A stretch of DNA of 64,000 nucleotides from an uncultured Paracoccaceae bacterium. Lineage in GTDB: Bacteria > Pseudomonadota > Alphaproteobacteria > Rhodobacterales > Rhodobacteraceae. Position numbers and translations under genes: made by a program. Location of the stretch: the NCBI GenBank assembly GCA_947493255.1, contig CANLQK010000003.1, positions 248,001 through 312,000 of the forward strand, read 5' to 3'. Shown here piece after piece: positions 1-64,000 of this stretch (positions within the stretch are counted from its first letter, which is position 1; every line of letters starts with the position of its first letter). The notes beneath the pieces were generated by a model. The model worked only from the letters and a program-made list of their open reading frames with translations. It had not been told where the DNA came from and made no database searches.

Positions 1-266
1 TCGGCATATGTGATTTGCGATTTTGTCCCCGTGATGGGGCTGTCATGAATGATTGCGACCTGATCGCCGCGTCCGTTTTCAACGTGGCGATCCACAGCGT
101 TGTAGCAGGTGTTTACTTTCGCATCACGGAACCATTCGTACAAAGGCGCATTGTCATCGAATAAGGCCTTGGTTGGCGCCTCGTCCCAGTCAATTGCTTC
201 GGCTGCCTTGAGCCAAAATGCCTCTGGGTCGTCCTGCCAGCTTTTGTAAACGTCACGATATGCCAT
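1..266 (-). CDS. prpE: Propionyl-CoA synthetase, N-terminal part (cut by window edge)
   Basis: Translating the minus strand from the ATG at 266 gives about 88 residues beginning MAYRDVYKSWQDDPEAFWLK and continuing with AAEAIDWDEAP and YNAVDRHVENGRGDQVAI. This is the N-terminal (ACAS_N) segment of short-chain acyl-CoA synthetases, closest to PrpE, which activates propionate to propionyl-CoA with ATP and CoA in the cytoplasm. A GGGGAGAG ribosome site sits just upstream of the ATG. The AMP-binding core lies outside the window, so the PrpE rather than acetyl-CoA synthetase call rests on N-terminal resemblance only. The upstream region carries several TTTGCAAA-like boxes (separate entry). Confidence 0.85.
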   Translation of the reverse strand, partial: MAYRDVYKSWQDDPEAFWLKAAEAIDWDEAPTKALFDDNAPLYEWFRDAKVNTCYNAVDRHVENGRGDQVAIIHDSPITGTKSQITYA

Positions 267-378
267 TGTTCTCTCCCCTATAGGTTAAGAGATAGGACGT
301 GACCGGCCCATCGGGCAAGCACGATGGCAGACCTAAGGCCATGATTTTTCGAATTTTAGCATTAATCGACGTGCGGGG

Positions 379-452
379 TTTGCAAACCCTTATTGATTGG
401 CAAATTTGGCAAAGTGTGGTGGCTGATCTTGCAAAGTTGTGAACTTTTGCAG
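379..452 (-). promoter_or_regulatory. Cluster of TTTGCAAA-like boxes upstream of prpE
   Basis: Within the 199-base gene-free stretch 267-465 there is a perfect TTTGCAAA (379-386), TTGGCAAA twice (397-404 and 406-413), CTTGCAAA (428-435) and TTTTGCAG (445-452). An inverted repeat AAGTT-GTG-AACTT lies at 434-446. From memory, RamB/PccR-type short-chain fatty-acyl-CoA regulators of Rhodobacter recognise TTTGCAAA-type repeats, which fits a propionate gene. That assignment is inference; the repeats themselves are seen directly. Confidence 0.5.
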
Positions 453-465
453 CACGTTTATCGAA

Positions 466-858
466 TCAAATTGGGGACAAGACACCAGAGGCGAGCCGAT
501 CTGAAGCACTTGATCGTGTGTCATATACAGTGAAGTGCGAGCCTTCGCGGCCAATCACGATATTCCGACAATAGAACCGGTTGGTTTCGACACGACCTGC
601 AAAGCAAAGCCCCTGTCCATCGACCCGCCATTGTGTCGTTTGGATTTCCCCGTCTGCATAGGTCAAGTCGACCCGATAATCTGGATATAATCTAATGTTC
701 ACGGGGGTGCCGATTGAAGGATCTGTCACCGTCAAAGCCAAGTTTTGACCACTGAGCCGAGCCTCTAACGCGGCGCCCGTTAACGGGTCGCCGACCATCG
801 GGGTCATACAGCCTGCCATAGCAAGACAAGACAACACTGATAAAAACTTGATACGCAT
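466..858 (-). CDS. Small predicted lipoprotein, unknown function
   Basis: A 130-residue product. I take the ATG at 858 rather than an upstream in-frame start at 921, because it is preceded by AAGGGG and opens a clean lipoprotein signal, MRIKFLSVLSCLAMAGC, with the lipidated cysteine at residue 17. The mature part (GDPLTGAALEARLSGQNLALTV and onward) is short and acidic, with two further cysteines near the C-terminus (GLCFAG, FYCRN) that could form a disulfide. No enzymatic motif is visible. It lies 77 bases downstream of maeB on the same strand and could be co-transcribed with it. I do not recognise the family. Confidence 0.7.
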   Translation of the reverse strand: MRIKFLSVLSCLAMAGCMTPMVGDPLTGAALEARLSGQNLALTVTDPSIGTPVNIRLYPDYRVDLTYADGEIQTTQWRVDGQGLCFAGRVETNRFYCRNIVIGREGSHFTVYDTRSSASDRLASGVLSPI

Positions 859-935
859 ATTACCCCTTAAGTATCGAACATACGTATTAAAGGCATGCTC
901 CAACAAGAATGTGAAGTGCACTCTTTCTCAAAGGT

Positions 936-3230
936 TTAGCCGTATTGTTGGACAGGTGTTCCCGCGATTGCGGCCATATTCAGTAACCCGCGTGCGGTAA
1001 TCGATGGTGTTACGATGTGTGCACGGTTCCCCATGCCCATTAGGATCGGGCCGACCTCTAGTCCGCCGCCTTTCATTTTCAAAATATTGCGAACACCGCT
1101 TGCCGCGTCGGCATGACCAAAGATAAGCACATTCGCAGCGCCTTTCAGGCGGCCACCCGGAAGAAGCCGGTCACGCAGTTCCGGGTCCAGTGCCGCATCA
1201 AGGTTCATTTCACCCTCGTAAACGAAGTCGACGCCTTGAGTGTCCAATATATTCATGGCGGCGCGTATGCGGGTGCCTGTATCGCAATTAAGGTTCCCAA
1301 ACTGAGATTGCGCACAAAATGCGATCTGTGGCGTGAGGCCAAACCGTTTGACGTGGCGCGCTGCGCCGATCGCTGTTTGTGCAATCTGCTCTGGTGTGGG
1401 TTCGGAATGCACATGGGTGTCAGCGATGAATAATGGCCCGTCTTCAAGGATCATCATGCTAAGGGCGCCTTGGACCTTATGGTTTTCACCTAGCACGTTC
1501 TCAATGTATTTCTGGTGCCAGCGGAATTGCCCAAATGTCCCGCAGATCATGCTATCAGCTTCGCCGCGTTGGACCATTACAGCGCCAATTGCCGTTGTAT
1601 TGGTGCGCATAATCGCTTTTGCCAAGTCAGGCGTAACGCCCTTGCGGGCCATCAAACCATGATACGTTTCCCAATAATCGCGATACCGCGGGTCATTTTC
1701 TGGGTTCACGATATCGAGCTTGTCGATGTCCATGTCCAGACCGGCACGCTCGGCGCGTGCGCGGATCACGTCAGGGCGGCCAATCAAGATCGGTGTTTCT
1801 GTGGTTTCTTCAAGCACGGCTTGTGAGGCGCGCAACACGCGTTCATCTTCGCCCTCTGCAAATACAATCCGTCGTGCCGCGGTTGCAGCGGCTTGGAACA
1901 CAGGACGCATCAACAACGCCGACTTGAACACGGATGCGTCAAGTTCAGCTTTGTAGCTTTCCAAATCAACAGGGCGGGTCGCGACACCTGTTTCCATTGC
2001 AGCCTTGGCAACAGCGCTGGCGACGACTCCCATAAGACGTGGATCGAATGGTTTAGGGATGAGGTAATCGGCACCAAACGTCAGCTGTTCACCTTGATAG
2101 GCGGCTGCAGCTTCTGCACTGGTGGTGGCACGGGCGAGAGCGGCAATACCTTCGACGCACCCAATTTGCATCGCATCGTTAATTTCTGTCGCACCGACGT
2201 CCAGCGCACCACGGAAGATGAACGGGAAACAAAGCACGTTGTTGACTTGGTTCGGGAAATCACTGCGTCCGGTGGCGATAATTGCGCCCGGTGCGACCTC
2301 GCGGGCAAGATCGGGTAGGATTTCAGGAGTAGGGTTCGCCAAGGCGAAAATGATCGGCTTATCAGCCATCTTTGCCGCCATTTCGGGTTTCAAGACACCC
2401 GGCCCGGAAAGGCCAAGGAACATGTCTGCCCCGCCAATGACGTCGTCCAAGGTAGCTGGCGTTTTGCCTTGGGCAAATTCGGCCTTTTGCGGCGTCATGT
2501 CTTTTTCGCGGCCCTCATAGACCAAGCCTTCGATGTCGCAGAGATATACGTTTTCGCGTTTTACGCCGAGTTTGAGCAACATGTTCAGACAGGCAATGCC
2601 AGCGGCGCCTCCGCCCGTGCTGACGATCTTAATATCTTCGAACGTCTTACCCGTAACGCGCAGCGCGTTTGTCGCTGCCGCGCCAACAACAATGGCAGTA
2701 CCGTGTTGGTCATCGTGGAAAACGGGGATGTTCATCCGCTCACGGCACAGCTTTTCAACAATGAAACACTCTGGAGCTTTGATGTCTTCTAGGTTGATCG
2801 CACCGAATGTAGGTTCCATCGCGCAGACGATGTCGGCCAGTTTTTCGGGGTCAGGCTCGTCGAGTTCGATGTCAAAGCAATCGATGTTCGCGAACTTCTT
2901 AAACAGGACGGCCTTGCCCTCCATAACGGGTTTGGAGGCCAAGCCACCGATGTTGCCCAACCCCAATACCGCTGTCCCGTTCGTAACGACGGCGACAAGG
3001 TTTCCACGCGCCGTGTAATCATACGCGGTTTTTGGATCATCTTTGATTTCCAAACAAGCTTCGGCAACTCCAGGGCTGTAGGCGCGCGCTAGGTCGCGGC
3101 CGTTGGCCAATGGCTTGGTTGCGCGGATTTCCAGTTTTCCTGGTTTGGGGTAGCGATGGTAGTCGAGGGCCGCCTGTTTTAACGCTTCTTTTGGGCCGTC
3201 TGTAGGTTTTTCAGGTGGGGTATTAGACAT
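936..3230 (-). CDS. maeB: NADP-dependent malic enzyme with C-terminal phosphotransacetylase-like domain
   Basis: A 764-residue protein, matching the MaeB class (about 760). The N-terminal half holds the malic enzyme domain (TNGTAVLGLGNIGGLASKP near residues 85-105) and the nucleotide-binding fold with STGGGAAG near 205. The C-terminal ~330 residues, from about 435, are a phosphate acetyl/butyryltransferase-type domain (VFAEGEDERVLRA), thought to be regulatory in this family. It converts malate to pyruvate, CO2 and NADPH, linking the TCA cycle to acetyl-CoA and reducing power. An in-frame TTG at 3242 adds four residues; the ATG at 3230 is more likely. A perfect 26-bp palindrome lies 30 bases upstream of the start. 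Confidence 0.96.
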   Translation of the reverse strand: MSNTPPEKPTDGPKEALKQAALDYHRYPKPGKLEIRATKPLANGRDLARAYSPGVAEACLEIKDDPKTAYDYTARGNLVAVVTNGTAVLGLGNIGGLASKPVMEGKAVLFKKFANIDCFDIELDEPDPEKLADIVCAMEPTFGAINLEDIKAPECFIVEKLCRERMNIPVFHDDQHGTAIVVGAAATNALRVTGKTFEDIKIVSTGGGAAGIACLNMLLKLGVKRENVYLCDIEGLVYEGREKDMTPQKAEFAQGKTPATLDDVIGGADMFLGLSGPGVLKPEMAAKMADKPIIFALANPTPEILPDLAREVAPGAIIATGRSDFPNQVNNVLCFPFIFRGALDVGATEINDAMQIGCVEGIAALARATTSAEAAAAYQGEQLTFGADYLIPKPFDPRLMGVVASAVAKAAMETGVATRPVDLESYKAELDASVFKSALLMRPVFQAAATAARRIVFAEGEDERVLRASQAVLEETTETPILIGRPDVIRARAERAGLDMDIDKLDIVNPENDPRYRDYWETYHGLMARKGVTPDLAKAIMRTNTTAIGAVMVQRGEADSMICGTFGQFRWHQKYIENVLGENHKVQGALSMMILEDGPLFIADTHVHSEPTPEQIAQTAIGAARHVKRFGLTPQIAFCAQSQFGNLNCDTGTRIRAAMNILDTQGVDFVYEGEMNLDAALDPELRDRLLPGGRLKGAANVLIFGHADAASGVRNILKMKGGGLEVGPILMGMGNRAHIVTPSITARGLLNMAAIAGTPVQQYG

Positions 3231-3259
3231 CAAAACTACCAATCTATTCTGCTTTGCCG

Positions 3260-3285
3260 AAACTAGTTTAACGTTAAACTAGTTT
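3260..3285. promoter_or_regulatory. Perfect 26-bp palindrome in the maeB / cupin divergent promoter region
   Basis: The 13-base arm AAACTAGTTTAAC is followed at once by its exact complement, giving 26 self-complementary bases with no spacer. It sits 30 bases upstream of the maeB ATG and about 80 bases before the divergent VOC/cupin gene. There is no T-run on either side and no upstream gene running into it, so a transcription-factor operator is more likely than a terminator. The regulator is unknown. Confidence 0.7.
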
Positions 3286-3366
3286 GCGGACGCTTGATCA
3301 ACTCTGCCTCTAAAGCATGCTCAGTTTGGTCTTGCAATTGAGCGATTGCGCTAACAGTGTTCAAAT

Positions 3367-4458
3367 ATGGAAAATTCTTTAGATGAAATTCGCGCAGAGG
3401 TCTGTTTGCCAACAACCGACCTTACAGCAGACATTGGTTTCTTTACGAAAACTCTGAGAATGCGGATGGATAGCATTTATCCAGCAGATGATCCTTCGGT
3501 TGCAGTGTTTTCCGGTCATGGGCTGTGCGTTCGGCTTGACCGAGAGGAAACAGGGACTGCTGGGAAAATTCGAATTCTCACGGATTTGCCAGATTTCGCA
3601 CAGGCGGGTGCGCATACGTCTCCTGGTGGAACATCAGTTGTTGTCGATGCGCTAAATCCCCCAATCCATATGCCCCAAACTGACCACGCATTTGTTGTGC
3701 GCCGTCTGAAAGACCAAGCGCCTTGGGTCATCGGCCGCGCGGGCATGCACTACCGCGACCTGATCCCGACGCGTTTAGGTGGGTCCATTATTGCCAGCCA
3801 TATTCGAATTCCAGATGGCGGCCCCGTGCCTGACATGGTGCATTTTCATAAGGTCGGATTTCAATTGATCTATTGTTATCGCGGCTGGGTGGATGTGGTT
3901 TACGAAGACCAAGGTGGCCCAATCCGACTGCATGCCGGGGATTGTTTTATTCAACCGCCCGAAATTCGTCACAGAGTTTTAGAGGCATCGGAGGGGATCG
4001 AGGTTATCGAAATCGGTGTACCTGCCGAACATGTAACCGAGATTGACCACGAGATGACGTTGCCGACCGCGCAGGTGTTGCCCGATCGCGAATGGCAAGG
4101 GCAACGGTTTGTGCACAACATTGGGGCAAACGCCGAGTGGCATCCTTTCCGCCTGCCTGGGTTTATTGCCCGTGACACGACAATCAACGATGCCACCAAA
4201 TCTGTGGCGGGTGTTCAGGTTGTTCGCCGCGGTGAAGGGGAGCCGGTTTGGACCAACCACACCGCTGACATTCATTTCACGTTCGTCATGGAAGGTGAGA
4301 TGACGCTGGAAGGTGAAGGCAAAGAGCCATTCCGCTTGTCTGCCGGCGACGCATTTGTCATCCCACCCAACATGGCGACGCGGTATGCGGACCCGAGCGA
4401 TGACATTGAGCTGCTTGAAGTCACGCTTGCCGGAACGTTCACGACGAACATGGCTTGA
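3367..4458 (+). CDS. Glyoxalase (VOC)-like / double-cupin domain protein
   Basis: A 363-residue cytoplasmic protein. Residues about 10-60 (EVCLPTTDLTADIGFFTKTL, then VAVFSGHGLCVRL) look like half a VOC/glyoxalase fold. Two cupin barrels follow. The first, about 130-215, has possible metal ligands (HFHKVGFQLIY, then GDCFIQPPEIRHRV). The second, about 260-355 (TADIHFTFVMEGEMTLEGEG, then SAGDAFVIPPNMATRY), keeps the cupin spacing but fewer histidines. Cupins include dioxygenases, isomerases and binding proteins, and the substrate cannot be read here. The gene ends 46 bases before cdd on the same strand, so it may be transcribed with the nucleoside operon. It diverges from maeB. Confidence 0.75.
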   Translation: MENSLDEIRAEVCLPTTDLTADIGFFTKTLRMRMDSIYPADDPSVAVFSGHGLCVRLDREETGTAGKIRILTDLPDFAQAGAHTSPGGTSVVVDALNPPIHMPQTDHAFVVRRLKDQAPWVIGRAGMHYRDLIPTRLGGSIIASHIRIPDGGPVPDMVHFHKVGFQLIYCYRGWVDVVYEDQGGPIRLHAGDCFIQPPEIRHRVLEASEGIEVIEIGVPAEHVTEIDHEMTLPTAQVLPDREWQGQRFVHNIGANAEWHPFRLPGFIARDTTINDATKSVAGVQVVRRGEGEPVWTNHTADIHFTFVMEGEMTLEGEGKEPFRLSAGDAFVIPPNMATRYADPSDDIELLEVTLAGTFTTNMA

Positions 4459-4504
4459 AACCGGCCTCAGTCCAGACCAATCTGCACATAACTCAGGAGC
4501 TGCC

Positions 4505-4897
4505 ATGTCCCTTTTAGATGATGCCCGCGCTGTGCGTGAGAACGCATATGCCCCTTATTCAAACTTTGCGGTGGGGGCCGCATTGAAGACACCGGATGGT
4601 AGTGTTTTCAAAGGGATAAACGTAGAAAACGTAGCCTATCCGGAAGGCACATGTGCTGAAGCGGGCGCAATTGCAGCTATGTGTGCATCTGGCGCGCGGG
4701 AAATCGTTGAGATTGCGGTTATCGCGGACGCGCCAGCGCCAGTGCCGCCCTGTGGTGGATGCCGGCAAAAGATTGCGGAATTCGCTGGGCCTGATGTTGT
4801 TGTTACGATGGGCACAACCGACGGCGCGGTTTTGGAAATGACAGTTTCCGAGCTGTTACCGGGGCGCTTTACCGCTGATCATATGGAACGCACATAG
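4505..4897 (+). CDS. cdd: Cytidine deaminase
   Basis: A 130-residue homotetrameric-type cytidine deaminase that hydrolyses cytidine and deoxycytidine to uridine and deoxyuridine. The zinc and catalytic motifs are intact: CAEAGAI (ligand cysteine and proton-shuttle glutamate) and PPCGGCRQ (two cysteine ligands). YAPYSNFAVGAAL is the conserved substrate-binding start. The ATG at 4505 has AGGAG in front; a longer in-frame reading from 4313 lies inside the preceding gene and is rejected. It is the first gene of a five-gene nucleoside salvage operon and is followed after 3 bases by deoA. Confidence 0.96.
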   Translation: MSLLDDARAVRENAYAPYSNFAVGAALKTPDGSVFKGINVENVAYPEGTCAEAGAIAAMCASGAREIVEIAVIADAPAPVPPCGGCRQKIAEFAGPDVVVTMGTTDGAVLEMTVSELLPGRFTADHMERT

Positions 4898-4900
4898 GCC

Positions 4901-6205
4901 ATGGACGCGCGTGCAATCATCGCCAAAGTCCGTCGAAAACAGGACCCAACATCAGAGGAATTGAACTGGTTTGCCAATGGTCTGGCGACCCGCGCTGTGT
5001 CAGACGCACAGGCGGGCGCTTTTGCGATGGCGGTGTGCCTGAATGGGTTGTCGGACAGAGGGCGGGTGGCATTAACCGCCGGAATGAGAGACAGCGGCGA
5101 TGTGATGAAGTGGGATTTGGGTGGCCCTGTTCTAGACAAACATTCGACGGGTGGTGTGGGTGACCCTGTTTCGTTGATCCTTGCGCCGGCGTTGGCGGCT
5201 TGCGACGTGTTCGTGCCGATGGTGTCGGGCAGGGGGTTGGGACATACTGGTGGGACGTTGGACAAGCTGGAAGCAATTCCGGGCTTGAGTACAACGCAAA
5301 CCGCGGCGAAGTTCCGCAAAATAACAAGCGATATTGGCTGCGCAATCGTCAGTGCAACGAGCGCGATCGCACCTGCGGACAAACGTTTATATGCTATTCG
5401 AGACGTCACATCGACTGTTGAGAGTGTAGATTTGATATGTGCATCCATTCTATCAAAGAAACTTGCTGCTGGTCTGGATGGTTTGGTCTTGGACGTTAAG
5501 GTGGGCAGTGGCGCATTTATGAAAACGATCGAAGATGCCCAGAATTTGGCACGCGCGCTGGCATCGACAGCGAACGGTGCTGGGACACCTACAGCGGCTT
5601 ATATTTCTGATATGTCACAACCTTTGGCACCTGCGCTTGGTAACGCGACCGAAGTCGCAGTTTGCCTAGAGGTATTGTCTGGCAATCGCGCTGCTGCGCC
5701 GCGATTGCATGATTTGGCTGTTGCTTTGTGCGCACGTGTATTGGCGCTGTCTGGCCAGAACGAGGTTGAGGCTGAGGAACGCGTAACAGCTGCCATTTCG
5801 TCTGGGCATGCGATGGTCTGTTTTGCTGCGATGGTGCGAGCGATGGGTGGCCCACCCGATATTGCGGACGATTGGCATACCCATCTGCCGAAGGCGCCGG
5901 TTGTCGGTGACGTGCCAGCACAAAAGGACGGGGTTATCTCTGCTATCGACGGAGAATCCCTAGGCTTGGCTGTGGTTCGTATGGGCGGGGGGCGGCAAGT
6001 AGAAAGTGATCGTATCGATCCGCGCGTTGGCCTGTCGGATGTGGCGGAACTGGGTACTAGAGTATCACGTGGGGACTCGATCGCCACAATCCACGCCAAG
6101 GACGAGGACAGCGCACAAGCGGCCGCACAGGCAGTTTTGCAAGCCGTTGAAATTGGGGAATCTGTTGAAATCCCGGATTTAATTGTAGATCGGATCAACC
6201 CATGA
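4901..6205 (+). CDS. deoA: Thymidine phosphorylase
   Basis: A 434-residue pyrimidine-nucleoside phosphorylase. It cleaves thymidine or deoxyuridine with phosphate to the base and 2-deoxyribose-1-phosphate. The phosphate and substrate loops are present: KHSTGGVGD near residue 80, SGRGLGHTGGTLDKLE near 110, and KLAAGLDGLVLDVKVGSGAF near 190. Length and C-terminal domain match DeoA. The stop overlaps the deoB start (ATGA), pointing to translational coupling. Its product feeds DeoB. Confidence 0.96.
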   Translation: MDARAIIAKVRRKQDPTSEELNWFANGLATRAVSDAQAGAFAMAVCLNGLSDRGRVALTAGMRDSGDVMKWDLGGPVLDKHSTGGVGDPVSLILAPALAACDVFVPMVSGRGLGHTGGTLDKLEAIPGLSTTQTAAKFRKITSDIGCAIVSATSAIAPADKRLYAIRDVTSTVESVDLICASILSKKLAAGLDGLVLDVKVGSGAFMKTIEDAQNLARALASTANGAGTPTAAYISDMSQPLAPALGNATEVAVCLEVLSGNRAAAPRLHDLAVALCARVLALSGQNEVEAEERVTAAISSGHAMVCFAAMVRAMGGPPDIADDWHTHLPKAPVVGDVPAQKDGVISAIDGESLGLAVVRMGGGRQVESDRIDPRVGLSDVAELGTRVSRGDSIATIHAKDEDSAQAAAQAVLQAVEIGESVEIPDLIVDRINP

Positions 6206-7404
6206 GCCGCGCATTTTTGATTGTGATCGACAGTGTCGGTATCGGCGGTGCGCCAGATGCTGATAAATTCTTCAATGGCGACACGCCAGATACTGGTGCC
6301 AATACATTGGGCCACATTGCGATGGCATGCGCGAATGGTGAGGCCGAAGACGGTCGAACCGGGCCGTTGAAGATCCCACATTTGAACGCGATGGGTGCGG
6401 GAGCGGCGATGAAGCTGGCAACGGGTCTTGATTTGGGGTGGCCCGCGCCGACAGGTGCATTTGCGGCCGCTACAGAAACCAGCATGGGGAAAGATACACC
6501 GTCCGGCCACTGGGAACTGACGGGTGTGCCTGTCCCTTGGGACTGGCACATTTTCCCAAATGCACAACCCGCATTTCCGCAGGCGGTATCAGGCCGAATT
6601 TGTGAACTGGCGGGCTGCGACGGAATACTGGCGAATTGTTATGCCTCTGGCACGCAAGTGATCGAAGATTTCGGGGCCGAACATGTGCGAACCGGGCGGC
6701 CAATTTGCTATACATCGGTGGACAGTGTGCTGCAGATTGCAGCGCATGAAGAAACCTTTGGATTAGACCGCCTATTGAAGCTTTGCCAAGATTTGGCGCC
6801 TATGTTGCATGACATGAAAGTCGGTCGCGTTATTGCACGGCCTTTCGTCGGTGAAGATGGCGATTTTTCGCGAACTTTGAACAGGCATGACTATGCGATT
6901 GCGGCGCCAGAAAAGACGCTGTGCGATTGGGTTAGTGATGCTGGGCGACCTGTGCATGCTGTTGGGAAAATTGGTGATATCTTCTCTATGCGCGGGATTG
7001 ATGAGGTGCGTAAGGGGGCAGATGCCACCTTAATGGACCATCTTGCCGACTTGATTGACGAGACACCTGATGGCGGGTTTGTTTTTGCCAACTTTGTAGA
7101 ATTCGACAGCGTTTATGGGCATCGGCGTGATGTGTCGGGTTATGCACGCCATCTGGAATGGTTTGACGCCGCGTTGGGGCAATTGTTGCCTAAGTTAAGG
7201 GCAGGTGATTTGCTGTGCGTGACAGCGGATCATGGTAATGATCCGACATGGATCGGAACGGATCATACCCGCGAACGGGTGCCTGTTTTGATTCACGGTG
7301 TTGGTGCCAAAGACTGTGGCCATGTCGAATTTATTGATGTTGCGCCGACGATTGCTCGGCATTTGGGTGTCCCCTACGGTGGGCGCGGAAGGAACTTTCT
7401 ATGA
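6202..7404 (+). CDS. deoB: Phosphopentomutase
   Basis: A 400-residue alkaline-phosphatase-superfamily enzyme that interconverts (deoxy)ribose-1-phosphate and -5-phosphate. Metal-site motifs are visible: VIDSVGIGGAPDA at the N-terminus, the phosphorylated-threonine loop ETSMGKDTPSGHWEL near residue 93, and TADHGNDPTWIGTDHTRE near 343. It links DeoA-type phosphorolysis to central carbon metabolism. Both ends overlap neighbours by four bases (deoA upstream, add downstream). Confidence 0.97.
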   Translation: MSRAFLIVIDSVGIGGAPDADKFFNGDTPDTGANTLGHIAMACANGEAEDGRTGPLKIPHLNAMGAGAAMKLATGLDLGWPAPTGAFAAATETSMGKDTPSGHWELTGVPVPWDWHIFPNAQPAFPQAVSGRICELAGCDGILANCYASGTQVIEDFGAEHVRTGRPICYTSVDSVLQIAAHEETFGLDRLLKLCQDLAPMLHDMKVGRVIARPFVGEDGDFSRTLNRHDYAIAAPEKTLCDWVSDAGRPVHAVGKIGDIFSMRGIDEVRKGADATLMDHLADLIDETPDGGFVFANFVEFDSVYGHRRDVSGYARHLEWFDAALGQLLPKLRAGDLLCVTADHGNDPTWIGTDHTRERVPVLIHGVGAKDCGHVEFIDVAPTIARHLGVPYGGRGRNFL

Positions 7405-8384
7405 CGTATCAAGTGATGCCAAAGGTGGAATTGCATACCCATCTTGAAGGCTGTGCACCGCCTAGTTTTATTCGTGGTTTGGCGAAGGAAAAGTCAGTTG
7501 ACATTAGTGGTGTGTTTAACGCTGACGGGTCTTATAGCTACCGAGATTTTGATCATTTTTTGACGGTCTATGAAGCTGCGTGCACGACGTTGCAGGGACC
7601 GCAAGATTTCTACCGTTTGGTGAAAGCTGTCTTGGAAGAAAGCGCGAGCCACGGGGTGGTGTACCAAGAGACATTCTTAAGCCCTGACTTTTGTGGGGGC
7701 GGAGATGTTGAAGCTTGGCGTGACTACCTTGCAGCGATGGAAACGGCTGCAGCAGAAGCCGAAGCTGAATTTGACATAACCCTAAAAGGTATTGTGACAG
7801 CTATTCGCCATTTCGGCCCCGACGCAGCCAAGCCGGCAGCGCTGTGTGCAGCGGAAACTTTTGGGGATTTCATAACCGGATTTGGGATGGCTGGCGGCGA
7901 ACTGGCCGGACGCCCGGGTGATTTCGCGTATGCGTTTGATATGGCACGAGAAGCGAGAATGCCGCTGACCTGTCATGCGGGAGAGTGGGGCGGGCCGGAT
8001 ATGGTGGCCGATACGCTGCGTGACCTGAAGGTGCAGCGCATTGGCCACGGAATTAATGCGGTCCGAGATCCTGCGTTGGTCGATCAATTGGCTGAGGCAG
8101 GGACCGTGTTAGAAGTTTGTCCGGGATCAAACGTGTTCTTGAAAGCGTCTGGCGGATGGGATCAACACCCGATCAAGACGCTGCGAGATGCAGGTGTTAA
8201 GGTTACGGTTTCCACGGATGACCCGCCCTTTTTTGGCACAACAATGACCCATGAATTCAACATGTTGTCCCAGACATTCGGCTGGGAAGAGGCCGATTTT
8301 AAAGATCTGAACCAAACAGCATTAAACGCCGCATTTTGCGACGCCGAAACGCACACTAAAATTGCTAAGCGATTGGAAGCCTGA
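7401..8384 (+). CDS. add: Adenosine deaminase
   Basis: A 327-residue TIM-barrel metalloenzyme that deaminates adenosine and deoxyadenosine to inosine and deoxyinosine. The zinc ligands and active site are intact: [10 protein letters not shown] (HxH), [10 protein letters not shown] near 192, RIGHGINA near 213, and [17 protein letters not shown] near 270. It adds a purine branch to an otherwise pyrimidine operon. The start overlaps deoB and the stop overlaps upp (TGATG). Confidence 0.95.
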
Positions 8385-9022
8385 TGACCACGTTGCCCCA
8401 CCTAACCCATGTTACGCACCCGCTTGTTCAACATAAGCTGACGCTGATGCGTGACAAAACGACACCTACGGCAGTGTTTCGTCAGCTGTTGCGCGAAATC
8501 AGCCAGCTTCTGGCATATGAGATCACACGTGAGTTGCCGATGACGACCAAAACCATTGAGACGCCATTGCAGCCGATGGAGGCCCCAACACTACAGGGCC
8601 GCAAGCTTGCTTTAATCTCGATCTTGCGAGCCGGAAATGGTTTGCTGGATGGAATGTTAGAGCTGATCCCGTCGGCGCGCGTCGGGTTCGTTGGTTTGTA
8701 TCGCGATGAAGAAACGCTTCAGCCGGTGCAGTATTACTTCAAAGTGCCGGATGCGATGAACGAGCGAATGGTGATTGCTGTGGATCCAATGTTGGCCACT
8801 GGAAACTCGTCGATTGCAGCGATTGATTTACTTAAGAAATCAGGCGCAAAAGACATCCGTTTTCTTTGCCTGCTTGCGTCACCAGAAGGAATTGCTGCGA
8901 TGAAAGCGGCCCATCCAGATGTGCCGATTGTTACAGCCGCAGTGGATAGTCACCTGAATGACAATGGATATATTGTTCCGGGGCTAGGGGATGCGGGTGA
9001 TCGCATGTTTGGCACAAAATAG
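8384..9022 (+). CDS. upp: Uracil phosphoribosyltransferase
   Basis: A 212-residue type I phosphoribosyltransferase that converts uracil and PRPP to UMP. The PRPP loop reads [19 protein letters not shown] near residues 126-145. The uracil-binding C-terminus [20 protein letters not shown] is also present. It is the last gene of the cdd-deoA-deoB-add-upp operon and re-uses the base released by DeoA. The start codon overlaps the add stop. Confidence 0.97.
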
Positions 9023-9089
9023 GGGTAACAATCCCTTTACTTCATAGGCATTGTTCGGCATTCTTCCACAATATCTTGTGGGGGCAAAT

Positions 9090-10622
9090 ATGCAGCGTTT
9101 TGGTAAAAGAACCGGATTCCTATCAACAGTTGCCATCGTGGCGGCGGTATTGGGAACAACAGCCACAGGACAGGCTTTGCGAAATGCAAACCCACCCGCA
9201 GAGGCACCGCCTTCAAACTTTTCGGGCAATCAGTATGTGGACAGCAACGGCTGTGCATTTGTGCGCGCTGGTATTGGCGGAACTGAAAGCTGGGTGCCGC
9301 GTGTTTCGCGTACCCGCGAACAGTTGTGTGGTTTCCAGCCAACATTGGCGTCTGCTTTACCGCCCCTTGCGCCGTTGCCAGCACGTCCAACAGCCGAACC
9401 AACGCAAGCCGTTGCAGCTGCGCAACCTGAGCCAGCACCAGCACCGGTCGCCACTGCGGTAGCTGCACCAGCGCAAACTGCCCGCCCGACAGTGCAAGAA
9501 CCTACACAGGCTGTGGCGCCCGCAACCCCATTGTCCGCACGTGTTGTCCCCGCCGCTGCGCCGAGCCCGTCACCGCAAGTCATTGTGCCTGAAGCCGCGC
9601 CACAACCTCGTGTGCTGACCCGTTCTCAGGCTTGCGCAGGTTTGACAGGTATTCAACCTAATTTGATTAGCCAACGTACGGGTCGCCCAATTGATTGTGG
9701 TGGCGCTACACCGGTTGTGCAGCAAGTGGCGAGCGTCGCGCCGCCAGTTGTTGCCCCTCAGCCAGAAGCCGCGCAAGCCACGCAAAACCGTTTGTCTCGT
9801 GCGCAAGCTTGTGCCGCGATGGCGGCGTCTGGGCGTCAGTACATTAGCACGTCAACTGGCCTGCCTTTGCGGTGTGCGACACAGGGTCAGCCAACTCAGT
9901 TGGCCGGATTGGCCCGCATTCAGGCCGACTTGCGTTTGCCGCAACAGGCTTACACCAACCCACTTGATTCAGCGCCCGGGTCGGTTGCGATCCCGCAGCG
10001 AGAACTGCCGCGCGTATCCAGATCGCAGATTCCGTATTCCAATCCGCTGGATTCAGCGCCCGGATCTACCTTCACGCCGAACATGAATACGCAGGTCGTA
10101 CAGGTACCTGTCGAGGTGACACATGCCCGGTCCCAAACAGCTTGGCAGGCATTGATCGGCCAAGAACCAGCCCCGTATTCCAACCCGACGCGCACTTATG
10201 CGCTTGCGGCCCCAACTGTACCTGCGGGACATGAACATGTTTGGACAGACGGGCGTTTGAACACGCAACGTGGATTACCAGTTGCCAGCACACCGACTAC
10301 GGTTCGCTATGCGGCACAGCCTGCACCGCAACGCCAAACTGTCGTCGCAACACGTGCCGCCACATCACAACGTCCGCAAGCAGAGCAGATTTCAGGCCAC
10401 CGGTATGTGCAGGTCGGCACCTATGGAACGCGTGATCAAGCGCAGTCAATTGCACAATCATTGCGGTCACGCGGGCTGCCAATGCGTGTCGGCGTTTACA
10501 ACCAACAGGGGCGCGACATGCGGATCGTTCTGGCAGGGCCATTTGCCAATGACAGCCAGTTACAATCTGCTCTGAATACGGCACGTGGTGCTGGGTTCTC
10601 TGGGGCGTTTACACGCCGCTAA
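9090..10622 (+). CDS. Exported SPOR-domain protein with internal repeats
   Basis: A 510-residue product from the ATG at 9090, which follows GGGGG; a TTG at 9051 is rejected. Residues 1-30 (MQRFGKRTGFLSTVAIVAAV) form a signal peptide or anchor. The middle is an Ala/Pro/Gln-rich low-complexity linker. Two copies of a cysteine-containing unit occur (SQACAGLTGIQPNL, then RPIDCG; AQACAAMAASGRQYI, then LPLRCA), and NPLDSAPGS is repeated twice. The last ~75 residues (SGHRYVQVGTYGTRDQAQSI to the end) are a SPOR domain, which binds denuded septal peptidoglycan glycans. A role in the envelope or at division is inferred from the domain. It follows upp by 67 bases and ends at a clear terminator. Confidence 0.85.
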   Translation: MQRFGKRTGFLSTVAIVAAVLGTTATGQALRNANPPAEAPPSNFSGNQYVDSNGCAFVRAGIGGTESWVPRVSRTREQLCGFQPTLASALPPLAPLPARPTAEPTQAVAAAQPEPAPAPVATAVAAPAQTARPTVQEPTQAVAPATPLSARVVPAAAPSPSPQVIVPEAAPQPRVLTRSQACAGLTGIQPNLISQRTGRPIDCGGATPVVQQVASVAPPVVAPQPEAAQATQNRLSRAQACAAMAASGRQYISTSTGLPLRCATQGQPTQLAGLARIQADLRLPQQAYTNPLDSAPGSVAIPQRELPRVSRSQIPYSNPLDSAPGSTFTPNMNTQVVQVPVEVTHARSQTAWQALIGQEPAPYSNPTRTYALAAPTVPAGHEHVWTDGRLNTQRGLPVASTPTTVRYAAQPAPQRQTVVATRAATSQRPQAEQISGHRYVQVGTYGTRDQAQSIAQSLRSRGLPMRVGVYNQQGRDMRIVLAGPFANDSQLQSALNTARGAGFSGAFTRR

Positions 10623-10643
10623 TTTAAGGTTCTCCCGAGGAAG

Positions 10644-10672
10644 GGCCCCGCAAAACGACGCGGGGTCTTTCC
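10644..10672 (+). terminator. Rho-independent terminator after the SPOR gene
   Basis: GGCCCCGC (10644-10651) pairs with GCGGGGTC (10660-10667, one G-U) across an eight-base loop, followed by TTTCCTT. It lies 22 bases after the SPOR stop, between convergent genes, and may also serve the minus-strand gene ending at 10695. Confidence 0.8.
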
Positions 10673-10694
10673 TTGCGGACGCCTAGGTTTTCCC

Positions 10695-11723
10695 TTAGCT
10701 GCAGATGCCCTGAAGGCTGATCCATTCCCCATCGGTCAAAACTTCGCGAACGTCGCGTTCCTTCATTGGGTCAGCTTCGATCAGACCCAACGTTGTCTCG
10801 CCAGTGACGTCGACCGAATACGCGTAGGGCGTGCTGGGGAGTTCTGCTGCTGTGAACAATTCTAGTAAAATCTGATCTGACGGGCGTGCGGGTGGGTCAG
10901 TAAACACTGTTTCTGCGTAGCTGCGCAACGTATCAGGTGCAATTTCGCCAGTGGTGAGCAACGAAAAGGTCGTGCCAATTCCGGATTGTTCGAGCAATGC
11001 CGTCAGGGGATCTGCTTCGCGGAGTTGGCCGGCGGCAGAAATGATGTGTCCTGCAACGACAGCGGGGTCTTCTGTGTCTTCGATAAGATCGCGGTTCATG
11101 ACGATCAGCCCACCGGGCAAATAGATAGCAAGTTCAGGGCCTGATGGTACGACCACCACCTGACCGCCGGCGTCCGTGCCGAGTGCGCGTCGGTGCAGCT
11201 TTGCCAATGCTGCAGTCCCCAGGGCGCTTCGGCATGTTTGGCCCGTTACACGTTGGATATGCCCTAACAAGGTCGCCCCAATTTCAGCACGTTTAACCTG
11301 TGGTACTACAGATTGGGCTTGTCTGATCAGTGCGTCTGGCAACCAGAAGACAGCGAGGCCAATAAGGCCGGCGAAAACTGCTGCCGTGCCTAACCCACGT
11401 AGGCGACCTGGGCGCGCACGACGGCGTTTGACTGTTTTCCGGACCTTTTCCATAGCATCGATCATCAGGTCGTCGGAAATTTCCAAAGTTTCAATCGCTT
11501 CGGCATCAGGAGAAAACAGAGCGGGGCGTTCGCCAACGTTTAAGCGCCGGACGGCAGGTAAAGACCAATGCGTGAGAGGTCGATCTGCGGTGTCTGAAAT
11601 TGTGATCGTCGCTTCGCCAAGTGAAATAACGACATCGCGACGTTGATCGTCCGGGCTTGGACGCCACAGGCCACCGCTTTCTAAGCGGGAAAATTCGGTT
11701 AAGGCTGTTGTTTGCTTACTCAT
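10695..11723 (-). CDS. Membrane protein with degenerate M48-type peptidase domain
   Basis: A 342-residue product. Residues 1-100 form a soluble N-terminal domain. One transmembrane segment follows at about 112-130 (GLGTAAVFAGLIGLAVFWLP), then an extracytoplasmic domain. Around residues 190-235 the pattern of M48 metallopeptidases is recognisable (ELAIYLPGGLIVMNRDLIED, then DPAVVAGHIISA). However, the zinc motif HExxH reads HIISA: the catalytic Glu and second His are lost. A proteolytically inactive M48-fold protein is therefore predicted. It is the last gene of a minus-strand set with an exported protein and an acyl-CoA synthetase. The family call is inference from this pattern. Confidence 0.6.
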   Translation of the reverse strand: MSKQTTALTEFSRLESGGLWRPSPDDQRRDVVISLGEATITISDTADRPLTHWSLPAVRRLNVGERPALFSPDAEAIETLEISDDLMIDAMEKVRKTVKRRRARPGRLRGLGTAAVFAGLIGLAVFWLPDALIRQAQSVVPQVKRAEIGATLLGHIQRVTGQTCRSALGTAALAKLHRRALGTDAGGQVVVVPSGPELAIYLPGGLIVMNRDLIEDTEDPAVVAGHIISAAGQLREADPLTALLEQSGIGTTFSLLTTGEIAPDTLRSYAETVFTDPPARPSDQILLELFTAAELPSTPYAYSVDVTGETTLGLIEADPMKERDVREVLTDGEWISLQGICS

Positions 11724-11809
11724 GTGGGGCCTGCTCTGCCTCCGGTTTAGCTTTAGTATATCAACACATCAAATAATGAACAGCATGTCGGGCAATAGGT
11801 TGTCCTGCT

Positions 11810-12367
11810 TTAGCTGAGCGCAGCGACAGGCGAGCGCGCGGTGAATACGCGGATGTAGTCGCCTGGGCTAGAACCGGCCCAATACACCCAAAGCCGCGTA
11901 GGCAAGTTTTCATCGATCCAGACGTCATCGCCGTCTTCGAGCCCACGAAGGTCTTCGCCTATGTAGGTAACGTTGGTGTCGGCCAGAAAGTCCGTGGCGC
12001 CCATGGTGTTTCGCTGCGTCGCGATGCCGAGGATTGGGGCGTCAAAATCTACAAAGCCATACTGAATGCCATCAAGGCTGTCGAAGAACACGTAGTGGCT
12101 AGCCACTTCAGTGCCTTGAGCAATGACGCCCCGTGTGCCGCCAATGTCCACGCGGATGGGCTCGGACAGGATGATGTTTTGGTTTTCATCAAAGGCATAC
12201 AGATTGTAGGTGTCGAAACTATCTGAACCGACGGTGAAATTAAGGGTCGGATCCAAGACCTCAAACCGCCCTTGGCCGCTTTGCCGAATGATTTCTCCGT
12301 TCACAACGGTCGCCTGTGCCGTGATCGGGGCCAGTATGGACAAAGTTAGGGCTAAGGGTTTGATCAT
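11810..12367 (-). CDS. Exported protein, unknown function
   Basis: A 185-residue product with a signal peptide (MIKPLALTLSILAPITAQA, cleavage likely near residue 19). The mature protein is acidic and rich in Asp, Gly, Phe and Tyr (LNFTVGSDSFDTYNLYAFDE, GIQYGFVDFD, DLRGLEDGDDVWID), suggesting a secreted beta-sandwich. I see no PEP-CTERM or VPLPA-type sorting tail and no cysteines. Its ATG overlaps the stop of the upstream acyl-CoA synthetase (ATGA), so the two are translationally coupled although their roles look unrelated. I do not recognise the family. Confidence 0.7.
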   Translation of the reverse strand: MIKPLALTLSILAPITAQATVVNGEIIRQSGQGRFEVLDPTLNFTVGSDSFDTYNLYAFDENQNIILSEPIRVDIGGTRGVIAQGTEVASHYVFFDSLDGIQYGFVDFDAPILGIATQRNTMGATDFLADTNVTYIGEDLRGLEDGDDVWIDENLPTRLWVYWAGSSPGDYIRVFTARSPVAALS

Positions 12368-13983
12368 AAGAGTTGCTTTCGAAGCTCGAATTTCTGGATC
12401 TTGCCAGTGGATGTTTTGGGCAGCTCTCCAAAGACAACTTTCTTAGGGCATTTGAACCCGGCCAATCGTTCACGGGTAAAGGCGATGAGCGTGGCTTCGT
12501 CGGTTGTACGCTCATCTTTCAATTCGACGAAGGCGCAGGGCACTTCGCCCCATTTGTCATCAGGCATGGCAACGACAGCACACAGCATGACGTCGGGGTG
12601 GTGCATCAGTGCGCCCTCGACTTCCACGCTTGAAATGTTTTCGCCGCCCGAAATGATGATGTCCTTTACGCGATCAGCAATTTGCATGGACCCATCGGGG
12701 TGCTGAACCGCGAGGTCTTCAGAATGGAAATAACCACCAGAAAACGCTTTCTGCGTTGCTTGGGGGTTCTTGTAATACCCTTTCATGACAGAATTGCCTT
12801 GAATGACAATTTCGCCTTGGGTCGTCCCGTCCATTGAAACTTGTTCCATTGTCTCTGTCATGACGGTGATGTTTTCCATTTGTGGAAACGCCACGCCTTG
12901 CCGTGCCTTGATAGCGGCTTGTTTTTCAGCAGGTAGGTCGTCCCATTCGGGGTTCCACAGGCATTCGGTCACGTGGCCATAGGTTTCTGTCAAGCCGTAG
13001 ACCTGTTGCACGTTGAACCCAAGTTCACTGATTGCGGCCAGTGTGGCAGGTGCCGGTGGAGCACCGGCGGTAAAGACTTCGACGGTTTGATCAAACGTGC
13101 GACGGTCTTCGTCGGTCGCGTTGACCAGTAGGTTTAAAACAATTGGTGCGCCGCCAAAGTGAGTAACGCCTTCGTCCGCGATGGCGTTGTAGATTGCTGC
13201 GGCGGAAATATCCCGACAACATACAACCGTGCCACCCAGCAATGGCATCATCCATGTGTGGTTCCATCCGTTGCAATGAAACAATGGCACGATGGTAAGG
13301 AATTTAGGGTTAAGGGTCATCCGCCAAGTTACAGGTGTACCCATTGTCATCAAATAGGCACCACGGTGGTGGTAAACGACGCCTTTGGGCCGCCCTGTGG
13401 TGCCCGACGTGTAGTTTAGCGCTAGGCTCTCCCATTCATCCTGCGGCATGATCCATTCGAAATCCGGATCGCCCGCAGCGATAAACGTTTCATAATCGAC
13501 CTGTTCGCCAATTTCAGGCACGCCTGCTTGCGGATCGGGGACTTCGACGACCAACGGAGGAGGTCCTTCCATCCGTTCGATGGCTTGCATCGCAGCAGGT
13601 AAGAACTGGCTATCAACCAGAACCACCTTCGCTTCGCCGTGATCAAAAATGTAAGCGATGGTATCGACATCCAATCGGATGTTGATGGTGTTCAAAACAG
13701 CACCGCATGCCGGAACGCCGAAATGTGCTTCGGCCTGTGCTGGGATATTTGGTAATAGGGTTGCGACAACGTCGCCGGGCTTTACACCCGCCAGCACCAA
13801 AGCGTGCGCCAATTGGCTGACACGGGCATGGTATTGCGCGTAGGTATGGCGGGTCTGACCATACACTAAGGCATCATGGTTGGTGAAGACCTTCGCGGCG
13901 CGCGCCAGATGGCTAAGGGGCGTTAGGGGCACATAATTTGCAGGGCATTTGTCCAACCCCGTCTCGTCACGCATCCATCCCAT
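12364..13983 (-). CDS. AMP-dependent acyl-CoA synthetase (medium-chain / DmdB-like group)
   Basis: A 539-residue ANL-superfamily ligase from the ATG at 13983, which is preceded by GGGAGGG; longer in-frame readings run into the divergent transporter promoter. Core motifs are intact: LNYTSGTTGRPKGVVYHH near residue 175, QVYGLTETYGH near 310, and DRVKDIIISGGENISSVEVE near 425. The catalytic lysine near the C-terminus is in PKTSTGKIQK. It activates a carboxylic acid to its acyl-CoA. This subgroup includes 3-methylmercaptopropionate-CoA ligases (DmdB) of roseobacters, but the substrate is not decided by sequence alone. The gene diverges from the DMT transporter across 130 bases. Confidence 0.9.
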   Translation of the reverse strand: MGWMRDETGLDKCPANYVPLTPLSHLARAAKVFTNHDALVYGQTRHTYAQYHARVSQLAHALVLAGVKPGDVVATLLPNIPAQAEAHFGVPACGAVLNTINIRLDVDTIAYIFDHGEAKVVLVDSQFLPAAMQAIERMEGPPPLVVEVPDPQAGVPEIGEQVDYETFIAAGDPDFEWIMPQDEWESLALNYTSGTTGRPKGVVYHHRGAYLMTMGTPVTWRMTLNPKFLTIVPLFHCNGWNHTWMMPLLGGTVVCCRDISAAAIYNAIADEGVTHFGGAPIVLNLLVNATDEDRRTFDQTVEVFTAGAPPAPATLAAISELGFNVQQVYGLTETYGHVTECLWNPEWDDLPAEKQAAIKARQGVAFPQMENITVMTETMEQVSMDGTTQGEIVIQGNSVMKGYYKNPQATQKAFSGGYFHSEDLAVQHPDGSMQIADRVKDIIISGGENISSVEVEGALMHHPDVMLCAVVAMPDDKWGEVPCAFVELKDERTTDEATLIAFTRERLAGFKCPKKVVFGELPKTSTGKIQKFELRKQLL

Positions 13984-14113
13984 GTTCCAGCCCTCCCAAA
14001 CCGATTGTTCATGTGCCACGCTTGTACGCGCGGGCCAATTTGTCAAACGAGATCGCGCACAATGTGTCGTTTTTGGCATGGCTTCGGCGCGTGAAGTCTG
14101 GTCAAGGTTGTTC

Positions 14114-15013
14114 ATGCAACAAACCCGCCCCCTTTTGTCTATGTTGTGCACCCTCAGCGGCATGTTTTCGTTGGGGTTTACCGACAACCTGATTGTTCTG
14201 GTTTCAGAGACCTCTTCATTATGGTTGTTCCAAACCCTTCGCGCGGTCGTTGCGATAGGCATTATTGCCACCATTACGATCTTGGGGTTCACAAGCCTGC
14301 GGGCGAAACGGCCGTTTTGGGTTTTCCTGCGCAATTTTTTCAATGCGGCAGCGTTGTTGGTTTATTTTGGATGCCTTGCGTTTCTGCCGATTGGGGTTGT
14401 GACATCGGGTTTTTTGACGGCGCCTATTTTTGTTCTGATCTTCTCGGTTTTGTTTCGTGGATTGAAAGCCGGCCCAACGCGATGGCTCGCAGTTGCATTG
14501 GGGTTTGCTGGGGCGTTGATGGTTGTTTGGCCCGAAGACGGAACACTAACATGGCTTTCTTTGATGCCAATTTTCGCTGGGGCCCTCTATGCAATCTCTG
14601 CGATTGGAACGCGGTCGTGGTGTGAAGGCGAGGGGACCATGGTTATGACGTTTGCCTATATCGCGATATTGGGCGCAATGGGGGCAGTCGGCCTTGTCGT
14701 GCTGACGGTTTGGCCCGTTGTTGCGCCCGAAGGTGCGGCGGGGTGGCTGCAAAGGGGATACGTCGCACCGGATGCGACAACTTGGTTCGTGGTTGTTGCA
14801 CAGGCGGTCGGCAGCATTGTTGGGGTGCTATTGTTGACGCGCGGGTATCAATTGGGTGAGTCTTCCTTTGTGGCGATCAATGAGTATTCAATGATTATAT
14901 TCGCGTCGTTTTTTGCATGGCTTCTTTGGGGACAGACATTGGGAACGCTCGCATTCTTCGGGATTGGCTGCATTATCCTATCGGGCTCCATCATCGCGAT
15001 GAGGTCCAAATGA
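14114..15013 (+). CDS. DMT-superfamily (EamA) transporter
   Basis: A 299-residue inner-membrane protein with about ten hydrophobic segments in two similar halves, as in EamA drug/metabolite transporters (LGFAGALMVVWPEDG at the end of half one; IGCIILSGSIIAMRSK at the C-terminus). I chose the ATG at 14114 (MQQTRPLLSMLCTLSGMF) because it puts the first membrane segment at the N-terminus and clears the divergent ligase promoter. An ATG at 14078 is possible. The substrate is unknown. The stop overlaps the following sulfotransferase start (ATGA). Confidence 0.85.
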   Translation: MQQTRPLLSMLCTLSGMFSLGFTDNLIVLVSETSSLWLFQTLRAVVAIGIIATITILGFTSLRAKRPFWVFLRNFFNAAALLVYFGCLAFLPIGVVTSGFLTAPIFVLIFSVLFRGLKAGPTRWLAVALGFAGALMVVWPEDGTLTWLSLMPIFAGALYAISAIGTRSWCEGEGTMVMTFAYIAILGAMGAVGLVVLTVWPVVAPEGAAGWLQRGYVAPDATTWFVVVAQAVGSIVGVLLLTRGYQLGESSFVAINEYSMIIFASFFAWLLWGQTLGTLAFFGIGCIILSGSIIAMRSK

Positions 15014-15660
15014 TCATCTCTCACGGCCGGCAGTATATCTTTGTTCATATACCGAAGACTGGCGGCACAGCCATGGCCCTAGCGCTAGAGGCGCGAGCCA
15101 AGGCCGATGATATTATGATCGGCGATACGCCCAAGGCTGTGAAACGGCGTGGGCGGGTAAAGGGTGTGGAAACGGCCGGTAGGCTTTGGAAGCACTCAAC
15201 CCTGGCGGATGCCGAAGGTCTTATCACGCGATCCGATATGGCTGATCTGTATACGTTTACACTGGTCCGCAACCCTTGGGACCGATTGGTCAGCTATTAC
15301 CATTGGTTGCGTGAGCAAACCTTTGCGCATGAGGCTGTGGCGCTGGCGCAATCAAACACGTTTTCTGAATTCTTGAATGCGCCTTTGACCACCAGCACGT
15401 TCAAGGCAAACCCTTATTCCAGTTACATGACCGACGGGGCAGGGGTAGAACATGCTGATCACTACATTCGTCTGGAACATTTGGTCGAAGATTTGGAACC
15501 CTTGTCAAAACATCTTGGGTTTATCTTAGAAATGCCTGTCGCAAACGAAAGCAGCCGTACCCGTGATTGGCGTGGTTTTTACTCTGATGCGGATGCTGGA
15601 TTGGTTGCGAATATTTGTGCGCGAGATATCGCGGCACATGGCTATGTGTTCGATTTCTGA
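15010..15660 (+). CDS. Sulfotransferase family protein
   Basis: A 216-residue protein from the ATG at 15010, which overlaps the transporter stop. Residues 10-21 (YIFVHIPKTGGTA) are the 5'-phosphosulfate-binding loop of PAPS-dependent sulfotransferases. LVRNPWDRLVSYYHWLRE near residues 86-103 is the 3'-phosphate-binding motif. It probably transfers sulfate from PAPS to a hydroxyl on a glycan, lipid or small molecule. Coupling to an EamA exporter hints that the modified compound or a precursor may be moved, but this is inference. Confidence 0.85.
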   Translation: MIISHGRQYIFVHIPKTGGTAMALALEARAKADDIMIGDTPKAVKRRGRVKGVETAGRLWKHSTLADAEGLITRSDMADLYTFTLVRNPWDRLVSYYHWLREQTFAHEAVALAQSNTFSEFLNAPLTTSTFKANPYSSYMTDGAGVEHADHYIRLEHLVEDLEPLSKHLGFILEMPVANESSRTRDWRGFYSDADAGLVANICARDIAAHGYVFDF

Positions 15661-15869
15661 AATTTCCTGCGAGACGAAATAGGGGATTGTTTCCGGTTTC
15701 TTGGTTAATTGCCCGTTAACCAAAGAATTTTACTCAAATTATATCTAATGCCCCAATCTTGCCCCTTTCTCGGCCAAGGTCGGTCTTGGGAATCATGCGG
15801 TATGCCCTTGTTGCTAAGAATTACCTCGCTGCCAAAAACAAACGAGGGGTTCAAAAAAAGAAATAAGAC

Positions 15870-16526
15870 ATGGGGATGTCAGATATGTTTGCTTGGAAGA
15901 ATACAGCATGGACCGCCACCAATAACGCTGAAACTGCGTTGCCGGAATTGGACGCAAATACCAGTGGACTGGTCGCAGGAACGAAGGTCGCAACAAAAGC
16001 AGGTTGGGCTGCAGTTGAGACAATTCAGGTCGGCCAACAAGTTCTTACATTTGACGGTGGGCTTCAGACAGTGATCGCTCTGACGCGTCACGTATTGGTC
16101 GCGAACACGAATGATGTTGCTAGTTTCCCCATGTCAGTTCCTGCAGGTGCGCTTGGTAACCTCGAAGCGATGACGATTTTGCCGCACCAACCTGTGATGA
16201 TTGAAAGTGATTTGGCCGAAGAGATTACAGGGGATCCGTTTGCGTTGATCCCGGCATTCGCATTGGAGGGCGTACGTGGGATCACGCTGACGCGCCCAAC
16301 GAATTATGTTGAAGTGATCCAATTGTATTTCGCGCAGGATGAAATTGTTTTCGCGAACATCGGGGCACTTTTCCTTTGTCGTGCTCAAGCAGACCTCAAC
16401 TCCGATATGGAGGGAAACGACTACGATATCCTGCCAATGGATATTGCATGTGATCTTGCTGACTGTTTGGGGATGCAGGTGAGCACGCCAGTTCAACCGG
16501 ACGCCTATTCGGCTACATCTTGTTAA
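15870..16526 (+). CDS. Hint-domain (Hint_2-like) protein
   Basis: A 218-residue protein. Residues about 32-150 match the Hint fold common in Rhodobacteraceae: SGLVAGTKVATKAGWAAVET followed by IQVGQQVLTFDGGLQTV, with a later block MTILPHQPVMIE and a conserved acidic C-terminal half. The classic Cys/Ser nucleophile preceding the first strand is not obvious (residues DANTSGLVAGT), so self-splicing is doubtful. There is no signal peptide. The start is uncertain between 15870 and 15876. The gene stands alone between the sulfotransferase and amt, with no neighbour that explains it. Confidence 0.75.
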   Translation: MGMSDMFAWKNTAWTATNNAETALPELDANTSGLVAGTKVATKAGWAAVETIQVGQQVLTFDGGLQTVIALTRHVLVANTNDVASFPMSVPAGALGNLEAMTILPHQPVMIESDLAEEITGDPFALIPAFALEGVRGITLTRPTNYVEVIQLYFAQDEIVFANIGALFLCRAQADLNSDMEGNDYDILPMDIACDLADCLGMQVSTPVQPDAYSATSC

Positions 16527-16684
16527 ACCATTGGTAACGTTCCTTTCGCCGACAGGATGACGTTGCGCTTAGTTTTTCTTTCCGGTGAACCGAGATTACC
16601 TGAGGGAACCGTAAAATTGCTGTATATTGTGGGCAATGTGTGGATATATACTTTATATAGTTAGTATCTCTGGGGGGAGGAAAA

Positions 16685-17866
16685 ATGAGTTCCACAGATT
16701 CTGTGTGGATACTGGTCGCGACTGCGCTGGTATTCTTTATGACGATGCCTGGTTTGGCGTTGTTTTACGGCGGCCTCGTACGCGGGCGAAATGTTATCAA
16801 CATGTTTGTTCAGTGTTACGCGATAGCCTGCTTAATGATTATTCTTTGGTACGTCGCCGGATATTCTATTGCATATGGCAGTGGAACAAGTGGCTACTTC
16901 GGCGGTTTCGATCGCGTCCTTTTGCAAGGCGTTACGAAGGACAGTCTTGTCGGCACGTTACCTGAAATCCTGTTTTTCGCGTTCCAGATGACCTTTGCGA
17001 TCATCACGCCCGTGATCATTATTGGGGCCTGCGCGGAACGGGTAAAGTTTGGTTTTATATTGATGTTTTCGGCATTGTGGATGCTGTTGGTTTACGCACC
17101 GGTGGCGCATTGGGTTTGGGGCGGTGGCTTCCTTTCTGACGGCGGTATTTTCGGCGAGACTGGCGTCCGTGACTTTGCAGGTGGTTTGGTCGTGCACGAA
17201 ACTGCAGGTATTGCTGCACTTGTTTTGGCGATTGTTATCGGCCCGCGGATTAAACGCGGTACTGCCCCGCACAACCCTGGTATGGTGATGATGGGCGCTG
17301 CGATGCTTTGGGTCGGTTGGCTTGGCTTTAACGGTGGCTCACGTCTTGTCGCCGATAGCACGACGGCGATGGCGCTAACTGTTACGATGGTGTCCGCTGC
17401 GACGGCTTCTTTGACTTGGATGACGTGGGAATATGTCAAAACGGGCAAGGCAACCATGGTTGGGATGGTAACAGGGACATTGGCAGGCCTCGCTGCAATT
17501 ACACCTGCGTCTGGCTACGTCGGCCCAGCATATGCGCTGATGATCGGCGCGTTGGCCGGTATGATGTGCCAGGAAGTTGTTTACTTTCTACGAGACAAAT
17601 TAGGTGTAGATGACAGTTTGGATGTCTTTGCGGTGCACGGCGCTGGTGGCATTTATGGGTCGCTGATGATTGCACCTTTAGGGGCAGCCAGCTGGACCGC
17701 ACAATTGGGCGGAATCGCGATCATCGGGGGGTATACCTTGGTCGTTACGTTGGTACTCGTCTTCTTCTGCAAGGGTGTCGTTGGTATTCGTATAACAACG
17801 GAAGAGGAAGAGGCCGGTTTGGATGAAGTAAGCCAAGGCTATAAATCTTACGATCTATTCTCGTAA
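16685..17866 (+). CDS. amt: Ammonium transporter
   Basis: A 393-residue Amt/MEP/Rh channel with about eleven membrane segments. It keeps the conserved pore histidines (YAPVAHWVWGGGF near 133-145 and VFAVHGAGGIYGS near 315-327) and the signature TMPGLALFYGGLVRGRN near 20-36. It conducts ammonium across the inner membrane. GGGGGGAGG precedes the ATG. No glnK (PII) partner is adjacent, which is unusual since glnK-amtB pairs are common, though second copies are often solitary. I see no convincing sigma-54 promoter in the 158 bases upstream. A strong terminator follows. Confidence 0.95.
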   Translation: MSSTDSVWILVATALVFFMTMPGLALFYGGLVRGRNVINMFVQCYAIACLMIILWYVAGYSIAYGSGTSGYFGGFDRVLLQGVTKDSLVGTLPEILFFAFQMTFAIITPVIIIGACAERVKFGFILMFSALWMLLVYAPVAHWVWGGGFLSDGGIFGETGVRDFAGGLVVHETAGIAALVLAIVIGPRIKRGTAPHNPGMVMMGAAMLWVGWLGFNGGSRLVADSTTAMALTVTMVSAATASLTWMTWEYVKTGKATMVGMVTGTLAGLAAITPASGYVGPAYALMIGALAGMMCQEVVYFLRDKLGVDDSLDVFAVHGAGGIYGSLMIAPLGAASWTAQLGGIAIIGGYTLVVTLVLVFFCKGVVGIRITTEEEEAGLDEVSQGYKSYDLFS

Positions 17867-17886
17867 CGAAACAACTGAATTGAACG

Positions 17887-17919
17887 AAACGGCCCGACCT
17901 GAATGGCGGGCCGTTTTTT
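17887..17919 (+). terminator. Rho-independent terminator after amt
   Basis: AAACGGCCCG (17887-17896) is perfectly complementary to CGGGCCGTTT (17907-17916), with a ten-base loop and a run of six T (17914-17919). It sits between convergent genes and may act in both directions. Confidence 0.9.
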
Positions 17920-17937
17920 GTATTCTGGGTTAGCCCG

Positions 17938-18420
17938 TCATGCAGAAGACAATTGTGCACCCAACTTATCGATCGCTTGAAGCCATCCGCCTTCGCCTGC
18001 CGTACCGGTCGGCACTCCTGCGTGTACCATCGTCATACGCGTTTTGCCGTTTTCTTCGCGTAGGTCCACAATCACTTCGGTGATGTCGGGATGGCCCTCT
18101 GGCATACCCATTTGTTCTGGGGGTATGATTGTGCCGCTCTCGTCGCACATGCTTTCGGTATACACGAGGCGCGTTGGGGCGTTGATTTCTTTGTACACCC
18201 CGATGAACCACATTTGCATCGTCCGCTCGGGCATCGCCATTTCCATGCAGATTTTCCGTGTGCCGCCAACTGTGACATCCATTTCGGCAACAGGAATAGT
18301 CATGCCGTTAGGGCCGTACCAAGATTGGAATTTTTTTGGATCGGTCCACATGTTCCAAACGTCTTGGATATCTGCGTCGAAAGTCCGTTCGATGCGGACC
18401 CAGTCGGGCGTATCAGTCAT
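17938..18420 (-). CDS. SRPBCC (AHSA1-like) domain protein
   Basis: A 160-residue START/Bet v1-type protein (VRIERTFDADIQDVWNMWTD; FQSWYGPNGMTIPVAEMDV; ending EGGWLQAIDKLGAQL). This family binds hydrophobic ligands in a helix-grip pocket and is often paired with an ArsR-type repressor, as here. The ArsR gene overlaps its start by eight bases, giving translational coupling. The ligand is unknown. There is no signal peptide. Confidence 0.85.
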   Translation of the reverse strand: MTDTPDWVRIERTFDADIQDVWNMWTDPKKFQSWYGPNGMTIPVAEMDVTVGGTRKICMEMAMPERTMQMWFIGVYKEINAPTRLVYTESMCDESGTIIPPEQMGMPEGHPDITEVIVDLREENGKTRMTMVHAGVPTGTAGEGGWLQAIDKLGAQLSSA

Positions 18421-18751
18421 TGTTAGTTTCCTTCTTTGCGTTCAGTAGGGTTTCCATTTTATCGAACCGCGCCTCCCAGATTGGACGATAGGATTCTGCC
18501 CAAGTTATGACTGCTTTGATGGGGGTAGGGTTGATTTGGCAGGGGCGAAATTGAGCGTTTTTCCCACGTGTGATCAGGCCCGCGTCTTCCAACACTTTTA
18601 TGTGCCGCGAAACGGCGGGTAGGCTCATGTCAATCGGGTCGGCCAATTCGTTAACGGTCGCATCCCCCTGTGCAAGCTGCGCAAGGATCGCGCGGCGCGT
18701 TGGGTGCGCGAGGGCCTTTAGGGCGGCATCAAGGGTGTCTGAATGGGGCAT
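18413..18751 (-). CDS. ArsR-family transcriptional regulator
   Basis: A 112-residue winged-helix protein from the ATG at 18751. DAALKALAHPTRRAILAQLA and NELADPIDMSLPAVSRHIKV form the HTH typical of the ArsR subgroup paired with SRPBCC/AHSA1 proteins. No metal-binding ELCVCD motif is present, so it probably does not sense metals. A perfect 9-bp inverted repeat begins 8 bases upstream of the start (18759-18782), which suggests autorepression of the two-gene operon. A longer in-frame reading to 18901 runs through that repeat and the fadJ terminator and is rejected. Confidence 0.88.
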   Translation of the reverse strand: MPHSDTLDAALKALAHPTRRAILAQLAQGDATVNELADPIDMSLPAVSRHIKVLEDAGLITRGKNAQFRPCQINPTPIKAVITWAESYRPIWEARFDKMETLLNAKKETNND

Positions 18752-18758
18752 GCGATCA

Positions 18759-18782
18759 TTATTTAACGATTCTGTTAAATAA
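18759..18782. promoter_or_regulatory. Inverted-repeat operator before the arsR gene
   Basis: TTATTTAAC (18759-18767) and GTTAAATAA (18774-18782) are exact reverse complements separated by six bases, 8 bases upstream of the arsR ATG. Size and position suit a dimeric winged-helix repressor controlling its own gene. Confidence 0.7.
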
Positions 18783-18810
18783 GCAAGATTCGAATTTTCA
18801 ACGCGGAATA

Positions 18811-18838
18811 GAAAAGGCCGCCCCAATTGGAGCGGCCT
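18811..18838 (-). terminator. Terminator of the beta-oxidation operon
   Basis: Read on the minus strand, AGGCCGC (18838-18832) pairs with GCGGCCT (18821-18815), followed by TTTC. It lies 23 bases after the fadJ stop. Confidence 0.85.
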
Positions 18839-18860
18839 AAATTCTCTGCTTTTAAAAGGG

Positions 18861-21053
18861 TTACGCGGCTTTACTGTCCACACCCGTACCAAAGCGGCCA
18901 TAGAAGGTTTGACCCTTTTCCGCCATTTCCCGAAGCAGGGTTGGGCAGGTGAAGCGTTCGCCGAACTTTTCGGTTAGCTCGTCACAGCGTTCTGCAGCAT
19001 ATGGCGCACCAAGAATGTCGAGCCAGCTGAACGGACCACCAGACCAAGGCGCAAAGCCCCAACCAAGGATCGCGCCAACGTCGCCTTCACGTATGTCCAT
19101 AAGAACGCCTTCTTCCAATGCACGGACCGCTTCGAGAACTTGAGAGAACAACAAACGGTGTTGAACCTCGGTCAAGTCAGGCTGATCGGTGGCAACTTCG
19201 TAGCGTTCACCCAGACCGGACCAAAGCAACTGGCGTTTGCCCTTTTCGTTGTAGTCGTAGAACCCCGCGTTGGCCTTTCGACCCAAGCGGCCTTCGTCGG
19301 CCATCCAGAAAATCAGCTCATCCGCGCTGTCGTCATAGGCGTCGCCCATTGCGGCTTTCGTCGCTTTGGCGATTTTCACGCCCAGATCGATGGAGGTTTC
19401 ATCGGTCAATTGCAGCGGGCCCAGTGGCATGCCAACCAGTTTCGCGGCGTTTTCCACCAAGGCCGGTGCCACGCCTTCCTGCACCATGCGCACGCCTTCG
19501 TTGACGTATGGCAGGATGCAACGGTTTGCATAGAAGAACCGTTCGTCATTTACGACGATTGGTGTCTTGCGGATCTGGCGCACGAAGTCGAGCGACTTAG
19601 CAACCGCGACATCGCCGGTTTCTTTGCCGCGGATAATTTCTACCAACAACATTTTGTCTACAGGAGAGAAGAAGTGGATACCGATGAATTGATCAGGGCG
19701 TACAGATGCCTTGGCAAGTTCAGTGATCGGCAATGTCGATGTGTTGGTCGCAAAGATCGCGTCGTCGCCGATGATGGCTTCGACTTTTTTGGTCATCTCG
19801 GCCTTTACACCGACGTCTTCGAACACAGCTTCAACGATCAGATCACAGTCTTTCAGCGCTTCGAGGTCCGTCGTCGCGTTGATCAGGCCAAGCACTGCTT
19901 CTTTCTTTTCCTCAGTCGCTTTTTTGCGTGCGATGCCCTTGTCCATATAGGCCGTGGTGTAGGATTTGCCTTTGTCCGCGGCTTCCTGTTCACGATCAAT
20001 CAGAACAACTTCGATGCCAGCTAAGGCAGACACGAGGCTGATGCCTGCGCCCATCATTCCGGCCCCGAGCACACCAACCTTTTTGACTTTCTGGTCGGCC
20101 ACATCGGGGCGGTTTGCGCCTTTTTCTAGGGCCTCTTTGTTGATGAATAAAGAACGGATCATTGCTTCGGACGATGGGTTCAGCAAAACATTTGTAAACC
20201 AGCGCGCTTCAATCTTGAGGGCCGTATCGAATGGAACCATCGCGCCCTCGTAGATGGCGGACAGCATGGCTTTCGCCGCTGGGTAGACACCTTGGGTTTT
20301 AGAATTCACCATGGCAGAGGCACCGACGAAGGTCATAAAACCTGCGGGGTGAAACGGTTCACCGCCAGGCATCTTGTAGCCCTTTTCATCCCATGACTTG
20401 ACGATCTTCGGCTCAGACAGAACCCATTCTTTTGCTGCAGCAATAGGGTCGTCAACAACTTCGTCAACGACGCCGGCAGCCCTTGATTTCTTCGGGTCAA
20501 GCATCTTGCCTTCGAGCAACAAAGGAGAGGCTGCCATTGCGCCCATTTTACGGACAAGACGGGTTGTGCCCCCCATACCAGGGAAAATGCCAACCTGAAT
20601 TTCAGGCAGTCCGATTTTGGCTTTCGGGTTGTCCGCTGCAAAAATACGGTGACAGGCTAGTGGGATTTCCAAACCAATACCGAGCGCCGTTCCGGGCAGG
20701 GCAGCGGCAATCGGTTTGCCGCCTTTGTTGGTTTTCGGGTCCATACCCGCGCGCTCGATGTTGCGCAGAATGCCATGGGATTTCATCAACCCGTCCATCA
20801 GGCCCTGCGCAGGGTTGTCACCTGCTGATGCCTTCATCTTGGCGATAATGTTCAGATCCATGCCGCCAGCGAACGTGTCTTTGCCAGAGGTGATGACAAT
20901 GCCTTTTACGGCGTCATCTGCTAAAGCATTGTTTACGCAGGCGTCCAGCTCGTCCCAGCCTTCGAGGCTGAGGACGTTCATAGATTTGCCTTGAACATCC
21001 CAAGTAATGATTGCGACGCCATCGGCATCTGTTTTCATTGTAAAGTCAGTCAT
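18861..21053 (-). CDS. fadJ: Bifunctional enoyl-CoA hydratase / 3-hydroxyacyl-CoA dehydrogenase
   Basis: A 730-residue fatty-acid oxidation alpha-subunit. Residues 1-190 form the crotonase domain, with oxyanion-hole residues in TFAGGMDLNII and ALPGTALGIGLEIPLACHR and the catalytic Glu in GLPEIQVGIFPGMGG. From about 332, VGVLGAGMMGAGISLVSALA opens the NAD-binding 3-hydroxyacyl-CoA dehydrogenase domain, with IGIHFFSPVDKM near 465 and C-terminal dehydrogenase repeats. It catalyses steps two and three of beta-oxidation. It is downstream of the thiolase by 11 bases and is the last gene of the operon. FadJ or FadB naming is loose in this group. Confidence 0.93.
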   Translation of the reverse strand: MTDFTMKTDADGVAIITWDVQGKSMNVLSLEGWDELDACVNNALADDAVKGIVITSGKDTFAGGMDLNIIAKMKASAGDNPAQGLMDGLMKSHGILRNIERAGMDPKTNKGGKPIAAALPGTALGIGLEIPLACHRIFAADNPKAKIGLPEIQVGIFPGMGGTTRLVRKMGAMAASPLLLEGKMLDPKKSRAAGVVDEVVDDPIAAAKEWVLSEPKIVKSWDEKGYKMPGGEPFHPAGFMTFVGASAMVNSKTQGVYPAAKAMLSAIYEGAMVPFDTALKIEARWFTNVLLNPSSEAMIRSLFINKEALEKGANRPDVADQKVKKVGVLGAGMMGAGISLVSALAGIEVVLIDREQEAADKGKSYTTAYMDKGIARKKATEEKKEAVLGLINATTDLEALKDCDLIVEAVFEDVGVKAEMTKKVEAIIGDDAIFATNTSTLPITELAKASVRPDQFIGIHFFSPVDKMLLVEIIRGKETGDVAVAKSLDFVRQIRKTPIVVNDERFFYANRCILPYVNEGVRMVQEGVAPALVENAAKLVGMPLGPLQLTDETSIDLGVKIAKATKAAMGDAYDDSADELIFWMADEGRLGRKANAGFYDYNEKGKRQLLWSGLGERYEVATDQPDLTEVQHRLLFSQVLEAVRALEEGVLMDIREGDVGAILGWGFAPWSGGPFSWLDILGAPYAAERCDELTEKFGERFTCPTLLREMAEKGQTFYGRFGTGVDSKAA

Positions 21054-21064
21054 ATTTCTGCTCC

Positions 21065-22276
21065 TTACACGCGTTCAATGATTGTTGCCGCGCCCATGCC
21101 GGATGCAACGCAAAGTGTGGCAAGACCAACTTCTTTGTCAGCGCGTTCCAACTCGTCCAACAATGTGCCGATGATAATCGCGCCCGTTGCACCCAATGGG
21201 TGCCCCATTGCGATGGACCCGCCGTTTACGTTGACCAATGAATGATCCACGTTGAACGCCTGCATGAACCGCAACACGACGGACGAGAATGCCTCGTTGA
21301 CCTCAAACAGATCAATATCGCTGATCGCCATGCCGCTGTCGGCAAGGATTTTGTGTGTCACGGGAACAGGGCCAGTTAGCATGATGGTCGGGTCTGTGCC
21401 GATTTTGGCGGTTTGGCGAATACGTGCACGGGGTTTTAGCCCGAACTTTTCGCCAAATTCTTTTGACCCGATCAAGACACCTGCTGACCCATCCACGATA
21501 CCGGAAGAGTTACCGGCCGTATGTACGTGATTGATCCGCTCAAGGTGCGGGTACTTCATCAAAGCGACCTTGTCGAAGCCGGGCATAACTTCGCCCATGT
21601 CTTTGAACGCAGCCTTTAGGCTTCCAAGGGATTGCATGTCCGTCTGTGGGCGCATGTATTCATCATGTGCCAATATTTCCAAACCGTTCTGGTCTGTTAC
21701 TGGAACGATAGATTTTGCGAAACGGTTGTCTTTCCAAGCAGCTTCTGCGCGCTGTTGAGACGCGACTGCAAGTTGGTCCGCATCATCACGAGAGAAACCG
21801 TATTCGGTTGCAATAATGTCCGCGGAAATACCTTGTGGAACGAAGTAGGTGTCCATTGCGATGGATGGATCAACGGCAATCGCTGCCCCGTCCGAGCCCA
21901 TTGCAACGCGGCCCATCATTTCTACACCGCCAGCGATGTATGCTTCCCCAGCCCCGCCTGCGACTTGGTTCGCCGCCAAGTTCACGGCTTCCATCCCGGA
22001 TGCGCAGAAACGGTTGATGGAGAGGCCTGGGATGCGTTCGTCAAGGTTTGATGCCAATACGGATGTACGTGCAAGACAGCCACCCTGTTCTTTGACTTGG
22101 GTCGCGTTGCCCCAAATCACATCTTCTACGGCGTGCCCGTCAAGACCATTGCGATCTTTAAGCGCGTTTAGCACACCCGCTGACAGGCGAGCTGCTGTGA
22201 CTTCATGCAGGCTACCATCCTTGCGGCCTTTGCCCCGCGGTGTGCGGATGGCGTCGTAAATATAAGCGTCGGTCAT
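21065..22276 (-). CDS. fadA: Acetyl-CoA C-acyltransferase (thiolase)
   Basis: A 403-residue thiolase. The nucleophile is Cys91 in NRFCASGMEA. MGHPLGATGA near 355 and LCVASGMG near 390 supply the catalytic His and second Cys. Paired with the following fadJ gene it completes beta-oxidation, releasing acetyl-CoA. A perfect 16-bp palindrome is 35 bases upstream of the start, within the gap after the GST-like gene, so this pair may have its own regulated promoter. Confidence 0.94.
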   Translation of the reverse strand: MTDAYIYDAIRTPRGKGRKDGSLHEVTAARLSAGVLNALKDRNGLDGHAVEDVIWGNATQVKEQGGCLARTSVLASNLDERIPGLSINRFCASGMEAVNLAANQVAGGAGEAYIAGGVEMMGRVAMGSDGAAIAVDPSIAMDTYFVPQGISADIIATEYGFSRDDADQLAVASQQRAEAAWKDNRFAKSIVPVTDQNGLEILAHDEYMRPQTDMQSLGSLKAAFKDMGEVMPGFDKVALMKYPHLERINHVHTAGNSSGIVDGSAGVLIGSKEFGEKFGLKPRARIRQTAKIGTDPTIMLTGPVPVTHKILADSGMAISDIDLFEVNEAFSSVVLRFMQAFNVDHSLVNVNGGSIAMGHPLGATGAIIIGTLLDELERADKEVGLATLCVASGMGAATIIERV

Positions 22277-22310
22277 ACGGCTGACTCCAATAAAAATGCG
22301 TTCTTCTCAA

Positions 22311-22326
22311 TTGACGTTAACGTCAA
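22311..22326. promoter_or_regulatory. 16-bp palindrome TTGACGTTAACGTCAA before the thiolase gene
   Basis: TTGACGTTAACGTCAA is perfectly self-complementary and lies 35 bases before the thiolase ATG. The core ACGTTAACGT resembles sites described for MerR-type regulators of acyl-CoA catabolism (LiuR, recalled as TTTACGTTnACGTAAA-like). A related sequence precedes the merR gene of this operon. The MerR at 25169-25570 is the natural candidate ligand; this is inference. Confidence 0.65.
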
Positions 22327-22378
22327 CAATGTTCATTTCAAGTCGTGTCGTCGCGTCACACATGAAGTAACGGCGGGT

Positions 22379-23011
22379 TCAGGCGCGGTCAGCAGGTGAG
22401 CCGGGCATTAAATCATATGGGTGTTTCCAACCCGGGGTGTTTGCGATCCGGTCCAGCCATGCATCGATGTGAGGGAAATCTGTACGATCGAACCCAAATG
22501 GTTCAGGGTAATACAGGTAACCACAATTCGCGATATCAGCGATTGTCAAAGTGTCTCCAGCCAAGAACGGAGTTTCGGCCAGCTGGGTATCAAGGATTTT
22601 CAAGGCCCCCTTAAGGCGGGCGAGCATGAACCCGTTCACTTCGGCGCTGCGTTTTTCTTCGGGGAGAAAATTCATCAGGAACCGTAGGGGGCCCCCAACA
22701 CCGCTGACTTTGTGATTGTCAAAGAACATCCACCGCAACACGTCGCGACGTTCGGCAGCGGACCGACCGCCCAACTTGCCGGTCTTTGATGAAACATAGT
22801 CCTGAATGACTCCAGATTGTGTCAGTACCAAATCGCCGTCTTCCATCACGGGAACTTCGCCCATGACATTCAGTTCACGGAAGGTGTCTGTTCGTGTTTC
22901 GCCGTTAAAGAAATCGACATAAACGGGTTCCCATTCGGCTTCAGCCAGTTCTAATGTGAGCGCCGCTTTGTATGCGTTTCCGCTTTCGCCGAAGCAATGT
23001 AGTTTGATCAT
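22379..23011 (-). CDS. Glutathione S-transferase family protein
   Basis: A 210-residue protein from the ATG at 23011 (MIKLHCFGESGNAYKAALTL), which is preceded by AAGG. The N-terminal thioredoxin fold has the GSH-site segment VMGEVPVMEDGDLVLTQSGVI, and the C-terminal half is helical (TLTIADIANCGYLYYPEPFG). It may conjugate or isomerise an acyl substrate. GST-like genes inside fatty-acid oxidation operons are known, but their role is unclear. The gene lies between the small RHH-like gene and the thiolase on the same strand. Confidence 0.88.
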   Translation of the reverse strand: MIKLHCFGESGNAYKAALTLELAEAEWEPVYVDFFNGETRTDTFRELNVMGEVPVMEDGDLVLTQSGVIQDYVSSKTGKLGGRSAAERRDVLRWMFFDNHKVSGVGGPLRFLMNFLPEEKRSAEVNGFMLARLKGALKILDTQLAETPFLAGDTLTIADIANCGYLYYPEPFGFDRTDFPHIDAWLDRIANTPGWKHPYDLMPGSPADRA

Positions 23012-23096
23012 GTCTTGGTGCCTTCTAAAGAAAGGGGCCATTTCAGACCACTAATGGGAATGGTGACTACCACAGTATTTTGTGGGCAGGCTGGTT

Positions 23097-23309
23097 TCAT
23101 CGCTTGCGCGCTTCTAGTTCGGAATTGAACAAGCGTAGGCGGTGCGAAAACGTGTCTTCGTCGATCACACTGTCAAAGTTCTCAAATAGAAACGACAGGG
23201 CTTCGCCTTCGTCCAGTCCGGCTTCGCGAGAAAACTTCTTGAGCCGGCGGTAGCCGTCTTCGGTCATGGCGCAAGGAAAGCGACGGGTTAAGCGAAAACG
23301 TTTGGGCAT
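23097..23309 (-). CDS. Small conserved-looking protein, possible ribbon-helix-helix type
   Basis: A 70-residue, Arg-rich product with GGAGAG in front of its ATG, so I consider it real. MPKRFRLTRRFPCAMTEDGY begins with a basic beta-strand-like segment. Two helices follow (RRLKKFSREAGLDEGEALSF, then LFENFDSVIDEDTFSHRLRL). That layout would suit a ribbon-helix-helix DNA-binding protein, but no family match is certain. It lies 48 bases after the acyl-CoA dehydrogenase in the same operon. Confidence 0.6.
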   Translation of the reverse strand: MPKRFRLTRRFPCAMTEDGYRRLKKFSREAGLDEGEALSFLFENFDSVIDEDTFSHRLRLFNSELEARKR

Positions 23310-23357
23310 AGGGCTCTCCGATAAAGTAGGGTGGGGGTTGCCCCCCCACCGCTGACC

Positions 23358-25136
23358 TTAGAAGTTTGCCGCGTCCAAAGCCATGACTGTATCAGCACCC
23401 GTGTTGATGCGTGCCAAATGCATGCCTGTCGCGGGCAGTTGGCGGGCCATGTAGTACCGGCCTGTCGCGATTTTCGTTTCGTGGAATTCGGTGTCGCTGT
23501 CGCCAGCAGCCAATGCTTCCATTGATGCTTTGGCCATACGAGCCCACATCAGGCCAAGGCAAACGTGACCCATCATGTGCATGAAATCATACGACCCGGC
23601 TAATGCGTGATTTGGGTTCTTCATTCCGTTTTGCATGAAATACATACCTGCGGCTTGAAGGTCCTTTGACGCAGCTTTTAGTGGATCGAGGAAATCCTTT
23701 TCGTAACCTTCGTCGCCCTTATTTTCAGACACGAAGGTTTTGATCATTTCGAAGAAGGCCATAACGTGCTTGCCGCCGTCTTGTGCCAGTTTGCGGCCAA
23801 CAAGGTCGAGCGCTTGTACACCGTTAGCACCTTCATAGATCATCGCGATCCGTGCATCGCGCGCGTATTGGGACATGCCCCATTCTTCGATGTATCCGTG
23901 GCCGCCATAAACCTGCTGCGCGGCGGTGGCGTATTCGAACCCTTTGTCGGTTAGGAACCCTTTGATCACCGGCGTCATCAAAGAGATCAAACCGTCAGCC
24001 TGTTCGTCGTCGTTTTTATGAGCGCGGTCGATCAGAGTGGCACCCCAATACGTCAGTGCGCGGGCGCCTTCCACGAAGGACTTTTGATCCATCAGGTTAC
24101 GACGAATGTCTGGGTGCACGATCAGCGGATCAGCAGGGCCTTCTGGGTTTTTTGCTCCGGTGACGTCACGCCCCTGAAGGCGGTCATTGGCGTAGGCCAC
24201 TGCGTTTTGGTAGGCAATTTCGGCCTGTGCGTAGCCTTGTAGGCCAACCCCCATGCGAGCCTCGTTCATCATGGTGAACATCGCACGCATCCCTTTGTGC
24301 ATTTCGCCGATGAGGTAGCCCTTGGCGCCATCGTAATTCATCACACAGGTGGAATTGCCGTGGATGCCCATTTTCTCTTCGATCTTGCCAACCGTCACTG
24401 GGTTGCGATCACCCAACGAGCCGTCTTCGTTCACAAGGAACTTTGGCACGATGAAAAGGCTTACACCCTTGATGCCGTCTGGACCGCCAGGAATTTTCGC
24501 GAGAACAAGGTGAATGATGTTTTCAGCAAGGTCGTGATCGCCTGCAGAGATAAAGATCTTCTGGCCGGTCACAGCATAGGAACCATCATCAAGAGGTTCA
24601 GCTTTGGTGCGCATCAGACCTAAGTCCGTGCCGCAGTGTGGTTCGGTCAGGTTCATTGTCCCTGTCCACTCACAGCTCACCATTTTCGGCAGATACATTG
24701 CCTTTTGTTCTTCGGAACCGTGTACGTGGATTGCTGAATACGCGCCGTGTGTCAGGCCTTGATACATATTGAAGGCCATGTTGGAGGAAACAAAAGGTTC
24801 CTGCGCTGCCGTGTGCATGATGTAGGGGAGACCTTGGCCACCGTATTCTGGATCGCAATCCATCGCTGTCCAGCCGCCTTCTTTCATGGCCTTAAATGCG
24901 CCATCGAAACCGGTCGGCGTCCGTACGACACCGTTTTCCAATGTGCAGCCTTCAGTGTCGCCCACGACATTCAAGGGTAAAAGAACTTCTGTGGCCACCT
25001 TGCCAGCTTCTTCCAATACGGCCGCAGTGAAATCGCGATCTAGCTCTTCAAACCCAGGAATGTCCTGTTCGCTCACCTTCAAAACGTTGTGAAGGATGAA
25101 CTGCATGTCTTTGGTCGGAGCGGTATAGATTGGCAT
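23358..25136 (-). CDS. Acyl-CoA dehydrogenase (FadE / DmdC-like, long form)
   Basis: A 592-residue flavoprotein of the long acyl-CoA dehydrogenase type with an extra C-terminal domain. [19 protein letters not shown] near 160 and [12 protein letters not shown] near 190 are FAD and substrate contacts. [13 protein letters not shown] near 255 is the middle-domain signature, and [18 protein letters not shown] near 430 contains the probable catalytic Glu. It makes the 2-enoyl-CoA that FadJ hydrates. Roseobacter DmdC enzymes for methylmercaptopropionyl-CoA belong to the same subgroup, so the substrate may be a fatty or sulfur-containing acyl-CoA. It is 32 bases behind merR. Confidence 0.9.
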
Positions 25137-25168
25137 GGTGGTCTCTTCATATTGGGGGGCGTATCCAG

Positions 25169-25570
25169 TTAGCCGGCTACGCCCGATTTCTTTTCAAGTT
25201 GTTTGAGCCGCGCTTGTCCCCAATCCATTTGGGCTTTGAGCTCTGATATTGCATCGTCAAGTTCGGCGCGTTGTGCCTGCATATCTGCGAGGTGTTTCTC
25301 GGCTAACAAGTAGGTTTCGCGCAATTGTGTCTCTTGGCTGTCATCCATGTAATACAGATCCAAAAGTTGACGGATTTCTTCAAGGGAGAAGCCAAAACGC
25401 TTACCACGCAAAATGAGCTTCAGGCGAACACGGTCACGTTTGCCATAAAGACGTTTCTGCCCCTCGCGTAGAGGGAACAGAAGTTCCTTCGCTTCGTAAA
25501 ACCGAAGCGTGCGCGGGGTAACATCAAATTCATCGCACATTTCGCGAATGGTCATAGTTGGTTCCGTCAT
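25169..25570 (-). CDS. MerR-family regulator heading the beta-oxidation operon
   Basis: A 133-residue protein with an N-terminal MerR winged helix ([20 protein letters not shown], then [20 protein letters not shown]) and a C-terminal coiled coil ([20 protein letters not shown] and onward). There are no metal-binding cysteines in the effector region, so an acyl-CoA-type signal is plausible, as for LiuR-like regulators. It is transcribed with the acyl-CoA dehydrogenase and has a candidate ACGTTTACGT site upstream. It is paralogous to the MerR at 25937-26305. Confidence 0.88.
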
Positions 25571-25936
25571 GTCTAAGTCCTCATGCGGTTTATTGGTAAG
25601 AGCAAGGACTTCCTCCTCACTCTACACTAGAAGGTGACGCGAACGTAAACGTAACGCCGCGTCAGAGTTTGTGGTTACGGTAGGTCACGCAAATTCCTAT
25701 TGCGTAAGAGGGGGGCACTTAATGGGAAGACAATTGGCCTTTTCCCCTCATTCCTTGGAAATATGGCGATTTGAGTGGGGTTTTCCGTACCTAGGCTTAC
25801 ATTTTCGAATGTGACGTTACGGAAAAATTCGCACAACACAGGGTTGTGCTTCGGTTGGATTGCCGTGAATTTCGAATACACGTTGCTTGAAGAAGGTGCT
25901 TCTATGCTGATTCTGAAAGCGTTTGCGGTGAGAAGG
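25571..25936 (-). promoter_or_regulatory. Gene-free stretch with candidate MerR site
   Basis: These 366 bases between the two merR genes hold no ORF I believe. At 25641-25655, read on the minus strand, is GTTACGTTTACGTTC, which shares the ACGTTnACGT core with the palindrome before the thiolase. It lies 71 bases before the merR start, suited to autoregulation. GTTACGG recurs at about 25673 and 25813 without clear symmetry. Confidence 0.5.
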
Positions 25937-26305
25937 CTAGCCGAGATTACTTTCAGTCTCATCACGCAAAGATTTGAGCTCGCCCATCGTGTCATGAAGT
26001 TGCTGGCGCTGCTCTTCCAACTCAGCAAGTTGGCGATCAGCAAGATCGATCCAAGCACGCATCTGCGCTTCTGTTCCTTCATGTTCGTAAATCAAAAGCC
26101 ATTGCCGGATGTCTTCGAGCGGAAAACCAAAACGTCGCCCACGTAGAATCAAAGTCATACGCGCCAGTTCTTTTGCGCCGTAGAACCTCGACCGACCTTC
26201 ACGTTCAGGCGACAACAATTCTATATATTCATAGTAGCGCAGAGTGCGCGGGGTCACATCAAACTTAGCACACATTTCTTTAAAGTTCAGCCGTGGCTCG
26301 GTCAT
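25937..26305 (-). CDS. MerR-family regulator, second paralogue
   Basis: A 122-residue MerR protein from the ATG at 26305 (MTEPRLNFKEMCAKFDVTPR, then TLRYYEYIELLSPEREGRSR), closely similar in layout to the neighbour at 25169-25570 (shared MTEP start, CDVTPRTLR-type helix and LILRGRRFGF). The coiled-coil tail is about ten residues shorter. It stands apart from the operon by 366 bases and diverges from the thioesterase genes. An inverted repeat lies at 26324-26338. Confidence 0.85.
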   Translation of the reverse strand: MTEPRLNFKEMCAKFDVTPRTLRYYEYIELLSPEREGRSRFYGAKELARMTLILRGRRFGFPLEDIRQWLLIYEHEGTEAQMRAWIDLADRQLAELEEQRQQLHDTMGELKSLRDETESNLG

Positions 26306-26323
26306 ATGTGTCTCCTTCATCTA

Positions 26324-26338
26324 ACATGTTACGCATGT
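26324..26338. promoter_or_regulatory. Inverted repeat between merR2 and the thioesterase operon
   Basis: ACATG (26324-26328) and CATGT (26334-26338) flank TTACG in the divergent region, 19 bases from the merR start. It could be a MerR operator; the arms are short. Confidence 0.35.
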
Positions 26339-26406
26339 CTTGCGTTTGGTTCAATGTCACAACAAATCACACTTGTGCAAAAGTGCTGTTCGGGGTTCAA
26401 AAGGGA

Positions 26407-26847
26407 ATGGACAATGAACGCCAAAAAATGATCGCCCGCCAATTTATTGAGGCTATTCCGCATTCCAAGTGCTTAGGGATGAAATTGACCGAAATCGGTC
26501 AGGGGGAGGCGACGCTAACAATGCCTTATGATGAACGGTTTATTGGCGACCCGGATACTGGGGTGATCCACGGTGGCGCGGTATCGGCGTTGCTCGATAC
26601 GTGTGGCGGGGCCGCTGTAATGTCTCATGATAGCCAGCCCGCAGGAACTGCGACCCTTGATCTTCGTATTGACTACATGCGCCCAGCCACGCCAGGCGAT
26701 ATGATAACAGCTAAAGCTGAATGTTATCACGTCACGAGATCGGTCGCATTTGTTCGAGCGACAGCTATGGACGCGGATTCAGAGCGGCCGGTTGCGACTG
26801 CCACAGGGGCATTTACAGTGCAAAGCACGTCAAAGGGGGCATCATGA
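26407..26847 (+). CDS. PaaI-family hotdog thioesterase
   Basis: A 146-residue hotdog-fold protein. GVIHGGAVSALLDTCGGAAV near residues 48-67 is the helix and active-site segment of PaaI-type acyl-CoA thioesterases. LDLRIDYMRPATPGD near 82 is the conserved following strand. It probably hydrolyses acyl- or arylacyl-CoA. The ATG at 26407 has AAGGG rather close in front, so the start at 26428 (MIARQF) is an alternative. The stop overlaps the next thioesterase gene (ATGA). Confidence 0.88.
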   Translation: MDNERQKMIARQFIEAIPHSKCLGMKLTEIGQGEATLTMPYDERFIGDPDTGVIHGGAVSALLDTCGGAAVMSHDSQPAGTATLDLRIDYMRPATPGDMITAKAECYHVTRSVAFVRATAMDADSERPVATATGAFTVQSTSKGAS

Positions 26848-27326
26848 AGCGCCCGGAACCTGTCCAGGTTATCAAGCAACGGCGCGACAGTGCTTTGCAA
26901 TTCTTAATTAAAGGTGTTCCCTACATATCGTTTATGGGGTTCGAATTTGACCGCCGCGGTGATGAACTTACGGGCATAATGCCGTACCGCGACGACCTGA
27001 TCGGAAACCCGATGCTACCGGCGCTTCATGGTGGTGCAACGGCTGCGTTTCTGGAAACGACAGCCATCATTGAACTCAGTTGGGCCATGATGTGGGGCCG
27101 GATGGAGGCGGGCGAAGAAATGTCAAAGCCACGTTTGCCGAAGACAATCGACTTCACCATCGATTATTTGCGTTCAGGTTTACCTCGGGATGCCTATGCC
27201 CGCGCAACGATAAACCGGTCTGGTCGCCGATACGCAAGTGTTCATGTCGAGGCCTGGCAGGACAACAGGAGCCGCCTGTTCGCGCAAGCGACAGGGCATT
27301 TTCTGATGCCACAACCGGACGCATAA
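26844..27326 (+). CDS. Second PaaI-family hotdog thioesterase
   Basis: A 160-residue protein from the ATG at 26844, preceded by GGGGG and overlapping the previous stop. MLPALHGGATAAFLETTAII near 56-75 matches the PaaI active-site helix, although the usual Asp/Glu position differs from its neighbour. KTIDFTIDYLRSGLPRDAYA near 100 is the companion strand. Two tandem, coupled and divergent hotdog genes suggest a heteromer or two substrate ranges. They lie next to the fatty-acid oxidation locus and may release CoA from dead-end acyl groups. Confidence 0.86.
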   Translation: MKRPEPVQVIKQRRDSALQFLIKGVPYISFMGFEFDRRGDELTGIMPYRDDLIGNPMLPALHGGATAAFLETTAIIELSWAMMWGRMEAGEEMSKPRLPKTIDFTIDYLRSGLPRDAYARATINRSGRRYASVHVEAWQDNRSRLFAQATGHFLMPQPDA

Positions 27327-27327
27327 A

Positions 27328-27819
27328 ATGGCAGAACGTGTAACGATTGTTGCCACGTATGAGCATCAAGAACCTTTGGCGCTTAGGGCGTTGCTGGAAA
27401 GCATGGCAATGGAAGTCCGCCTTTTGCGGGTGTTGAATGCGGCAGATTTGCCGGCTGCGTTGCTGCGGGCCGCAGAAGACAATGTCGTGATATTTTCCGC
27501 ATATGGTAGCGAACGTGGATTCTGTGTGGGACAATTGGATGAAATGATCTGGGTCGGCGCCGCTGAGGCCTTCGACGGCGTGGTGTTTCGTAATGACGCG
27601 GTCTTGATCTCGACCGCAGACGCTGCGCGGGAAAGTGGGCTCGTTGACGTAATGATTAAGGCTGGCGGCCACCTGATTGCGCCCAATGGCAATCCGGACC
27701 GGAGGATGATTGTGCCGTGGATCGGGGCCTGCCTTTTGCGTGCCGAAGTAGGTTTGGCTGAAGCCGTGCAGGGGGCTAATGCATTAGTCGCAACCGAAAA
27801 CCGGTTTAGCTATGGCTGA
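27328..27819 (+). CDS. Unrecognised protein between thioesterase and MATE genes
   Basis: A 163-residue soluble protein (MAERVTIVATYEHQEPLALR; VVIFSAYGSERGFCVGQLDE; GLVDVMIKAGGHLIAPNGNP). It reads like an alpha/beta fold with several hydrophobic strands. I cannot place it in a family. It begins one base after the thioesterase stop and overlaps the MATE start by eight bases, so it belongs to this four-gene operon and is very likely expressed. Cys63 is the first of two cysteines. Confidence 0.65.
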   Translation: MAERVTIVATYEHQEPLALRALLESMAMEVRLLRVLNAADLPAALLRAAEDNVVIFSAYGSERGFCVGQLDEMIWVGAAEAFDGVVFRNDAVLISTADAARESGLVDVMIKAGGHLIAPNGNPDRRMIVPWIGACLLRAEVGLAEAVQGANALVATENRFSYG

Positions 27820-29128
27820 GACGCCGCCACTGACACATCGACGTATTCTAAACATTGCAGTCCCTGTGGTCTTGGCCAACGTAACGGTGCCGCTGTTGGG
27901 GTTGGTCGATACCGGCGTGGTTGGACAGATGGGGCTTGCGGCCCCGATTGGCGCGGTTGGTATTGGTGCGGTTATCTTGACGGCGCTATATTGGATCTTT
28001 GGTTTTTTGCGTATGGGCACGACCGGGTTTGCGTCGCAATCTCGGGGCGCGGGCGATGGGGATGAAACATCGGCCATTCTGATCCGCGCGCTGGGCATCG
28101 CAGTTGTTGGCGGTTTCGCAATTATCGTACTGCAATTTCCCCTCTTTCGTCTGGGTTTTTGGATGTCGCCTGCTAGTGCCGAGGTCGAAACACTTGCGCG
28201 CAGTTATATGGCCATTCGCGTGTGGTCTGCGCCTTTTCTTATCGCGACTTATGCTGTCACCGGCTGGCTTGTCGCCGCAGAACGAACTCGCGCAATTCTG
28301 ATGATTCAAGTGTTGATGAACGGTACCAACATTGTGTTGGACCTTTTGTTAGTGATTGGGCTTGGCTGGGGGGTGCAAGGCGTTGCGATAGCGACGGTGA
28401 TTTCCGAAATCGCAGGGTGTGGTTTAGGGCTGTGGTACTGCCGTGACGGATTGCGGCTGGATATTCTACGCGATCGAGCCCGCCTTCTAGATCCAGTCAA
28501 GCTGCGCCGTTTTGCAAGTGTGAACGTCGATATCCTAATTCGGTCATTGTTTTTGCAGGCAATTTTCATGTCGTTCTTATTTTTTGGAGCGCGATATGGT
28601 GACACGCGACTTGCGGCCAATCACATCCTCCTTCAATTCCTGACCTTTACGGCTTACGCGATGGACGGGTTTGCATTTGCGGTTGAAAGCCTTGTTGGGC
28701 AGGCGCTGGGACAAAAAAACCGCGCGGCGTTTCGGCGTGCATCTATCATGGTCTCAAAATGGTGCTGGGCGATTGGGGCGCTGTTAGCGGTTATGTTCGC
28801 AGTTGCTGGCGGCGCGATCATCGACCTTATGACAACCGCAACAGATGTGCGGGCTGCAGCGCGCGACTTCTTGTTCTACATGGCCCTAACGCCGATTTTC
28901 TCGGCAGCACCCTTTATGTTGGACGGAATATTCATCGGGGCCACAAGAACACGGGACATGCGCGATATGATGATCCTTTCCGCGGGGATCTATTTTGCGG
29001 CGGCGTTGGCGCTAATGCCTATGTCGGGCAACCATGGCCTTTGGATCGCACTGCTGATCAGCTTCGTCGCTCGAGGGGGCACCCTGGGGGCGAAATATCC
29101 AGCGCTCGAACGTTCTATTGGGCGGTAA
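27812..29128 (+). CDS. MATE-family efflux transporter (DinF-like)
   Basis: A 438-residue inner-membrane protein with about twelve transmembrane segments. RILNIAVPVVLANVTVPLLG with LVDTGVVGQMG near the N-terminus is typical of the DinF branch of MATE antiporters, which export organic cations or metabolites using a Na+ or H+ gradient. The second half repeats the fold (DGFAFAVESLVGQALGQKN near 285). The start overlaps the unknown gene upstream, so it is probably the last gene of this operon. The substrate is not predictable. Confidence 0.9.
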   Translation: MAETPPLTHRRILNIAVPVVLANVTVPLLGLVDTGVVGQMGLAAPIGAVGIGAVILTALYWIFGFLRMGTTGFASQSRGAGDGDETSAILIRALGIAVVGGFAIIVLQFPLFRLGFWMSPASAEVETLARSYMAIRVWSAPFLIATYAVTGWLVAAERTRAILMIQVLMNGTNIVLDLLLVIGLGWGVQGVAIATVISEIAGCGLGLWYCRDGLRLDILRDRARLLDPVKLRRFASVNVDILIRSLFLQAIFMSFLFFGARYGDTRLAANHILLQFLTFTAYAMDGFAFAVESLVGQALGQKNRAAFRRASIMVSKWCWAIGALLAVMFAVAGGAIIDLMTTATDVRAAARDFLFYMALTPIFSAAPFMLDGIFIGATRTRDMRDMMILSAGIYFAAALALMPMSGNHGLWIALLISFVARGGTLGAKYPALERSIGR

Positions 29129-29148
29129 TTTCCGGCCCTTAGATTTAG

Positions 29149-29499
29149 CTAAAGAATTTTCAGAACAGTTTCTGGTGGGCGCCCAATTATGGCCTGGCCG
29201 TCATGAATGAGAAGAGGGCGTTCAATCAAGATAGGGTGGTTGACCATCGCCGCGACAAGCGTGTCTTCATCGGCTTGCGCCAAACCCATCTCTTTGAAAA
29301 TCTTCTCACCTTTGCGCATCATCGCACCGGCGGTGACGCCCAGTGCATTGCGGACTGCGACAATTTCTTCTTTGGAAGGTGCATCTTTAAGATAAAGGCG
29401 CACAGCGGGTTGATTGCCGCGATCATGGAGTAATGCCAATGCTTCGCGTGACTTTCTGCAACGTGGATTGTGCCAGATCGTTGTCTGAGAAGGCATCAT
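29149..29499 (-). CDS. ArsC/Spx-family (YfgD-like) arsenate reductase homologue
   Basis: A 116-residue thioredoxin-fold protein. [18 protein letters not shown] holds the single catalytic cysteine (Cys14) of glutaredoxin-coupled ArsC proteins. [19 protein letters not shown] carries the conserved Arg of the ArsC fold. I prefer the ATG at 29499, which has GAGGAG six bases ahead, over a GTG at 29505. No arsB or arsR gene is adjacent, so a housekeeping oxidoreductase role is as likely as arsenate resistance. It overlaps the pyrD stop. Confidence 0.85.
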
Positions 29500-30539
29500 A
29501 GCCACTCCTCTCGGCCAGTGCCGACGGCGTCGGACACGGATGCAAAACCGTCACGAACAAGCAATTCATCTAGCCCTTGGGCGATTTGTGCAGGCAATGA
29601 AATGCCGCCAAACACCAATGCCGTGTACAGTTGCACCGCGCTGGCACCGGCGCGAATTTTTGCATAGGCCTGTTCTGCAGAGCCAACCCCACCGACGCCA
29701 ATCAATGGGACATCTGTTAACGTCGACAACTTTGCCAAAACGCGGGTCGATTTTTCGAACACAGGTTGGCCAGACAAACCTCCGGCCTCGTTGTGATGTT
29801 TCGATGTTAGGCCGTCCCGAGACAACGTTGTATTGGTTGCGACCACGGCCGCGACGCCAGACGTCGCAACGACGTCTGCAACGTCTTCGATTTCAGCATC
29901 TGTGAGGTCTGGAGCGATTTTCAAAAACACCGGAATGCCCGCGTCGTTTGCGTCCATCACGCCGCCCAATAGCGCGGCTAACGCGTCTTTGCCCTGTAGG
30001 TCGCGCAGCTTTTCGGTGTTGGGGGACGAAACGTTGACTGTCGCAAAATCAACATGTGGGCCGCAATGACGAAGAACCCTCGCGAAATCGGCTGCGCGGT
30101 CTTCACTGGTTTTGTTGGCGCCAAGGTTTAAGCCGACAATGCGTCCGTTTGGTCGTTGCGCCAAACGGGTTGCGATTTGGTCCATGCCCTGATTGTTGAA
30201 CCCGAAGCGGTTGATCGCTGCTTGGTCTTCTGTCAAGCGATAAAGCCGCGGGCGTGGGTTACCGTCTTGGGCAAGGGGGGTCGCTGCGCCAACCTCTAGG
30301 AATCCGAACCCAGTTTTCCCCAATGCGGTCAACGCTTCTGCGTTCTTGTCGTAACCAGCGGCTAAACCAATTGGGTTGGGTAGTTGCAAGCCAGCGATAG
30401 AACAGGACAGCCGTGAGGATGTGACCGGTCCAGACTTTGGCCCAAGCCCGGCGTTCAACGCCTTGATGGATAGTCCATGCGCGGTTTCTGGATCAAACAT
30501 GCGCAATGCCCTTAGGCCAATTTGTTCCACAATATTCAT
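29496..30539 (-). CDS. pyrD: Dihydroorotate dehydrogenase (quinone), class 2
   Basis: A 347-residue FMN enzyme of pyrimidine synthesis that oxidises dihydroorotate to orotate and passes electrons to quinone at the inner membrane. The N-terminal extension ([20 protein letters not shown]) is the membrane-associating part of class 2 enzymes. [12 protein letters not shown] near 58 and [19 protein letters not shown] near 170 (catalytic Ser) are diagnostic. [20 protein letters not shown] near 295 binds FMN phosphate. The start overlaps the DUF952 gene stop and the stop overlaps the arsC-like gene. Confidence 0.96.
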
Positions 30540-30871
30540 GACATATCCAATTCGTGGCGACCATTTACCAATGGCATTGGTCGGGCCCAGACGATTTCGG
30601 AGCGTTTTAACGGGCGGTTATAAATGTGGGGAAACTTTGCCCCCCCGCGCGAGACTTCCCAAATCAAATCATCCCCATAGATGTCGCTGTCCAGGGCGGC
30701 CAACATCAGCCCGTCTTGGCCGGCAAAATGCTTGTCGGTCGTTTCTTGCGCTTGTTCTGCGGTCGATGCGTGAATGTATCCATCAGCCAGATCAATTGGG
30801 GCCCCAGCAAAGCTGCCAGTGCTATCGAGTGTCGCCCATTGCTCGGACGTGAGTATTTTGTAGATCAACAT
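30536..30871 (-). CDS. DUF952 family protein
   Basis: A 111-residue protein from the ATG at 30871 ([20 protein letters not shown], then [17 protein letters not shown]). [11 protein letters not shown] and FPHIYNRPL are typical of DUF952, a small family of unknown function related to the ADP-ribosyltransferase-like fold. It is translationally coupled to pyrD (ATGA overlap). Fourteen extra residues upstream in frame lack a ribosome site. Confidence 0.85.
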
Positions 30872-31018
30872 GGCACCGAACTGCCGCGCGATTGGGCAAA
30901 GGTCAAGTGTCACGAGGGTGTCATGGGGTGACGTTACGACCGTATTTGCGCCATTGCTTTGACTCTCGTACCCGACTCAACCCAAGCTGGCGCCAGAAAA
31001 CAACCAACGGGGGCTAAA

Positions 31019-32584
31019 ATGCTTGCACGACTTCTTTCAACGACCGCCGGTCTAACCCTGATCGCGGGTACTGCTGCGGCCGACTATACGTTGCACATCA
31101 TTCACATCAACGATCTGCACAGCCGTATTGAGCCAATAAGCAAATACGACGGCACATGTAGCGCTGAAGACAACGCTGCTGGCGAATGCTTTGGTGGCGT
31201 CGCCCGCGTTGCGACAATGATCAACCAACTGCGTGATCAGCTAGACGGTGAGAACGTGATCGTCATGGACGCTGGTGACCAATACCAAGGGTCGTTGATG
31301 TATACGACCTACAAGGGCGACGCTGAAATCGAATTCATGAACGCGATCGGTTTTGATGTGATGGCCGTGGGTAACCACGAATTTGATGATGGCGACGAAG
31401 GTCTCGCCAAACTGACTGCGGGCGCGAATTTCCCTGTAATCTCTGGCAACATTGACGTTAGCCAGTCCAACATTCTGGCAGGCGAAGTGCAAAACCACGT
31501 CGTGCTCGAAATTGGTGGAGAAAAGATCGGTGTGATTTCGGCACTGGCCTCTGACACGGCAGAAACATCATCCCCGTCTGATGCTGTCATCTTTAGTGAC
31601 GAAATCGAAAGCCTGCAGGCTGATGTTGATGCGTTGACTGAAGAAGGTGTGACCAAGATTATTGCACTGAACCACGTTGGTGTAACCCGAGACATGGCAA
31701 TTGCCGAAGCGGTTGAGGGTATCGACGTCGTTGTTGGCGGTCACTCGCACACGCTGTTCAATAACTACGACGAAGGCGCGATGGCCTATCCAACGATGGT
31801 TGGTGACGTGCCAGTTGTGCAGGCCTACGCATATTCTAAATATGTTGGCCACTTGATCGTCATGTTTGATGATGAAGGCAATGTGCACACTGCAGAGGGC
31901 GAAGCGATCTTGCTGGATGCATCCGTAGCCGAAGATGAAGCCATCGTCGCGCGTGTTGCTGAATTGGCAGGCCCGATCGAAGAGATGAAGACATTGGTTG
32001 TGTCTGAAAGCACAGATGTCATCGAAGGTTCCCGCGAATTTTGCCGCGCGATGGAATGCGCTATGGGCAACCTTGTCGCTGACGCGATGTTGGCCCGTAC
32101 TGCTGAACAAGGCGTGGTTGCGGCGATCCAAAATGGTGGTGGTCTGCGGGCGTCTATCGATGGCGGCGAAATCACGATGGGTGAAGTGCTAACCGTTCTG
32201 CCGTTCCAAAACACATTGGCAACGTTCGAAACAACCGGTGCCGATCTATTGGCCGCACTTGAAAACGGTGTTGGCCAAGTCGAAGAAGGCGCTGGTCGGT
32301 TCCCACAAGTTGCGGGCATCACCTATGTTGCTGACTTAACCGCCGAACCAGGCAGCCGTGTTTCCGACGTTACCGTCGCAGGTGAACCGCTCGACGAAGG
32401 CGCGTCCTACCTGATGGCGACAAACAACTACATGCGCAACGGTGGCGACGGCTATTCCATGTTTGAAACTGCTGCAAATGCCTACGATTTTGGTCCAGGT
32501 CTAGAACAGGTTGTTGCGGATTACCTTGCTGAAAACGGCCCATACGCGCCGTACACAGATGGTCGTATCACGATCAACAAGTAA
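31019..32584 (+). CDS. Periplasmic 5'-nucleotidase / UshA-like metallophosphoesterase
   Basis: A 521-residue exported enzyme. The ATG at 31019 follows GGGGG, and residues 1-21 (MLARLLSTTAGLTLIAGTAA) are a signal peptide. The binuclear metal site is complete: HINDLHSR, DAGDQYQGS, VGNHEFDDG and VGGHSHTL. The C-terminal nucleotide-specificity domain has QNGGGLRASIDGGEITMGEV near 375. It probably dephosphorylates extracellular nucleotides, which would supply nucleosides for the salvage operon at 4.5-9.0 kb and phosphate. A strong terminator follows. Confidence 0.92.
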   Translation: MLARLLSTTAGLTLIAGTAAADYTLHIIHINDLHSRIEPISKYDGTCSAEDNAAGECFGGVARVATMINQLRDQLDGENVIVMDAGDQYQGSLMYTTYKGDAEIEFMNAIGFDVMAVGNHEFDDGDEGLAKLTAGANFPVISGNIDVSQSNILAGEVQNHVVLEIGGEKIGVISALASDTAETSSPSDAVIFSDEIESLQADVDALTEEGVTKIIALNHVGVTRDMAIAEAVEGIDVVVGGHSHTLFNNYDEGAMAYPTMVGDVPVVQAYAYSKYVGHLIVMFDDEGNVHTAEGEAILLDASVAEDEAIVARVAELAGPIEEMKTLVVSESTDVIEGSREFCRAMECAMGNLVADAMLARTAEQGVVAAIQNGGGLRASIDGGEITMGEVLTVLPFQNTLATFETTGADLLAALENGVGQVEEGAGRFPQVAGITYVADLTAEPGSRVSDVTVAGEPLDEGASYLMATNNYMRNGGDGYSMFETAANAYDFGPGLEQVVADYLAENGPYAPYTDGRITINK

Positions 32585-32605
32585 TCTTTGATTGATATAG
32601 TTGAA

Positions 32606-32630
32606 GGGCGGGCCCATGGGCCCGCCTTTT
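32606..32630 (+). terminator. Terminator after the 5'-nucleotidase gene
   Basis: GGCGGGCCCA (32607-32616) is followed immediately by its exact complement to 32626, a 20-bp palindrome, then TTTT. It lies 22 bases downstream of the stop. Confidence 0.9.
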
Positions 32631-32658
32631 GCATGTGTGGTGACTAGACAGAGGACGC

Positions 32659-34209
32659 ATGTGCGGGGATAGTTCGGCCATAAATAACAAGACAGGCCCA
32701 AGATCAATGTCATCACCTCGGAGGTTCTTCATTGCAGCGATCGCTGCAATTGGTTGTCTGTATCTGTGCGTAGCAATTTTCGCGCCGTTAACTGCGATCG
32801 ATGCGTATTACCTACCTGATGACACCTATTACACGCTTTCTATTGCAAGAAATATTGCGGCTGGTCTTGGCCCATCGACCGACGGCATTATTCAAACGAC
32901 GGGTTTTCAACCATTAATAGCGTTGATCTTGCAACCGGTGTTTTGGTTGGGGGCAGATGCGGATAGTGCTTTGCGGGCGGCGATCATCATCAGTGCCGTT
33001 TTCGGTATCCTAACGACGGCATTGGCTGGGGGAATAGCACGTCAGACGACGGGATCATACGCTGTCGCAGCCTGTGTGGTGCTTTTGATCGGACTTTCAC
33101 CTCGCGTGTTGGGGAATGCGTTTAACGGGCTGGAAAGTACGTTAGCGACTTCAATCTTTTTGGGCCTGATTTGGTTGGCGGCATCTACCCCGTCCAATGC
33201 ACCACGCGGCCGCCTTGTTGCGCTCGGCTGTTTTGCGGGGCTAGCGCTATGGGCGCGTATTGATGCTGTGCTTGTGATCGCGGTTTTGATCCCCGTTGCG
33301 ATTTGGCGGTTGGGGATGCTGCGAACGGGTATCGTTGCCGTAGCAGCTGGTATTTCTGTCGCACCTTGGGTTGCGTATTGCCTTACCGAACGTGGGCATC
33401 TCATCCCCGAAAGCGGCAGCGCAGTGCGCCAGATTTTAGACTATCATTCCGACATTGGTCGCACCGCAGGGGAAAACATAACTGCAGCTTTGGCGGCACC
33501 TTCATTGGCGCTATTTCCCGCAATTCCACCTTCAATCGCGGCTTGGGGATCTGTCTTGTTGTTGCTTCCCATTTTGTGGGCATGGCAGCGAAAGGCGTTG
33601 GATGCGCCAGCCCTTTTGGCTTTAGCAGGAATGGCGATGGTGGCCTTTTATGCGCTGTACCTTCCTGCGTTCTGGTTTTTCCACCGCTACCTTTTACTTG
33701 CATCAATCGCACTGATCGTGGGCGCAGTAACGTTCGCTTGGGCTCGCGGGTTTGGGGTCCGCGCAATCGTTGTCGCGACTGCTGTTCTGTGTGCGCAACA
33801 AATTTATACGCAACTGCCGCATTTCCGTACCTTGATCGGAGTCGACGACAGTTTTCGTACAGGTCATAACTATGGCTATGTTGCGCGCCAGCTTATGCCA
33901 ATTCTGCCAAATGGTGCTGTTTTAGGGGCCATGCAGTCGGGCGCATTAAATTGGTATGCCGAACGGGGCGTCCGTGTAGTTAACTTGGATGGCGTGGTTA
34001 ATGCGGATGCGAAAGCAGCGATCGGCCAAGGTCAATTGGATGCATATCTCAAGGACGTAGGGGCGACGCATTTTGCAGATTGGCCACTAAACCGGAACTG
34101 GTTGCAGGCAGCGAGCGCATCGCCCGTACCGTTGACGGCCATTGGTGCGGTTGCTGATCATTTGGTAAAGGGGCAAGATTTTACGATGTATCGACTTGAT
34201 TGGCCGTAA
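32659..34209 (+). CDS. Polytopic membrane protein, possible GT-C glycosyltransferase
   Basis: A 516-residue protein with about ten hydrophobic helices, starting at the ATG with GAGGACGC in front (an alternative is 32707). The first helix is followed by an extracytoplasmic loop with AIDAYYLPDDTYYTLSIARN near residues 46-65. An Asp-rich motif there is where GT-C enzymes carry their catalytic Asp. TGFQPLIALIL and NAFNGLESTLATSIF are further shared features. It may transfer a sugar from a polyprenyl-phosphate donor, but no partner genes are present and the assignment is by architecture only. Confidence 0.6.
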   Translation: MCGDSSAINNKTGPRSMSSPRRFFIAAIAAIGCLYLCVAIFAPLTAIDAYYLPDDTYYTLSIARNIAAGLGPSTDGIIQTTGFQPLIALILQPVFWLGADADSALRAAIIISAVFGILTTALAGGIARQTTGSYAVAACVVLLIGLSPRVLGNAFNGLESTLATSIFLGLIWLAASTPSNAPRGRLVALGCFAGLALWARIDAVLVIAVLIPVAIWRLGMLRTGIVAVAAGISVAPWVAYCLTERGHLIPESGSAVRQILDYHSDIGRTAGENITAALAAPSLALFPAIPPSIAAWGSVLLLLPILWAWQRKALDAPALLALAGMAMVAFYALYLPAFWFFHRYLLLASIALIVGAVTFAWARGFGVRAIVVATAVLCAQQIYTQLPHFRTLIGVDDSFRTGHNYGYVARQLMPILPNGAVLGAMQSGALNWYAERGVRVVNLDGVVNADAKAAIGQGQLDAYLKDVGATHFADWPLNRNWLQAASASPVPLTAIGAVADHLVKGQDFTMYRLDWP

Positions 34210-34293
34210 ATTATTTCCTTTCGAGGGCGGTGACTGACAATGGCTTGTCTTCCTTTGATGGGTCGTTACCCTAACCACAAAGTGGGGATGATT

Positions 34294-35142
34294 ATGCGTT
34301 GGCTATTTTCTATATTCGTTGTTTTTGCCACGACTGCAGGCGCGCAGACATACCCGCAATATCAGTCGACATGGGTCAATGATTACGCAAGTCTGTTGCT
34401 GCCTGAAGGAGAAGCGGACTTGGCCGAGCGGTTAGAAAACCTGAAGGCCGAAACCGGTGTCGAAATGACGGTGCTGACACTGGGGGCCCAAGCCGCCTTT
34501 GCGCCAGGTCTAACGTTAGAACAATTCGCGACCGGCTTGTTTAATGAATGGGGCATTGGGGACGCTGAAAGAAACGACGGGGTCCTTGTTCTTGTACTGC
34601 GAACCGATCGCGCGATGCGGATTGAATTGGGGGCTGCGTATGGCCGCGATTGGGACCTAACAGCCGGCCGCGTGGTTGAACGCAATTTTCTGCCTGCGTT
34701 TCGGGAAGATGACTACGCGGAAGGGATTGTCGACGGGTCAAAGGCAGTGATTGATCAAATCGTCATGCCCTTTCGAGCGGGAGAACCTTCGCCCGTTCGG
34801 GCTGTTGATCCAAGTAAGTTGGTTACCATAATTGCAACAATCGTAGGCGGATCTATCGCCACGATTGCGGGAATAGTAATGTTGTCTAAACGCCTTATCC
34901 ACAAGCTGCGTAAATGTTCAAATTGTGGGCAAGGCGGGTTCAACAAAACCAGAATTGTGACAGCTACGGCGTCCACCACGATGAATGGTCGTGGTATCAA
35001 TCGGTTTCATTGCGATTTTTGTGGCCATAGCGAAGATCGCGCGTTTACGATTTCTAAGATAAGTACTTCGTCGTCTCGATCGTCTGGCAGGAGTTTCGGA
35101 GGCGGAAGTTCTGGCGGTGGTGGCGCCTCGGGGCGTTGGTAG
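34294..35142 (+). CDS. TPM-domain membrane protein with zinc ribbon and Gly-rich tail
   Basis: A 282-residue protein from the ATG at 34294. A signal peptide (MRWLFSIFVVFATTAGAQ) is followed by a TPM domain at about 25-160 (STWVNDYASLLLPEGEADLA; RTDRAMRIELGAAYGRDWDL). One transmembrane helix follows near 180-200. Two CxxC pairs come next (KCSNCGQGG and HCDFCGHSED), a zinc-ribbon-like module, and then a Ser/Gly-rich tail ending GGGGASGRW. TPM proteins of the YgcG type are envelope proteins of unclear role. DUF1992 follows after 18 bases. Confidence 0.82.
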   Translation: MRWLFSIFVVFATTAGAQTYPQYQSTWVNDYASLLLPEGEADLAERLENLKAETGVEMTVLTLGAQAAFAPGLTLEQFATGLFNEWGIGDAERNDGVLVLVLRTDRAMRIELGAAYGRDWDLTAGRVVERNFLPAFREDDYAEGIVDGSKAVIDQIVMPFRAGEPSPVRAVDPSKLVTIIATIVGGSIATIAGIVMLSKRLIHKLRKCSNCGQGGFNKTRIVTATASTTMNGRGINRFHCDFCGHSEDRAFTISKISTSSSRSSGRSFGGGSSGGGGASGRW

Positions 35143-35160
35143 AAGAACAGAGGAAATGTC

Positions 35161-35472
35161 ATGGCACGGCACCCATTAGAGGACCTTGTAGATGCCCGCA
35201 TTAGGGCGGCCCAATCGGAAGGTGTTTTCGACAATTTGCCGGGCGAAGGTAAACCACTGCCCCCAGATACTGACCCTGAAAACGTTTTGATAAACCGTTT
35301 AATGAAAGAAAACGGTGCGGTCCCGGAGTTTGTTTCACTCAGTCGGGAGCTTTCAAAGCTACGCGATGAATTGGCAGACACGGGTGACCGGACGCGGCGC
35401 GGCGAAATCCTTAAAGAAATGTCTATGATGGATGCGCGCATCGAAATCGCCCGCAAGAACTACAAACGTTAA
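35161..35472 (+). CDS. DUF1992 (DnaJ-homologue C28-like) protein
   Basis: A 103-residue protein (EDLVDARIRAAQSEGVFDNL followed by PGEGKPLPPDTDPENVL) matching the short conserved DUF1992 domain, named for similarity to eukaryotic DNAJC28. The second half is a charged helical stretch (RELSKLRDELADTGDRTRRG). The function is unknown. Its stop overlaps the convergent LysM gene by four bases. Confidence 0.85.
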   Translation: MARHPLEDLVDARIRAAQSEGVFDNLPGEGKPLPPDTDPENVLINRLMKENGAVPEFVSLSRELSKLRDELADTGDRTRRGEILKEMSMMDARIEIARKNYKR

Positions 35473-35987
35473 AGGTCAGTGCAGCGTTCTAATCGCCAGT
35501 CACCGGTTCCAATGTAGCGGATAGCGCGATCTTGGAGCGGTGTGATCTGGATTGTTTGATCTGGCGACCTTTCGCCTTCTGACAGGCATTCAGTTGCCAG
35601 AAGCAAGAATGACCCTTGCGTAAATTGGACGTCGGACAAGGAGCATTGAGTTTCGCCAAACTCTACGTAATTGATATCTAACGTAGCGATAACTTCCTTG
35701 CCGAGGCAAATTCCGTCTTGTGAATATGACCCGATAAGCGTTTGGTACGATCCGTCACTGGATGCCGTACTGAGTGCGGGGGGGGCCAAACTCACAACTC
35801 CACCAATTGGTAAGTCAAGCGGGTCCAGCTCTGGGTTAGATAAATACAAATTTTCTAAGGTTGTATCACAGCGTTGGGCGATTGCTGACAGGCTGTCACC
35901 GGGTTCGATTGCCTCGAAAAGCCCACACTCTAACGCCGCGACAGGGGCGGGTGCTAAAAGCAAAACACTTAACAATCGTACGTTCAT
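35469..35987 (-). CDS. Exported LysM-domain protein
   Basis: A 172-residue protein from the ATG at 35987 (AGAGG upstream), with a signal peptide MNVRLLSVLLLAPAPVAA. Residues about 25-70 (IEPGDSLSAIAQRCDTTLEN, then LYLSNPELDPLDLPIGGVV) are a LysM peptidoglycan-binding module. The rest contains four cysteines (GICLGKEV, ETQCSLSD, ATECLSEG, LERCTDL) that probably pair in the periplasm. No catalytic domain is visible. It diverges from the SRAP gene across 45 bases. Confidence 0.8.
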   Translation of the reverse strand: MNVRLLSVLLLAPAPVAALECGLFEAIEPGDSLSAIAQRCDTTLENLYLSNPELDPLDLPIGGVVSLAPPALSTASSDGSYQTLIGSYSQDGICLGKEVIATLDINYVEFGETQCSLSDVQFTQGSFLLLATECLSEGERSPDQTIQITPLQDRAIRYIGTGDWRLERCTDL

Positions 35988-36032
35988 TAGTAACCTCTTT
36001 GAAAATCGGATGCTTTCGGCCATGTTACCTGA

Positions 36033-36689
36033 ATGTGCGGACGCATGGCTATAACTCTTCCTCATGATGCGATGGCGCAGACGTTTTCTGCGACCATGGC
36101 AAATAACTTGCCAGATGTTCCCAATTTCAACGTCTGCCCAACCGTGCAGGTTGGGGCGGTTTCATCAGATGCCGGTACGCGGCACTATCGTGCGATGCGC
36201 TGGGGCTTTATTCCGCATTGGTACGGAAAGGCAAACGGGGGGCCATTGCTGATCAACGCACGGGCAGAAACGATTGCGGATAAGCCCGCATTCAGGGCGG
36301 CCTGTCGTGCACGGCGCTGCATTATTCCGGCATCAGGGTTCTATGAATGGACGCGGTTGGAGGATGGTACAAAGTTGCCATGGTATATTCAGCGAGCCGA
36401 TACCGCCCCGTTGGCTTTTGCAGCGATTTGGCAGGATTGGGGGGACTTGGGGGCAACAGCGGCCATTGTCACAACCAAAGCGAACACGGCAATGGGCGAA
36501 ATCCATCACCGTATTCCTGTTATCCTAGAGCCAGACCAATTCGCGATGTGGTTAGGTGAAGAAGGGAAGGGCGCGGCCACTTTGATGCATGCGACTGCTG
36601 AAGAAACTCTAACCTTTCATCGCGTCGATACTGCAGTGAACTCTAATCGCGCGTCTGGCCCAGAATTGATCGATCCGCTGGACGTTTAG
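36033..36689 (+). CDS. SRAP (YedK/HMCES-type) abasic-site-binding protein
   Basis: A 218-residue SRAP-family protein. The start is fixed by the chemistry: Cys2 in MCGRMAI forms the covalent link to an abasic site in single-stranded DNA. Asn and Arg in LLINARAET, Glu in SGFYEWTR and His in EIHHRIPVIL complete the active site. It shields abasic sites during replication. No LexA-type GTTC repeat is visible upstream. It converges with the permease gene by four bases. Confidence 0.93.
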   Translation: MCGRMAITLPHDAMAQTFSATMANNLPDVPNFNVCPTVQVGAVSSDAGTRHYRAMRWGFIPHWYGKANGGPLLINARAETIADKPAFRAACRARRCIIPASGFYEWTRLEDGTKLPWYIQRADTAPLAFAAIWQDWGDLGATAAIVTTKANTAMGEIHHRIPVILEPDQFAMWLGEEGKGAATLMHATAEETLTFHRVDTAVNSNRASGPELIDPLDV

Positions 36690-38065
36690 CCAAACACCCC
36701 AGCTTCGAGGATCGCAAAAATACTAACCAGACCGAGATACGCCAAAAGGCCGTAGCGCAAGTTCCAGCCCCACGTCAGCCGTGTAGGTGCAATCCGTGTG
36801 GTGGCCGATATCAACAACGTCGCTGTGGCATTGGGTGATGCAAACATCGAGATCGCCCAGCCTGCGCTAAGCGCGAACACAATATGTGTTGGGTCAGCGG
36901 GCAAGACGGGCACCATTTGTACGACCTGCCCAATGAACACGACAAGGATGATCGGGCTAAGGGCAATTTGACCACCAATTGTGATTAGAACGGGAAGGGC
37001 TGCAAGGAACAACCATCCCGGCACAGTGGCCAAATCGACGTGAGCTAGTAGGGATTCAACTGGGACGACCTCGGCCGTGGTTCGGCCGATGAACCCGGAA
37101 AGTCCCAAGGCGATCGCGGACCGGGCCAACCCAGAGGCGTCACCAATCAATGCAGGCCAAAACGTCATCAGGTGAGCGGTGACTGTAATTGGTTCGCGGC
37201 GCTGTGCTGCGTACCAGACGACAGTAACAAGTGGAGCAACGAACATGAGTGATAGCGCGGTCGAATACCTGTAGCTGACCTGCAATGTGGCGGTGCAAAC
37301 AATCAATGTCGAACAAACCACGGCCAGCCTAAAAACATGTTTGCGAGGGAGGGGGCAGACTGGGCGCTGCGGGGGCGCAACATTACGCCATTCGATACGG
37401 TCATAGACAAGACCAAGCAGCATCATAAGCACGGACGTCATTAACCCAACCACTATGATTTTGCCTAGGTCGATTTCTGTGAACAAAGTCAATAGCACAG
37501 CTTGCGCAAGGGTGGTTGGTGCCCACAACAATATCCACGCAAACCCGCGAAGAAGAGCTGATAGCTGGCGGCGTTCCATTTGTGTGTCTACCGTACCATC
37601 GTCGTTTTTTGCGGCGTTTTGGATCAATGGTGCCATCAGGCTGATCGCGCCGAAATTCAAGAATACCCCCAATATGTGTCCACCAGTTGCGGTTGCCATG
37701 AAGCGCGTGTTTGCGGGTTGACGGATCAAATAACGACCAACGTTGAGGACAGAAGTTGACCGGTCCGCTGAGATTTTTAATGCCGTTAGAAGTAGGATAA
37801 ACGCTGCGAAGTATGCGGCCAAATCAAGACCCGCCAAAATTGTTTCGGTCGCCCCAGCACGGGCAAGAACAATGGCAAGACCTATCGCAGCCGCAGAGAG
37901 TATCCATTCGCGGATAGTAGCACCTGCAAGACTGAAGAAACATAAAAGTACGAACGCTCCGCGCGCAGCCCAGTCAAGCGCATCCGTGGGCATGGTTTGC
38001 GCGGCCAGCACACAAACAGAAAGAACAAGTAGAACAATGGCAACAGCAACAGGTCTCATGTACAT
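36686..38065 (-). CDS. Polytopic membrane protein, unassigned permease
   Basis: A 459-residue hydrophobic protein with about eleven or twelve predicted membrane segments. Distinct features are FMATATGGHILGVFLNFGAI with SLMAPLIQNAAKND near 125-155 and SALLRGFAWILLWAPTTLAQ near 170-190. The internal symmetry and length suggest an ion-transporter-type permease (SLC13/ArsB-like layout), but I cannot place the family. It diverges from the cupin gene with only 29 bases between start codons, so their promoters must overlap or run into coding sequence, which hints at a functional pair. Confidence 0.6.
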   Translation of the reverse strand: MYMRPVAVAIVLLVLSVCVLAAQTMPTDALDWAARGAFVLLCFFSLAGATIREWILSAAAIGLAIVLARAGATETILAGLDLAAYFAAFILLLTALKISADRSTSVLNVGRYLIRQPANTRFMATATGGHILGVFLNFGAISLMAPLIQNAAKNDDGTVDTQMERRQLSALLRGFAWILLWAPTTLAQAVLLTLFTEIDLGKIIVVGLMTSVLMMLLGLVYDRIEWRNVAPPQRPVCPLPRKHVFRLAVVCSTLIVCTATLQVSYRYSTALSLMFVAPLVTVVWYAAQRREPITVTAHLMTFWPALIGDASGLARSAIALGLSGFIGRTTAEVVPVESLLAHVDLATVPGWLFLAALPVLITIGGQIALSPIILVVFIGQVVQMVPVLPADPTHIVFALSAGWAISMFASPNATATLLISATTRIAPTRLTWGWNLRYGLLAYLGLVSIFAILEAGVFG

Positions 38066-38094
38066 TCGTCTCTATTCACGGGAGATCGCCACAA

Positions 38095-38661
38095 ATGTTC
38101 ATGACTTTGACTGATGCGGACTTTGACCAACCGGTAGGTGCCTTGTGTTCTGCCCATTGGGTACAGGGCGTTGAAGATGGGGTTGACCAGCCAGCGGGAC
38201 GTGCATCTAGGGGCGCTGGGCGGGGATTGGGTGTTTTCGTTACCCATGGAGAAATTGTTGGGGTCGGCGTATTGGGCAGCCATTCCATTGAAATGCCAGA
38301 TGGCCCATGGGCGCTGCGGATGGATGAAGTTTCTTTTCCTGTCGGTGCTGTTGCGCACCGCCACATTCATTCTGGATCGGGTTGGCGATATCTGGTGTCT
38401 GGGGCGTTGCGAATTGAAAGCAATACTGGGGCCCAGACAATGAACGTAGGGAATTGTTGGTTTGAACCTGCCAATACACCGGTGCGCGCGGTATCGTTGC
38501 ATCAAGCCGGAGTTTCCAGATTTGTGCGGGCTATGGTTATCCCGCAATCGGCGATAGGGCTGTCGACGTTTCAGCTGTGTGATCCAGCGGATGGTACATT
38601 GCCGCGTTTGCAAGTGACGCATCGCCATTTTGATCTGCCCTATCAGGTGGATGCTGGATAG
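38095..38661 (+). CDS. Cupin-fold protein
   Basis: A 188-residue cytoplasmic protein with GGGAG in front of its ATG. The motif GAVAHRHIHSGSGWRYLVSG (His ligands in HRHxH), with GALRIE and GNCWFEPANTPVRAV later, marks one cupin barrel at about residues 85-145. Substrate and reaction are unknown. It is divergent from the permease (29 bases) and its 3' end overlaps the convergent glcG-like gene by 19 bases. Confidence 0.75.
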   Translation: MFMTLTDADFDQPVGALCSAHWVQGVEDGVDQPAGRASRGAGRGLGVFVTHGEIVGVGVLGSHSIEMPDGPWALRMDEVSFPVGAVAHRHIHSGSGWRYLVSGALRIESNTGAQTMNVGNCWFEPANTPVRAVSLHQAGVSRFVRAMVIPQSAIGLSTFQLCDPADGTLPRLQVTHRHFDLPYQVDAG

Positions 38662-39140
38662 TGATCTGACAGCGACGAAGTGCGCCAGTCTGGGTTCGGC
38701 TCGGCCGGCTCAGGCGCGTAACCCGCTGCTTTGATTGCTTCGATTGCACAATATTCGTCTTTATCAGAGGTGTCGCCTGAAACACCTACAGCACCCAATG
38801 TTATGCCGTCTGCGTCTTCAACGAGCACACCGCCTGGAACGGGAATGAATTGCCCGCCAGACGCTGCTGCAATCGCGTTTTGAAACGCTGGCCGTTCTGA
38901 CAGCCGGTCACGTATCAATCGGCTGGAAATGCCCATACCTAAGGCGCCATAGGCCTTACCGAATGCGATTTCGAAACGCACCAATCCTGACCCGTCCTCG
39001 GATTGCATTGCGACCAATTTGCCACCTGCATCAATCACCACCACCGTCAGCGGCAACAATGAGGCTTGGCGGCCGCACGACATGGCACTCGCGATGATTG
39101 TGTTTGCTTTGTCCAAAGGCAAAGAAGTCTGGAGTCGCAT
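38643..39140 (-). CDS. GlcG/HbpS heme-binding-like protein
   Basis: A 165-residue protein of the GlcG/HbpS (DUF336) type: LPLTVVVIDAGGKLVAMQSE near 29-48, IAFGKAYGALGMG near 59-71, and GGVLVEDADGITLGAVGVSG near 103-122. Members bind heme or act as accessory proteins in organic-acid catabolism. It is the last gene of the malonate operon, 9 bases after dctM. Its 3' end overlaps the cupin gene on the other strand. Confidence 0.85.
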   Translation of the reverse strand: MRLQTSLPLDKANTIIASAMSCGRQASLLPLTVVVIDAGGKLVAMQSEDGSGLVRFEIAFGKAYGALGMGISSRLIRDRLSERPAFQNAIAAASGGQFIPVPGGVLVEDADGITLGAVGVSGDTSDKDEYCAIEAIKAAGYAPEPAEPNPDWRTSSLSDHYPAST

Positions 39141-39149
39141 CTTGTGTCC

Positions 39150-40505
39150 TTACTGGCTGGCGGCCCAAAGGCCGGACCACCATGCCTCGAAGTCGAAATT
39201 TGGTAGCCACGTTACAATTTCTGGGAACATCAAAAGTGCGGCAATTGTGATCACGTCAGCAATAAAGAACAATGCGACACCACGAAAGACCGTTCCAAGT
39301 GGGATGTCTGGGCGGACGCCGTTCACGACAAAACAGTTGAGTCCTATGGGCGGTGTGATCAAGCAAACTTCAGCCATCTTGACCGCGATGATGCCAAACC
39401 AGATTGGGTCAAAACCAAGCGCGATAACGGCTGGGTAGACCACAGGCAGCGTTAGTAAAAGCATACCGATCGCATCCATGAACATACCCAATACAGCGTA
39501 GGCTAAAAGTATACAGATCATGATGGTCATCGGCGCCACATCGAGGCCGACAATCCATTCTGTAAACGCCCCTGGAATACCTGAGAACCCTAAGAACCTG
39601 ACGAAGATCAGCACACCCCAGATAAGCGAAAAAATCATGACAGTTAGTTTGGCACTTTCCATTAAACTGTCTTTGATGGATCTTAGTGGTGTTCCGCGTA
39701 CCAAGGCCAAAACGAAAACAACGGCTGCACCCAAGGCACCAGCTTCGGTCGGTGTTGCCCAGCCGCCGTAGATTGACGTCATGATGATAATCACGACCAA
39801 AAGGATGGGCGAGATACCAGGAAGGGTCCGAACGCGTTCTCCCCATGTGAACCCTTTGACAGATGGGGCCGAGCCAGGCTTTAGGATCGCCCAGACGACG
39901 ATGATGCCCGCGTATACAATGGCCGAAAAGATGCCGGGCAAGAAACCAGCCAATAGCAGCTTGCCAACCGATTGTTCCACGATGATCGCATAGATGACCA
40001 AGATGGCGGATGGCGGAATCAATGTGGCGAGCGTTCCCGCCGAGGCAACCACACCAGCGGCCATACGACGGTCATAGCCGTACTTTAGCATTTCAGGGAT
40101 GGCTACGCGGCTGAAGACCGCCGCAGTTGCAGTAGACGCACCAGATACGGCCGCAAAGCCAGCGGTCGCAAAGACGGTGGCCACAGCCAAACCACCCGGC
40201 ATCCAGCCCAGCCATTTACGCGCTGCATCAAACAGCTGTTGTGTCATGCCTGCGTGGAACGCGAGGAAACCGATGAAGATAAACATAGGCAAGACCGACA
40301 AAGCATAGGCCGATGATTTTGAGTGAGGGATGGTGCCGATAATCCCTGCTGCCGGTCCCCAGCCACGTAGCTCGACAAGGCCGAGCAGGCCGACTACTGC
40401 TGCCGCAAAGACGACGCGAACCCCGAGAACAATCAATAACAAGAGTAACCCGAGAGTAATCATTCCGACCAAGAACGGATCGGACATTCCGATACCTAAA
40501 ATCAT
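39150..40505 (-). CDS. dctM: TRAP transporter large permease (malonate operon)
   Basis: A 451-residue DctM-type protein with about twelve membrane segments. GASTATAAVFSRVAIPEM near 118 and LATLIPPSAILVIYAIIVEQ near 155 are conserved loops, and AEVCLITPPIGLNCFVVNGV near 395 is the C-terminal signature. It forms the Na+-driven substrate path with the small permease. Its start overlaps the dctQ stop (ATGA). Given the malonyl-CoA genes upstream, malonate or a close dicarboxylate is the likely substrate. Confidence 0.93.
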   Translation of the reverse strand: MILGIGMSDPFLVGMITLGLLLLLIVLGVRVVFAAAVVGLLGLVELRGWGPAAGIIGTIPHSKSSAYALSVLPMFIFIGFLAFHAGMTQQLFDAARKWLGWMPGGLAVATVFATAGFAAVSGASTATAAVFSRVAIPEMLKYGYDRRMAAGVVASAGTLATLIPPSAILVIYAIIVEQSVGKLLLAGFLPGIFSAIVYAGIIVVWAILKPGSAPSVKGFTWGERVRTLPGISPILLVVIIIMTSIYGGWATPTEAGALGAAVVFVLALVRGTPLRSIKDSLMESAKLTVMIFSLIWGVLIFVRFLGFSGIPGAFTEWIVGLDVAPMTIMICILLAYAVLGMFMDAIGMLLLTLPVVYPAVIALGFDPIWFGIIAVKMAEVCLITPPIGLNCFVVNGVRPDIPLGTVFRGVALFFIADVITIAALLMFPEIVTWLPNFDFEAWWSGLWAASQ

Positions 40506-41137
40506 GCCTTGCCCTCCGGCTCGGGAAGCTCGGTGTCGTCACCCATCACTTCGTGAATTTCATCTTGGGCTTGTTCCGCGACATCCTTTGCGATGACAAC
40601 GCCAACAGGGTCCAGTTCAGGATTCAAGAACAACCGGACAGATCCGGCAAATTGGATGGCAAGCCGTACCCACCAAATCGAGAAGGCAATTGGGACCAAC
40701 AATTTAGACGGCCAAGTTACATATTCCGCGTCCATTGTTGTGTCGCCGGTTGTGTAGGCGCGCATGAAGTGGCCGTAGCCATAGAATATCAGGACGGCAA
40801 TGATGAACATTGCAATGCCTGCGCCAAATGCTTCAAGCGCCCAAAGCTTTCGTCCCTTTAAATTGCCAGCCAACAGTTCCATGCGAATGTGGCTGCCCAG
40901 CCGTTGGCAGTAGGCAGCGCCCAGGAAGGCCATAGATGCCATCGAGAGTTCGACAAGGTCGATGTAACCTTTGATGGGCGAGTTGAAGAGAGTACGCGCA
41001 ACGATTTGGGTCACGCCGAGAACCATCAAGGCAACGATCGCAAAGGCTGCAATTAGATTGGCCAAATCCTCGATTGGCATCATGCCCCTATGAAGGCGGC
41101 CCAATAGCCCGCCTTGTTGGTCTGTCTTCGCAGCCAT
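40502..41137 (-). CDS. dctQ: TRAP transporter small permease (malonate operon)
   Basis: A 211-residue DctQ-type protein with four membrane segments (LIAAFAIVALMVLGVTQIVA near 28-47; STASMAFLGAAYC-type segment near 68; LEAFGAGIAMFIIAVLIFYG near 100). It has a long acidic C-terminus (DEIHEVMGDDTELPEPEG). It couples with DctM. A strong hairpin with a T-run separates it from the binding-protein gene upstream, so it is probably made in smaller amounts. Confidence 0.9.
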   Translation of the reverse strand: MAAKTDQQGGLLGRLHRGMMPIEDLANLIAAFAIVALMVLGVTQIVARTLFNSPIKGYIDLVELSMASMAFLGAAYCQRLGSHIRMELLAGNLKGRKLWALEAFGAGIAMFIIAVLIFYGYGHFMRAYTTGDTTMDAEYVTWPSKLLVPIAFSIWWVRLAIQFAGSVRLFLNPELDPVGVVIAKDVAEQAQDEIHEVMGDDTELPEPEGKA

Positions 41138-41166
41138 CCTAGCCCCCTAGATGTCTTTGGAAATTA

Positions 41167-41210
41167 CCAAAAAATGGGTTTGGCCCCGCGCACTGGCGCG
41201 CGGCCAAACC
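41167..41210 (-). terminator. Hairpin with T-run between dctP and dctQ: partial terminator
   Basis: On the minus strand GGTTTGGCC (41210-41202) pairs with GGCCAAACC (41185-41177), extended by an inner five-base GC stem after one mismatch, with a four-base loop. TTTTTT follows closely. It sits 7 bases after the dctP stop and 30 before the dctQ start region, inside an operon. Such a site would let the periplasmic binding protein be produced in excess over the membrane subunits. Confidence 0.8.
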
Positions 41211-41216
41211 GGTTTC

Positions 41217-42245
41217 TTATTGGTTCTGTGCTTCTTCAGCGTAAGCCCAGACGGCGTCGAAGACAGCTTGGGCATCGAAATCGCCTTGGTTGGCTTCGAT
41301 CCAGGCATCCCAAACCGGCTGCCCAGCAACTTCGCGGAACTGTGCGATCTGCTCGTCAGAATAAGTGATCGCTTCCAATGTATCGTTGAAGACTGGAAGA
41401 TTCTTTTCATCCTGTTCGGCGTAGGCCGCTTGTTCAACTTCCATGCCCATGTCACGCAGGCCCATTAGCAAGTCTTGGTACTGTGCCGGTAGCGCTTCAT
41501 ACGCAGTTTTGTTGAAGACCCAGCCACATTCAGATGTTCCTGGTGCAAGGTTAGATGTGAACCAATCAGCCTCTTCAGAGATACCGAAAGAAACGTGTGC
41601 GTAAGTGAACGGGAATGCTGCCGCGTCCACCGCGCCACGTTGGAACGCCGTAGACGTTTCACCGGCGGGCAAAGACGTTGGAACCGCGCCGAGCGCTTCC
41701 ATAGCGGACCCAAGACCACCACCCGCACGAACACGCAAGCCGTCCCAATCCGCGAGATCGGTTGGTGCATCGCCCTTACCAAGGATCTCATACTGAGGCA
41801 GGAGGCCAGACATGTATGGAACTGCGTTCCACTGTTCCATGTCGGCGACGATTGCAGGGTGTTCGAACATTTTCGAACGGACGTAACGGTCTACGTCAGG
41901 GTCGCCTAGCGGTAAGAACGGAAGCGAGAACACCATCCATGCGGGGTTTTTGCCCGGATGGTAGAAGTTACAGATAGCAGCGCCTTCAAAGGCGTTTAGC
42001 TGCAGGCCATCAAGGTTTTCACGAGATGCAGAAAGCTGCGCGCCGTAAAAAATTTCAATGTTGAAATTGCCACCTGTCTGTTCGCGTACTTCGTCTGCAA
42101 TGGCCTCCATGCCAGCGGACAAGGCACGTGGGTTGCCCCACATTGAAAAGCTCCAGTTTACTTCAGGGCCTTCGACTGTTTGCGCGAACGCGGCCGTCGA
42201 TGCCAGCAATGTCGTTGCCAGTGTCAGTGTCTTCAAAGTCTTCAT
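41217..42245 (-). CDS. dctP: TRAP transporter substrate-binding protein (malonate operon)
   Basis: A 342-residue periplasmic protein from the ATG at 42245 (GGGAGG upstream) with signal peptide MKTLKTLTLATTLLASTAAFA. LKVRAGG-type segments WDGLRVRAGGGLGSAMEALG near 163 and the conserved Arg there normally bind the carboxylate. RGAVDAAAFPFTYAHV and GTSECGWVFNKTAYEALP follow. The likely ligand is malonate. TRAP systems for malonate (MatPQM with a GntR regulator) are described in Sinorhizobium, as I recall. Confidence 0.92.
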   Translation of the reverse strand: MKTLKTLTLATTLLASTAAFAQTVEGPEVNWSFSMWGNPRALSAGMEAIADEVREQTGGNFNIEIFYGAQLSASRENLDGLQLNAFEGAAICNFYHPGKNPAWMVFSLPFLPLGDPDVDRYVRSKMFEHPAIVADMEQWNAVPYMSGLLPQYEILGKGDAPTDLADWDGLRVRAGGGLGSAMEALGAVPTSLPAGETSTAFQRGAVDAAAFPFTYAHVSFGISEEADWFTSNLAPGTSECGWVFNKTAYEALPAQYQDLLMGLRDMGMEVEQAAYAEQDEKNLPVFNDTLEAITYSDEQIAQFREVAGQPVWDAWIEANQGDFDAQAVFDAVWAYAEEAQNQ

Positions 42246-42345
42246 GGTATCCTCCCAGATAATGATGGGCTTGTTGCCCTGTCTTGATTCTCCCTTGGCC
42301 ATTGAGCCTGCTTGTGCTGGCTTTTGGCAAGCTAAGTCTTGTAAA

Positions 42346-43836
42346 TTAGGTTTTGTGATCTTCCCTTAGAACGTTTTTCTGAACCTTGCCCATCGTATTG
42401 CGGGGCAATTCGTCCATGATGATGTAGCGTCGCGGATGTTTGAAACGGGCCAATTGAGGTTCAACTTTCTGCCCAATCGCGGTGTCGGTTAGGTCAGGGT
42501 TTTCCAGAACGATGGCGGCCAAAACGCTTTCACCAAAATCAGCGTGTGGAATGCCAAAGACGGCGCTTTCTAGAACACCGTCTACGTCGTTGATGACGTC
42601 TTCAATTTCTTTGGGGTAAATGTTGTAGCCGCCTGAAATGATCAGGTCTTTTTGGCGGCCGACAATACTTATCCGCCCATCAGCATCTTTCACGCCAAGA
42701 TCACCGGTTATGAAGAACCCACTTTCACGCAGTTCTTCGGCGGTCTTCTCGGGCATGTTCCAATACCCTTGAAACACATTATCGCCTCGAACTTCGATCA
42801 TGCCGACTTCGCCAGCGGCAACGGGTTTCCCGTCTTCAGTGATCTCGACTTCGGTACCAGGCAAGGCGAACCCTACAGTTCCGGCTACTCGGTCCCCGTC
42901 AAAGGGGTTCGACGTGATCATATTGGTTTCGGTCATTCCGTACCGTTCTAGAATGCGGTGGCCTGTGCGGTCTTCGAATGCGGTATGAGTTTCAGCCAAC
43001 AACGGTGCGGAACCGGAAACAAACAAACGCATTTTTTCTACAAGCGGTTTGGTGAACCGTTCATCGCCCAACAAGCGGGTGTAGAATGTGGGCACGCCCA
43101 TTAACATAGTAGAAGCAGGAATTTCGCTAATGATGTCATCAACGTTGAACGCCGCCATAAACCGGACGCGCGCGCCAGACAAAAGCGATGTGTTCATTGC
43201 GACGAAGAGCCCGTGTGTATGGAAGATCGGAAGTGCGTGGATCAGGCGGTCGGTGTTAGAAATTTGCCAAAGATCCGTCAATGAAACCGAATTGGACAGT
43301 AAGTTTTTGTGGGAAAGCATTGCCCCTTTTGAACGGCCGGTGGTTCCGGATGTATAGAGCAGGGCCGCCAAATCTTCAGGTCCTCGGGCGGCAGTTTCAA
43401 AAGTCGTTGGTTGTTCGTTGGCGGCGAGTACAAGCGACCCAGTCGCATCGTTGGCCAATGTCATGAGCTCAGTGGACGCACCGCAAATCTCTTCCATTTC
43501 CGACAAACTTCTAGGATCGCAGATAATGAGTGCAGGGGCGGCGTCTTCGATGAAGTAGCGCACTTCAGATTGGGTGTAGGCTGTATTGAGCGGCAGATAC
43601 ACTGCACCAGCCTGGACCGCGGCGCCATAAAGCGCAATTGACTCCGCTGTCTTTGGACCTTGAACGACGACACGATCACCAGGCGCGACGCCAGCACCAG
43701 ATAGCACATTGGCCAGTTGGGCAACGCGAGCCACGAACTGCGCGTACGTCCATGACGAACCGTCATCAAGGTCTAGAAAGACATCGTCGTTGTTGGCGTG
43801 AGGGGCGATTAGGGCATCGTATAAGGTATTGGTCAC
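42346..43836 (-). CDS. matB: Malonyl-CoA synthetase
   Basis: A 496-residue ANL ligase that makes malonyl-CoA from malonate, ATP and CoA. LLYTSGTTGRSKGAMLSHKN near 158-177, GHRILERYGMTETNMITSNP near 290, GRQKDLIISGGYNIYPKEIE near 400 and PRNTMGKVQKN (catalytic Lys) are present. The RYGMTETNM region matches MatB enzymes. The partner malonyl-CoA decarboxylase overlaps its start by four bases, which strongly supports the substrate call. Confidence 0.92.
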   Translation of the reverse strand: MTNTLYDALIAPHANNDDVFLDLDDGSSWTYAQFVARVAQLANVLSGAGVAPGDRVVVQGPKTAESIALYGAAVQAGAVYLPLNTAYTQSEVRYFIEDAAPALIICDPRSLSEMEEICGASTELMTLANDATGSLVLAANEQPTTFETAARGPEDLAALLYTSGTTGRSKGAMLSHKNLLSNSVSLTDLWQISNTDRLIHALPIFHTHGLFVAMNTSLLSGARVRFMAAFNVDDIISEIPASTMLMGVPTFYTRLLGDERFTKPLVEKMRLFVSGSAPLLAETHTAFEDRTGHRILERYGMTETNMITSNPFDGDRVAGTVGFALPGTEVEITEDGKPVAAGEVGMIEVRGDNVFQGYWNMPEKTAEELRESGFFITGDLGVKDADGRISIVGRQKDLIISGGYNIYPKEIEDVINDVDGVLESAVFGIPHADFGESVLAAIVLENPDLTDTAIGQKVEPQLARFKHPRRYIIMDELPRNTMGKVQKNVLREDHKT

Positions 43837-45134
43837 GACGTGGTTTCCTCGGGTTTGGTCAAAATTGCCGCTGTGGCGAGCGATTGCACTGCGCGCGACG
43901 CGGCAACAACGCCATTGCGGGCAAAGTTTTCGTGGTTCTTTTCTGTCTGTGATAGATCGTAAAGGTAATTGACCATCGCGCCACTCGATTGCGCGCGGCC
44001 ATTTACCGAGCTGTCAGCGTTGGCATGAACATCATGGATTTCAGCACCATTGCCCAAGTGAAACCTAGCAACGGGGTCATTAGGTTGATCGCTATCGCCC
44101 CGTTTAGAAGTGGTCAAATACCTGGCTGCCAATGCTCGGACATCTTCATCTGGGGCCGTCCCTGCCAAGACAGCCGCCGAGGCTGCCCCGAGTTCATCAT
44201 CATCCGTTTGAGAGGCAAGCCAACGGTTTAAGCTGGGGATGGGCGAGAGCGTTACGAACCTGTCAATTTGTGGGAATTCCATGGCCAGTTCCGCAGCTAC
44301 CTGTTTGATCAATAGGTTACCGAAACTAATGCCAGCCAATCCACGCTGGCAGTTAGAAATTGAATAGTAAACCGCAACCTTGGCATCTTCGGGGTGTAGC
44401 GGTTCGCGCCCCTCAGATAACACGTCATCGATCGAACCGGGCACCTGTTCGGTCAGCGCGACTTCGACAAAAATCAAAGGCTCATCTGGCATCGCAGGGT
44501 GAAAAAATGCAAAGCATCGGCGGTCCGCTGGGTCCAGACGTCGACGCAAGTCGTCGAGGTCATCGATTTCGTGCACGGCTTCGTAGGCGACGATCTTGTC
44601 CAGAACACGAGCAGGGGTGTCCCAATTTATTTGTTTCAGCACCAGAAACCCTCGATTGAACCAACTGCGCAGCAGATGCACGAAATCTATGTTCGTCCGA
44701 GCGAGGTCTTTATGTGTTTTTGCCAACTTCAAAAGATCGACACGCATGGAAACCAAGTCGGCGGTGGCTCCGACGGGTTGATTCAAACGGCGCAGGAGCT
44801 CTTGTCGTTTAGGTTCTGCAGCGATCGATAACTTTTCGAAGATATCTGTGGACGGCGACTGTTCGTATACTTTTGCTAACGCCCCAAGACCGGCGGCATC
44901 CACATCTAGTTCTGTGTTCAAGAACTGAAAGAACGTGAGCTTTTCATCTTCGCTGAGGTCTCGATATTGCGCCAGAATGGATGTTGCCAGTTTTTGCCCA
45001 GATACGTCGCCCTCCTTAGAAAGCAGTGCGTGACACAACTGTTGAATATCCCGCGCGTCGTCCTCTTTTGACCAAGCGATACGGCGATCAAAAAGAGTCG
45101 ATAGCATGTCTGTTAAGAACCGATTTCGTTGCAT
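43833..45134 (-). CDS. matA: Malonyl-CoA decarboxylase
   Basis: A 433-residue MCD-family enzyme that decarboxylates malonyl-CoA to acetyl-CoA. The N-terminal helical domain covers about 1-170. The catalytic GNAT-like domain carries the conserved Ser region FVTLSPIPSLNRWL near 290 and the His/Asn region VARFHLGNGAEIHDVHANAD near 365. GISFGNLLIKQV near 270 is also typical. GGAGACGC lies before the ATG. It is the first gene of the malonate operon and overlaps matB. The upstream 82 bases are AT-rich and contain ATCGATATT (45173-45181). Confidence 0.93.
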   Translation of the reverse strand: MQRNRFLTDMLSTLFDRRIAWSKEDDARDIQQLCHALLSKEGDVSGQKLATSILAQYRDLSEDEKLTFFQFLNTELDVDAAGLGALAKVYEQSPSTDIFEKLSIAAEPKRQELLRRLNQPVGATADLVSMRVDLLKLAKTHKDLARTNIDFVHLLRSWFNRGFLVLKQINWDTPARVLDKIVAYEAVHEIDDLDDLRRRLDPADRRCFAFFHPAMPDEPLIFVEVALTEQVPGSIDDVLSEGREPLHPEDAKVAVYYSISNCQRGLAGISFGNLLIKQVAAELAMEFPQIDRFVTLSPIPSLNRWLASQTDDDELGAASAAVLAGTAPDEDVRALAARYLTTSKRGDSDQPNDPVARFHLGNGAEIHDVHANADSSVNGRAQSSGAMVNYLYDLSQTEKNHENFARNGVVAASRAVQSLATAAILTKPEETTS

Positions 45135-45172
45135 TTCGCGTCTCCGAGGCCTGAAATGGAAGCTTTCATAAA

Positions 45173-45181
45173 ATCGATATT
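45173..45181. promoter_or_regulatory. ATCGATATT motif in the malonate operon promoter
   Basis: ATCGATATT here is repeated at 46330-46338 in the divergent promoter on the other side of the gntR gene. Both lie in short AT-rich intergenic regions next to a GntR gene, so a shared regulator site is possible. The motif is short. Confidence 0.35.
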
Positions 45182-45216
45182 ATTTCAATTGGAATATTTA
45201 AATCGTTAAAATTGAC

Positions 45217-45888
45217 TCACAGATCGCTTAAGGGAACTGCCAAATAGTCGCCAGTGACACGGTAGTGGTTCATTAGTGCACCACTGGCAGCATTCGCGTC
45301 GCTGCGTACTACGGCATCCAGAATTTCTTCGTGTTCGGTGGCTACGTCGCGCTTTTGATAGTTCGTGCCCGCAGCCGCCAAATAGCGGTACCGAATATTG
45401 AGGTCATACAGCTGTCCGCAGTATCGAAGCAGAATTGGGGAATCTGCATTGTCGAGTAGCGCCATGTGAAACGCTTTATGGGCGTCTTCGAATTCTGGAA
45501 TGCTGCCTTCGGCACTGGCGCGTTTCATCCGATGGTGTGCCACGACCAGCGCTTCTTCCCAAACGGCAGTCGCATTTGCGATGGATTGGCGTAGGGCCAT
45601 GTCTTCCAGTGCGCAACGTAGAGTCAGTATTTCTTGAAAATTTGCAAGACTGGCCGGAGCGGCGCGAAAACCACGTTGGTCTAATCGTTCAACCAGCATA
45701 TCAGACGTAAGAAGGCTCAGCGCTTCCCTGACAGGGGAGGCTCCTGTGTCGAGGCGCGCCCGCAGTTGTTCGATCTTTAGCTTCTCGCCCGCTGCTAATT
45801 CGCCGGTCAGGATCATCTGCCGCAAAGTTAAATAGGCTGTTCTGGTCGCAGACGTTTCTTTTCCGTCGGCTTGCTGCATCAAATTCAT
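45217..45888 (-). CDS. GntR-family (FCD) transcriptional regulator
   Basis: A 223-residue regulator. The N-terminal winged helix reads AYLTLRQMILTGELAAGEKL, then IEQLRARLDTGASPVREALS. The C-terminal all-helical FCD ligand domain has metal-site residues in AHKAFHMALLDNADSPIL and TEHEEILDAV. FCD regulators usually bind organic acids. It follows a YciI-like gene by 30 bases and sits between the malonate operon and the dioxygenase operon, so it could control either or both. Confidence 0.88.
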   Translation of the reverse strand: MNLMQQADGKETSATRTAYLTLRQMILTGELAAGEKLKIEQLRARLDTGASPVREALSLLTSDMLVERLDQRGFRAAPASLANFQEILTLRCALEDMALRQSIANATAVWEEALVVAHHRMKRASAEGSIPEFEDAHKAFHMALLDNADSPILLRYCGQLYDLNIRYRYLAAAGTNYQKRDVATEHEEILDAVVRSDANAASGALMNHYRVTGDYLAVPLSDL

Positions 45889-45918
45889 ATTTTCCCCCTT
45901 GCCAATTAACCTGAGCGA

Positions 45919-46302
45919 TCAGGACAAATCGACCGTATTTTTGGACAAACCGACTGACAAAGTTAACGACCCTTCGTTGATCATCCAACGACGCATCGTG
46001 AACGTTCGGGCGCCGGATTTATGCATTGGATCTGCCGCTGCGAGTGCGTTGGCCGTTTCCAAACTGTCTGCACGATAGATTATCATCCCCATTCCCTGCA
46101 TCAGCTCGCCTGTTTCATCAGACATTGGACCAGCAAAAGCAAGTTGGCCCTGTTCCTCAAGCTCTGCTTGATATGCGAGGTGCGCCGCTAATGAAGCCTT
46201 TACGTCTTCTGGACCTTTTGCAGGGACGCTTTGCGCGACGAATAACTCTAACGCTAATGCGCCGCGTTCTTTCGCTTGCTGGTGATAGTCAGTCCATTTC
46301 AT
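45919..46302 (-). CDS. YciI-related protein
   Basis: A 127-residue product from the ATG at 46302 (GGGGAAG upstream; an in-frame start at 46347 is rejected because it overlaps the operator region). SLAAHLAYQAELEEQGQLAF with AGPMSDETGELMQGMGM is the YCII/ferredoxin-like fold, and IYRADSLETANALAAADPMH is the second half. Relatives include dehalogenase- and muconolactone-isomerase-like small enzymes. Divergence from an intradiol dioxygenase operon suggests a role in the same aromatic pathway. Confidence 0.75.
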   Translation of the reverse strand: MKWTDYHQQAKERGALALELFVAQSVPAKGPEDVKASLAAHLAYQAELEEQGQLAFAGPMSDETGELMQGMGMIIYRADSLETANALAAADPMHKSGARTFTMRRWMINEGSLTLSVGLSKNTVDLS

Positions 46303-46325
46303 GCTCGCTTCCCCTGCTTTTCTAA

Positions 46326-46347
46326 AAATATCGATATTTGTTGACAA
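46326..46347. promoter_or_regulatory. Overlapping palindromes in the YciI / FAH divergent promoter
   Basis: AAATATCGATATTT (46326-46339) is a perfect 14-bp palindrome. TTGTTGACAA (46338-46347) is a TTGT-N2-ACAA inverted repeat of the kind bound by GntR/FCD proteins. Both fall in the 94 bases between divergent starts. TTGACA within it could also act as a -35 box. Confidence 0.55.
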
Positions 46348-46396
46348 TTAGCCTGATTGTAGTCAGAAAAAATCCAAACTTACAAGGATTGGTTCG

Positions 46397-47281
46397 ATGA
46401 AATTTCTGGTTGGAACAACATCTAGAGGCACAGAAGTTTTCGCGGTTACAGGCGAAAACGCGATAAATCTAACGGCTTTGGATAGTAGTGTTGGCGAGGA
46501 TTTGACCGCGTTGATCAACAATCCTGCGCTTGGGGAATCACTTGCCGGTCAGCTTGACGGCGCACCGAACGTCCCGGTCGCGTCGATTACGCCCGAACTG
46601 CCGGTGGCGAACCCTGGCACAATCATTTGCATGGGGTTGAACTATACAGACCACATCAAAGAGGGTGGCTACGATATACCAGACTACCCAGCGCTTTTCA
46701 TGCGCGGCAAGAATTCGATCATGGCAGCTGGTGCGCCTTTGGTGCGCCCCGCTTGCTCGGAAAAGTTGGACTATGAAGCTGAATTGATGATCATCGTGGG
46801 AACAGGCGGCCGCCACATCATAAAGGCAGACGCGTTGAAACATGTGTTTGGATACACGGTGTTTAACGATGGATCTGTGCGCGACTACCAGCGTAAAACA
46901 CACCAGTGGACACCGGGCAAAAATTTCGACAACACGGGTGCAATCGGACCGTTTACCGTAACTCCCGACGAAGTACCGGAGGGTGCTGCAGGGCTTAAGA
47001 TTGAAAGCCGCGTTGGCGATGAAATCTTGCAGTCCTCCAACACTGGCAACATGATTTGGGATGTCGCAACTGTTATCGAAACGGTTTCAGAATACACAAC
47101 ATTGGAGCCCGGTGATCTGATTGCGATGGGCACACCGCCGGGGGTGGGGCATGCCAAGAAGCCCGAGCCGCGTTGGTTGAAACCGGGCGAAATTGTGGAC
47201 GTCGAAATTGAAGGGATCGGCATTTGTTCGAACCCAATCGTCGACGAAGCAGATTTCAATGCTCAGGTGGCAGCACAATGA
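46397..47281 (+). CDS. Fumarylacetoacetate hydrolase (FAH) family protein
   Basis: A 294-residue protein. The FAH domain occupies about 75-285: GTIICMGLNYTDHIKEGGYD, KLDYEAELMIIVGTGGRHI with metal-binding Glu residues, FNDGSVRDYQRKTHQWTPGK, and GDLIAMGTPPGVGHAKKPEP. The family hydrolyses or decarboxylates acylpyruvate-like products of aromatic degradation. It is the first gene of a seven-gene operon and overlaps the nitroreductase start. The natural substrate is not decided by sequence. Confidence 0.9.
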   Translation: MKFLVGTTSRGTEVFAVTGENAINLTALDSSVGEDLTALINNPALGESLAGQLDGAPNVPVASITPELPVANPGTIICMGLNYTDHIKEGGYDIPDYPALFMRGKNSIMAAGAPLVRPACSEKLDYEAELMIIVGTGGRHIIKADALKHVFGYTVFNDGSVRDYQRKTHQWTPGKNFDNTGAIGPFTVTPDEVPEGAAGLKIESRVGDEILQSSNTGNMIWDVATVIETVSEYTTLEPGDLIAMGTPPGVGHAKKPEPRWLKPGEIVDVEIEGIGICSNPIVDEADFNAQVAAQ

Positions 47282-47943
47282 CCGCACCGACAGGAGCCGA
47301 ACTAGAAGCATTGCGGGCAAAGGCTCAACAGGATCACCGCGACCTCCGTGCCCGAAAAGCCCGCCTTGATTCTGATTCCATTGATCTAATACTTCGTGAT
47401 GCGCGGTCGCATTACGCTTGGACAGACACGCCGATTCCAGATGGTGTGCTGGAAGAAATCTACGACATTACCGTCAATGGTCCAACGTCAATGAATACCC
47501 TCCCTGCAAGGTTCATATTCGTGAAATCCCCCGAAGGGAAAGAACGTTTGGCGAAGTCATTGAAGCCGCAAAATGTGGCAAAGATGATGGGGGCGCCAGT
47601 GACGGCAATTGTCGCTCAAGACATGGATTTTTGGCAAGAATTGCCGTTCCTGTTTCCGCATGAAGATCGTCGTCACCTGTTTGATGGAAACGACGCATAC
47701 TGCCAAGATACAGCTGACCGAAACGCGACTCTTCAGGGAGCCTATTTCATGATCGCTGCACGCGCTGTCGGTTTGGACGTTGGTGCAATGTCCGGCTTTT
47801 CTAATGCGATTGTCGACGAAGAATTTTTCAAAGGCACTAGCCTGAAGTCGAATTTCCTGTGCAACATTGGGTATGCGGACGAAACTGCGTTGTTTCAAAA
47901 ACTTCCAAGGTTCCCGTTCGATAAAGTTTGTAGCTACGTCTGA
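47278..47943 (+). CDS. Nitroreductase-family flavoprotein (RutE/HadB-like)
   Basis: A 221-residue protein from the ATG at 47278, overlapping the FAH stop. ARSHYAWTDTPIPDGVLEEI and NGPTSMNTLPARFIFVKSPE are the RutE/malonic semialdehyde reductase type of nitroreductase, which lacks the usual RRS start. AGYFMIAARAVGLDVGAMSG-like text (AYFMIAARAVGLDVGAMSGF) near 155 is the FMN-binding helix. It probably reduces an enal, semialdehyde or quinone-like intermediate. The operon gives it a role downstream of ring cleavage or in quinone detoxification; this is inference. Confidence 0.85.
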   Translation: MTAPTGAELEALRAKAQQDHRDLRARKARLDSDSIDLILRDARSHYAWTDTPIPDGVLEEIYDITVNGPTSMNTLPARFIFVKSPEGKERLAKSLKPQNVAKMMGAPVTAIVAQDMDFWQELPFLFPHEDRRHLFDGNDAYCQDTADRNATLQGAYFMIAARAVGLDVGAMSGFSNAIVDEEFFKGTSLKSNFLCNIGYADETALFQKLPRFPFDKVCSYV

Positions 47944-47960
47944 GGAGGAGACAGCAGGAT

Positions 47961-48419
47961 ATGGCGATAAAGGTAAAAACAGTTGTGACTTATCGGGCAA
48001 CAGCGAAATGCCCAACACATGCACGCACTGAAATCCCAGTTCGGGATCTTGATGTCATTATTGACGAACCCGAAGAAAGAGGCGGCACGAATTTGGGGCC
48101 TACGCCGACAGAGGCGGCCATGACCGCGTTGATTGCCTGCACAAACGTTATTGGACATAAAAACGCCAAACGCCTTGGTGTTGATTTGGGGACAGTGACG
48201 ATTGACGCTGCCTGCCAGTTCGACCGTCGTGGTGTTCTGATGCAAGAAGAGATCGACATTCCGTTTCCTGCAGTAACTTTGACGGTCAAATGTGACACCA
48301 CGGCCAGCTTGGAGGAGCTGCAGGCCGTCGGTGTTGAGACAGCGAAATACTGTGCGATCGCGAAACTATTCGAAGCGGCAGGTACAGACCTGAACGTCAA
48401 TTGGGTGAAAACCACATAA
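47961..48419 (+). CDS. OsmC/Ohr-family protein
   Basis: A 152-residue protein with the two redox cysteines of the OsmC fold in TALIACTNVIGHKNAKRLGV near 60 and ETAKYCAIAKLFEAAG near 130. This family reduces organic peroxides. Placement between a nitroreductase and a TRAP transporter suggests protection from reactive quinone or peroxide by-products of hydroxylated aromatics. GAGGAGACAGC is upstream. Confidence 0.88.
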   Translation: MAIKVKTVVTYRATAKCPTHARTEIPVRDLDVIIDEPEERGGTNLGPTPTEAAMTALIACTNVIGHKNAKRLGVDLGTVTIDAACQFDRRGVLMQEEIDIPFPAVTLTVKCDTTASLEELQAVGVETAKYCAIAKLFEAAGTDLNVNWVKTT

Positions 48420-48474
48420 GTAGAATACCAACTGGGGTGGAGGAGCCCCATCATGTTTCTGGGAGGAAAACTAC

Positions 48475-49548
48475 ATGATTAACTGGACCAAAAAGACCCT
48501 TGCGGGCGTAGCCGTTGCGACAATGACGGCGTTGCCGGTTGCCGCACAAGAAACAGTGTCGGCTGTTGTGATCGACGGTTATCCGGATCGCGCACTTTGG
48601 GTACGTGAATTCACAGGCTTCTTTATTCCTGAAGTAGACCGTCGTCTGGCAGAGAGCGGCAACTACGTCATGGATTGGCAAGAAAACTATGGCGGTTCCA
48701 TCGTAAAGCCACGTGGCGTTCTGGAAGGTGTTCAGCTTGGCTTAGGTGATATCGGTATTGTGACAACGATTTTCCACAGCTCTAAATTGCCGAGCCAAGG
48801 TATCTCTGGTTCAACGCCGTTCGTTGCGTCTGACGCACGTGCGATTGCACAGGCAGTGGATGAAATCGCCCGTGAATTCCCAGCTATGAACAACGAATTC
48901 GAAGCGCAGAACCAAGTGTATCTGGCGACGGGTGTTGTGCTCGACAGCTACCAAATGTTCTGCTCCGAGGAAGTGACATCAACGTCTGATCTGGACGGGT
49001 TGAAGGTCGCTGGCGCTGGCTTGAATCTGCGTTATCTTGAAGGTCTGAATGACGCGGCAGGCGTACGTGGCGGTCTTACAGATTTTTACAACATGCTTCA
49101 AACGGGGCTGGTTGATTGCGGAATGCTGTGGCCAGAAGCGGCGGCAACATTCAAGATTTCAGAAGTAGCACCTTACATGCTGCGCACTGACTTCGGAGCG
49201 GTAAACTCAAAAACGATAACAGTGAACGCAGATTACTGGGCAAGCCTACCTGACGAAGTGAAGGAAGTGCTTCAGGCAGTTGCGATTGATTATCGTGACC
49301 ACCTTGCAGGTATTGCAATGGACCGCGCAGAAGCATCCGAAGCAGCTTATGTTGAAGCGGGGGGTACGATCGTTGAAGTACCAGCTGCAGATCGTGAGGC
49401 TTGGGCAAATGCGATGCCTAACATTGCTCAGGAATGGGCAACCACGCTGAACGACGCTGGCGAGCCAGGTACAGAGATGCTTGAGGCATACTTGGGCAAG
49501 CTCGAGGCAGCCGGTTACACAGGTGTCCGTGACTGGACCGCTGAATAA
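48475..49548 (+). CDS. dctP: TRAP transporter substrate-binding protein (dioxygenase operon)
   Basis: A 357-residue periplasmic protein with signal peptide MINWTKKTLAGVAVATMTAL and cleavage after VAAQ. TSTSDLDGLKVAGAGLNLRY near 160 and GLTDFYNMLQTGLVDCGMLW near 200 are DctP-type ligand-domain segments. The usual Arg of the carboxylate site (LKVRxxG) is replaced by KVAGAG, which may signal a different ligand class from the malonate system. GGGAGG precedes the ATG. The ligand is predicted to be aromatic from the operon context. Confidence 0.88.
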   Translation: MINWTKKTLAGVAVATMTALPVAAQETVSAVVIDGYPDRALWVREFTGFFIPEVDRRLAESGNYVMDWQENYGGSIVKPRGVLEGVQLGLGDIGIVTTIFHSSKLPSQGISGSTPFVASDARAIAQAVDEIAREFPAMNNEFEAQNQVYLATGVVLDSYQMFCSEEVTSTSDLDGLKVAGAGLNLRYLEGLNDAAGVRGGLTDFYNMLQTGLVDCGMLWPEAAATFKISEVAPYMLRTDFGAVNSKTITVNADYWASLPDEVKEVLQAVAIDYRDHLAGIAMDRAEASEAAYVEAGGTIVEVPAADREAWANAMPNIAQEWATTLNDAGEPGTEMLEAYLGKLEAAGYTGVRDWTAE

Positions 49549-49581
49549 GCCACGTAACGCGACCTGAAAGGGGCTAAATTC

Positions 49582-50133
49582 ATGCTTACAACAGCATTCT
49601 ACGGCCTCTCTCGGGTCGCCAATACAATAGCGATCATTGCCAACGCCTTGGGTACCCTTGTGGTGCTAGCCTTGGTAGTGATCCTTAACCTCGACGTGAT
49701 CGCACGAGGGGTGTTTTCAGAACCCATACCTGGTGTTTATGAGATGGTGCAGTTCTCGGTCGTAATGATCGTGTTTTTGCAGTTAGCAGACGTTGTCCGC
49801 GTCGACCGATTGACACGATCAGATGGTTTTTTGACCGTGGTTGGTGGTAAACGACCAGGTGTTGCGGCCAATATGAGGCGTATTATCAATGCGATCTCAG
49901 CCATTTTCATGGGATTGGTGGCTTACATCACCTTCCCTGAATTCCTGCACATGTGGGATACGAAAGATTATTTCGGCGTACCGGGCTTGTTCACCTTACC
50001 TTGGTGGCCGGTCAAAATGGTCATCACTTTTGGCACGGCCTTGTCCTGTTTAGTGTTTGTGATCAAAGTTATTTCTGCGCAGGACCGCCCTCAGCTCGTC
50101 CGCGCCCCTGAACATGATGAGACGTCCACATGA
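49582..50133 (+). CDS. dctQ: TRAP transporter small permease (dioxygenase operon)
   Basis: A 183-residue protein with four membrane segments (NALGTLVVLALVVILNLDVI; VQFSVVMIVFLQLADVV; INAISAIFMGLVAYITFP; VKMVITFGTALSCLVFVIKV). It matches DctQ subunits. AAAGGGGC is upstream. Its stop overlaps dctM (ATGA). Confidence 0.9.
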   Translation: MLTTAFYGLSRVANTIAIIANALGTLVVLALVVILNLDVIARGVFSEPIPGVYEMVQFSVVMIVFLQLADVVRVDRLTRSDGFLTVVGGKRPGVAANMRRIINAISAIFMGLVAYITFPEFLHMWDTKDYFGVPGLFTLPWWPVKMVITFGTALSCLVFVIKVISAQDRPQLVRAPEHDETST

Positions 50134-51434
50134 CTCCTATTGAGATCGGCCTTATCTCGGTCGTTGCAATCGTCTTTTTGATCTATTCAGGCGTTTATAT
50201 TCCAATTGCCTTAGGCATGGTTTCTTTCGTCTCGATCTGGTTGATGCGCGACAACTTTACCCTCGCGTTAAACTTGTTGAAGGTTGCCGTTGGCGACAGC
50301 GCGATGGAATATAGCTTTGCGACGATACCGCTATTCACCTTTATGGGGCTCGTCGTTTCGAAGGCGGGGTTAGGGAAAGACATCTACGAGGTAATGACCA
50401 TGCGGTTCCGCAAGGTAAAAGGCGGGATCGGGATGGCAACCGTTGGTGCGAACGCTGTTTTCGCTGCTGTGACAGGGTCGTCGATTGCATCTGCGTCAGT
50501 ATTTACCAAGGTGTCCGTTCCTCAGATGATTGCCCAAGACTACAACCCTCGGTTCGCGGTTGGTGTGGTCGCAGGGTCATCGGTTTTGGGTATGATCATT
50601 CCGCCGTCGGCGATGTTGATTATCTACTCTTTCGTGGCTGAACAATCGGTCGGTGACATGTTCTTAGCGGGGGTCATCCCTGGCATTATGTTGGCTATCG
50701 CCTACGTTGTGGCAATTTGGTTCATGGGGCGATTTACGCCGAACTTTGTTGGTGGTCGCATTGTTGAAGAAACCGAATGGATGTCTAAGCGTGAAATCGC
50801 CTCCAAGACCTTACCGACCCTTGGATTGATCGTCATTGTTTTGGGCGGCATCTATACCGGATGGATGACGGCTGTTGAGGCCGGTGCCACTGGTGCCTTG
50901 GTCGCATTGATAATCGCGCTGGTGCGCAGATCAATGTCTTTGAAAACGTTCTGGGAGGCCCTGCTAGAAACAGGCCATATCACAGCAGCAATTTTGTTCC
51001 TGATTACAGCGGCGTCAATCTATAGCCGTATGTTGGGGCTGGCTGGGTTGCCGAACCAGTTGCAAGACATTCTAGCCGGCAATTCTGCTTCGTTCTGGTC
51101 GATCATGTTGTTGTACGTTCTGTTGATGTTGTTCTTGGGTACATTGCTCGACACTGCGTCTATTATTCTGATTGTGGTTCCACTGTTCTTGCCACTTGTC
51201 GAAGCCTTAGATCTTTCATTGATCTGGTTTGGGATCATTACAGTCGTCGGTGCCGAAATTGGGTTGCTTACGCCGCCACTTGGCATCTCCTGTTTTGTGA
51301 TCAAATCAACGATCAACGATGACCGCATATCTTTGAAAGATGTGTTCATGGGGGCGCTTCCGTTTGCGTTTGTCATGCTCATCATTCTTTTCATTCTGAT
51401 CGAGTTCCCAATCCTCAGTCTTGCTCTACTCTAA
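50130..51434 (+). CDS. dctM: TRAP transporter large permease (dioxygenase operon)
   Basis: A 434-residue DctM-type protein with about twelve membrane segments. AAVTGSSIASASVFTKVSVP near 113, GMIIPPSAMLIIYSFVAEQS near 153 and AEIGLLTPPLGISCFVIKST near 375 are the family signatures. It completes the second TRAP system of the window. The dioxygenase gene follows after 12 bases. Confidence 0.93.
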   Translation: MTPIEIGLISVVAIVFLIYSGVYIPIALGMVSFVSIWLMRDNFTLALNLLKVAVGDSAMEYSFATIPLFTFMGLVVSKAGLGKDIYEVMTMRFRKVKGGIGMATVGANAVFAAVTGSSIASASVFTKVSVPQMIAQDYNPRFAVGVVAGSSVLGMIIPPSAMLIIYSFVAEQSVGDMFLAGVIPGIMLAIAYVVAIWFMGRFTPNFVGGRIVEETEWMSKREIASKTLPTLGLIVIVLGGIYTGWMTAVEAGATGALVALIIALVRRSMSLKTFWEALLETGHITAAILFLITAASIYSRMLGLAGLPNQLQDILAGNSASFWSIMLLYVLLMLFLGTLLDTASIILIVVPLFLPLVEALDLSLIWFGIITVVGAEIGLLTPPLGISCFVIKSTINDDRISLKDVFMGALPFAFVMLIILFILIEFPILSLALL

Positions 51435-51446
51435 GGAAACTGCAGC

Positions 51447-52319
51447 ATGCGTAACGTTACCAAAGACAATATCACCGATGTGTTTTGCGGTTATATGGCC
51501 GATGATATGGCCCCGCGAACCCGTGAAATCATGACATCGCTGGTAAAGCACCTGCATGACTTTGCGCGTGATACGAACCTCACCCATGATGAATGGCGCG
51601 CGGGTATCGCGTTTCTTGAGGGGTGCGCTGCGATCGAATCCGAAGATCGGCATGAGTTTGTACTGGCCTCGGATGTTCTTGGGCTGTCGTCCCTGGTTGA
51701 TATGCTCCATTCTAAACCAGAGGCGACATCGTCGTCCGTATTGGGCCCATTTCACGTATCTGGTGCGCCACCTTTGGCATTTGGTGGTGATATGAAACGT
51801 CACTATGGTGGGCCTGTTTTACTGGCCGAAGGTACCGTGAAAGACACGGATGGACAGCCAATAGCCGGTGCAGAGTTAGACATTTGGCAAACAGCGCCAA
51901 ACGGCATGTATGCAAGTCAAGACGACGAACAAGACACGTTCTCGTTCCACGGATTGATGACTGTTGGAAATGACGGAAAATATGCGTTCACAACAGTAAA
52001 ACCCGTAGAATACACCGTTCCATCGGACGGGCCTGTCGGAGATATCTTGCGCGCGTGCGGCCGCCATCCGTGGCGTCCGTCACACCTCCATTACATCATC
52101 ACAGCACCGGGATATAAGTCACTGGTCACCGAAATTTTCCCAGAAGATGACCCCTACCTTGACCAAGACACTGTGTTTGGTGTGCGTGACGACCTTGTCA
52201 TGACCTATGTCGAAAAACCGGTATCTGATTTCCCTGATGGCCTGGAATTGTCAGGGAAGGTTGCAGAGGAAACGTTCCTTCATGTGGAATTCGACGTCGT
52301 TCTTGCGGCATCGGAATGA
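51447..52319 (+). CDS. Intradiol ring-cleavage dioxygenase (hydroxyquinol 1,2-dioxygenase type)
   Basis: A 290-residue non-heme Fe(III) enzyme. The N-terminal helical linker (PRTREIMTSLVKHLHDFARD) and SSVLGPFHVSGAPPL are typical of hydroxyquinol 1,2-dioxygenases. Iron ligands are visible: Tyr in APNGMYASQDDE, Tyr in VEYTVPSDGPVG, and two His in WRPSHLHYIITAPG. It should cleave a hydroxylated catechol to a maleylacetate-type acid. No maleylacetate reductase or monooxygenase gene is nearby. It is the last gene of the operon starting at 46397. Confidence 0.9.
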   Translation: MRNVTKDNITDVFCGYMADDMAPRTREIMTSLVKHLHDFARDTNLTHDEWRAGIAFLEGCAAIESEDRHEFVLASDVLGLSSLVDMLHSKPEATSSSVLGPFHVSGAPPLAFGGDMKRHYGGPVLLAEGTVKDTDGQPIAGAELDIWQTAPNGMYASQDDEQDTFSFHGLMTVGNDGKYAFTTVKPVEYTVPSDGPVGDILRACGRHPWRPSHLHYIITAPGYKSLVTEIFPEDDPYLDQDTVFGVRDDLVMTYVEKPVSDFPDGLELSGKVAEETFLHVEFDVVLAASE

Positions 52320-52332
52320 GTAAAACACGTTT

Positions 52333-52362
52333 GCGACTGTAGACGAAGCTGTTTGCAGTCGC
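52333..52362 (+). terminator. Possible hairpin after the dioxygenase gene
   Basis: GCGACTG (52333-52339) and CAGTCGC (52356-52362) pair across a 16-base loop, 13 bases after the stop. There is no T-run, so it may stabilise the mRNA end rather than terminate. Confidence 0.35.
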
Positions 52363-52428
52363 TAACGGCATCTCATGATGCTCCAACTTAAGGATGAGTT
52401 GGCGTCTTTGGCGAACAAAGGGCAACTC

Positions 52429-52974
52429 ATGGCGCAAAAAGCTATAATCTACAAAGTCGAACTTTCTGTTTCTGATATGGATCGTCATTATTACGAAACG
52501 CATAAGCTAACCGTCGCAAAACATCCTTCAGAAACGGATGAACGACTAATGGTGCGCATTCTTGCATTCGCGTTGCATGCACATGAACACCTCGAAATGA
52601 CAAAAGGTATTTCGACGGATGATGAACCAGATATTTGGCAAAGAAGCCTAAGTGGCGAACTCGATGTGTGGATAACCTTGGGTCTTCCGAGTGAGAAGGT
52701 TTTGCGTCAGTCCTGTGGAAAAGCCAAACGTGTAATTGTATACAGTTACGGTGGCAGAACTGCAGAAATTTGGTGGGATAAGATCCATAATAAGACCACC
52801 CGATTTGGCAACCTTGAGATCATAAACCTAGCGGAGAGCGAGACAAATGAGCTTGGCGCGCTGGCTGATCGGTCTATGAAGGTGCAAATCAATATTCAAG
52901 ATGGTGATGTTATGGCCAGCATTGATGACAACATAGTGTACGTAAATCCCATAAATTGGAAACGGATTGAGTAA
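52429..52974 (+). CDS. yaeQ: YaeQ family protein
   Basis: A 181-residue protein, the same length as E. coli YaeQ, from the ATG at 52429 (AAAGGGC upstream). MAQKAIIYKVELSVSDMDRH, THKLTVAKHPSETDERLMVR and LDVWITLGLPSEKVLRQSCG are characteristic. The fold is related to PD-(D/E)xK nucleases, but the function is unsettled. It stands alone. The stretch that follows is gene-free. Confidence 0.9.
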   Translation: MAQKAIIYKVELSVSDMDRHYYETHKLTVAKHPSETDERLMVRILAFALHAHEHLEMTKGISTDDEPDIWQRSLSGELDVWITLGLPSEKVLRQSCGKAKRVIVYSYGGRTAEIWWDKIHNKTTRFGNLEIINLAESETNELGALADRSMKVQINIQDGDVMASIDDNIVYVNPINWKRIE

Positions 52975-53322
52975 GACGCTGTCAAGATTTGGACAAGTTT
53001 GGCAGCTTTTACGACGTTACCCAACAGACTGTTCCGTCTATTGTCATTGGGCGTTGAAGCCACGAGATTAACCGTCACTTTTATTTGCCATGTTGGTTAG
53101 TCAGCATCCACGCTTTGAAACTGTCTAAGGCTTCAATGACCTCGCCCCCAATTCGCTAACTAGGCTTCATTCGGGTTTAGAAGCATCAACCAAGTAAAGT
53201 ACAGCCAGTTCATTCGTGATCACCTTGAGTGAGGGATAACTTTTCTGTGTCGGTATTTCTTTCGGACGATGGAAGAACAGCCGCTTCTGCGAGCGAAGTA
53301 TCCATCCGCAAGGGTAGTAAGG
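52975..53322. other. Gene-free stretch between yaeQ and the response regulator
   Basis: These 348 bases between convergent genes contain only short unsupported ORFs without ribosome sites. I see no strong hairpin with a T-run, no repeat and no tRNA. Confidence 0.6.
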
Positions 53323-53937
53323 CTAAAACAATCCTGCTTCGCGTGCTATTAAAGCGGCTTGTGTGCGATTTGCGGCACCAACTTTGCGATACAGGGTTTT
53401 CATATGTAGCTTGACGGTCGGTTCTGATATGTCGCGATCTCTTGCGATCTCTTTGTTGGATTTGCCTTCTGTCAAACCTTTCAATACTTGTAGTTCGCGT
53501 TCTGTAAGTTTTTCGGCGAGGGGATTAGCTGCGACATCTTCTTCTGCGGTCATGAAGTCGATTGGCGCATATTGTTCTCCCATGGCCATGAATTTCACAG
53601 CGTTAACAAGTGACTTCGCAGGCAGGGACTTAGGAACAAAACCAGAAGCACCGGCTTCTAGCGCGTCTTCAGCGATTTTTTTTGTGGCTTCACCTGAGAT
53701 TAGAGCAACCTTTTGACCGGTGCCCATAGCAATGGCCGTTCTCAACCCTTCGAGACCATTCATGCCGGGCATGTTATAATCAAGCAAAATAAGATCGTAG
53801 GGTGCATCCGCTTCGATGCGTTCAACAGCCTGCTCAAATGTCCCGACAGCAAATGTCTCCATTCCGCCTTCGTTTTCTAAGAACATAACCAACGTGTCTC
53901 GTAAGAGATCGTGGTCGTCTGCGATTAGAATTCTCAT
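53323..53937 (-). CDS. LuxR/NarL-family response regulator
   Basis: A 204-residue regulator from the ATG at 53937 (GAGGAAGAC upstream). The receiver domain has acidic residues in IADDHDLLRDT and the phospho-acceptor Asp53 in LILLDYNMPGMNG, with a Ser/Thr switch in ALISGEA and Lys in FVPKSL. The C-terminal LuxR HTH (KLTERELQVLKGLTEGKSNK, then EIARDRDISEPTVKLHMKTL) binds DNA. It is divergent from the exported protein and hybrid kinase genes, which likely belong to the same pathway. Two identical 14-bp sites lie in its promoter region. Confidence 0.93.
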   Translation of the reverse strand: MRILIADDHDLLRDTLVMFLENEGGMETFAVGTFEQAVERIEADAPYDLILLDYNMPGMNGLEGLRTAIAMGTGQKVALISGEATKKIAEDALEAGASGFVPKSLPAKSLVNAVKFMAMGEQYAPIDFMTAEEDVAANPLAEKLTERELQVLKGLTEGKSNKEIARDRDISEPTVKLHMKTLYRKVGAANRTQAALIAREAGLF

Positions 53938-54022
53938 GTCGTCTTCCTCGTTCGGTTGAGGTCTTTTACAGTGCAACTATGGCTCTAGCATGGCATAGCC
54001 GATAGTGAAATTTCACCTGCTG

Positions 54023-54036
54023 TATCCTTTCGGATA
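54023..54036 (-). promoter_or_regulatory. Copy 1 of a 14-bp paired site (RR-proximal)
   Basis: TATCCTTTCGGATA, the reverse complement of copy 2 at 54260-54273. TATCC and GGATA arms flank four bases. It lies 86 bases before the response-regulator start, in the 410-base gene-free region 53938-54347. Probable binding site of the LuxR-type regulator (inference). Confidence 0.65.
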
Positions 54037-54259
54037 AGGGTGTTGCCGAAAGTCTCAACATTTACAGCACCTCCGCACAGCTTCCGTTCAAAAGCTACTT
54101 TGCGTGATGGTTGCTTCGCTTGGTTTTGAAAAATCTCACCGACCAAAAGCAGGGAAACCACATTACAGATTTCCACGAAACCACTCTCGTTTGCCTTTGG
54201 CAAGTGAATAGGTCTTATGGTTTCATGAGCCCAATCCTATTCCGATGTATCGGTAACCT

Positions 54260-54273
54260 ATCCGAAAGGATAG
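54260..54273 (+). promoter_or_regulatory. Copy 2 of the 14-bp paired site (kinase-operon side)
   Basis: TATCCGAAAGGATA, extended by one more pair to CTATCCGAAAGGATAG (54259-54274). It lies 74 bases before the exported-protein ATG. A half-site TATCC follows at about 54281. Each copy faces its own gene, as expected for a regulator acting on both divergent promoters. Confidence 0.65.
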
Positions 54274-54347
54274 AACTTTATCCTAATGCCCGCATGCTGA
54301 ATGCTTTGGAAACTGGCATTAAGTGTTTTAGTCGAAGGAATGTTCCC

Positions 54348-54848
54348 ATGCTCATACGTCTCGCCCAAACGATACTCGCATCCATTCTTACCGTTAGTGT
54401 GTCCTTGCCCGTCATCGCGGAAGAAGCAGCAAATCCATTACTGACAGTGTCGGGTGATTTAGGAACTATTGAGAGCGGCACGATAGTGCTGGATTTAGAC
54501 TCGCTTATGGAGCTTCCTGTAACATCGTTTGAAACAAGTACTATTTGGACGGAGGGTGTTCACACTTTTACTGGTGTAGCGCTTTCAGATTTGGCTGCTG
54601 AATTGGGCGTCCAGCGCGGCCTATTCTTCGCTACGGCAATTAATGACTATACCGTCGAAATTCCACACAGCGATGCGGTCGAAGGCGGCCCCATTATTGC
54701 TTACCTTATGGATGATAGCGAGATGTCCATCCGTGATAAGGGCCCGCTTTGGATAGTCTACCCTTACGACAGCAACTCTGAATACCGGTCAGAGGTAATC
54801 TACGCCCGCAGCATTTGGCAACTCGACAGGCTTGAAGTCGTTCAGTAA
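54348..54848 (+). CDS. Exported molybdopterin-fold-like protein lacking cysteine
   Basis: A 166-residue protein from the ATG at 54348 (GAAGGAA upstream) with signal peptide MLIRLAQTILASILTVSVSL and cleavage near AEEA. LDLDSLMELPVTSFETSTIW, then VHTFTGVALSDLAAELGV, resembles the sulfite-oxidase/YedY molybdopterin domain. The mature chain contains no cysteine, so the Mo ligand is missing and catalysis is unlikely. It is 37 bases before the hybrid kinase gene. I infer a periplasmic ligand-binding or sensory partner of that kinase. Confidence 0.75.
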   Translation: MLIRLAQTILASILTVSVSLPVIAEEAANPLLTVSGDLGTIESGTIVLDLDSLMELPVTSFETSTIWTEGVHTFTGVALSDLAAELGVQRGLFFATAINDYTVEIPHSDAVEGGPIIAYLMDDSEMSIRDKGPLWIVYPYDSNSEYRSEVIYARSIWQLDRLEVVQ

Positions 54849-54885
54849 CCCTAAGGTAGCCGTAATGCGTTGAAGGGAAGCGTTC

Positions 54886-57390
54886 GTGACAATAAATCCA
54901 CCCAAACGCGCAAAACGCGGCAGAATATTTGTTTTTTTGGCTAGCTGCGTTGCGGTTCTTGCAATTGCCCTTTTGACTTTCAACGTATCCCGCGAAATCC
55001 GTTTGCTTGGCTCTGCACGGTCCGACAACGTTCATTGGTCTTTGGTGCAAACGCAGGTCGAGTTTCTTGAATTCCAACGTCAGGTCGACATCCCTTCAGT
55101 TGATGTTGTTCAATTGCGCCAAGAATTTGATGTCTTCTTCAGTCGCGTAACGACATTGCAGCAAGCAAGTGTGTTTGCTGACCTGCGTGCCGATCCTTCT
55201 TCTGCGCGGTATCTAATCGGGCTGGTAACCTTTCTGAACGATGCCGTTGAGATCATTGATGCACCTGATGAGGAGCTACTCGCCCAACTCCCTCAATTGT
55301 CGGAGCTGACGTCAGAAGCAGCCCCGGTTGTGCGTTCCCTTGGGAACTCGGGACTCGATATCTTTGCAAGGTCTTCAGATGAACAACGAAAAAAAGTTGC
55401 GCGCACGATGACGCAGTTGGCGATAGCCATTGCTGCGCTGATAGGTATTTTGACGTTGGCGGTATTGTTCTTGAATAGGCTCAACGGACAGATTTATCGA
55501 CGTGAGCGCAAGATCAAACAGACTAGCACGCGTATGACCACCGTAATGAGTACGTCACTGGATGGGGTAATCGTGTGCGATTCCAACGGGGATATTCTAG
55601 AGTTCAGTCCCGCCGCAGAAGCTATTTTTGACCATAAAGAAAGCGACGTTCTTGGCAAAGACATTGGTTCCGTAATTGTACCCGACCATTTGCGTGAAGC
55701 GCATGATGCTGGCATGGAACGGATGCGGATGAATGGGGAAAAGCGCGTCGTTGGTGCAGGCCGTGTGAAGCTTGAGGCGAAACGTCGTGATGGCAGCATC
55801 TTTCCTGTTGAATTGGCAATCCAAACGGCAAGCACCGACCAGGGCGACATCTTTATTGCGTTTCTGCGAGACATTTCGAACCGTGTCGCGGCAGAAGCAG
55901 AACTCGTTGACGCTCGTGACAAGGCGTTGGCAGGTGAGAAGCTGAAAACTGATTTCCTATCTACAATGAGTCACGAAATTCGCACACCATTAAATGGCCT
56001 TCTTGGAAATATGAACCTCCTCCGCGATACAAAGCTCGACGCAAATCAGGATCGCTACGTAGGATATATGGAGACATCTGGTCGTCTATTGATGAACCAC
56101 ATTTCCGATGTTTTGGATATTACCCGATATGACGCGGGAAAGCTTAATACCCGAACTGAAGCCGTCAATTTGTCGGCACTGTTTCAAGATATTGTCGACA
56201 ACCAAAGTAGTACGGCGTCACAGAACGAAACATCGTTGTCTTGGAAATGGGTTGGTGCAGAGTTGACGTGGGTCATGTCGGACCATGACCGTCTCCAGCA
56301 TGTCATGATGAACTTGATTGGTAACGCGGTAAAGTTTACCAAACGTGGCAAAGTCGTCGTCAGCGTTGAGAACACAGGCACGCTCGACGATGCCATCCTA
56401 ATGATTAAGATCGCAGATACCGGTCCTGGTATGGCGGACGACCTTGCCGAGCGGATTTTTGACGACTTCGTAACGGGTAACACTGCCTATGATCGAGACG
56501 TTGGCGGTACTGGCCTGGGCCTTAGCATTGCAAAGCGGTTTGTAACGGCCCTAGGAGGGGAAATTGGGGTTCAAAGCGTTGAAGGTGAGGGCAGTACATT
56601 TTGGGTTAAACTTCCAGTGGCTGCGGCAATAGCGCCCGAAGAAGGTAATGGAAAAGAGATGAAATATACGGCGTCACGCGCGTTGTCAGTCTTGCTTGTT
56701 GAAGACAACGAAATCAACCGCATTGTAGCACGAGAAATGCTGCAAGCCGAGGGACATATTGTGGTTGAGGCCAATGATGGAAGTGAAGGTGTTCAAGCTG
56801 CAAGCGAACAGCAATTTGATTTGATCCTGATGGATATCAGTATGCCCGTAATGGACGGCAGAACCGCGACGCGTTTGATCCGTAGCGAAGGTGGTCCGTC
56901 TGCAAGTACAACAATTGCAGCTTTAACGGCGAATGCAATGGCGGACGAACAGCGTGAATTTTTAGCTGATGGAATGGATCTGATTTTGGCGAAACCACTG
57001 TCGCGCGATGCTCTTCGTGACTTGTTGAGGTCATGTGACGATGGTGTCGAGCTGGTCAGCAGTGATACCTTAGTAGATCATGCCCATAGCGCTGAAACCC
57101 GCGAAGCTCTGGGTGAAGAAACATTTACAAAATTGCGGTCGCGTTTCGCGACGGAAGTAGATGACTTGCAATCATGGATCGCTTCGGACGCGACAAGAGA
57201 CTTCCTAGAGATTGCGGCGCGATCGCACAAAGTTGCAGGTAGTGCCGCTGTTTTCGGTGCAACCCAGCTTCGGGAATCTCTGAAACAGTTGGAAGCCTCG
57301 TCTAAGTCCGGTGATATCGATGCCATAAATGAGTGTATCAGAGATTTCGAAGACATTTGGATTCGAACAAAGGTTCAGTTCGCAAGCTAG
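54886..57390 (+). CDS. Hybrid sensor histidine kinase with PAS, receiver and Hpt domains
   Basis: An 834-residue inner-membrane protein starting at GTG (GAAGGGAAG upstream). TM1 is at about 13-33 and TM2 at about 172-192, enclosing a periplasmic sensor of about 140 residues. Then come a PAS domain (about 210-325), HisKA with His near 363 (FLSTMSHEIRTPLNGLLGN), HATPase (NLIGNAVKFTKRG; DTGPGMAD; GGTGLGLSIAKRF), a receiver with Asp near 650 (LILMDISMPVMDG) and an Hpt domain with His near 781 (AARSHKVAGSAAVFGA). This is a full phosphorelay that probably ends on the divergent LuxR regulator. No other response regulator is nearby. Confidence 0.94.
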   Translation: MTINPPKRAKRGRIFVFLASCVAVLAIALLTFNVSREIRLLGSARSDNVHWSLVQTQVEFLEFQRQVDIPSVDVVQLRQEFDVFFSRVTTLQQASVFADLRADPSSARYLIGLVTFLNDAVEIIDAPDEELLAQLPQLSELTSEAAPVVRSLGNSGLDIFARSSDEQRKKVARTMTQLAIAIAALIGILTLAVLFLNRLNGQIYRRERKIKQTSTRMTTVMSTSLDGVIVCDSNGDILEFSPAAEAIFDHKESDVLGKDIGSVIVPDHLREAHDAGMERMRMNGEKRVVGAGRVKLEAKRRDGSIFPVELAIQTASTDQGDIFIAFLRDISNRVAAEAELVDARDKALAGEKLKTDFLSTMSHEIRTPLNGLLGNMNLLRDTKLDANQDRYVGYMETSGRLLMNHISDVLDITRYDAGKLNTRTEAVNLSALFQDIVDNQSSTASQNETSLSWKWVGAELTWVMSDHDRLQHVMMNLIGNAVKFTKRGKVVVSVENTGTLDDAILMIKIADTGPGMADDLAERIFDDFVTGNTAYDRDVGGTGLGLSIAKRFVTALGGEIGVQSVEGEGSTFWVKLPVAAAIAPEEGNGKEMKYTASRALSVLLVEDNEINRIVAREMLQAEGHIVVEANDGSEGVQAASEQQFDLILMDISMPVMDGRTATRLIRSEGGPSASTTIAALTANAMADEQREFLADGMDLILAKPLSRDALRDLLRSCDDGVELVSSDTLVDHAHSAETREALGEETFTKLRSRFATEVDDLQSWIASDATRDFLEIAARSHKVAGSAAVFGATQLRESLKQLEASSKSGDIDAINECIRDFEDIWIRTKVQFAS

Positions 57391-57536
57391 ATCACGCCTT
57401 GAGTTTTGAGCGCACTCATGATCCTCGATCACTTGTGGAAATGCGCCACGAGCCGCTATTTTTCGGTAAACGTGTCTCGCTTTGTCAATCTCGGTCTTGA
57501 CGCTCCTACACCCTTGAAATATCCCTGCTGTTGGTC

Positions 57537-57611
57537 GCGGGTGTTGTGTAATGGTTAAGACCCCAGTTTTCCAAACTGGAGATGGGGGTTCGATTCCCCC
57601 CACCCGCTCCA
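57537..57611 (+). tRNA. tRNA-Gly (anticodon TCC)
   Basis: Acceptor arms GCGGGTG (57537-57543) and CACCCGC (57601-57607) pair fully. The anticodon stem is CCAGT/ACTGG with loop TTTCCAA, giving anticodon TCC. The T-arm GGGGGTTCGATTCCCCC is intact and CCA is encoded. It reads GGA/GGG codons. It lies between the kinase and the ABC transporter. Confidence 0.95.
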
Positions 57612-57798
57612 GTCTCTTACGTAAAGGCTAGTTTAATGACGTTGGTTCGTGCCAAGCGTCGGGAGAACGTTGCGCGATACTTTGTCGGTTGAGACGCTGT
57701 TGCCAATTTAAGAACAGCGGCAGCGGCTTGATGGTGTTGTACCTTTTGAGACGCAGGTTTAAGGCAGGAATAATCAACCGCGAACTCAAGGACCAACA

Positions 57799-59586
57799 AT
57801 GGCAAATGCCCCTAGACTCGCCGAGCAAGACCGCGAAAAATCGAAAGAGATTGGCGCGCTAAAGGCCTTATGGCCTTTTATGAAACCATACCGTGGTATG
57901 ATTGCGCTGGCAGGTGCGGCCCTGTTTTTGACGGCGATGGTGTCTTTGGTCCTTCCGTTGGCTGTACGCCGTGTGATTGATAATTTCGAGACCGCAGACG
58001 TCGCGCTTCTGGATGGGTATTTCGGCGCGGCCATTGGTATCGCAGTGTTGTTGGCGGTTGGTACGGCGTTGCGATATTATTTCGTGACCCGATTGGGCGA
58101 ACGGGTTGTAGCGGACATTCGGGTTGCGGTGTTCAACCGTATGATCGGTATGAGCCCAGTATTCTATGAACGGATTATGACCGGTGAGGTGCTCAGCCGC
58201 ATAACCACTGACACCACATTGATTTTGTCAGTGATTGGGTCTTCGGTTTCTGTCGCTTTGCGCAATGTTGTTATCCTGATTGGTGGCATAGCATTGATGT
58301 TATTTACGTCTGCAAAAATGTCGCTGATGGTTTTATGGCCGATACCCGTGATTGTGTTTCCCATCATCATTTTGGGCCGCAGGGTTCGTAGGTTGGGTAA
58401 GGAAAACCAAGATTGGATTGCCCAATCGTCGGGGGAAGCGTCAGAGCAGTTGTTAAGTGCTCAAACCGTTCAGGCCTTTACCCACGAAAGCCCAAGCCGC
58501 GCGAATTTTCAAAACGTAACTGAGAAGAGTTTTGAAGTAGCACTACGTCGCATCGCCACACGGGCGATTTTGACAGCGATTGTGATTTTCATCGTGTTTA
58601 GTGCAGTTGTTGGGTTTTTGTGGATCGGCGCATCTGACGTTCGCGAAGGCGTTATCACCGCCGGTGAATTGGCGCAGTTTATGATCTACACGATCATGGT
58701 CGCAGGATCAGTCGGCGCCTTGACTGAAATTTGGTCCGAGCTGCAACGTGCAGCGGGTGCTACGGAGCGTTTGGTTGAACTTCTTAATTCGGATGACCCG
58801 ATAAAGGACCCCCCTCAACAGGCGGATTGGCCAAAGGTTCGCAAGGGCGAGATTATGTTTTCCGATGTCACCTTTTCATACCCTGCACGCCCCGATGCGG
58901 CGGCCTTGGATCAGGTTTCGTTTACGGTTGAACCTGGTGAAACCGTTGCCCTCGTGGGGCCGTCGGGTGCAGGAAAAACAACCATTATTCAACTATTTTT
59001 GCGGTTCTATGACCCGACATCCGGCAAGGTGTCCTTTGATGGTATAGATCTGCGCCACCTGGCACGCGCAGATTTCAGGCGTCATGTCGCACTTGTGCCT
59101 CAAGACCCAGTGATCTTTGCGGCATCAGCACGCGACAACATCAGGTACGGTCGCCCAGATGCAACAGATGCCGATGTTGAAGCAGCAGCACGTGCCGCCG
59201 CCGCCCATGATTTTTTGGTAGCGCTGCCTGAAGGGTACGATTCATATGTGGGTGAGCGTGGCGTAATGCTGTCGGGCGGACAAAAACAACGCATTGCAAT
59301 CGCGCGGGCGATCTTGAGAGATGCACCTGTTTTGCTGTTGGATGAAGCAACAAGTGCGCTAGATGCGGAATCTGAGAGGGCTGTACAAGGCGCCGTTGAT
59401 GTTCTTTCAAAAGACAGAACCACGCTTATCGTTGCCCACCGTTTGGCTACTGTGAAAAAGGCCGACAGGATCATCGTATTTGAGGACGGCAAAATAGCCG
59501 CGCAGGGTACTCATGATGCTCTTGTTGCCGAAGGCGGTCTGTACGCGCGGTTGGCGAAACTACAATTTACTGAAGGTGGAGAGTAG
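57799..59586 (+). CDS. ABC exporter, fused permease and ATPase (MsbA-like)
   Basis: A 595-residue half-transporter from an ATG with AAGGA in front. Six membrane segments span about 30-310. The nucleotide-binding domain has Walker A GPSGAGKTT near 390, Q-loop VPQDPVIF, signature LSGGQKQR near 493, Walker B VLLLDEATSALD and H-loop IVAHRLAT. It would work as a homodimer. Relatives export lipids or drugs, and the substrate here is unknown. It follows tRNA-Gly by 187 gene-free bases. Confidence 0.92.
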   Translation: MANAPRLAEQDREKSKEIGALKALWPFMKPYRGMIALAGAALFLTAMVSLVLPLAVRRVIDNFETADVALLDGYFGAAIGIAVLLAVGTALRYYFVTRLGERVVADIRVAVFNRMIGMSPVFYERIMTGEVLSRITTDTTLILSVIGSSVSVALRNVVILIGGIALMLFTSAKMSLMVLWPIPVIVFPIIILGRRVRRLGKENQDWIAQSSGEASEQLLSAQTVQAFTHESPSRANFQNVTEKSFEVALRRIATRAILTAIVIFIVFSAVVGFLWIGASDVREGVITAGELAQFMIYTIMVAGSVGALTEIWSELQRAAGATERLVELLNSDDPIKDPPQQADWPKVRKGEIMFSDVTFSYPARPDAAALDQVSFTVEPGETVALVGPSGAGKTTIIQLFLRFYDPTSGKVSFDGIDLRHLARADFRRHVALVPQDPVIFAASARDNIRYGRPDATDADVEAAARAAAAHDFLVALPEGYDSYVGERGVMLSGGQKQRIAIARAILRDAPVLLLDEATSALDAESERAVQGAVDVLSKDRTTLIVAHRLATVKKADRIIVFEDGKIAAQGTHDALVAEGGLYARLAKLQFTEGGE

Positions 59587-59849
59587 CAAAAGTTACTCTT
59601 TGTAAACCTCTTGTCCGACTACTTTGAATGCGGAACCTCCGAGGCATTTCCAAGTTAGAAGCGGGTGCCAAATTATTCATGTATGACCACAATCTCTGTT
59701 CAAAGTCGGAATTGGGGCAGGGTGAGTTCTGTCCAGAACTCTATTTTTCGTAGCGTCAGACTTGCGCCAAGTGAGAAACCAACACATCTTGTCTTCAAGG
59801 GACACGAAGCCGCCGGAGGAGGTGGCCTTAACATATGGGAGGTGCGACC

Positions 59850-61757
59850 ATGACGTTTTCGTCTATGGCTGATCGCGATGCTATTGAGAATGAAATGCCT
59901 TGGGATGAGCGGGATTTGCCCCATTCCGTTTGGTCGCAATTGAGCAAAACCGCAGGCGCTTTTGGTGACCGCAAGGCAGTGACTTTTCAGATGTTTGGGG
60001 GTGCAAACGACCCAGAAGAAACGCTGTCATGGGCCGAATTGCAGGACAAGGTTGCACAAACCGCAAATCTATTTCGTGATCTGGGTATCGGTTCGAATGA
60101 CGTGGTCGCGTTTTTGCTGCCCAATTCGATGGAAACAGTTTTGACCTATTTGGGTGGGACAGTTGCAGGCATCGTAAATCCCATCAACCCGCTCTTAGAT
60201 GCGGATCAAATCGGGGCGATTTTGAAGGAAACCAATGCCAAGGTTTTGGTGACTCTAAAGGCGTTCCCTAAAACAGATGTAGCGCAGAAAGCGGCGGAAG
60301 CTGTCGACCATGCACCAAATGTCAAAACGGTCGTTGAGATCGATCTGCTAAAGTACATGACCGGTTTGAAGAAACTGATTGTGCCGTTGATCCGGCCTAA
60401 AAACCCAGTGAATCATGGGGCGACGGTTATCGATTTCAACAAATCGATTGCCAAACAACCGACCACGTTGAAATTTGAGGACCCAGAGGGCGACCGTGTT
60501 GCGGCCTATTTCCACACGGGTGGCACAACAGGCATGCCTAAGGTCGCGCAGCACCTCAATTCGGGCATCATCTATAATGCGTGGCTGGGAAACCGGCTGT
60601 TGTTTACCGAAGAAGACGTTCAGATATGTCCGCTTCCTCTGTTCCACGTTTTTGCGACAATCGTTTGCATGGGTGCATCTCTCAGCTCTGGGGCACATAT
60701 CGTTTTCCCAACGCCTCAAGGCTATCGCGGGGACGGGGTGTTCGACAACTTCTGGAAACTGATTGAACGATACCGTGTCACGTTCATGATCACCGTACCA
60801 ACTGCGATGTCAGCGCTGATGCAGCGCCCAGTTGACGCTGATACATCATCGTTGAAGGTTGCATTCTGTGGCTCGGCTCCTTTACCGCTAGAACTGTATA
60901 AAAAGTTCGAAGCCGCAGCCGGAGTTACAATTTGCGAAGGCTATGGGTTGACTGAGGCCACTTGCCTTGTGTCCATCAACCCACCAACTGGCGAGAAAAA
61001 AGTCGGTTCGATCGGCTGTCCGTTCCCATATACGGATGTACGGATTGTTGATCCTGCCACCAATCTAGATGTGTCCGGCGGGGCGATCGGTGAAATTTGT
61101 GTGCATTCTCCCGGTGTATACGAAGGGAATACTTATACAGAAGTCGCCAAAAATGCCGACCTTTTCTACCCTTCAAAGAAGGGTGCCAAGGGGCTGGATC
61201 GTCAGTATCTGCGGACCGGTGATTTAGGCCGTATTGATGAGGATGGCTACTTGTGGATCACAGGGCGCGCGAAGGATCTGATTATTCGCGGCGGTCACAA
61301 TATTGACCCAGCTGAGATCGAAGAAGCGCTGGCTGGTCATGCACAAGTCGCGTTTGCGGGTGCAATTGGCCAACCTGACATACATGCTGGCGAACTTCCG
61401 ATTGCTTATGTGGAATTGACTGACGGTGCGACGGTTACCAAAGAAGAATTGATGGAATTTGCGCAAAAGCACATCCACGAACGTGCCGCTTACCCGAAGT
61501 ACATCGAAATTATGGACGAGTTGCCAAAGACAGCCGTTGGCAAAATTTTCAAACCCGATCTGCGCCGATCTGCGATTACCCGTGTTTATAACGCTGCGTT
61601 GGCGAAGGGCGGCGTGCCGGCCGAAGTCACATCCGTGGTTGAAGATAAGAAGCGCGGACTGGTGGCGCAGGTTACCAAGACGGGCGAGGTTACAGATGAT
61701 CAAGTATCTGATGTCTTGGGGGGCTTTACGCGCCCTTGGGAATGGACTGCGGCATAG
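59850..61757 (+). CDS. Acyl-CoA synthetase (AMP-binding, FadD-like)
   Basis: A 635-residue ligase from the ATG at 59850 (GGGAGG upstream). AAYFHTGGTTGMPKVAQHLN near 218 is the ATP loop with HTGGTTG in place of the usual TSGTTG. CEGYGLTEATC near 360, TGRAKDLIIRGGHNIDPAEI near 475 and PKTAVGKIFKPDLRR (catalytic Lys) complete the family pattern. It activates a fatty or cyclic carboxylic acid. It stands alone in front of a strong terminator, with a 263-base gene-free stretch upstream in which I see no operator. Confidence 0.9.
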   Translation: MTFSSMADRDAIENEMPWDERDLPHSVWSQLSKTAGAFGDRKAVTFQMFGGANDPEETLSWAELQDKVAQTANLFRDLGIGSNDVVAFLLPNSMETVLTYLGGTVAGIVNPINPLLDADQIGAILKETNAKVLVTLKAFPKTDVAQKAAEAVDHAPNVKTVVEIDLLKYMTGLKKLIVPLIRPKNPVNHGATVIDFNKSIAKQPTTLKFEDPEGDRVAAYFHTGGTTGMPKVAQHLNSGIIYNAWLGNRLLFTEEDVQICPLPLFHVFATIVCMGASLSSGAHIVFPTPQGYRGDGVFDNFWKLIERYRVTFMITVPTAMSALMQRPVDADTSSLKVAFCGSAPLPLELYKKFEAAAGVTICEGYGLTEATCLVSINPPTGEKKVGSIGCPFPYTDVRIVDPATNLDVSGGAIGEICVHSPGVYEGNTYTEVAKNADLFYPSKKGAKGLDRQYLRTGDLGRIDEDGYLWITGRAKDLIIRGGHNIDPAEIEEALAGHAQVAFAGAIGQPDIHAGELPIAYVELTDGATVTKEELMEFAQKHIHERAAYPKYIEIMDELPKTAVGKIFKPDLRRSAITRVYNAALAKGGVPAEVTSVVEDKKRGLVAQVTKTGEVTDDQVSDVLGGFTRPWEWTAA

Positions 61758-61779
61758 AACAAGTAAAAGTGTAAACGAG

Positions 61780-61808
61780 AGCGCGCGAGGGAAACCTTGC
61801 GCGCTTTT
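61780..61808 (+). terminator. Terminator after the acyl-CoA synthetase gene
   Basis: AGCGCGCGAGG (61780-61790) pairs with CCTTGCGCGCT (61795-61805, one G-U) around a GAAA tetraloop, followed by TTT. It lies 22 bases after the stop. Confidence 0.9.
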
Positions 61809-61900
61809 CTGTTACATCGTCTCGTTCCGACATATGCGGTCAACATGCCGCAATGGCCCGTTGTTGCAACGCCGGTTTTGCTGTGAAACGGTGGTGTGAG

Positions 61901-62317
61901 ATGGATGAATTAAAGACCGGATATATCATCGCTGTCATGGATGGCACCTGCGCCCTTTGTGCGTTTGGCGCGCGTATGGTGAATAAGTTGGATAAACTCG
62001 GGACCATCAAGATTGCCCCGATCCAAGGGCAAACCGGTACCCGATTGATGACAGAAAACAAGTTAGATCCGCTCGACCCAGAAAGCTGGCTGCTGATCGA
62101 GCCTGATGGCCGCGTGTCGCGTGACCTAGATGCGGTCATCCGTCTTGGGCAGGTAACAGGTGGGGCTGGATGGGCCCTGACATGGTTGAGGGTGCTACCA
62201 AAGCGAGCGCGCGATTGGATGTACGCACGTGTCGCGCGCAACAGGTATGCGATGTTTGGGCACGCAGATATGTGTGCCATCCCCAACGAGACCTTGCGCG
62301 CGCGGTTGCTGCCATGA
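61901..62317 (+). CDS. DCC (DUF393) thiol-oxidoreductase-like protein
   Basis: A 138-residue protein from the ATG at 61901. VMDGTCALCAFGARMVNKLD near 11-30 is a variant of the DxxCxxC motif of DUF393 proteins, which look like thioredoxin-fold oxidoreductases. SWLLIEPDGRVSRDLDAVIR is the conserved second half. Its stop overlaps the start of the next gene (ATGA), and this coupling suggests a shared role. I cannot assign the substrate. Confidence 0.8.
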   Translation: MDELKTGYIIAVMDGTCALCAFGARMVNKLDKLGTIKIAPIQGQTGTRLMTENKLDPLDPESWLLIEPDGRVSRDLDAVIRLGQVTGGAGWALTWLRVLPKRARDWMYARVARNRYAMFGHADMCAIPNETLRARLLP

Positions 62318-63942
62318 AGGTATTGGTAATTGGCGGGACTGGTGCCTTTGGGGCGAGGCTGTGCGTACTGTTAAGCCGCGATGGACATGATGTCACCATT
62401 GCGTCTCGCAACGAGCCGCAGGATACGACATTCGCATACCTGTACTTTGATCGAAATGGGCTTCTGGATAGGTTAGCCGGATTTGATGTCGTTGTAGATG
62501 CTGCTGGACCATTTCATGGGTATGGCAATGACCCATACCGCATTGCGAAGGCAGCTATCGAGGCAGGAGCGCACTATTTCGACCTCTCCGATAATGCAGA
62601 TTTCTGTGCGGGGATAAGGACCCTTAACACGTCGGCGAAAGAGGCTGGGTTGAGCGTTGTCTCCGGCATGTCCTCAGTTCCTGCGGTATCGTCTGCGGCC
62701 GTTGCCGCCCTTTGCAGGGGCAAGACACCCTTGATGATTGATGCTGCGATCTTGCCAGGAAACAAAGCACCTCGCGGACGCAGCGTGGTGGAAAGTATCC
62801 TAAATCAAACAGGGCTAGAGTATGAGGTCACGCAAGGCGGAGTACCGGCTTCGATCCGGTCGTGGTCCGATCCGCGTACCTATGACCTTGCTGGCGAGGC
62901 TCGGCAAGCCTGGCGCATAGAGGTTCCCGACGAACGCTTGTTTCCAAGGCATTTTGATTGTCCAACGGTAACTTTCCGGGCCGGTTTGGAGCTCGGGGTT
63001 ATGCGCTACGGGCTTGCTGCTCTCTCTTGGTTACGTTTCAAACTGCGATTTGGTTTGCCTAGATGGTTTGTCACGTTTGTAATGTGGCTGGCACGCCTGT
63101 TGGGGGCCTTTGGAACCGACACAGGCGGTATGGTTGTTGACGTTACCTTGCCGAAAGGGGGCGGGTATATTCGTAGAAGCTGGATAATGAAGGCCAGTAA
63201 CGGTGATGGCCCTTTCACTCCCGCGGTTGCTGTTCGCGCTGCCTGTCGAAACTTGAATATTCTCCCTGCTGGTGCATACCCGGCGTTAGGTGCTGTGACA
63301 CTTGATCAAATTGAAACATGCTTTTCTGACTTAGACATCACGACAGAGACGTCTGAACAGCCCGTTGTTCCGCCTTTCAAGGCCGTACTGGGGCCACGGT
63401 TCATGAACTTGGAGGACGCAGTTCGTGCAACTCATGACGCTGTCACCCCGCGATACTATGAAGGGTGCGCTACTGTAACGCGCGGTACAGGCCTCCAGGC
63501 TCGCATTGCGGCGACGTTGTTTGGCTTTCCACCGACTGGATATGAAGTTCCTGTTTCTGTGTCCAAGACACCATCGGCTGCTGGTGAGACATGGGTGCGC
63601 CAGTTTGGCACATCGGTTTTCCGATCCTACCTTTCACCGTCCATTCGCGGAATGTCGGAACGGTTTGGAATATTCTCGTTCGACTTGGATCTTACAGTTC
63701 AAAGGGGCAAGCTGAGTTTTCCCGTTAAATCAGGTCGCTGTTTGGGTATACCCATTCCCCGCGCCTTGCTGCCGGGCAGCGATGCGACCGAATACACGAA
63801 GGATGGAAAGTTCCATTTTGACGTCCACCTAAAGGCCCCAACCGGTGCGACGTTGGTCCACTATCGTGGTTGGTTGATGCCCCAACCCCAAAGCGAACGT
63901 CGAGACGAACAAGAACAACACTTAGCTCTACACTCTCGTTGA
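62314..63942 (+). CDS. Saccharopine dehydrogenase-like NAD(P) domain fused to DUF4166
   Basis: A 542-residue protein from the ATG at 62314. The N-terminus has a Rossmann motif (VLVIGGTGAFGARLCVLLSR) followed by DVVVDAAGPFHGYGNDPYRI and GVSGMSSVP-type text near 120, as in saccharopine dehydrogenase-like proteins. Residues about 250-300 are hydrophobic and may touch the membrane. The C-terminal ~170 residues, from about 370, match DUF4166 (VLGPRFMNLEDAVRATHDAV; TKDGKFHFDVHLKAPTG). The reaction is unknown. It is coupled to the DCC gene upstream. Confidence 0.82.
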   Translation: MKVLVIGGTGAFGARLCVLLSRDGHDVTIASRNEPQDTTFAYLYFDRNGLLDRLAGFDVVVDAAGPFHGYGNDPYRIAKAAIEAGAHYFDLSDNADFCAGIRTLNTSAKEAGLSVVSGMSSVPAVSSAAVAALCRGKTPLMIDAAILPGNKAPRGRSVVESILNQTGLEYEVTQGGVPASIRSWSDPRTYDLAGEARQAWRIEVPDERLFPRHFDCPTVTFRAGLELGVMRYGLAALSWLRFKLRFGLPRWFVTFVMWLARLLGAFGTDTGGMVVDVTLPKGGGYIRRSWIMKASNGDGPFTPAVAVRAACRNLNILPAGAYPALGAVTLDQIETCFSDLDITTETSEQPVVPPFKAVLGPRFMNLEDAVRATHDAVTPRYYEGCATVTRGTGLQARIAATLFGFPPTGYEVPVSVSKTPSAAGETWVRQFGTSVFRSYLSPSIRGMSERFGIFSFDLDLTVQRGKLSFPVKSGRCLGIPIPRALLPGSDATEYTKDGKFHFDVHLKAPTGATLVHYRGWLMPQPQSERRDEQEQHLALHSR

Positions 63943-63958
63943 GATCTTGTAGGAAAAG

Positions 63959-64000
63959 TGGTGCCCGGGGGCAGAATCGAACTGCCGACACGAGGATTTT
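63959..64000 (-). tRNA. tRNA-Phe (3' part, cut by window edge)
   Basis: Read on the minus strand, the last 42 bases give AAAATCCTCGTGTCGG, then GCAGTTCGATTCTGC and CCCCGGGCACCA. This matches the 3' half of alphaproteobacterial tRNA-Phe: anticodon-stem 3' arm, variable loop, T-arm, acceptor CCGGGC and CCA. The anticodon itself is outside the window, so Phe is by resemblance. Confidence 0.8.

Follow-up and report, generated by a model that had tools for sequence, protein, structure and literature searches.

RESULTS

Gene arrangement at the locus

The window, that is, the whole stretch of 64,000 nucleotides of an uncultured Paracoccaceae bacterium that was analyzed, holds three adjacent genes on which this work centers. 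A NarL/LuxR-family response regulator of 204 aa (53323..53937, minus strand) is encoded divergently from pruR, whose 166-aa product without cysteine (54348..54848, plus strand) is a candidate periplasmic pterin-binding protein. Directly downstream of pruR, on the same strand and after a gap of 37 bp, lies the gene for an 834-aa hybrid sensor kinase (54886..57390), placed in the DTB type by its Pfam domains and its orthologue cluster. We took ATG 54348 as the start of pruR; a longer ORF that opens at TTG 54111 is mechanical. Among 65 loci fetched around PruR homologues, the same kinase cluster recurred in 50 and the same regulator cluster in 48, which argues that the three genes are grouped more than by chance, with the reservation that several loci come from close relatives (e.g., L015/L017, L032/L033, and L039/L046) and that the counts ignore kinship. 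The first-pass annotation of this DNA had named a hybrid kinase with an Hpt domain, a divergent LuxR-type regulator, and a small cysteine-free protein with a fold like that of sulfite oxidase, and all of these descriptions were borne out by the searches reported below.

A PruR-type, probably exported protein

The small protein is 166 aa long, against about 170 aa for the PruR type, and its N terminus looks signal-like by eye. It barely reaches the Pfam model Oxidored_molyb (24.5 bits; cut-off, 24), and its four significant PDB sequence matches in phmmer are all PruR entries (7rkb, 3.9e-26; 7kos, 9.4e-26; 7kp2, 7.9e-22; 7kom, 5.2e-20). An AF2 model (pLDDT, 91.1) led to the same family: Foldseek ranks 1 to 7 were PruR chains, and superposition on Agrobacterium tumefaciens PruR (7kou) gave a Z of 23.3, with PruR structures spanning 23.3 to 21.3 and the best sulfite-oxidase-type enzyme at 15.7. 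In an alignment of 44 sequences (the window's own and those of 43 of the 65 loci), N99, Y101, and W157 are invariant; read from the alignment with 7kos, they correspond to Asn102, Tyr104, and Trp160, which are described as pterin-binding residues of A. tumefaciens PruR (PMC13259868).

The window protein contains no cysteine at all, and the mature part is cysteine free in 43 of the 44 aligned homologues; the single exception (L018) carries its cysteine at the column of window residue E85. At the position of the enzymes' cysteine, hhalign against the genome's own MsrP-like protein places a threonine, in a weak alignment (probability, 5), and the review gives a tryptophan for PruR (PMC13259868). 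We conclude that the exported protein is a PruR-type periplasmic protein, predicted from sequence and model to bind a pterin. For the window protein, the usual annotation of "molybdopterin-dependent oxidoreductase" is thus replaced by that of a sensor subunit. The ligand expected for this class is a small pterin.

The hybrid kinase

The PruR-DTB class is described in Proteobacteria as PruR together with a DcpA-TorS-BaeS-type sensor kinase, with Ruegeria pomeroyi as an example (PMC13259868). The window kinase fits this class. Its periplasmic sensor region carries a WX7E motif (W51...E59; 55036..55062, plus strand), the tryptophan of which is invariant in the 31 aligned kinases, window included. 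Pfam matches follow on the same strand for PAS (55534..55875, residues 217 to 330, 8.6e-13), HisKA (55945..56139, residues 354 to 418, 8.1e-17), HATPase_c (56281..56622, residues 466 to 579, 3.5e-28), a receiver domain (56689..57027, residues 602 to 714, 1.4e-22), and Hpt (57139..57339, residues 752 to 818, 2.6e-6). GGDEF and EAL domains were absent from the window kinase in Pfam, which returned kinase-type domains only.

The gene downstream of PruR encodes WX7E in 62 of the 65 loci and a HisKA motif in 52, and in 9 loci a GGDEF protein stands in the place of the kinase. The sensor regions of the kinases and of eight GGDEF-type regulators from loci L055 to L065, a set that does not include DcpA itself, matched each other in hhalign with a probability of 98.5 (E, 4e-15). 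When the model of the kinase sensor region served as a structure query, no match had an E of <0.001; the best rows were helical bundles, such as NarQ and amino-acid receptor domains, at 0.04 or worse. The idea that the exported protein had become a periplasmic sensor subunit of the kinase is thus supported as largely right: the partner kinase has a DcpA-like periplasmic region, and its cluster does accompany PruR in 50 of the 65 loci. It needs amending in that the class had already been described as PruR-DTB and that the partner is not always a kinase, given the nine loci with a GGDEF protein.

The divergent NarL-family regulator

The regulator matches Response_reg (1.4e-21) and GerE (1.6e-20) in Pfam, with the helix-turn-helix domain at residues 143 to 198 (53344..53511, minus strand), and the aspartate at position 53 is kept in 49/49 aligned regulators. 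It lies within 6 kb of PruR in 48 of the 65 related loci and on the opposite strand in 45 of these. In a sample of 120 genomes of the family, its own included, the regulator was found in 51, PruR in 64, and both in 48 (Fisher p, 1e-15, a value that overstates independence because the loci, like the regulators, share ancestry); only 3 of the 51 regulator-bearing genomes gave no PruR match. At the level of single places, 28 of 73 regulators in the genome sample had no PruR within 7 kb. Seven of ten such stretches were examined (L133, L135, and L136 fell under a length filter), and in some of them the neighbor of the regulator is a different sensor or a kinase that lacks WX7E (L130, L131, L134, and L137).

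A conserved palindrome as candidate operator

A palindrome with the core TATCC-N4-GGATA, extended in the best sites to ACC-TATCC-N4-GGATA-GGT, occurs once before each of the two divergent genes in the window. Candidate operator 1, TATCCTTTCGGATA (54023..54036), lies 85 bp from the start codon of the regulator and has an exact core with 5 mismatches to the 16 positions of the extended 20-bp consensus. Candidate operator 2, TATCCGAAAGGATA (54259..54272), lies 75 bp from the start codon of pruR and has an exact core with 2 mismatches to the extended consensus. An additional TATCC half-site (54279..54283, plus strand) begins 20 bp downstream of the start of operator 2; the corresponding column block, +20 to +24, is conserved in 40 aligned upstream regions, and the columns upstream of the palindrome are at background level. 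No sigma-70-type promoter was found at a suitable position in the window.

A palindrome in the position homologous to operator 2, at most 200 bp before PruR, was present in 40 of the 48 regulator-bearing loci, against 3.1% of 8,623 random 200-bp windows from the same loci. Furthermore, residue 173 of the recognition helix tracks the half-site: Pro, Ala, or Gln goes with C and Val with A (34:1 versus 2:11; p, 4e-8, with the same reservation about shared ancestry), the exceptions being the Val173 regulators of L038 and L050 with C half-sites and the Pro regulator of L027 with a mixed site. These patterns suggest that the regulator binds operator 2 and probably also the site upstream of its own gene. 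Two findings count against the self-control part and lowered our confidence in the whole reading: operator 1 lacks the extended flanks, and a palindrome precedes the regulator in just 8 of 22 polysaccharide loci of relatives.

Within the 3.36 Mb of its own genome, three exact cores were found, about the number expected by chance for 10 fixed bases (reversed control, zero); only the placement of the cores speaks for function. The one-mismatch scan of the same genome was at noise level (57 sites versus 53 in the reversed control), with two leads left. The first is the third exact core (C4:320158), which has 4 mismatches to the extended motif and is followed after about 220 bp by a LysR-type gene; a Sulfitobacter MAG has an orthologue of this gene, likewise with the site. 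Among 35 regulator-bearing genomes searched at 1e-20, only 4 had a relative of the gene, in three cases at 29 to 32% identity, and at 1e-50 none of 60 relatives did (own genome excepted). The second is a one-mismatch core (C1:20967) that precedes an HTH_3-type regulator gene; at the equivalent position of an Octadecabacter MAG (L109), a palindrome resembling it lies between genes, in sequence of moderate conservation. Of ten further places selected for inspection, with sites of at most two mismatches, five are in a plausible promoter position (a polysaccharide cluster, L102; LysR, L110; the HTH_3 counterpart, L109; L111; and L103) and five are not (L104 to L108). The L111 site stands before a gene that resembles a pilin by eye (Pfam, only DUF4244 below cut-off), and the L103 site stands before an unnamed ORF.

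Polysaccharide clusters of relatives

In 22 polysaccharide clusters of relatives, in which each kind of gene got its name from a single representative, the palindrome precedes PruR (20/22), wzc-like (20/22), wza-like (16/18), and wzx-like (15/20) genes, less often the regulator (8/22) and wecG-like (8/22) genes, and never the galU-like (0/15), kinase (0/21), wzy-like (0/22), and GT2 (0/19) genes. A wzc-like protein away from PruR was found once among 34 genomes searched; in one genome, an unlinked copy of the cluster also has the site, 93 bp before wzc. The same wzc-like query gave no match in the window's own genome, which lacks such a cluster, and every core in the 20 kb around each of its two Poly_export genes has at least two mismatches; therefore, the case for a polysaccharide output is confined to the evidence from relatives. 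There, the placement of the sites points to surface-polysaccharide genes as the output in many genomes.

DISCUSSION

The locus is quite likely a PruR-DTB signaling system whose output runs through a dedicated regulator of the NarL family, a reading that has to be weighed against four others. That the exported protein is a small, truncated molybdopterin enzyme of the SUOX/MsrP type, a chance neighbor of a two-component system, is scarcely credible. The Pfam score slightly over cut-off and the rank of SUOX-type enzymes as next structural neighbors (best Z, 15.7) would agree with it, but we rejected it because cysteine is missing from the protein and from nearly all mature homologues, PruR structures are far closer (Z, 23.3), and PruR homologues pair with sensory regulators; moreover, the genome encodes a separate MsrP-like protein that does have a cysteine, beside an MsrQ-like membrane protein (names by eye). 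If the protein is indeed a PruR, its pocket might bind another small heterocycle instead of a tetrahydropterin, since the in vivo ligand is described as unsettled even in A. tumefaciens (PMC13259868). This is unlikely, although not negligible, given the invariance of Y101, W157, and N99 in the 44 homologues and a PruA/FolM-like reductase encoded in the genome, which carries TGX3RXG and YX3K and has FolM (5tgd, 7.5e-55) as its best PDB match.

The two remaining alternatives concern the regulator and its site. The regulator could be a separate regulator of surface polysaccharides that shares the neighborhood without being the partner of the kinase, as suggested by the 28 of 73 places without a nearby PruR, by a polysaccharide cluster in which it stands with an unrelated sensor (L137), and by another (L132) in which the regulator and a WX7E kinase remain and pruR is missing. 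Against this, PruR is present in 48 of the 51 genomes that have the regulator, and in 40 of 48 loci the putative operator of the regulator stands at the pruR-kinase unit itself, so we regard a separate role as improbable. It is more doubtful still that the palindrome serves the pruR leader as an RNA hairpin and is not a DNA operator. Many leaders do have a GAAA or similar GNRA-like loop, but TTTC, TTAA, GTCC, and GTTC loops also occur, single-arm changes that break pairing are found (TATAC...GGATA), sites are also located between divergently oriented genes (e.g., wza-like and wzx-like), and the window leader folds no better than shuffles (z, -0.43).

Under the PruR-DTB reading, the exported PruR would bind a reduced pterin in its truncated SUOX-type pocket, with neither metal nor catalysis, and would dock on the kinase's helical periplasmic domain, which would change kinase activity. 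Phosphate would then pass from HisKA over the receiver and Hpt domains to Asp53 of the divergent regulator, and a phosphorylated dimer may bind and activate at the palindrome before pruR, probably also before its own gene, so that the system would control itself; in relatives, the same site would serve polysaccharide-export operons. Extended to the Rhodobacteraceae, a route from PruR through a WX7E hybrid kinase and a co-inherited NarL-family regulator to a palindromic operator over the system's own genes, and over the polysaccharide cluster where present, seems to us somewhat favored by the evidence.

If this is true, periplasmic pterin sensing would reach matrix polysaccharide through c-di-GMP in Agrobacterium or through direct transcription in the Rhodobacteraceae, extracellular pterins would be tied to surface polysaccharide without c-di-GMP, and the regulon could be read from genomes via the operator. 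Our searches of open-licence PMC papers showed none on the regulator, the operator, or the polysaccharide link. The fold of the window PruR is shared with sulfite oxidase and MsrP (YedY) at Z values of about 9 to 15.7; unlike these enzymes, it lacks the metal-ligating cysteine, is shorter, and has no catalytic context. EvgS-EvgA and BvgS-BvgA likewise pair an unorthodox hybrid kinase and its HisKA-REC-Hpt relay with a regulator of the NarL family, but in the system proposed here the input would be a separate periplasmic pterin-binding protein.

The window PruR is 36 to 37% identical in structural alignment to PruR of the PruR-DcpA system of A. tumefaciens (7kos and 7kou), its pocket residues are conserved, and the periplasmic region of its partner is homologous to that of the GGDEF-type regulators of L055 to L065, the comparison being with these and not with DcpA itself. 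The interaction of PruR with a periplasmic domain has been published for GGDEF-type (DcpA-like) regulators (PMC13259868). The cytoplasmic part of the window partner is a kinase, whereas that of DcpA is GGDEF-EAL; therefore, the output would be a phosphorelay instead of c-di-GMP. For the PruR class, published work already describes the binding of pterin, docking in the periplasm, and partners of the kinase type (PMC13259868). The window has the two-gene unit of PruR-DTB, in which the gene for an exported cysteine-free protein of SUOX fold comes first and that for a kinase comes second, the kinase having a periplasmic domain with WX7E as well as PAS, HisKA, HATPase, and REC. The terms "response regulator" and "exopolysaccharide" are absent from the main text of that review, which in its account of PruR-DTB states no output; such an output becomes testable through a short operator and a regulator that is inherited together with the system. 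The PruR-DTB class was already known, and the regulator, the operator, and the polysaccharide part would be the addition made here. Relative to PruR-DTB, the window also has a C-terminal Hpt domain in the kinase and, divergent from pruR, a regulator of the NarL family together with the conserved palindrome.

Organization of the triad and identity of the exported protein

A hybrid kinase with an Hpt domain, a LuxR-type regulator and a small exported protein are grouped here as the first-pass annotation had described, with the domains of all three recognized by Pfam. The NarL/LuxR-type response regulator (receiver and GerE domains) lies on the minus strand at 53323-53937, divergent from two plus-strand genes that form a unit. 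The first gene of this unit (54348-54848), whose start was chosen because the N-terminus is signal-like, encodes the exported protein, and its 166 amino acids indeed include no cysteine. After a gap of 37 bp, the second gene (54886-57390) encodes a hybrid kinase of 834 amino acids with PAS, HisKA, HATPase_c, receiver and Hpt domains. A tRNA-Gly gene (tcc; 57537-57611) follows immediately 3' of the kinase gene, and TRAP-type transporter genes and then an intradiol-dioxygenase-like gene (all named by eye) occupy 48475-52319, leaving about 1 kb to the regulator.

The exported protein matched the Pfam molybdopterin domain marginally (24.5 bits; cut-off, 24). A PDB sequence search gave four significant matches, every one PruR, an exported pterin-binding protein, by entry title (7rkb, 3.9e-26; 7kos/7kou, 9.4e-26; 7kp2, 7.9e-22; 7kom, 5.2e-20), followed by antibodies at E ≥1. 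The AlphaFold2 model (44-sequence alignment) had a mean pLDDT of 91.1; in Foldseek, ranks 1 to 7 were PruR chains with sulfite oxidases after them, and a second structural aligner separated the PruR entries (Z scores of 23.3 to 21.3) from the enzymes (15.7 at best). The sulfite-oxidase-type fold previously proposed is recovered, behind PruR. Asn102, Tyr104 and Trp160 of Agrobacterium tumefaciens PruR are named as pterin-binding residues in PMC13259868; their counterparts here, N99, Y101 and W157, are invariant in all 44 aligned sequences, and the mature part is free of cysteine in 43 of the 44.

The kinase and the PruR-DTB class

PMC13259868 defines a PruR-DTB system as one in which the PruR gene precedes a kinase gene whose product has a WX7E motif and a DcpA-like periplasmic domain. 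Among 65 loci of related genomes (L numbers) fetched by PruR similarity, WX7E was found in the gene after PruR in 62, being absent from L034, L053 and L064. On the suggested co-occurrence with this kinase subtype, that gene carries a HisKA motif in 52 loci and a GGDEF motif in nine. Comparing profiles showed homology between the kinase sensor regions (31 sequences) and those of GGDEF-type regulators (eight sequences; probability, 98.5; E, 4e-15), and the sensor region of the window's kinase is predicted as a helical bundle (pLDDT, 86.7) with only weak structural neighbors. Judged by WX7E, motif and sensor-profile tests, the pruR-kinase unit is a PruR-DTB member, with putative docking and ligand binding. 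Separately, two adjacent open reading frames make up a split kinase gene at L043:6515-9010, perhaps through a frameshift or sequencing error, and L034:5162-6462 holds PruR and the divergent regulator without a kinase after PruR.

Probable partnership with the regulator

An orthologous NarL-type regulator occurs in 48 of the 65 loci, on the opposite strand in 45; at the nearest locus, it is 92% identical to ours and PruR 68%. Because these loci were selected by PruR, we also sampled 120 genomes of the family, including our own (regulator, E ≤1e-45; PruR, E ≤1e-10). The regulator was present in 51, PruR in 64, both in 48 and neither in 53 (Fisher p, 1e-15). At 45 of 78 PruR places the regulator lies within 6 kb, and of those it lies within 0.8 kb in 37 and on the opposite strand in 42. 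Counting against the partnership, 28 of the 73 regulator places lack PruR at distances of up to 7 kb. We inspected seven: in L130, L131, L134 and L137, the regulator adjoins another sensor or a kinase lacking WX7E, and no sensor was recognized beside it in L138 and L139. In the seventh (L132:12161-12465), within a polysaccharide cluster, the regulator and a WX7E kinase remain, with pruR missing between a galU-like gene and the kinase; by eye there is a possible remnant of the pruR start, and a second PruR copy lies elsewhere in that genome. On gene content and placement, the regulator probably belongs with the PruR-kinase unit, presumably through phosphotransfer.

In six loci (L003, L004, L005, L007, L008 and L011), REC-SpoIIE, STAS and DUF3131 genes come after the regulator, with a HATPase_c_2 gene in five; we take these to resemble the genes for RbaY/RbaV/RbaW partner switching in Rhodobacter capsulatus.

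A candidate operator

Two exact TATCC-N4-GGATA palindromes lie in the intergenic region, operator 1 (54023-54036) before the regulator and operator 2 (54259-54272) before pruR. The 3.36-Mb genome holds three exact cores, a total that chance alone could yield; it is placement rather than this total that counts. Of the 48 regulator-bearing loci, 40 have a candidate operator (≤1 mismatch) no more than 200 bp upstream of PruR; among 8623 random control windows of these loci, the frequency is 3.1%. The best match in the other eight has two mismatches; seven of them instead have a perfectly symmetric variant, either TACCC-N4-GGGTA or TATAC-N4-GTATA, and L054 is one mismatch from a variant. Among the 17 loci without a visible regulator, the motif occurs in two, L036 (contig end 200 bp before PruR) and L049, and upstream of PruR in none of the 13 loci L055-L067.

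The conserved block upstream of pruR reads ACC-TATCC-N4-GGATA-GGT, with an extra TATCC half-site 20 bp on and upstream columns at background. Relative to its 16 fixed positions, operator 2 has two mismatches and operator 1 five, all in the flanks. In 35 loci, the regulator's helix-turn-helix has Pro, Ala or Gln as residue 173, and both half-sites have C as their fourth base in 34 of these; in the 13 loci with Val instead, one or both half-sites depart from this C in 11 (p, 4e-8, ignoring the shared descent of the loci). This covariation links the regulator to the palindrome better than position alone. A weakly conserved TGGCA block lies about 50 bp downstream of the palindrome, a spacing that would suit a putative activator, but a search of the window turned up no suitably placed sigma-70-type promoter.

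Candidate targets in relatives and in the genome itself

In 22 loci, the system forms part of a polysaccharide cluster. Gene families, named from one scanned representative each, include by Pfam a WecG/sugar-transferase fusion, a nucleotidyl transferase (galU-like by eye), a Polysacc_synt flippase, GT2 and Poly_export; a chain-length-determinant-like protein matched NCBIfam below cut-off, and a wzy-like protein with multiple membrane spans, named by eye, had no family match. With a span of 300 bp upstream and 60 bp downstream of each start (≤1 mismatch), the motif precedes PruR in 20/22, wzc-like genes in 20/22 (at 100 to 108 bp in 15 of them), wza-like in 16/18, wzx-like in 15/20, and the regulator and wecG-like genes in 8/22 each; it precedes no galU-like (0/15), kinase (0/21), wzy-like (0/22) or GT2 (0/19) gene. 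Loktanella salsilacus (L017; genome G014) carries the cluster on a separate contig, where the motif still lies 93 bp before wzc (L102). Across 36 regulator-bearing genomes, the 16-base motif (≤2 mismatches) gave 86 sites versus 10 for the reversed control; 11 genomes from regulator-less loci gave 11 versus 6.

The wzc-like protein found no match in the window's own genome, nor in 33 of 34 other genomes, all from loci without a cluster beside PruR, and no core with fewer than two mismatches surrounds the genome's two Poly_export genes; the likely target there is therefore the system itself, with two further genes as leads only. One is a LysR-type gene about 220 bp after the third exact core (contig C4:320158-320171; L071:10159-10172), adjoining DoxX-like and rpsI-like genes (named by eye); the palindrome recurs at the orthologous position of a Sulfitobacter MAG (L110). 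The other is an HTH_3-type regulator gene, separated from a zinc-type dehydrogenase gene by CCTGTCC-N4-GGATAG (contig C1:20967; L120, ~10967), with one core mismatch; an Octadecabacter MAG has a similar palindrome at the corresponding place (L109:7706). An exact core with two flank mismatches also occurs in Actibacterium pelagium (L111:9349), 61 bp before a short gene of Flp/Tad pilin appearance by eye, for which Pfam gave only DUF4244, below cut-off.

Candidate pterin supply and proposed circuit

The best reductase candidate (contig C7:12389; L123 1441-2274), unlinked to the triad, has both pteridine-reductase signatures given in PMC13259868, as TGGAARLG and YTIAK. Its best PDB match is FolM (5tgd, 7.5e-55); in NCBIfam, the generic SDR model NF006597 scored above cut-off and pteridine reductase models below. 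Eight of 25 matches were checked for the motif, and among these only this candidate has the Arg.

We propose that a reduced pterin on periplasmic PruR would alter docking on the kinase, that a HisKA-REC-Hpt relay would then phosphorylate the NarL-type regulator, and that the latter would bind the palindrome to control this signalling unit as well as, in relatives, the export of polysaccharide. The ligand, complex, phosphotransfer, DNA binding and regulation sign in this circuit are all inferred. In the open-licence literature, the primary 2024 paper aside, we found no description of the partner regulator, operator or polysaccharide link; the PruR-DTB class to which the unit belongs is already known.
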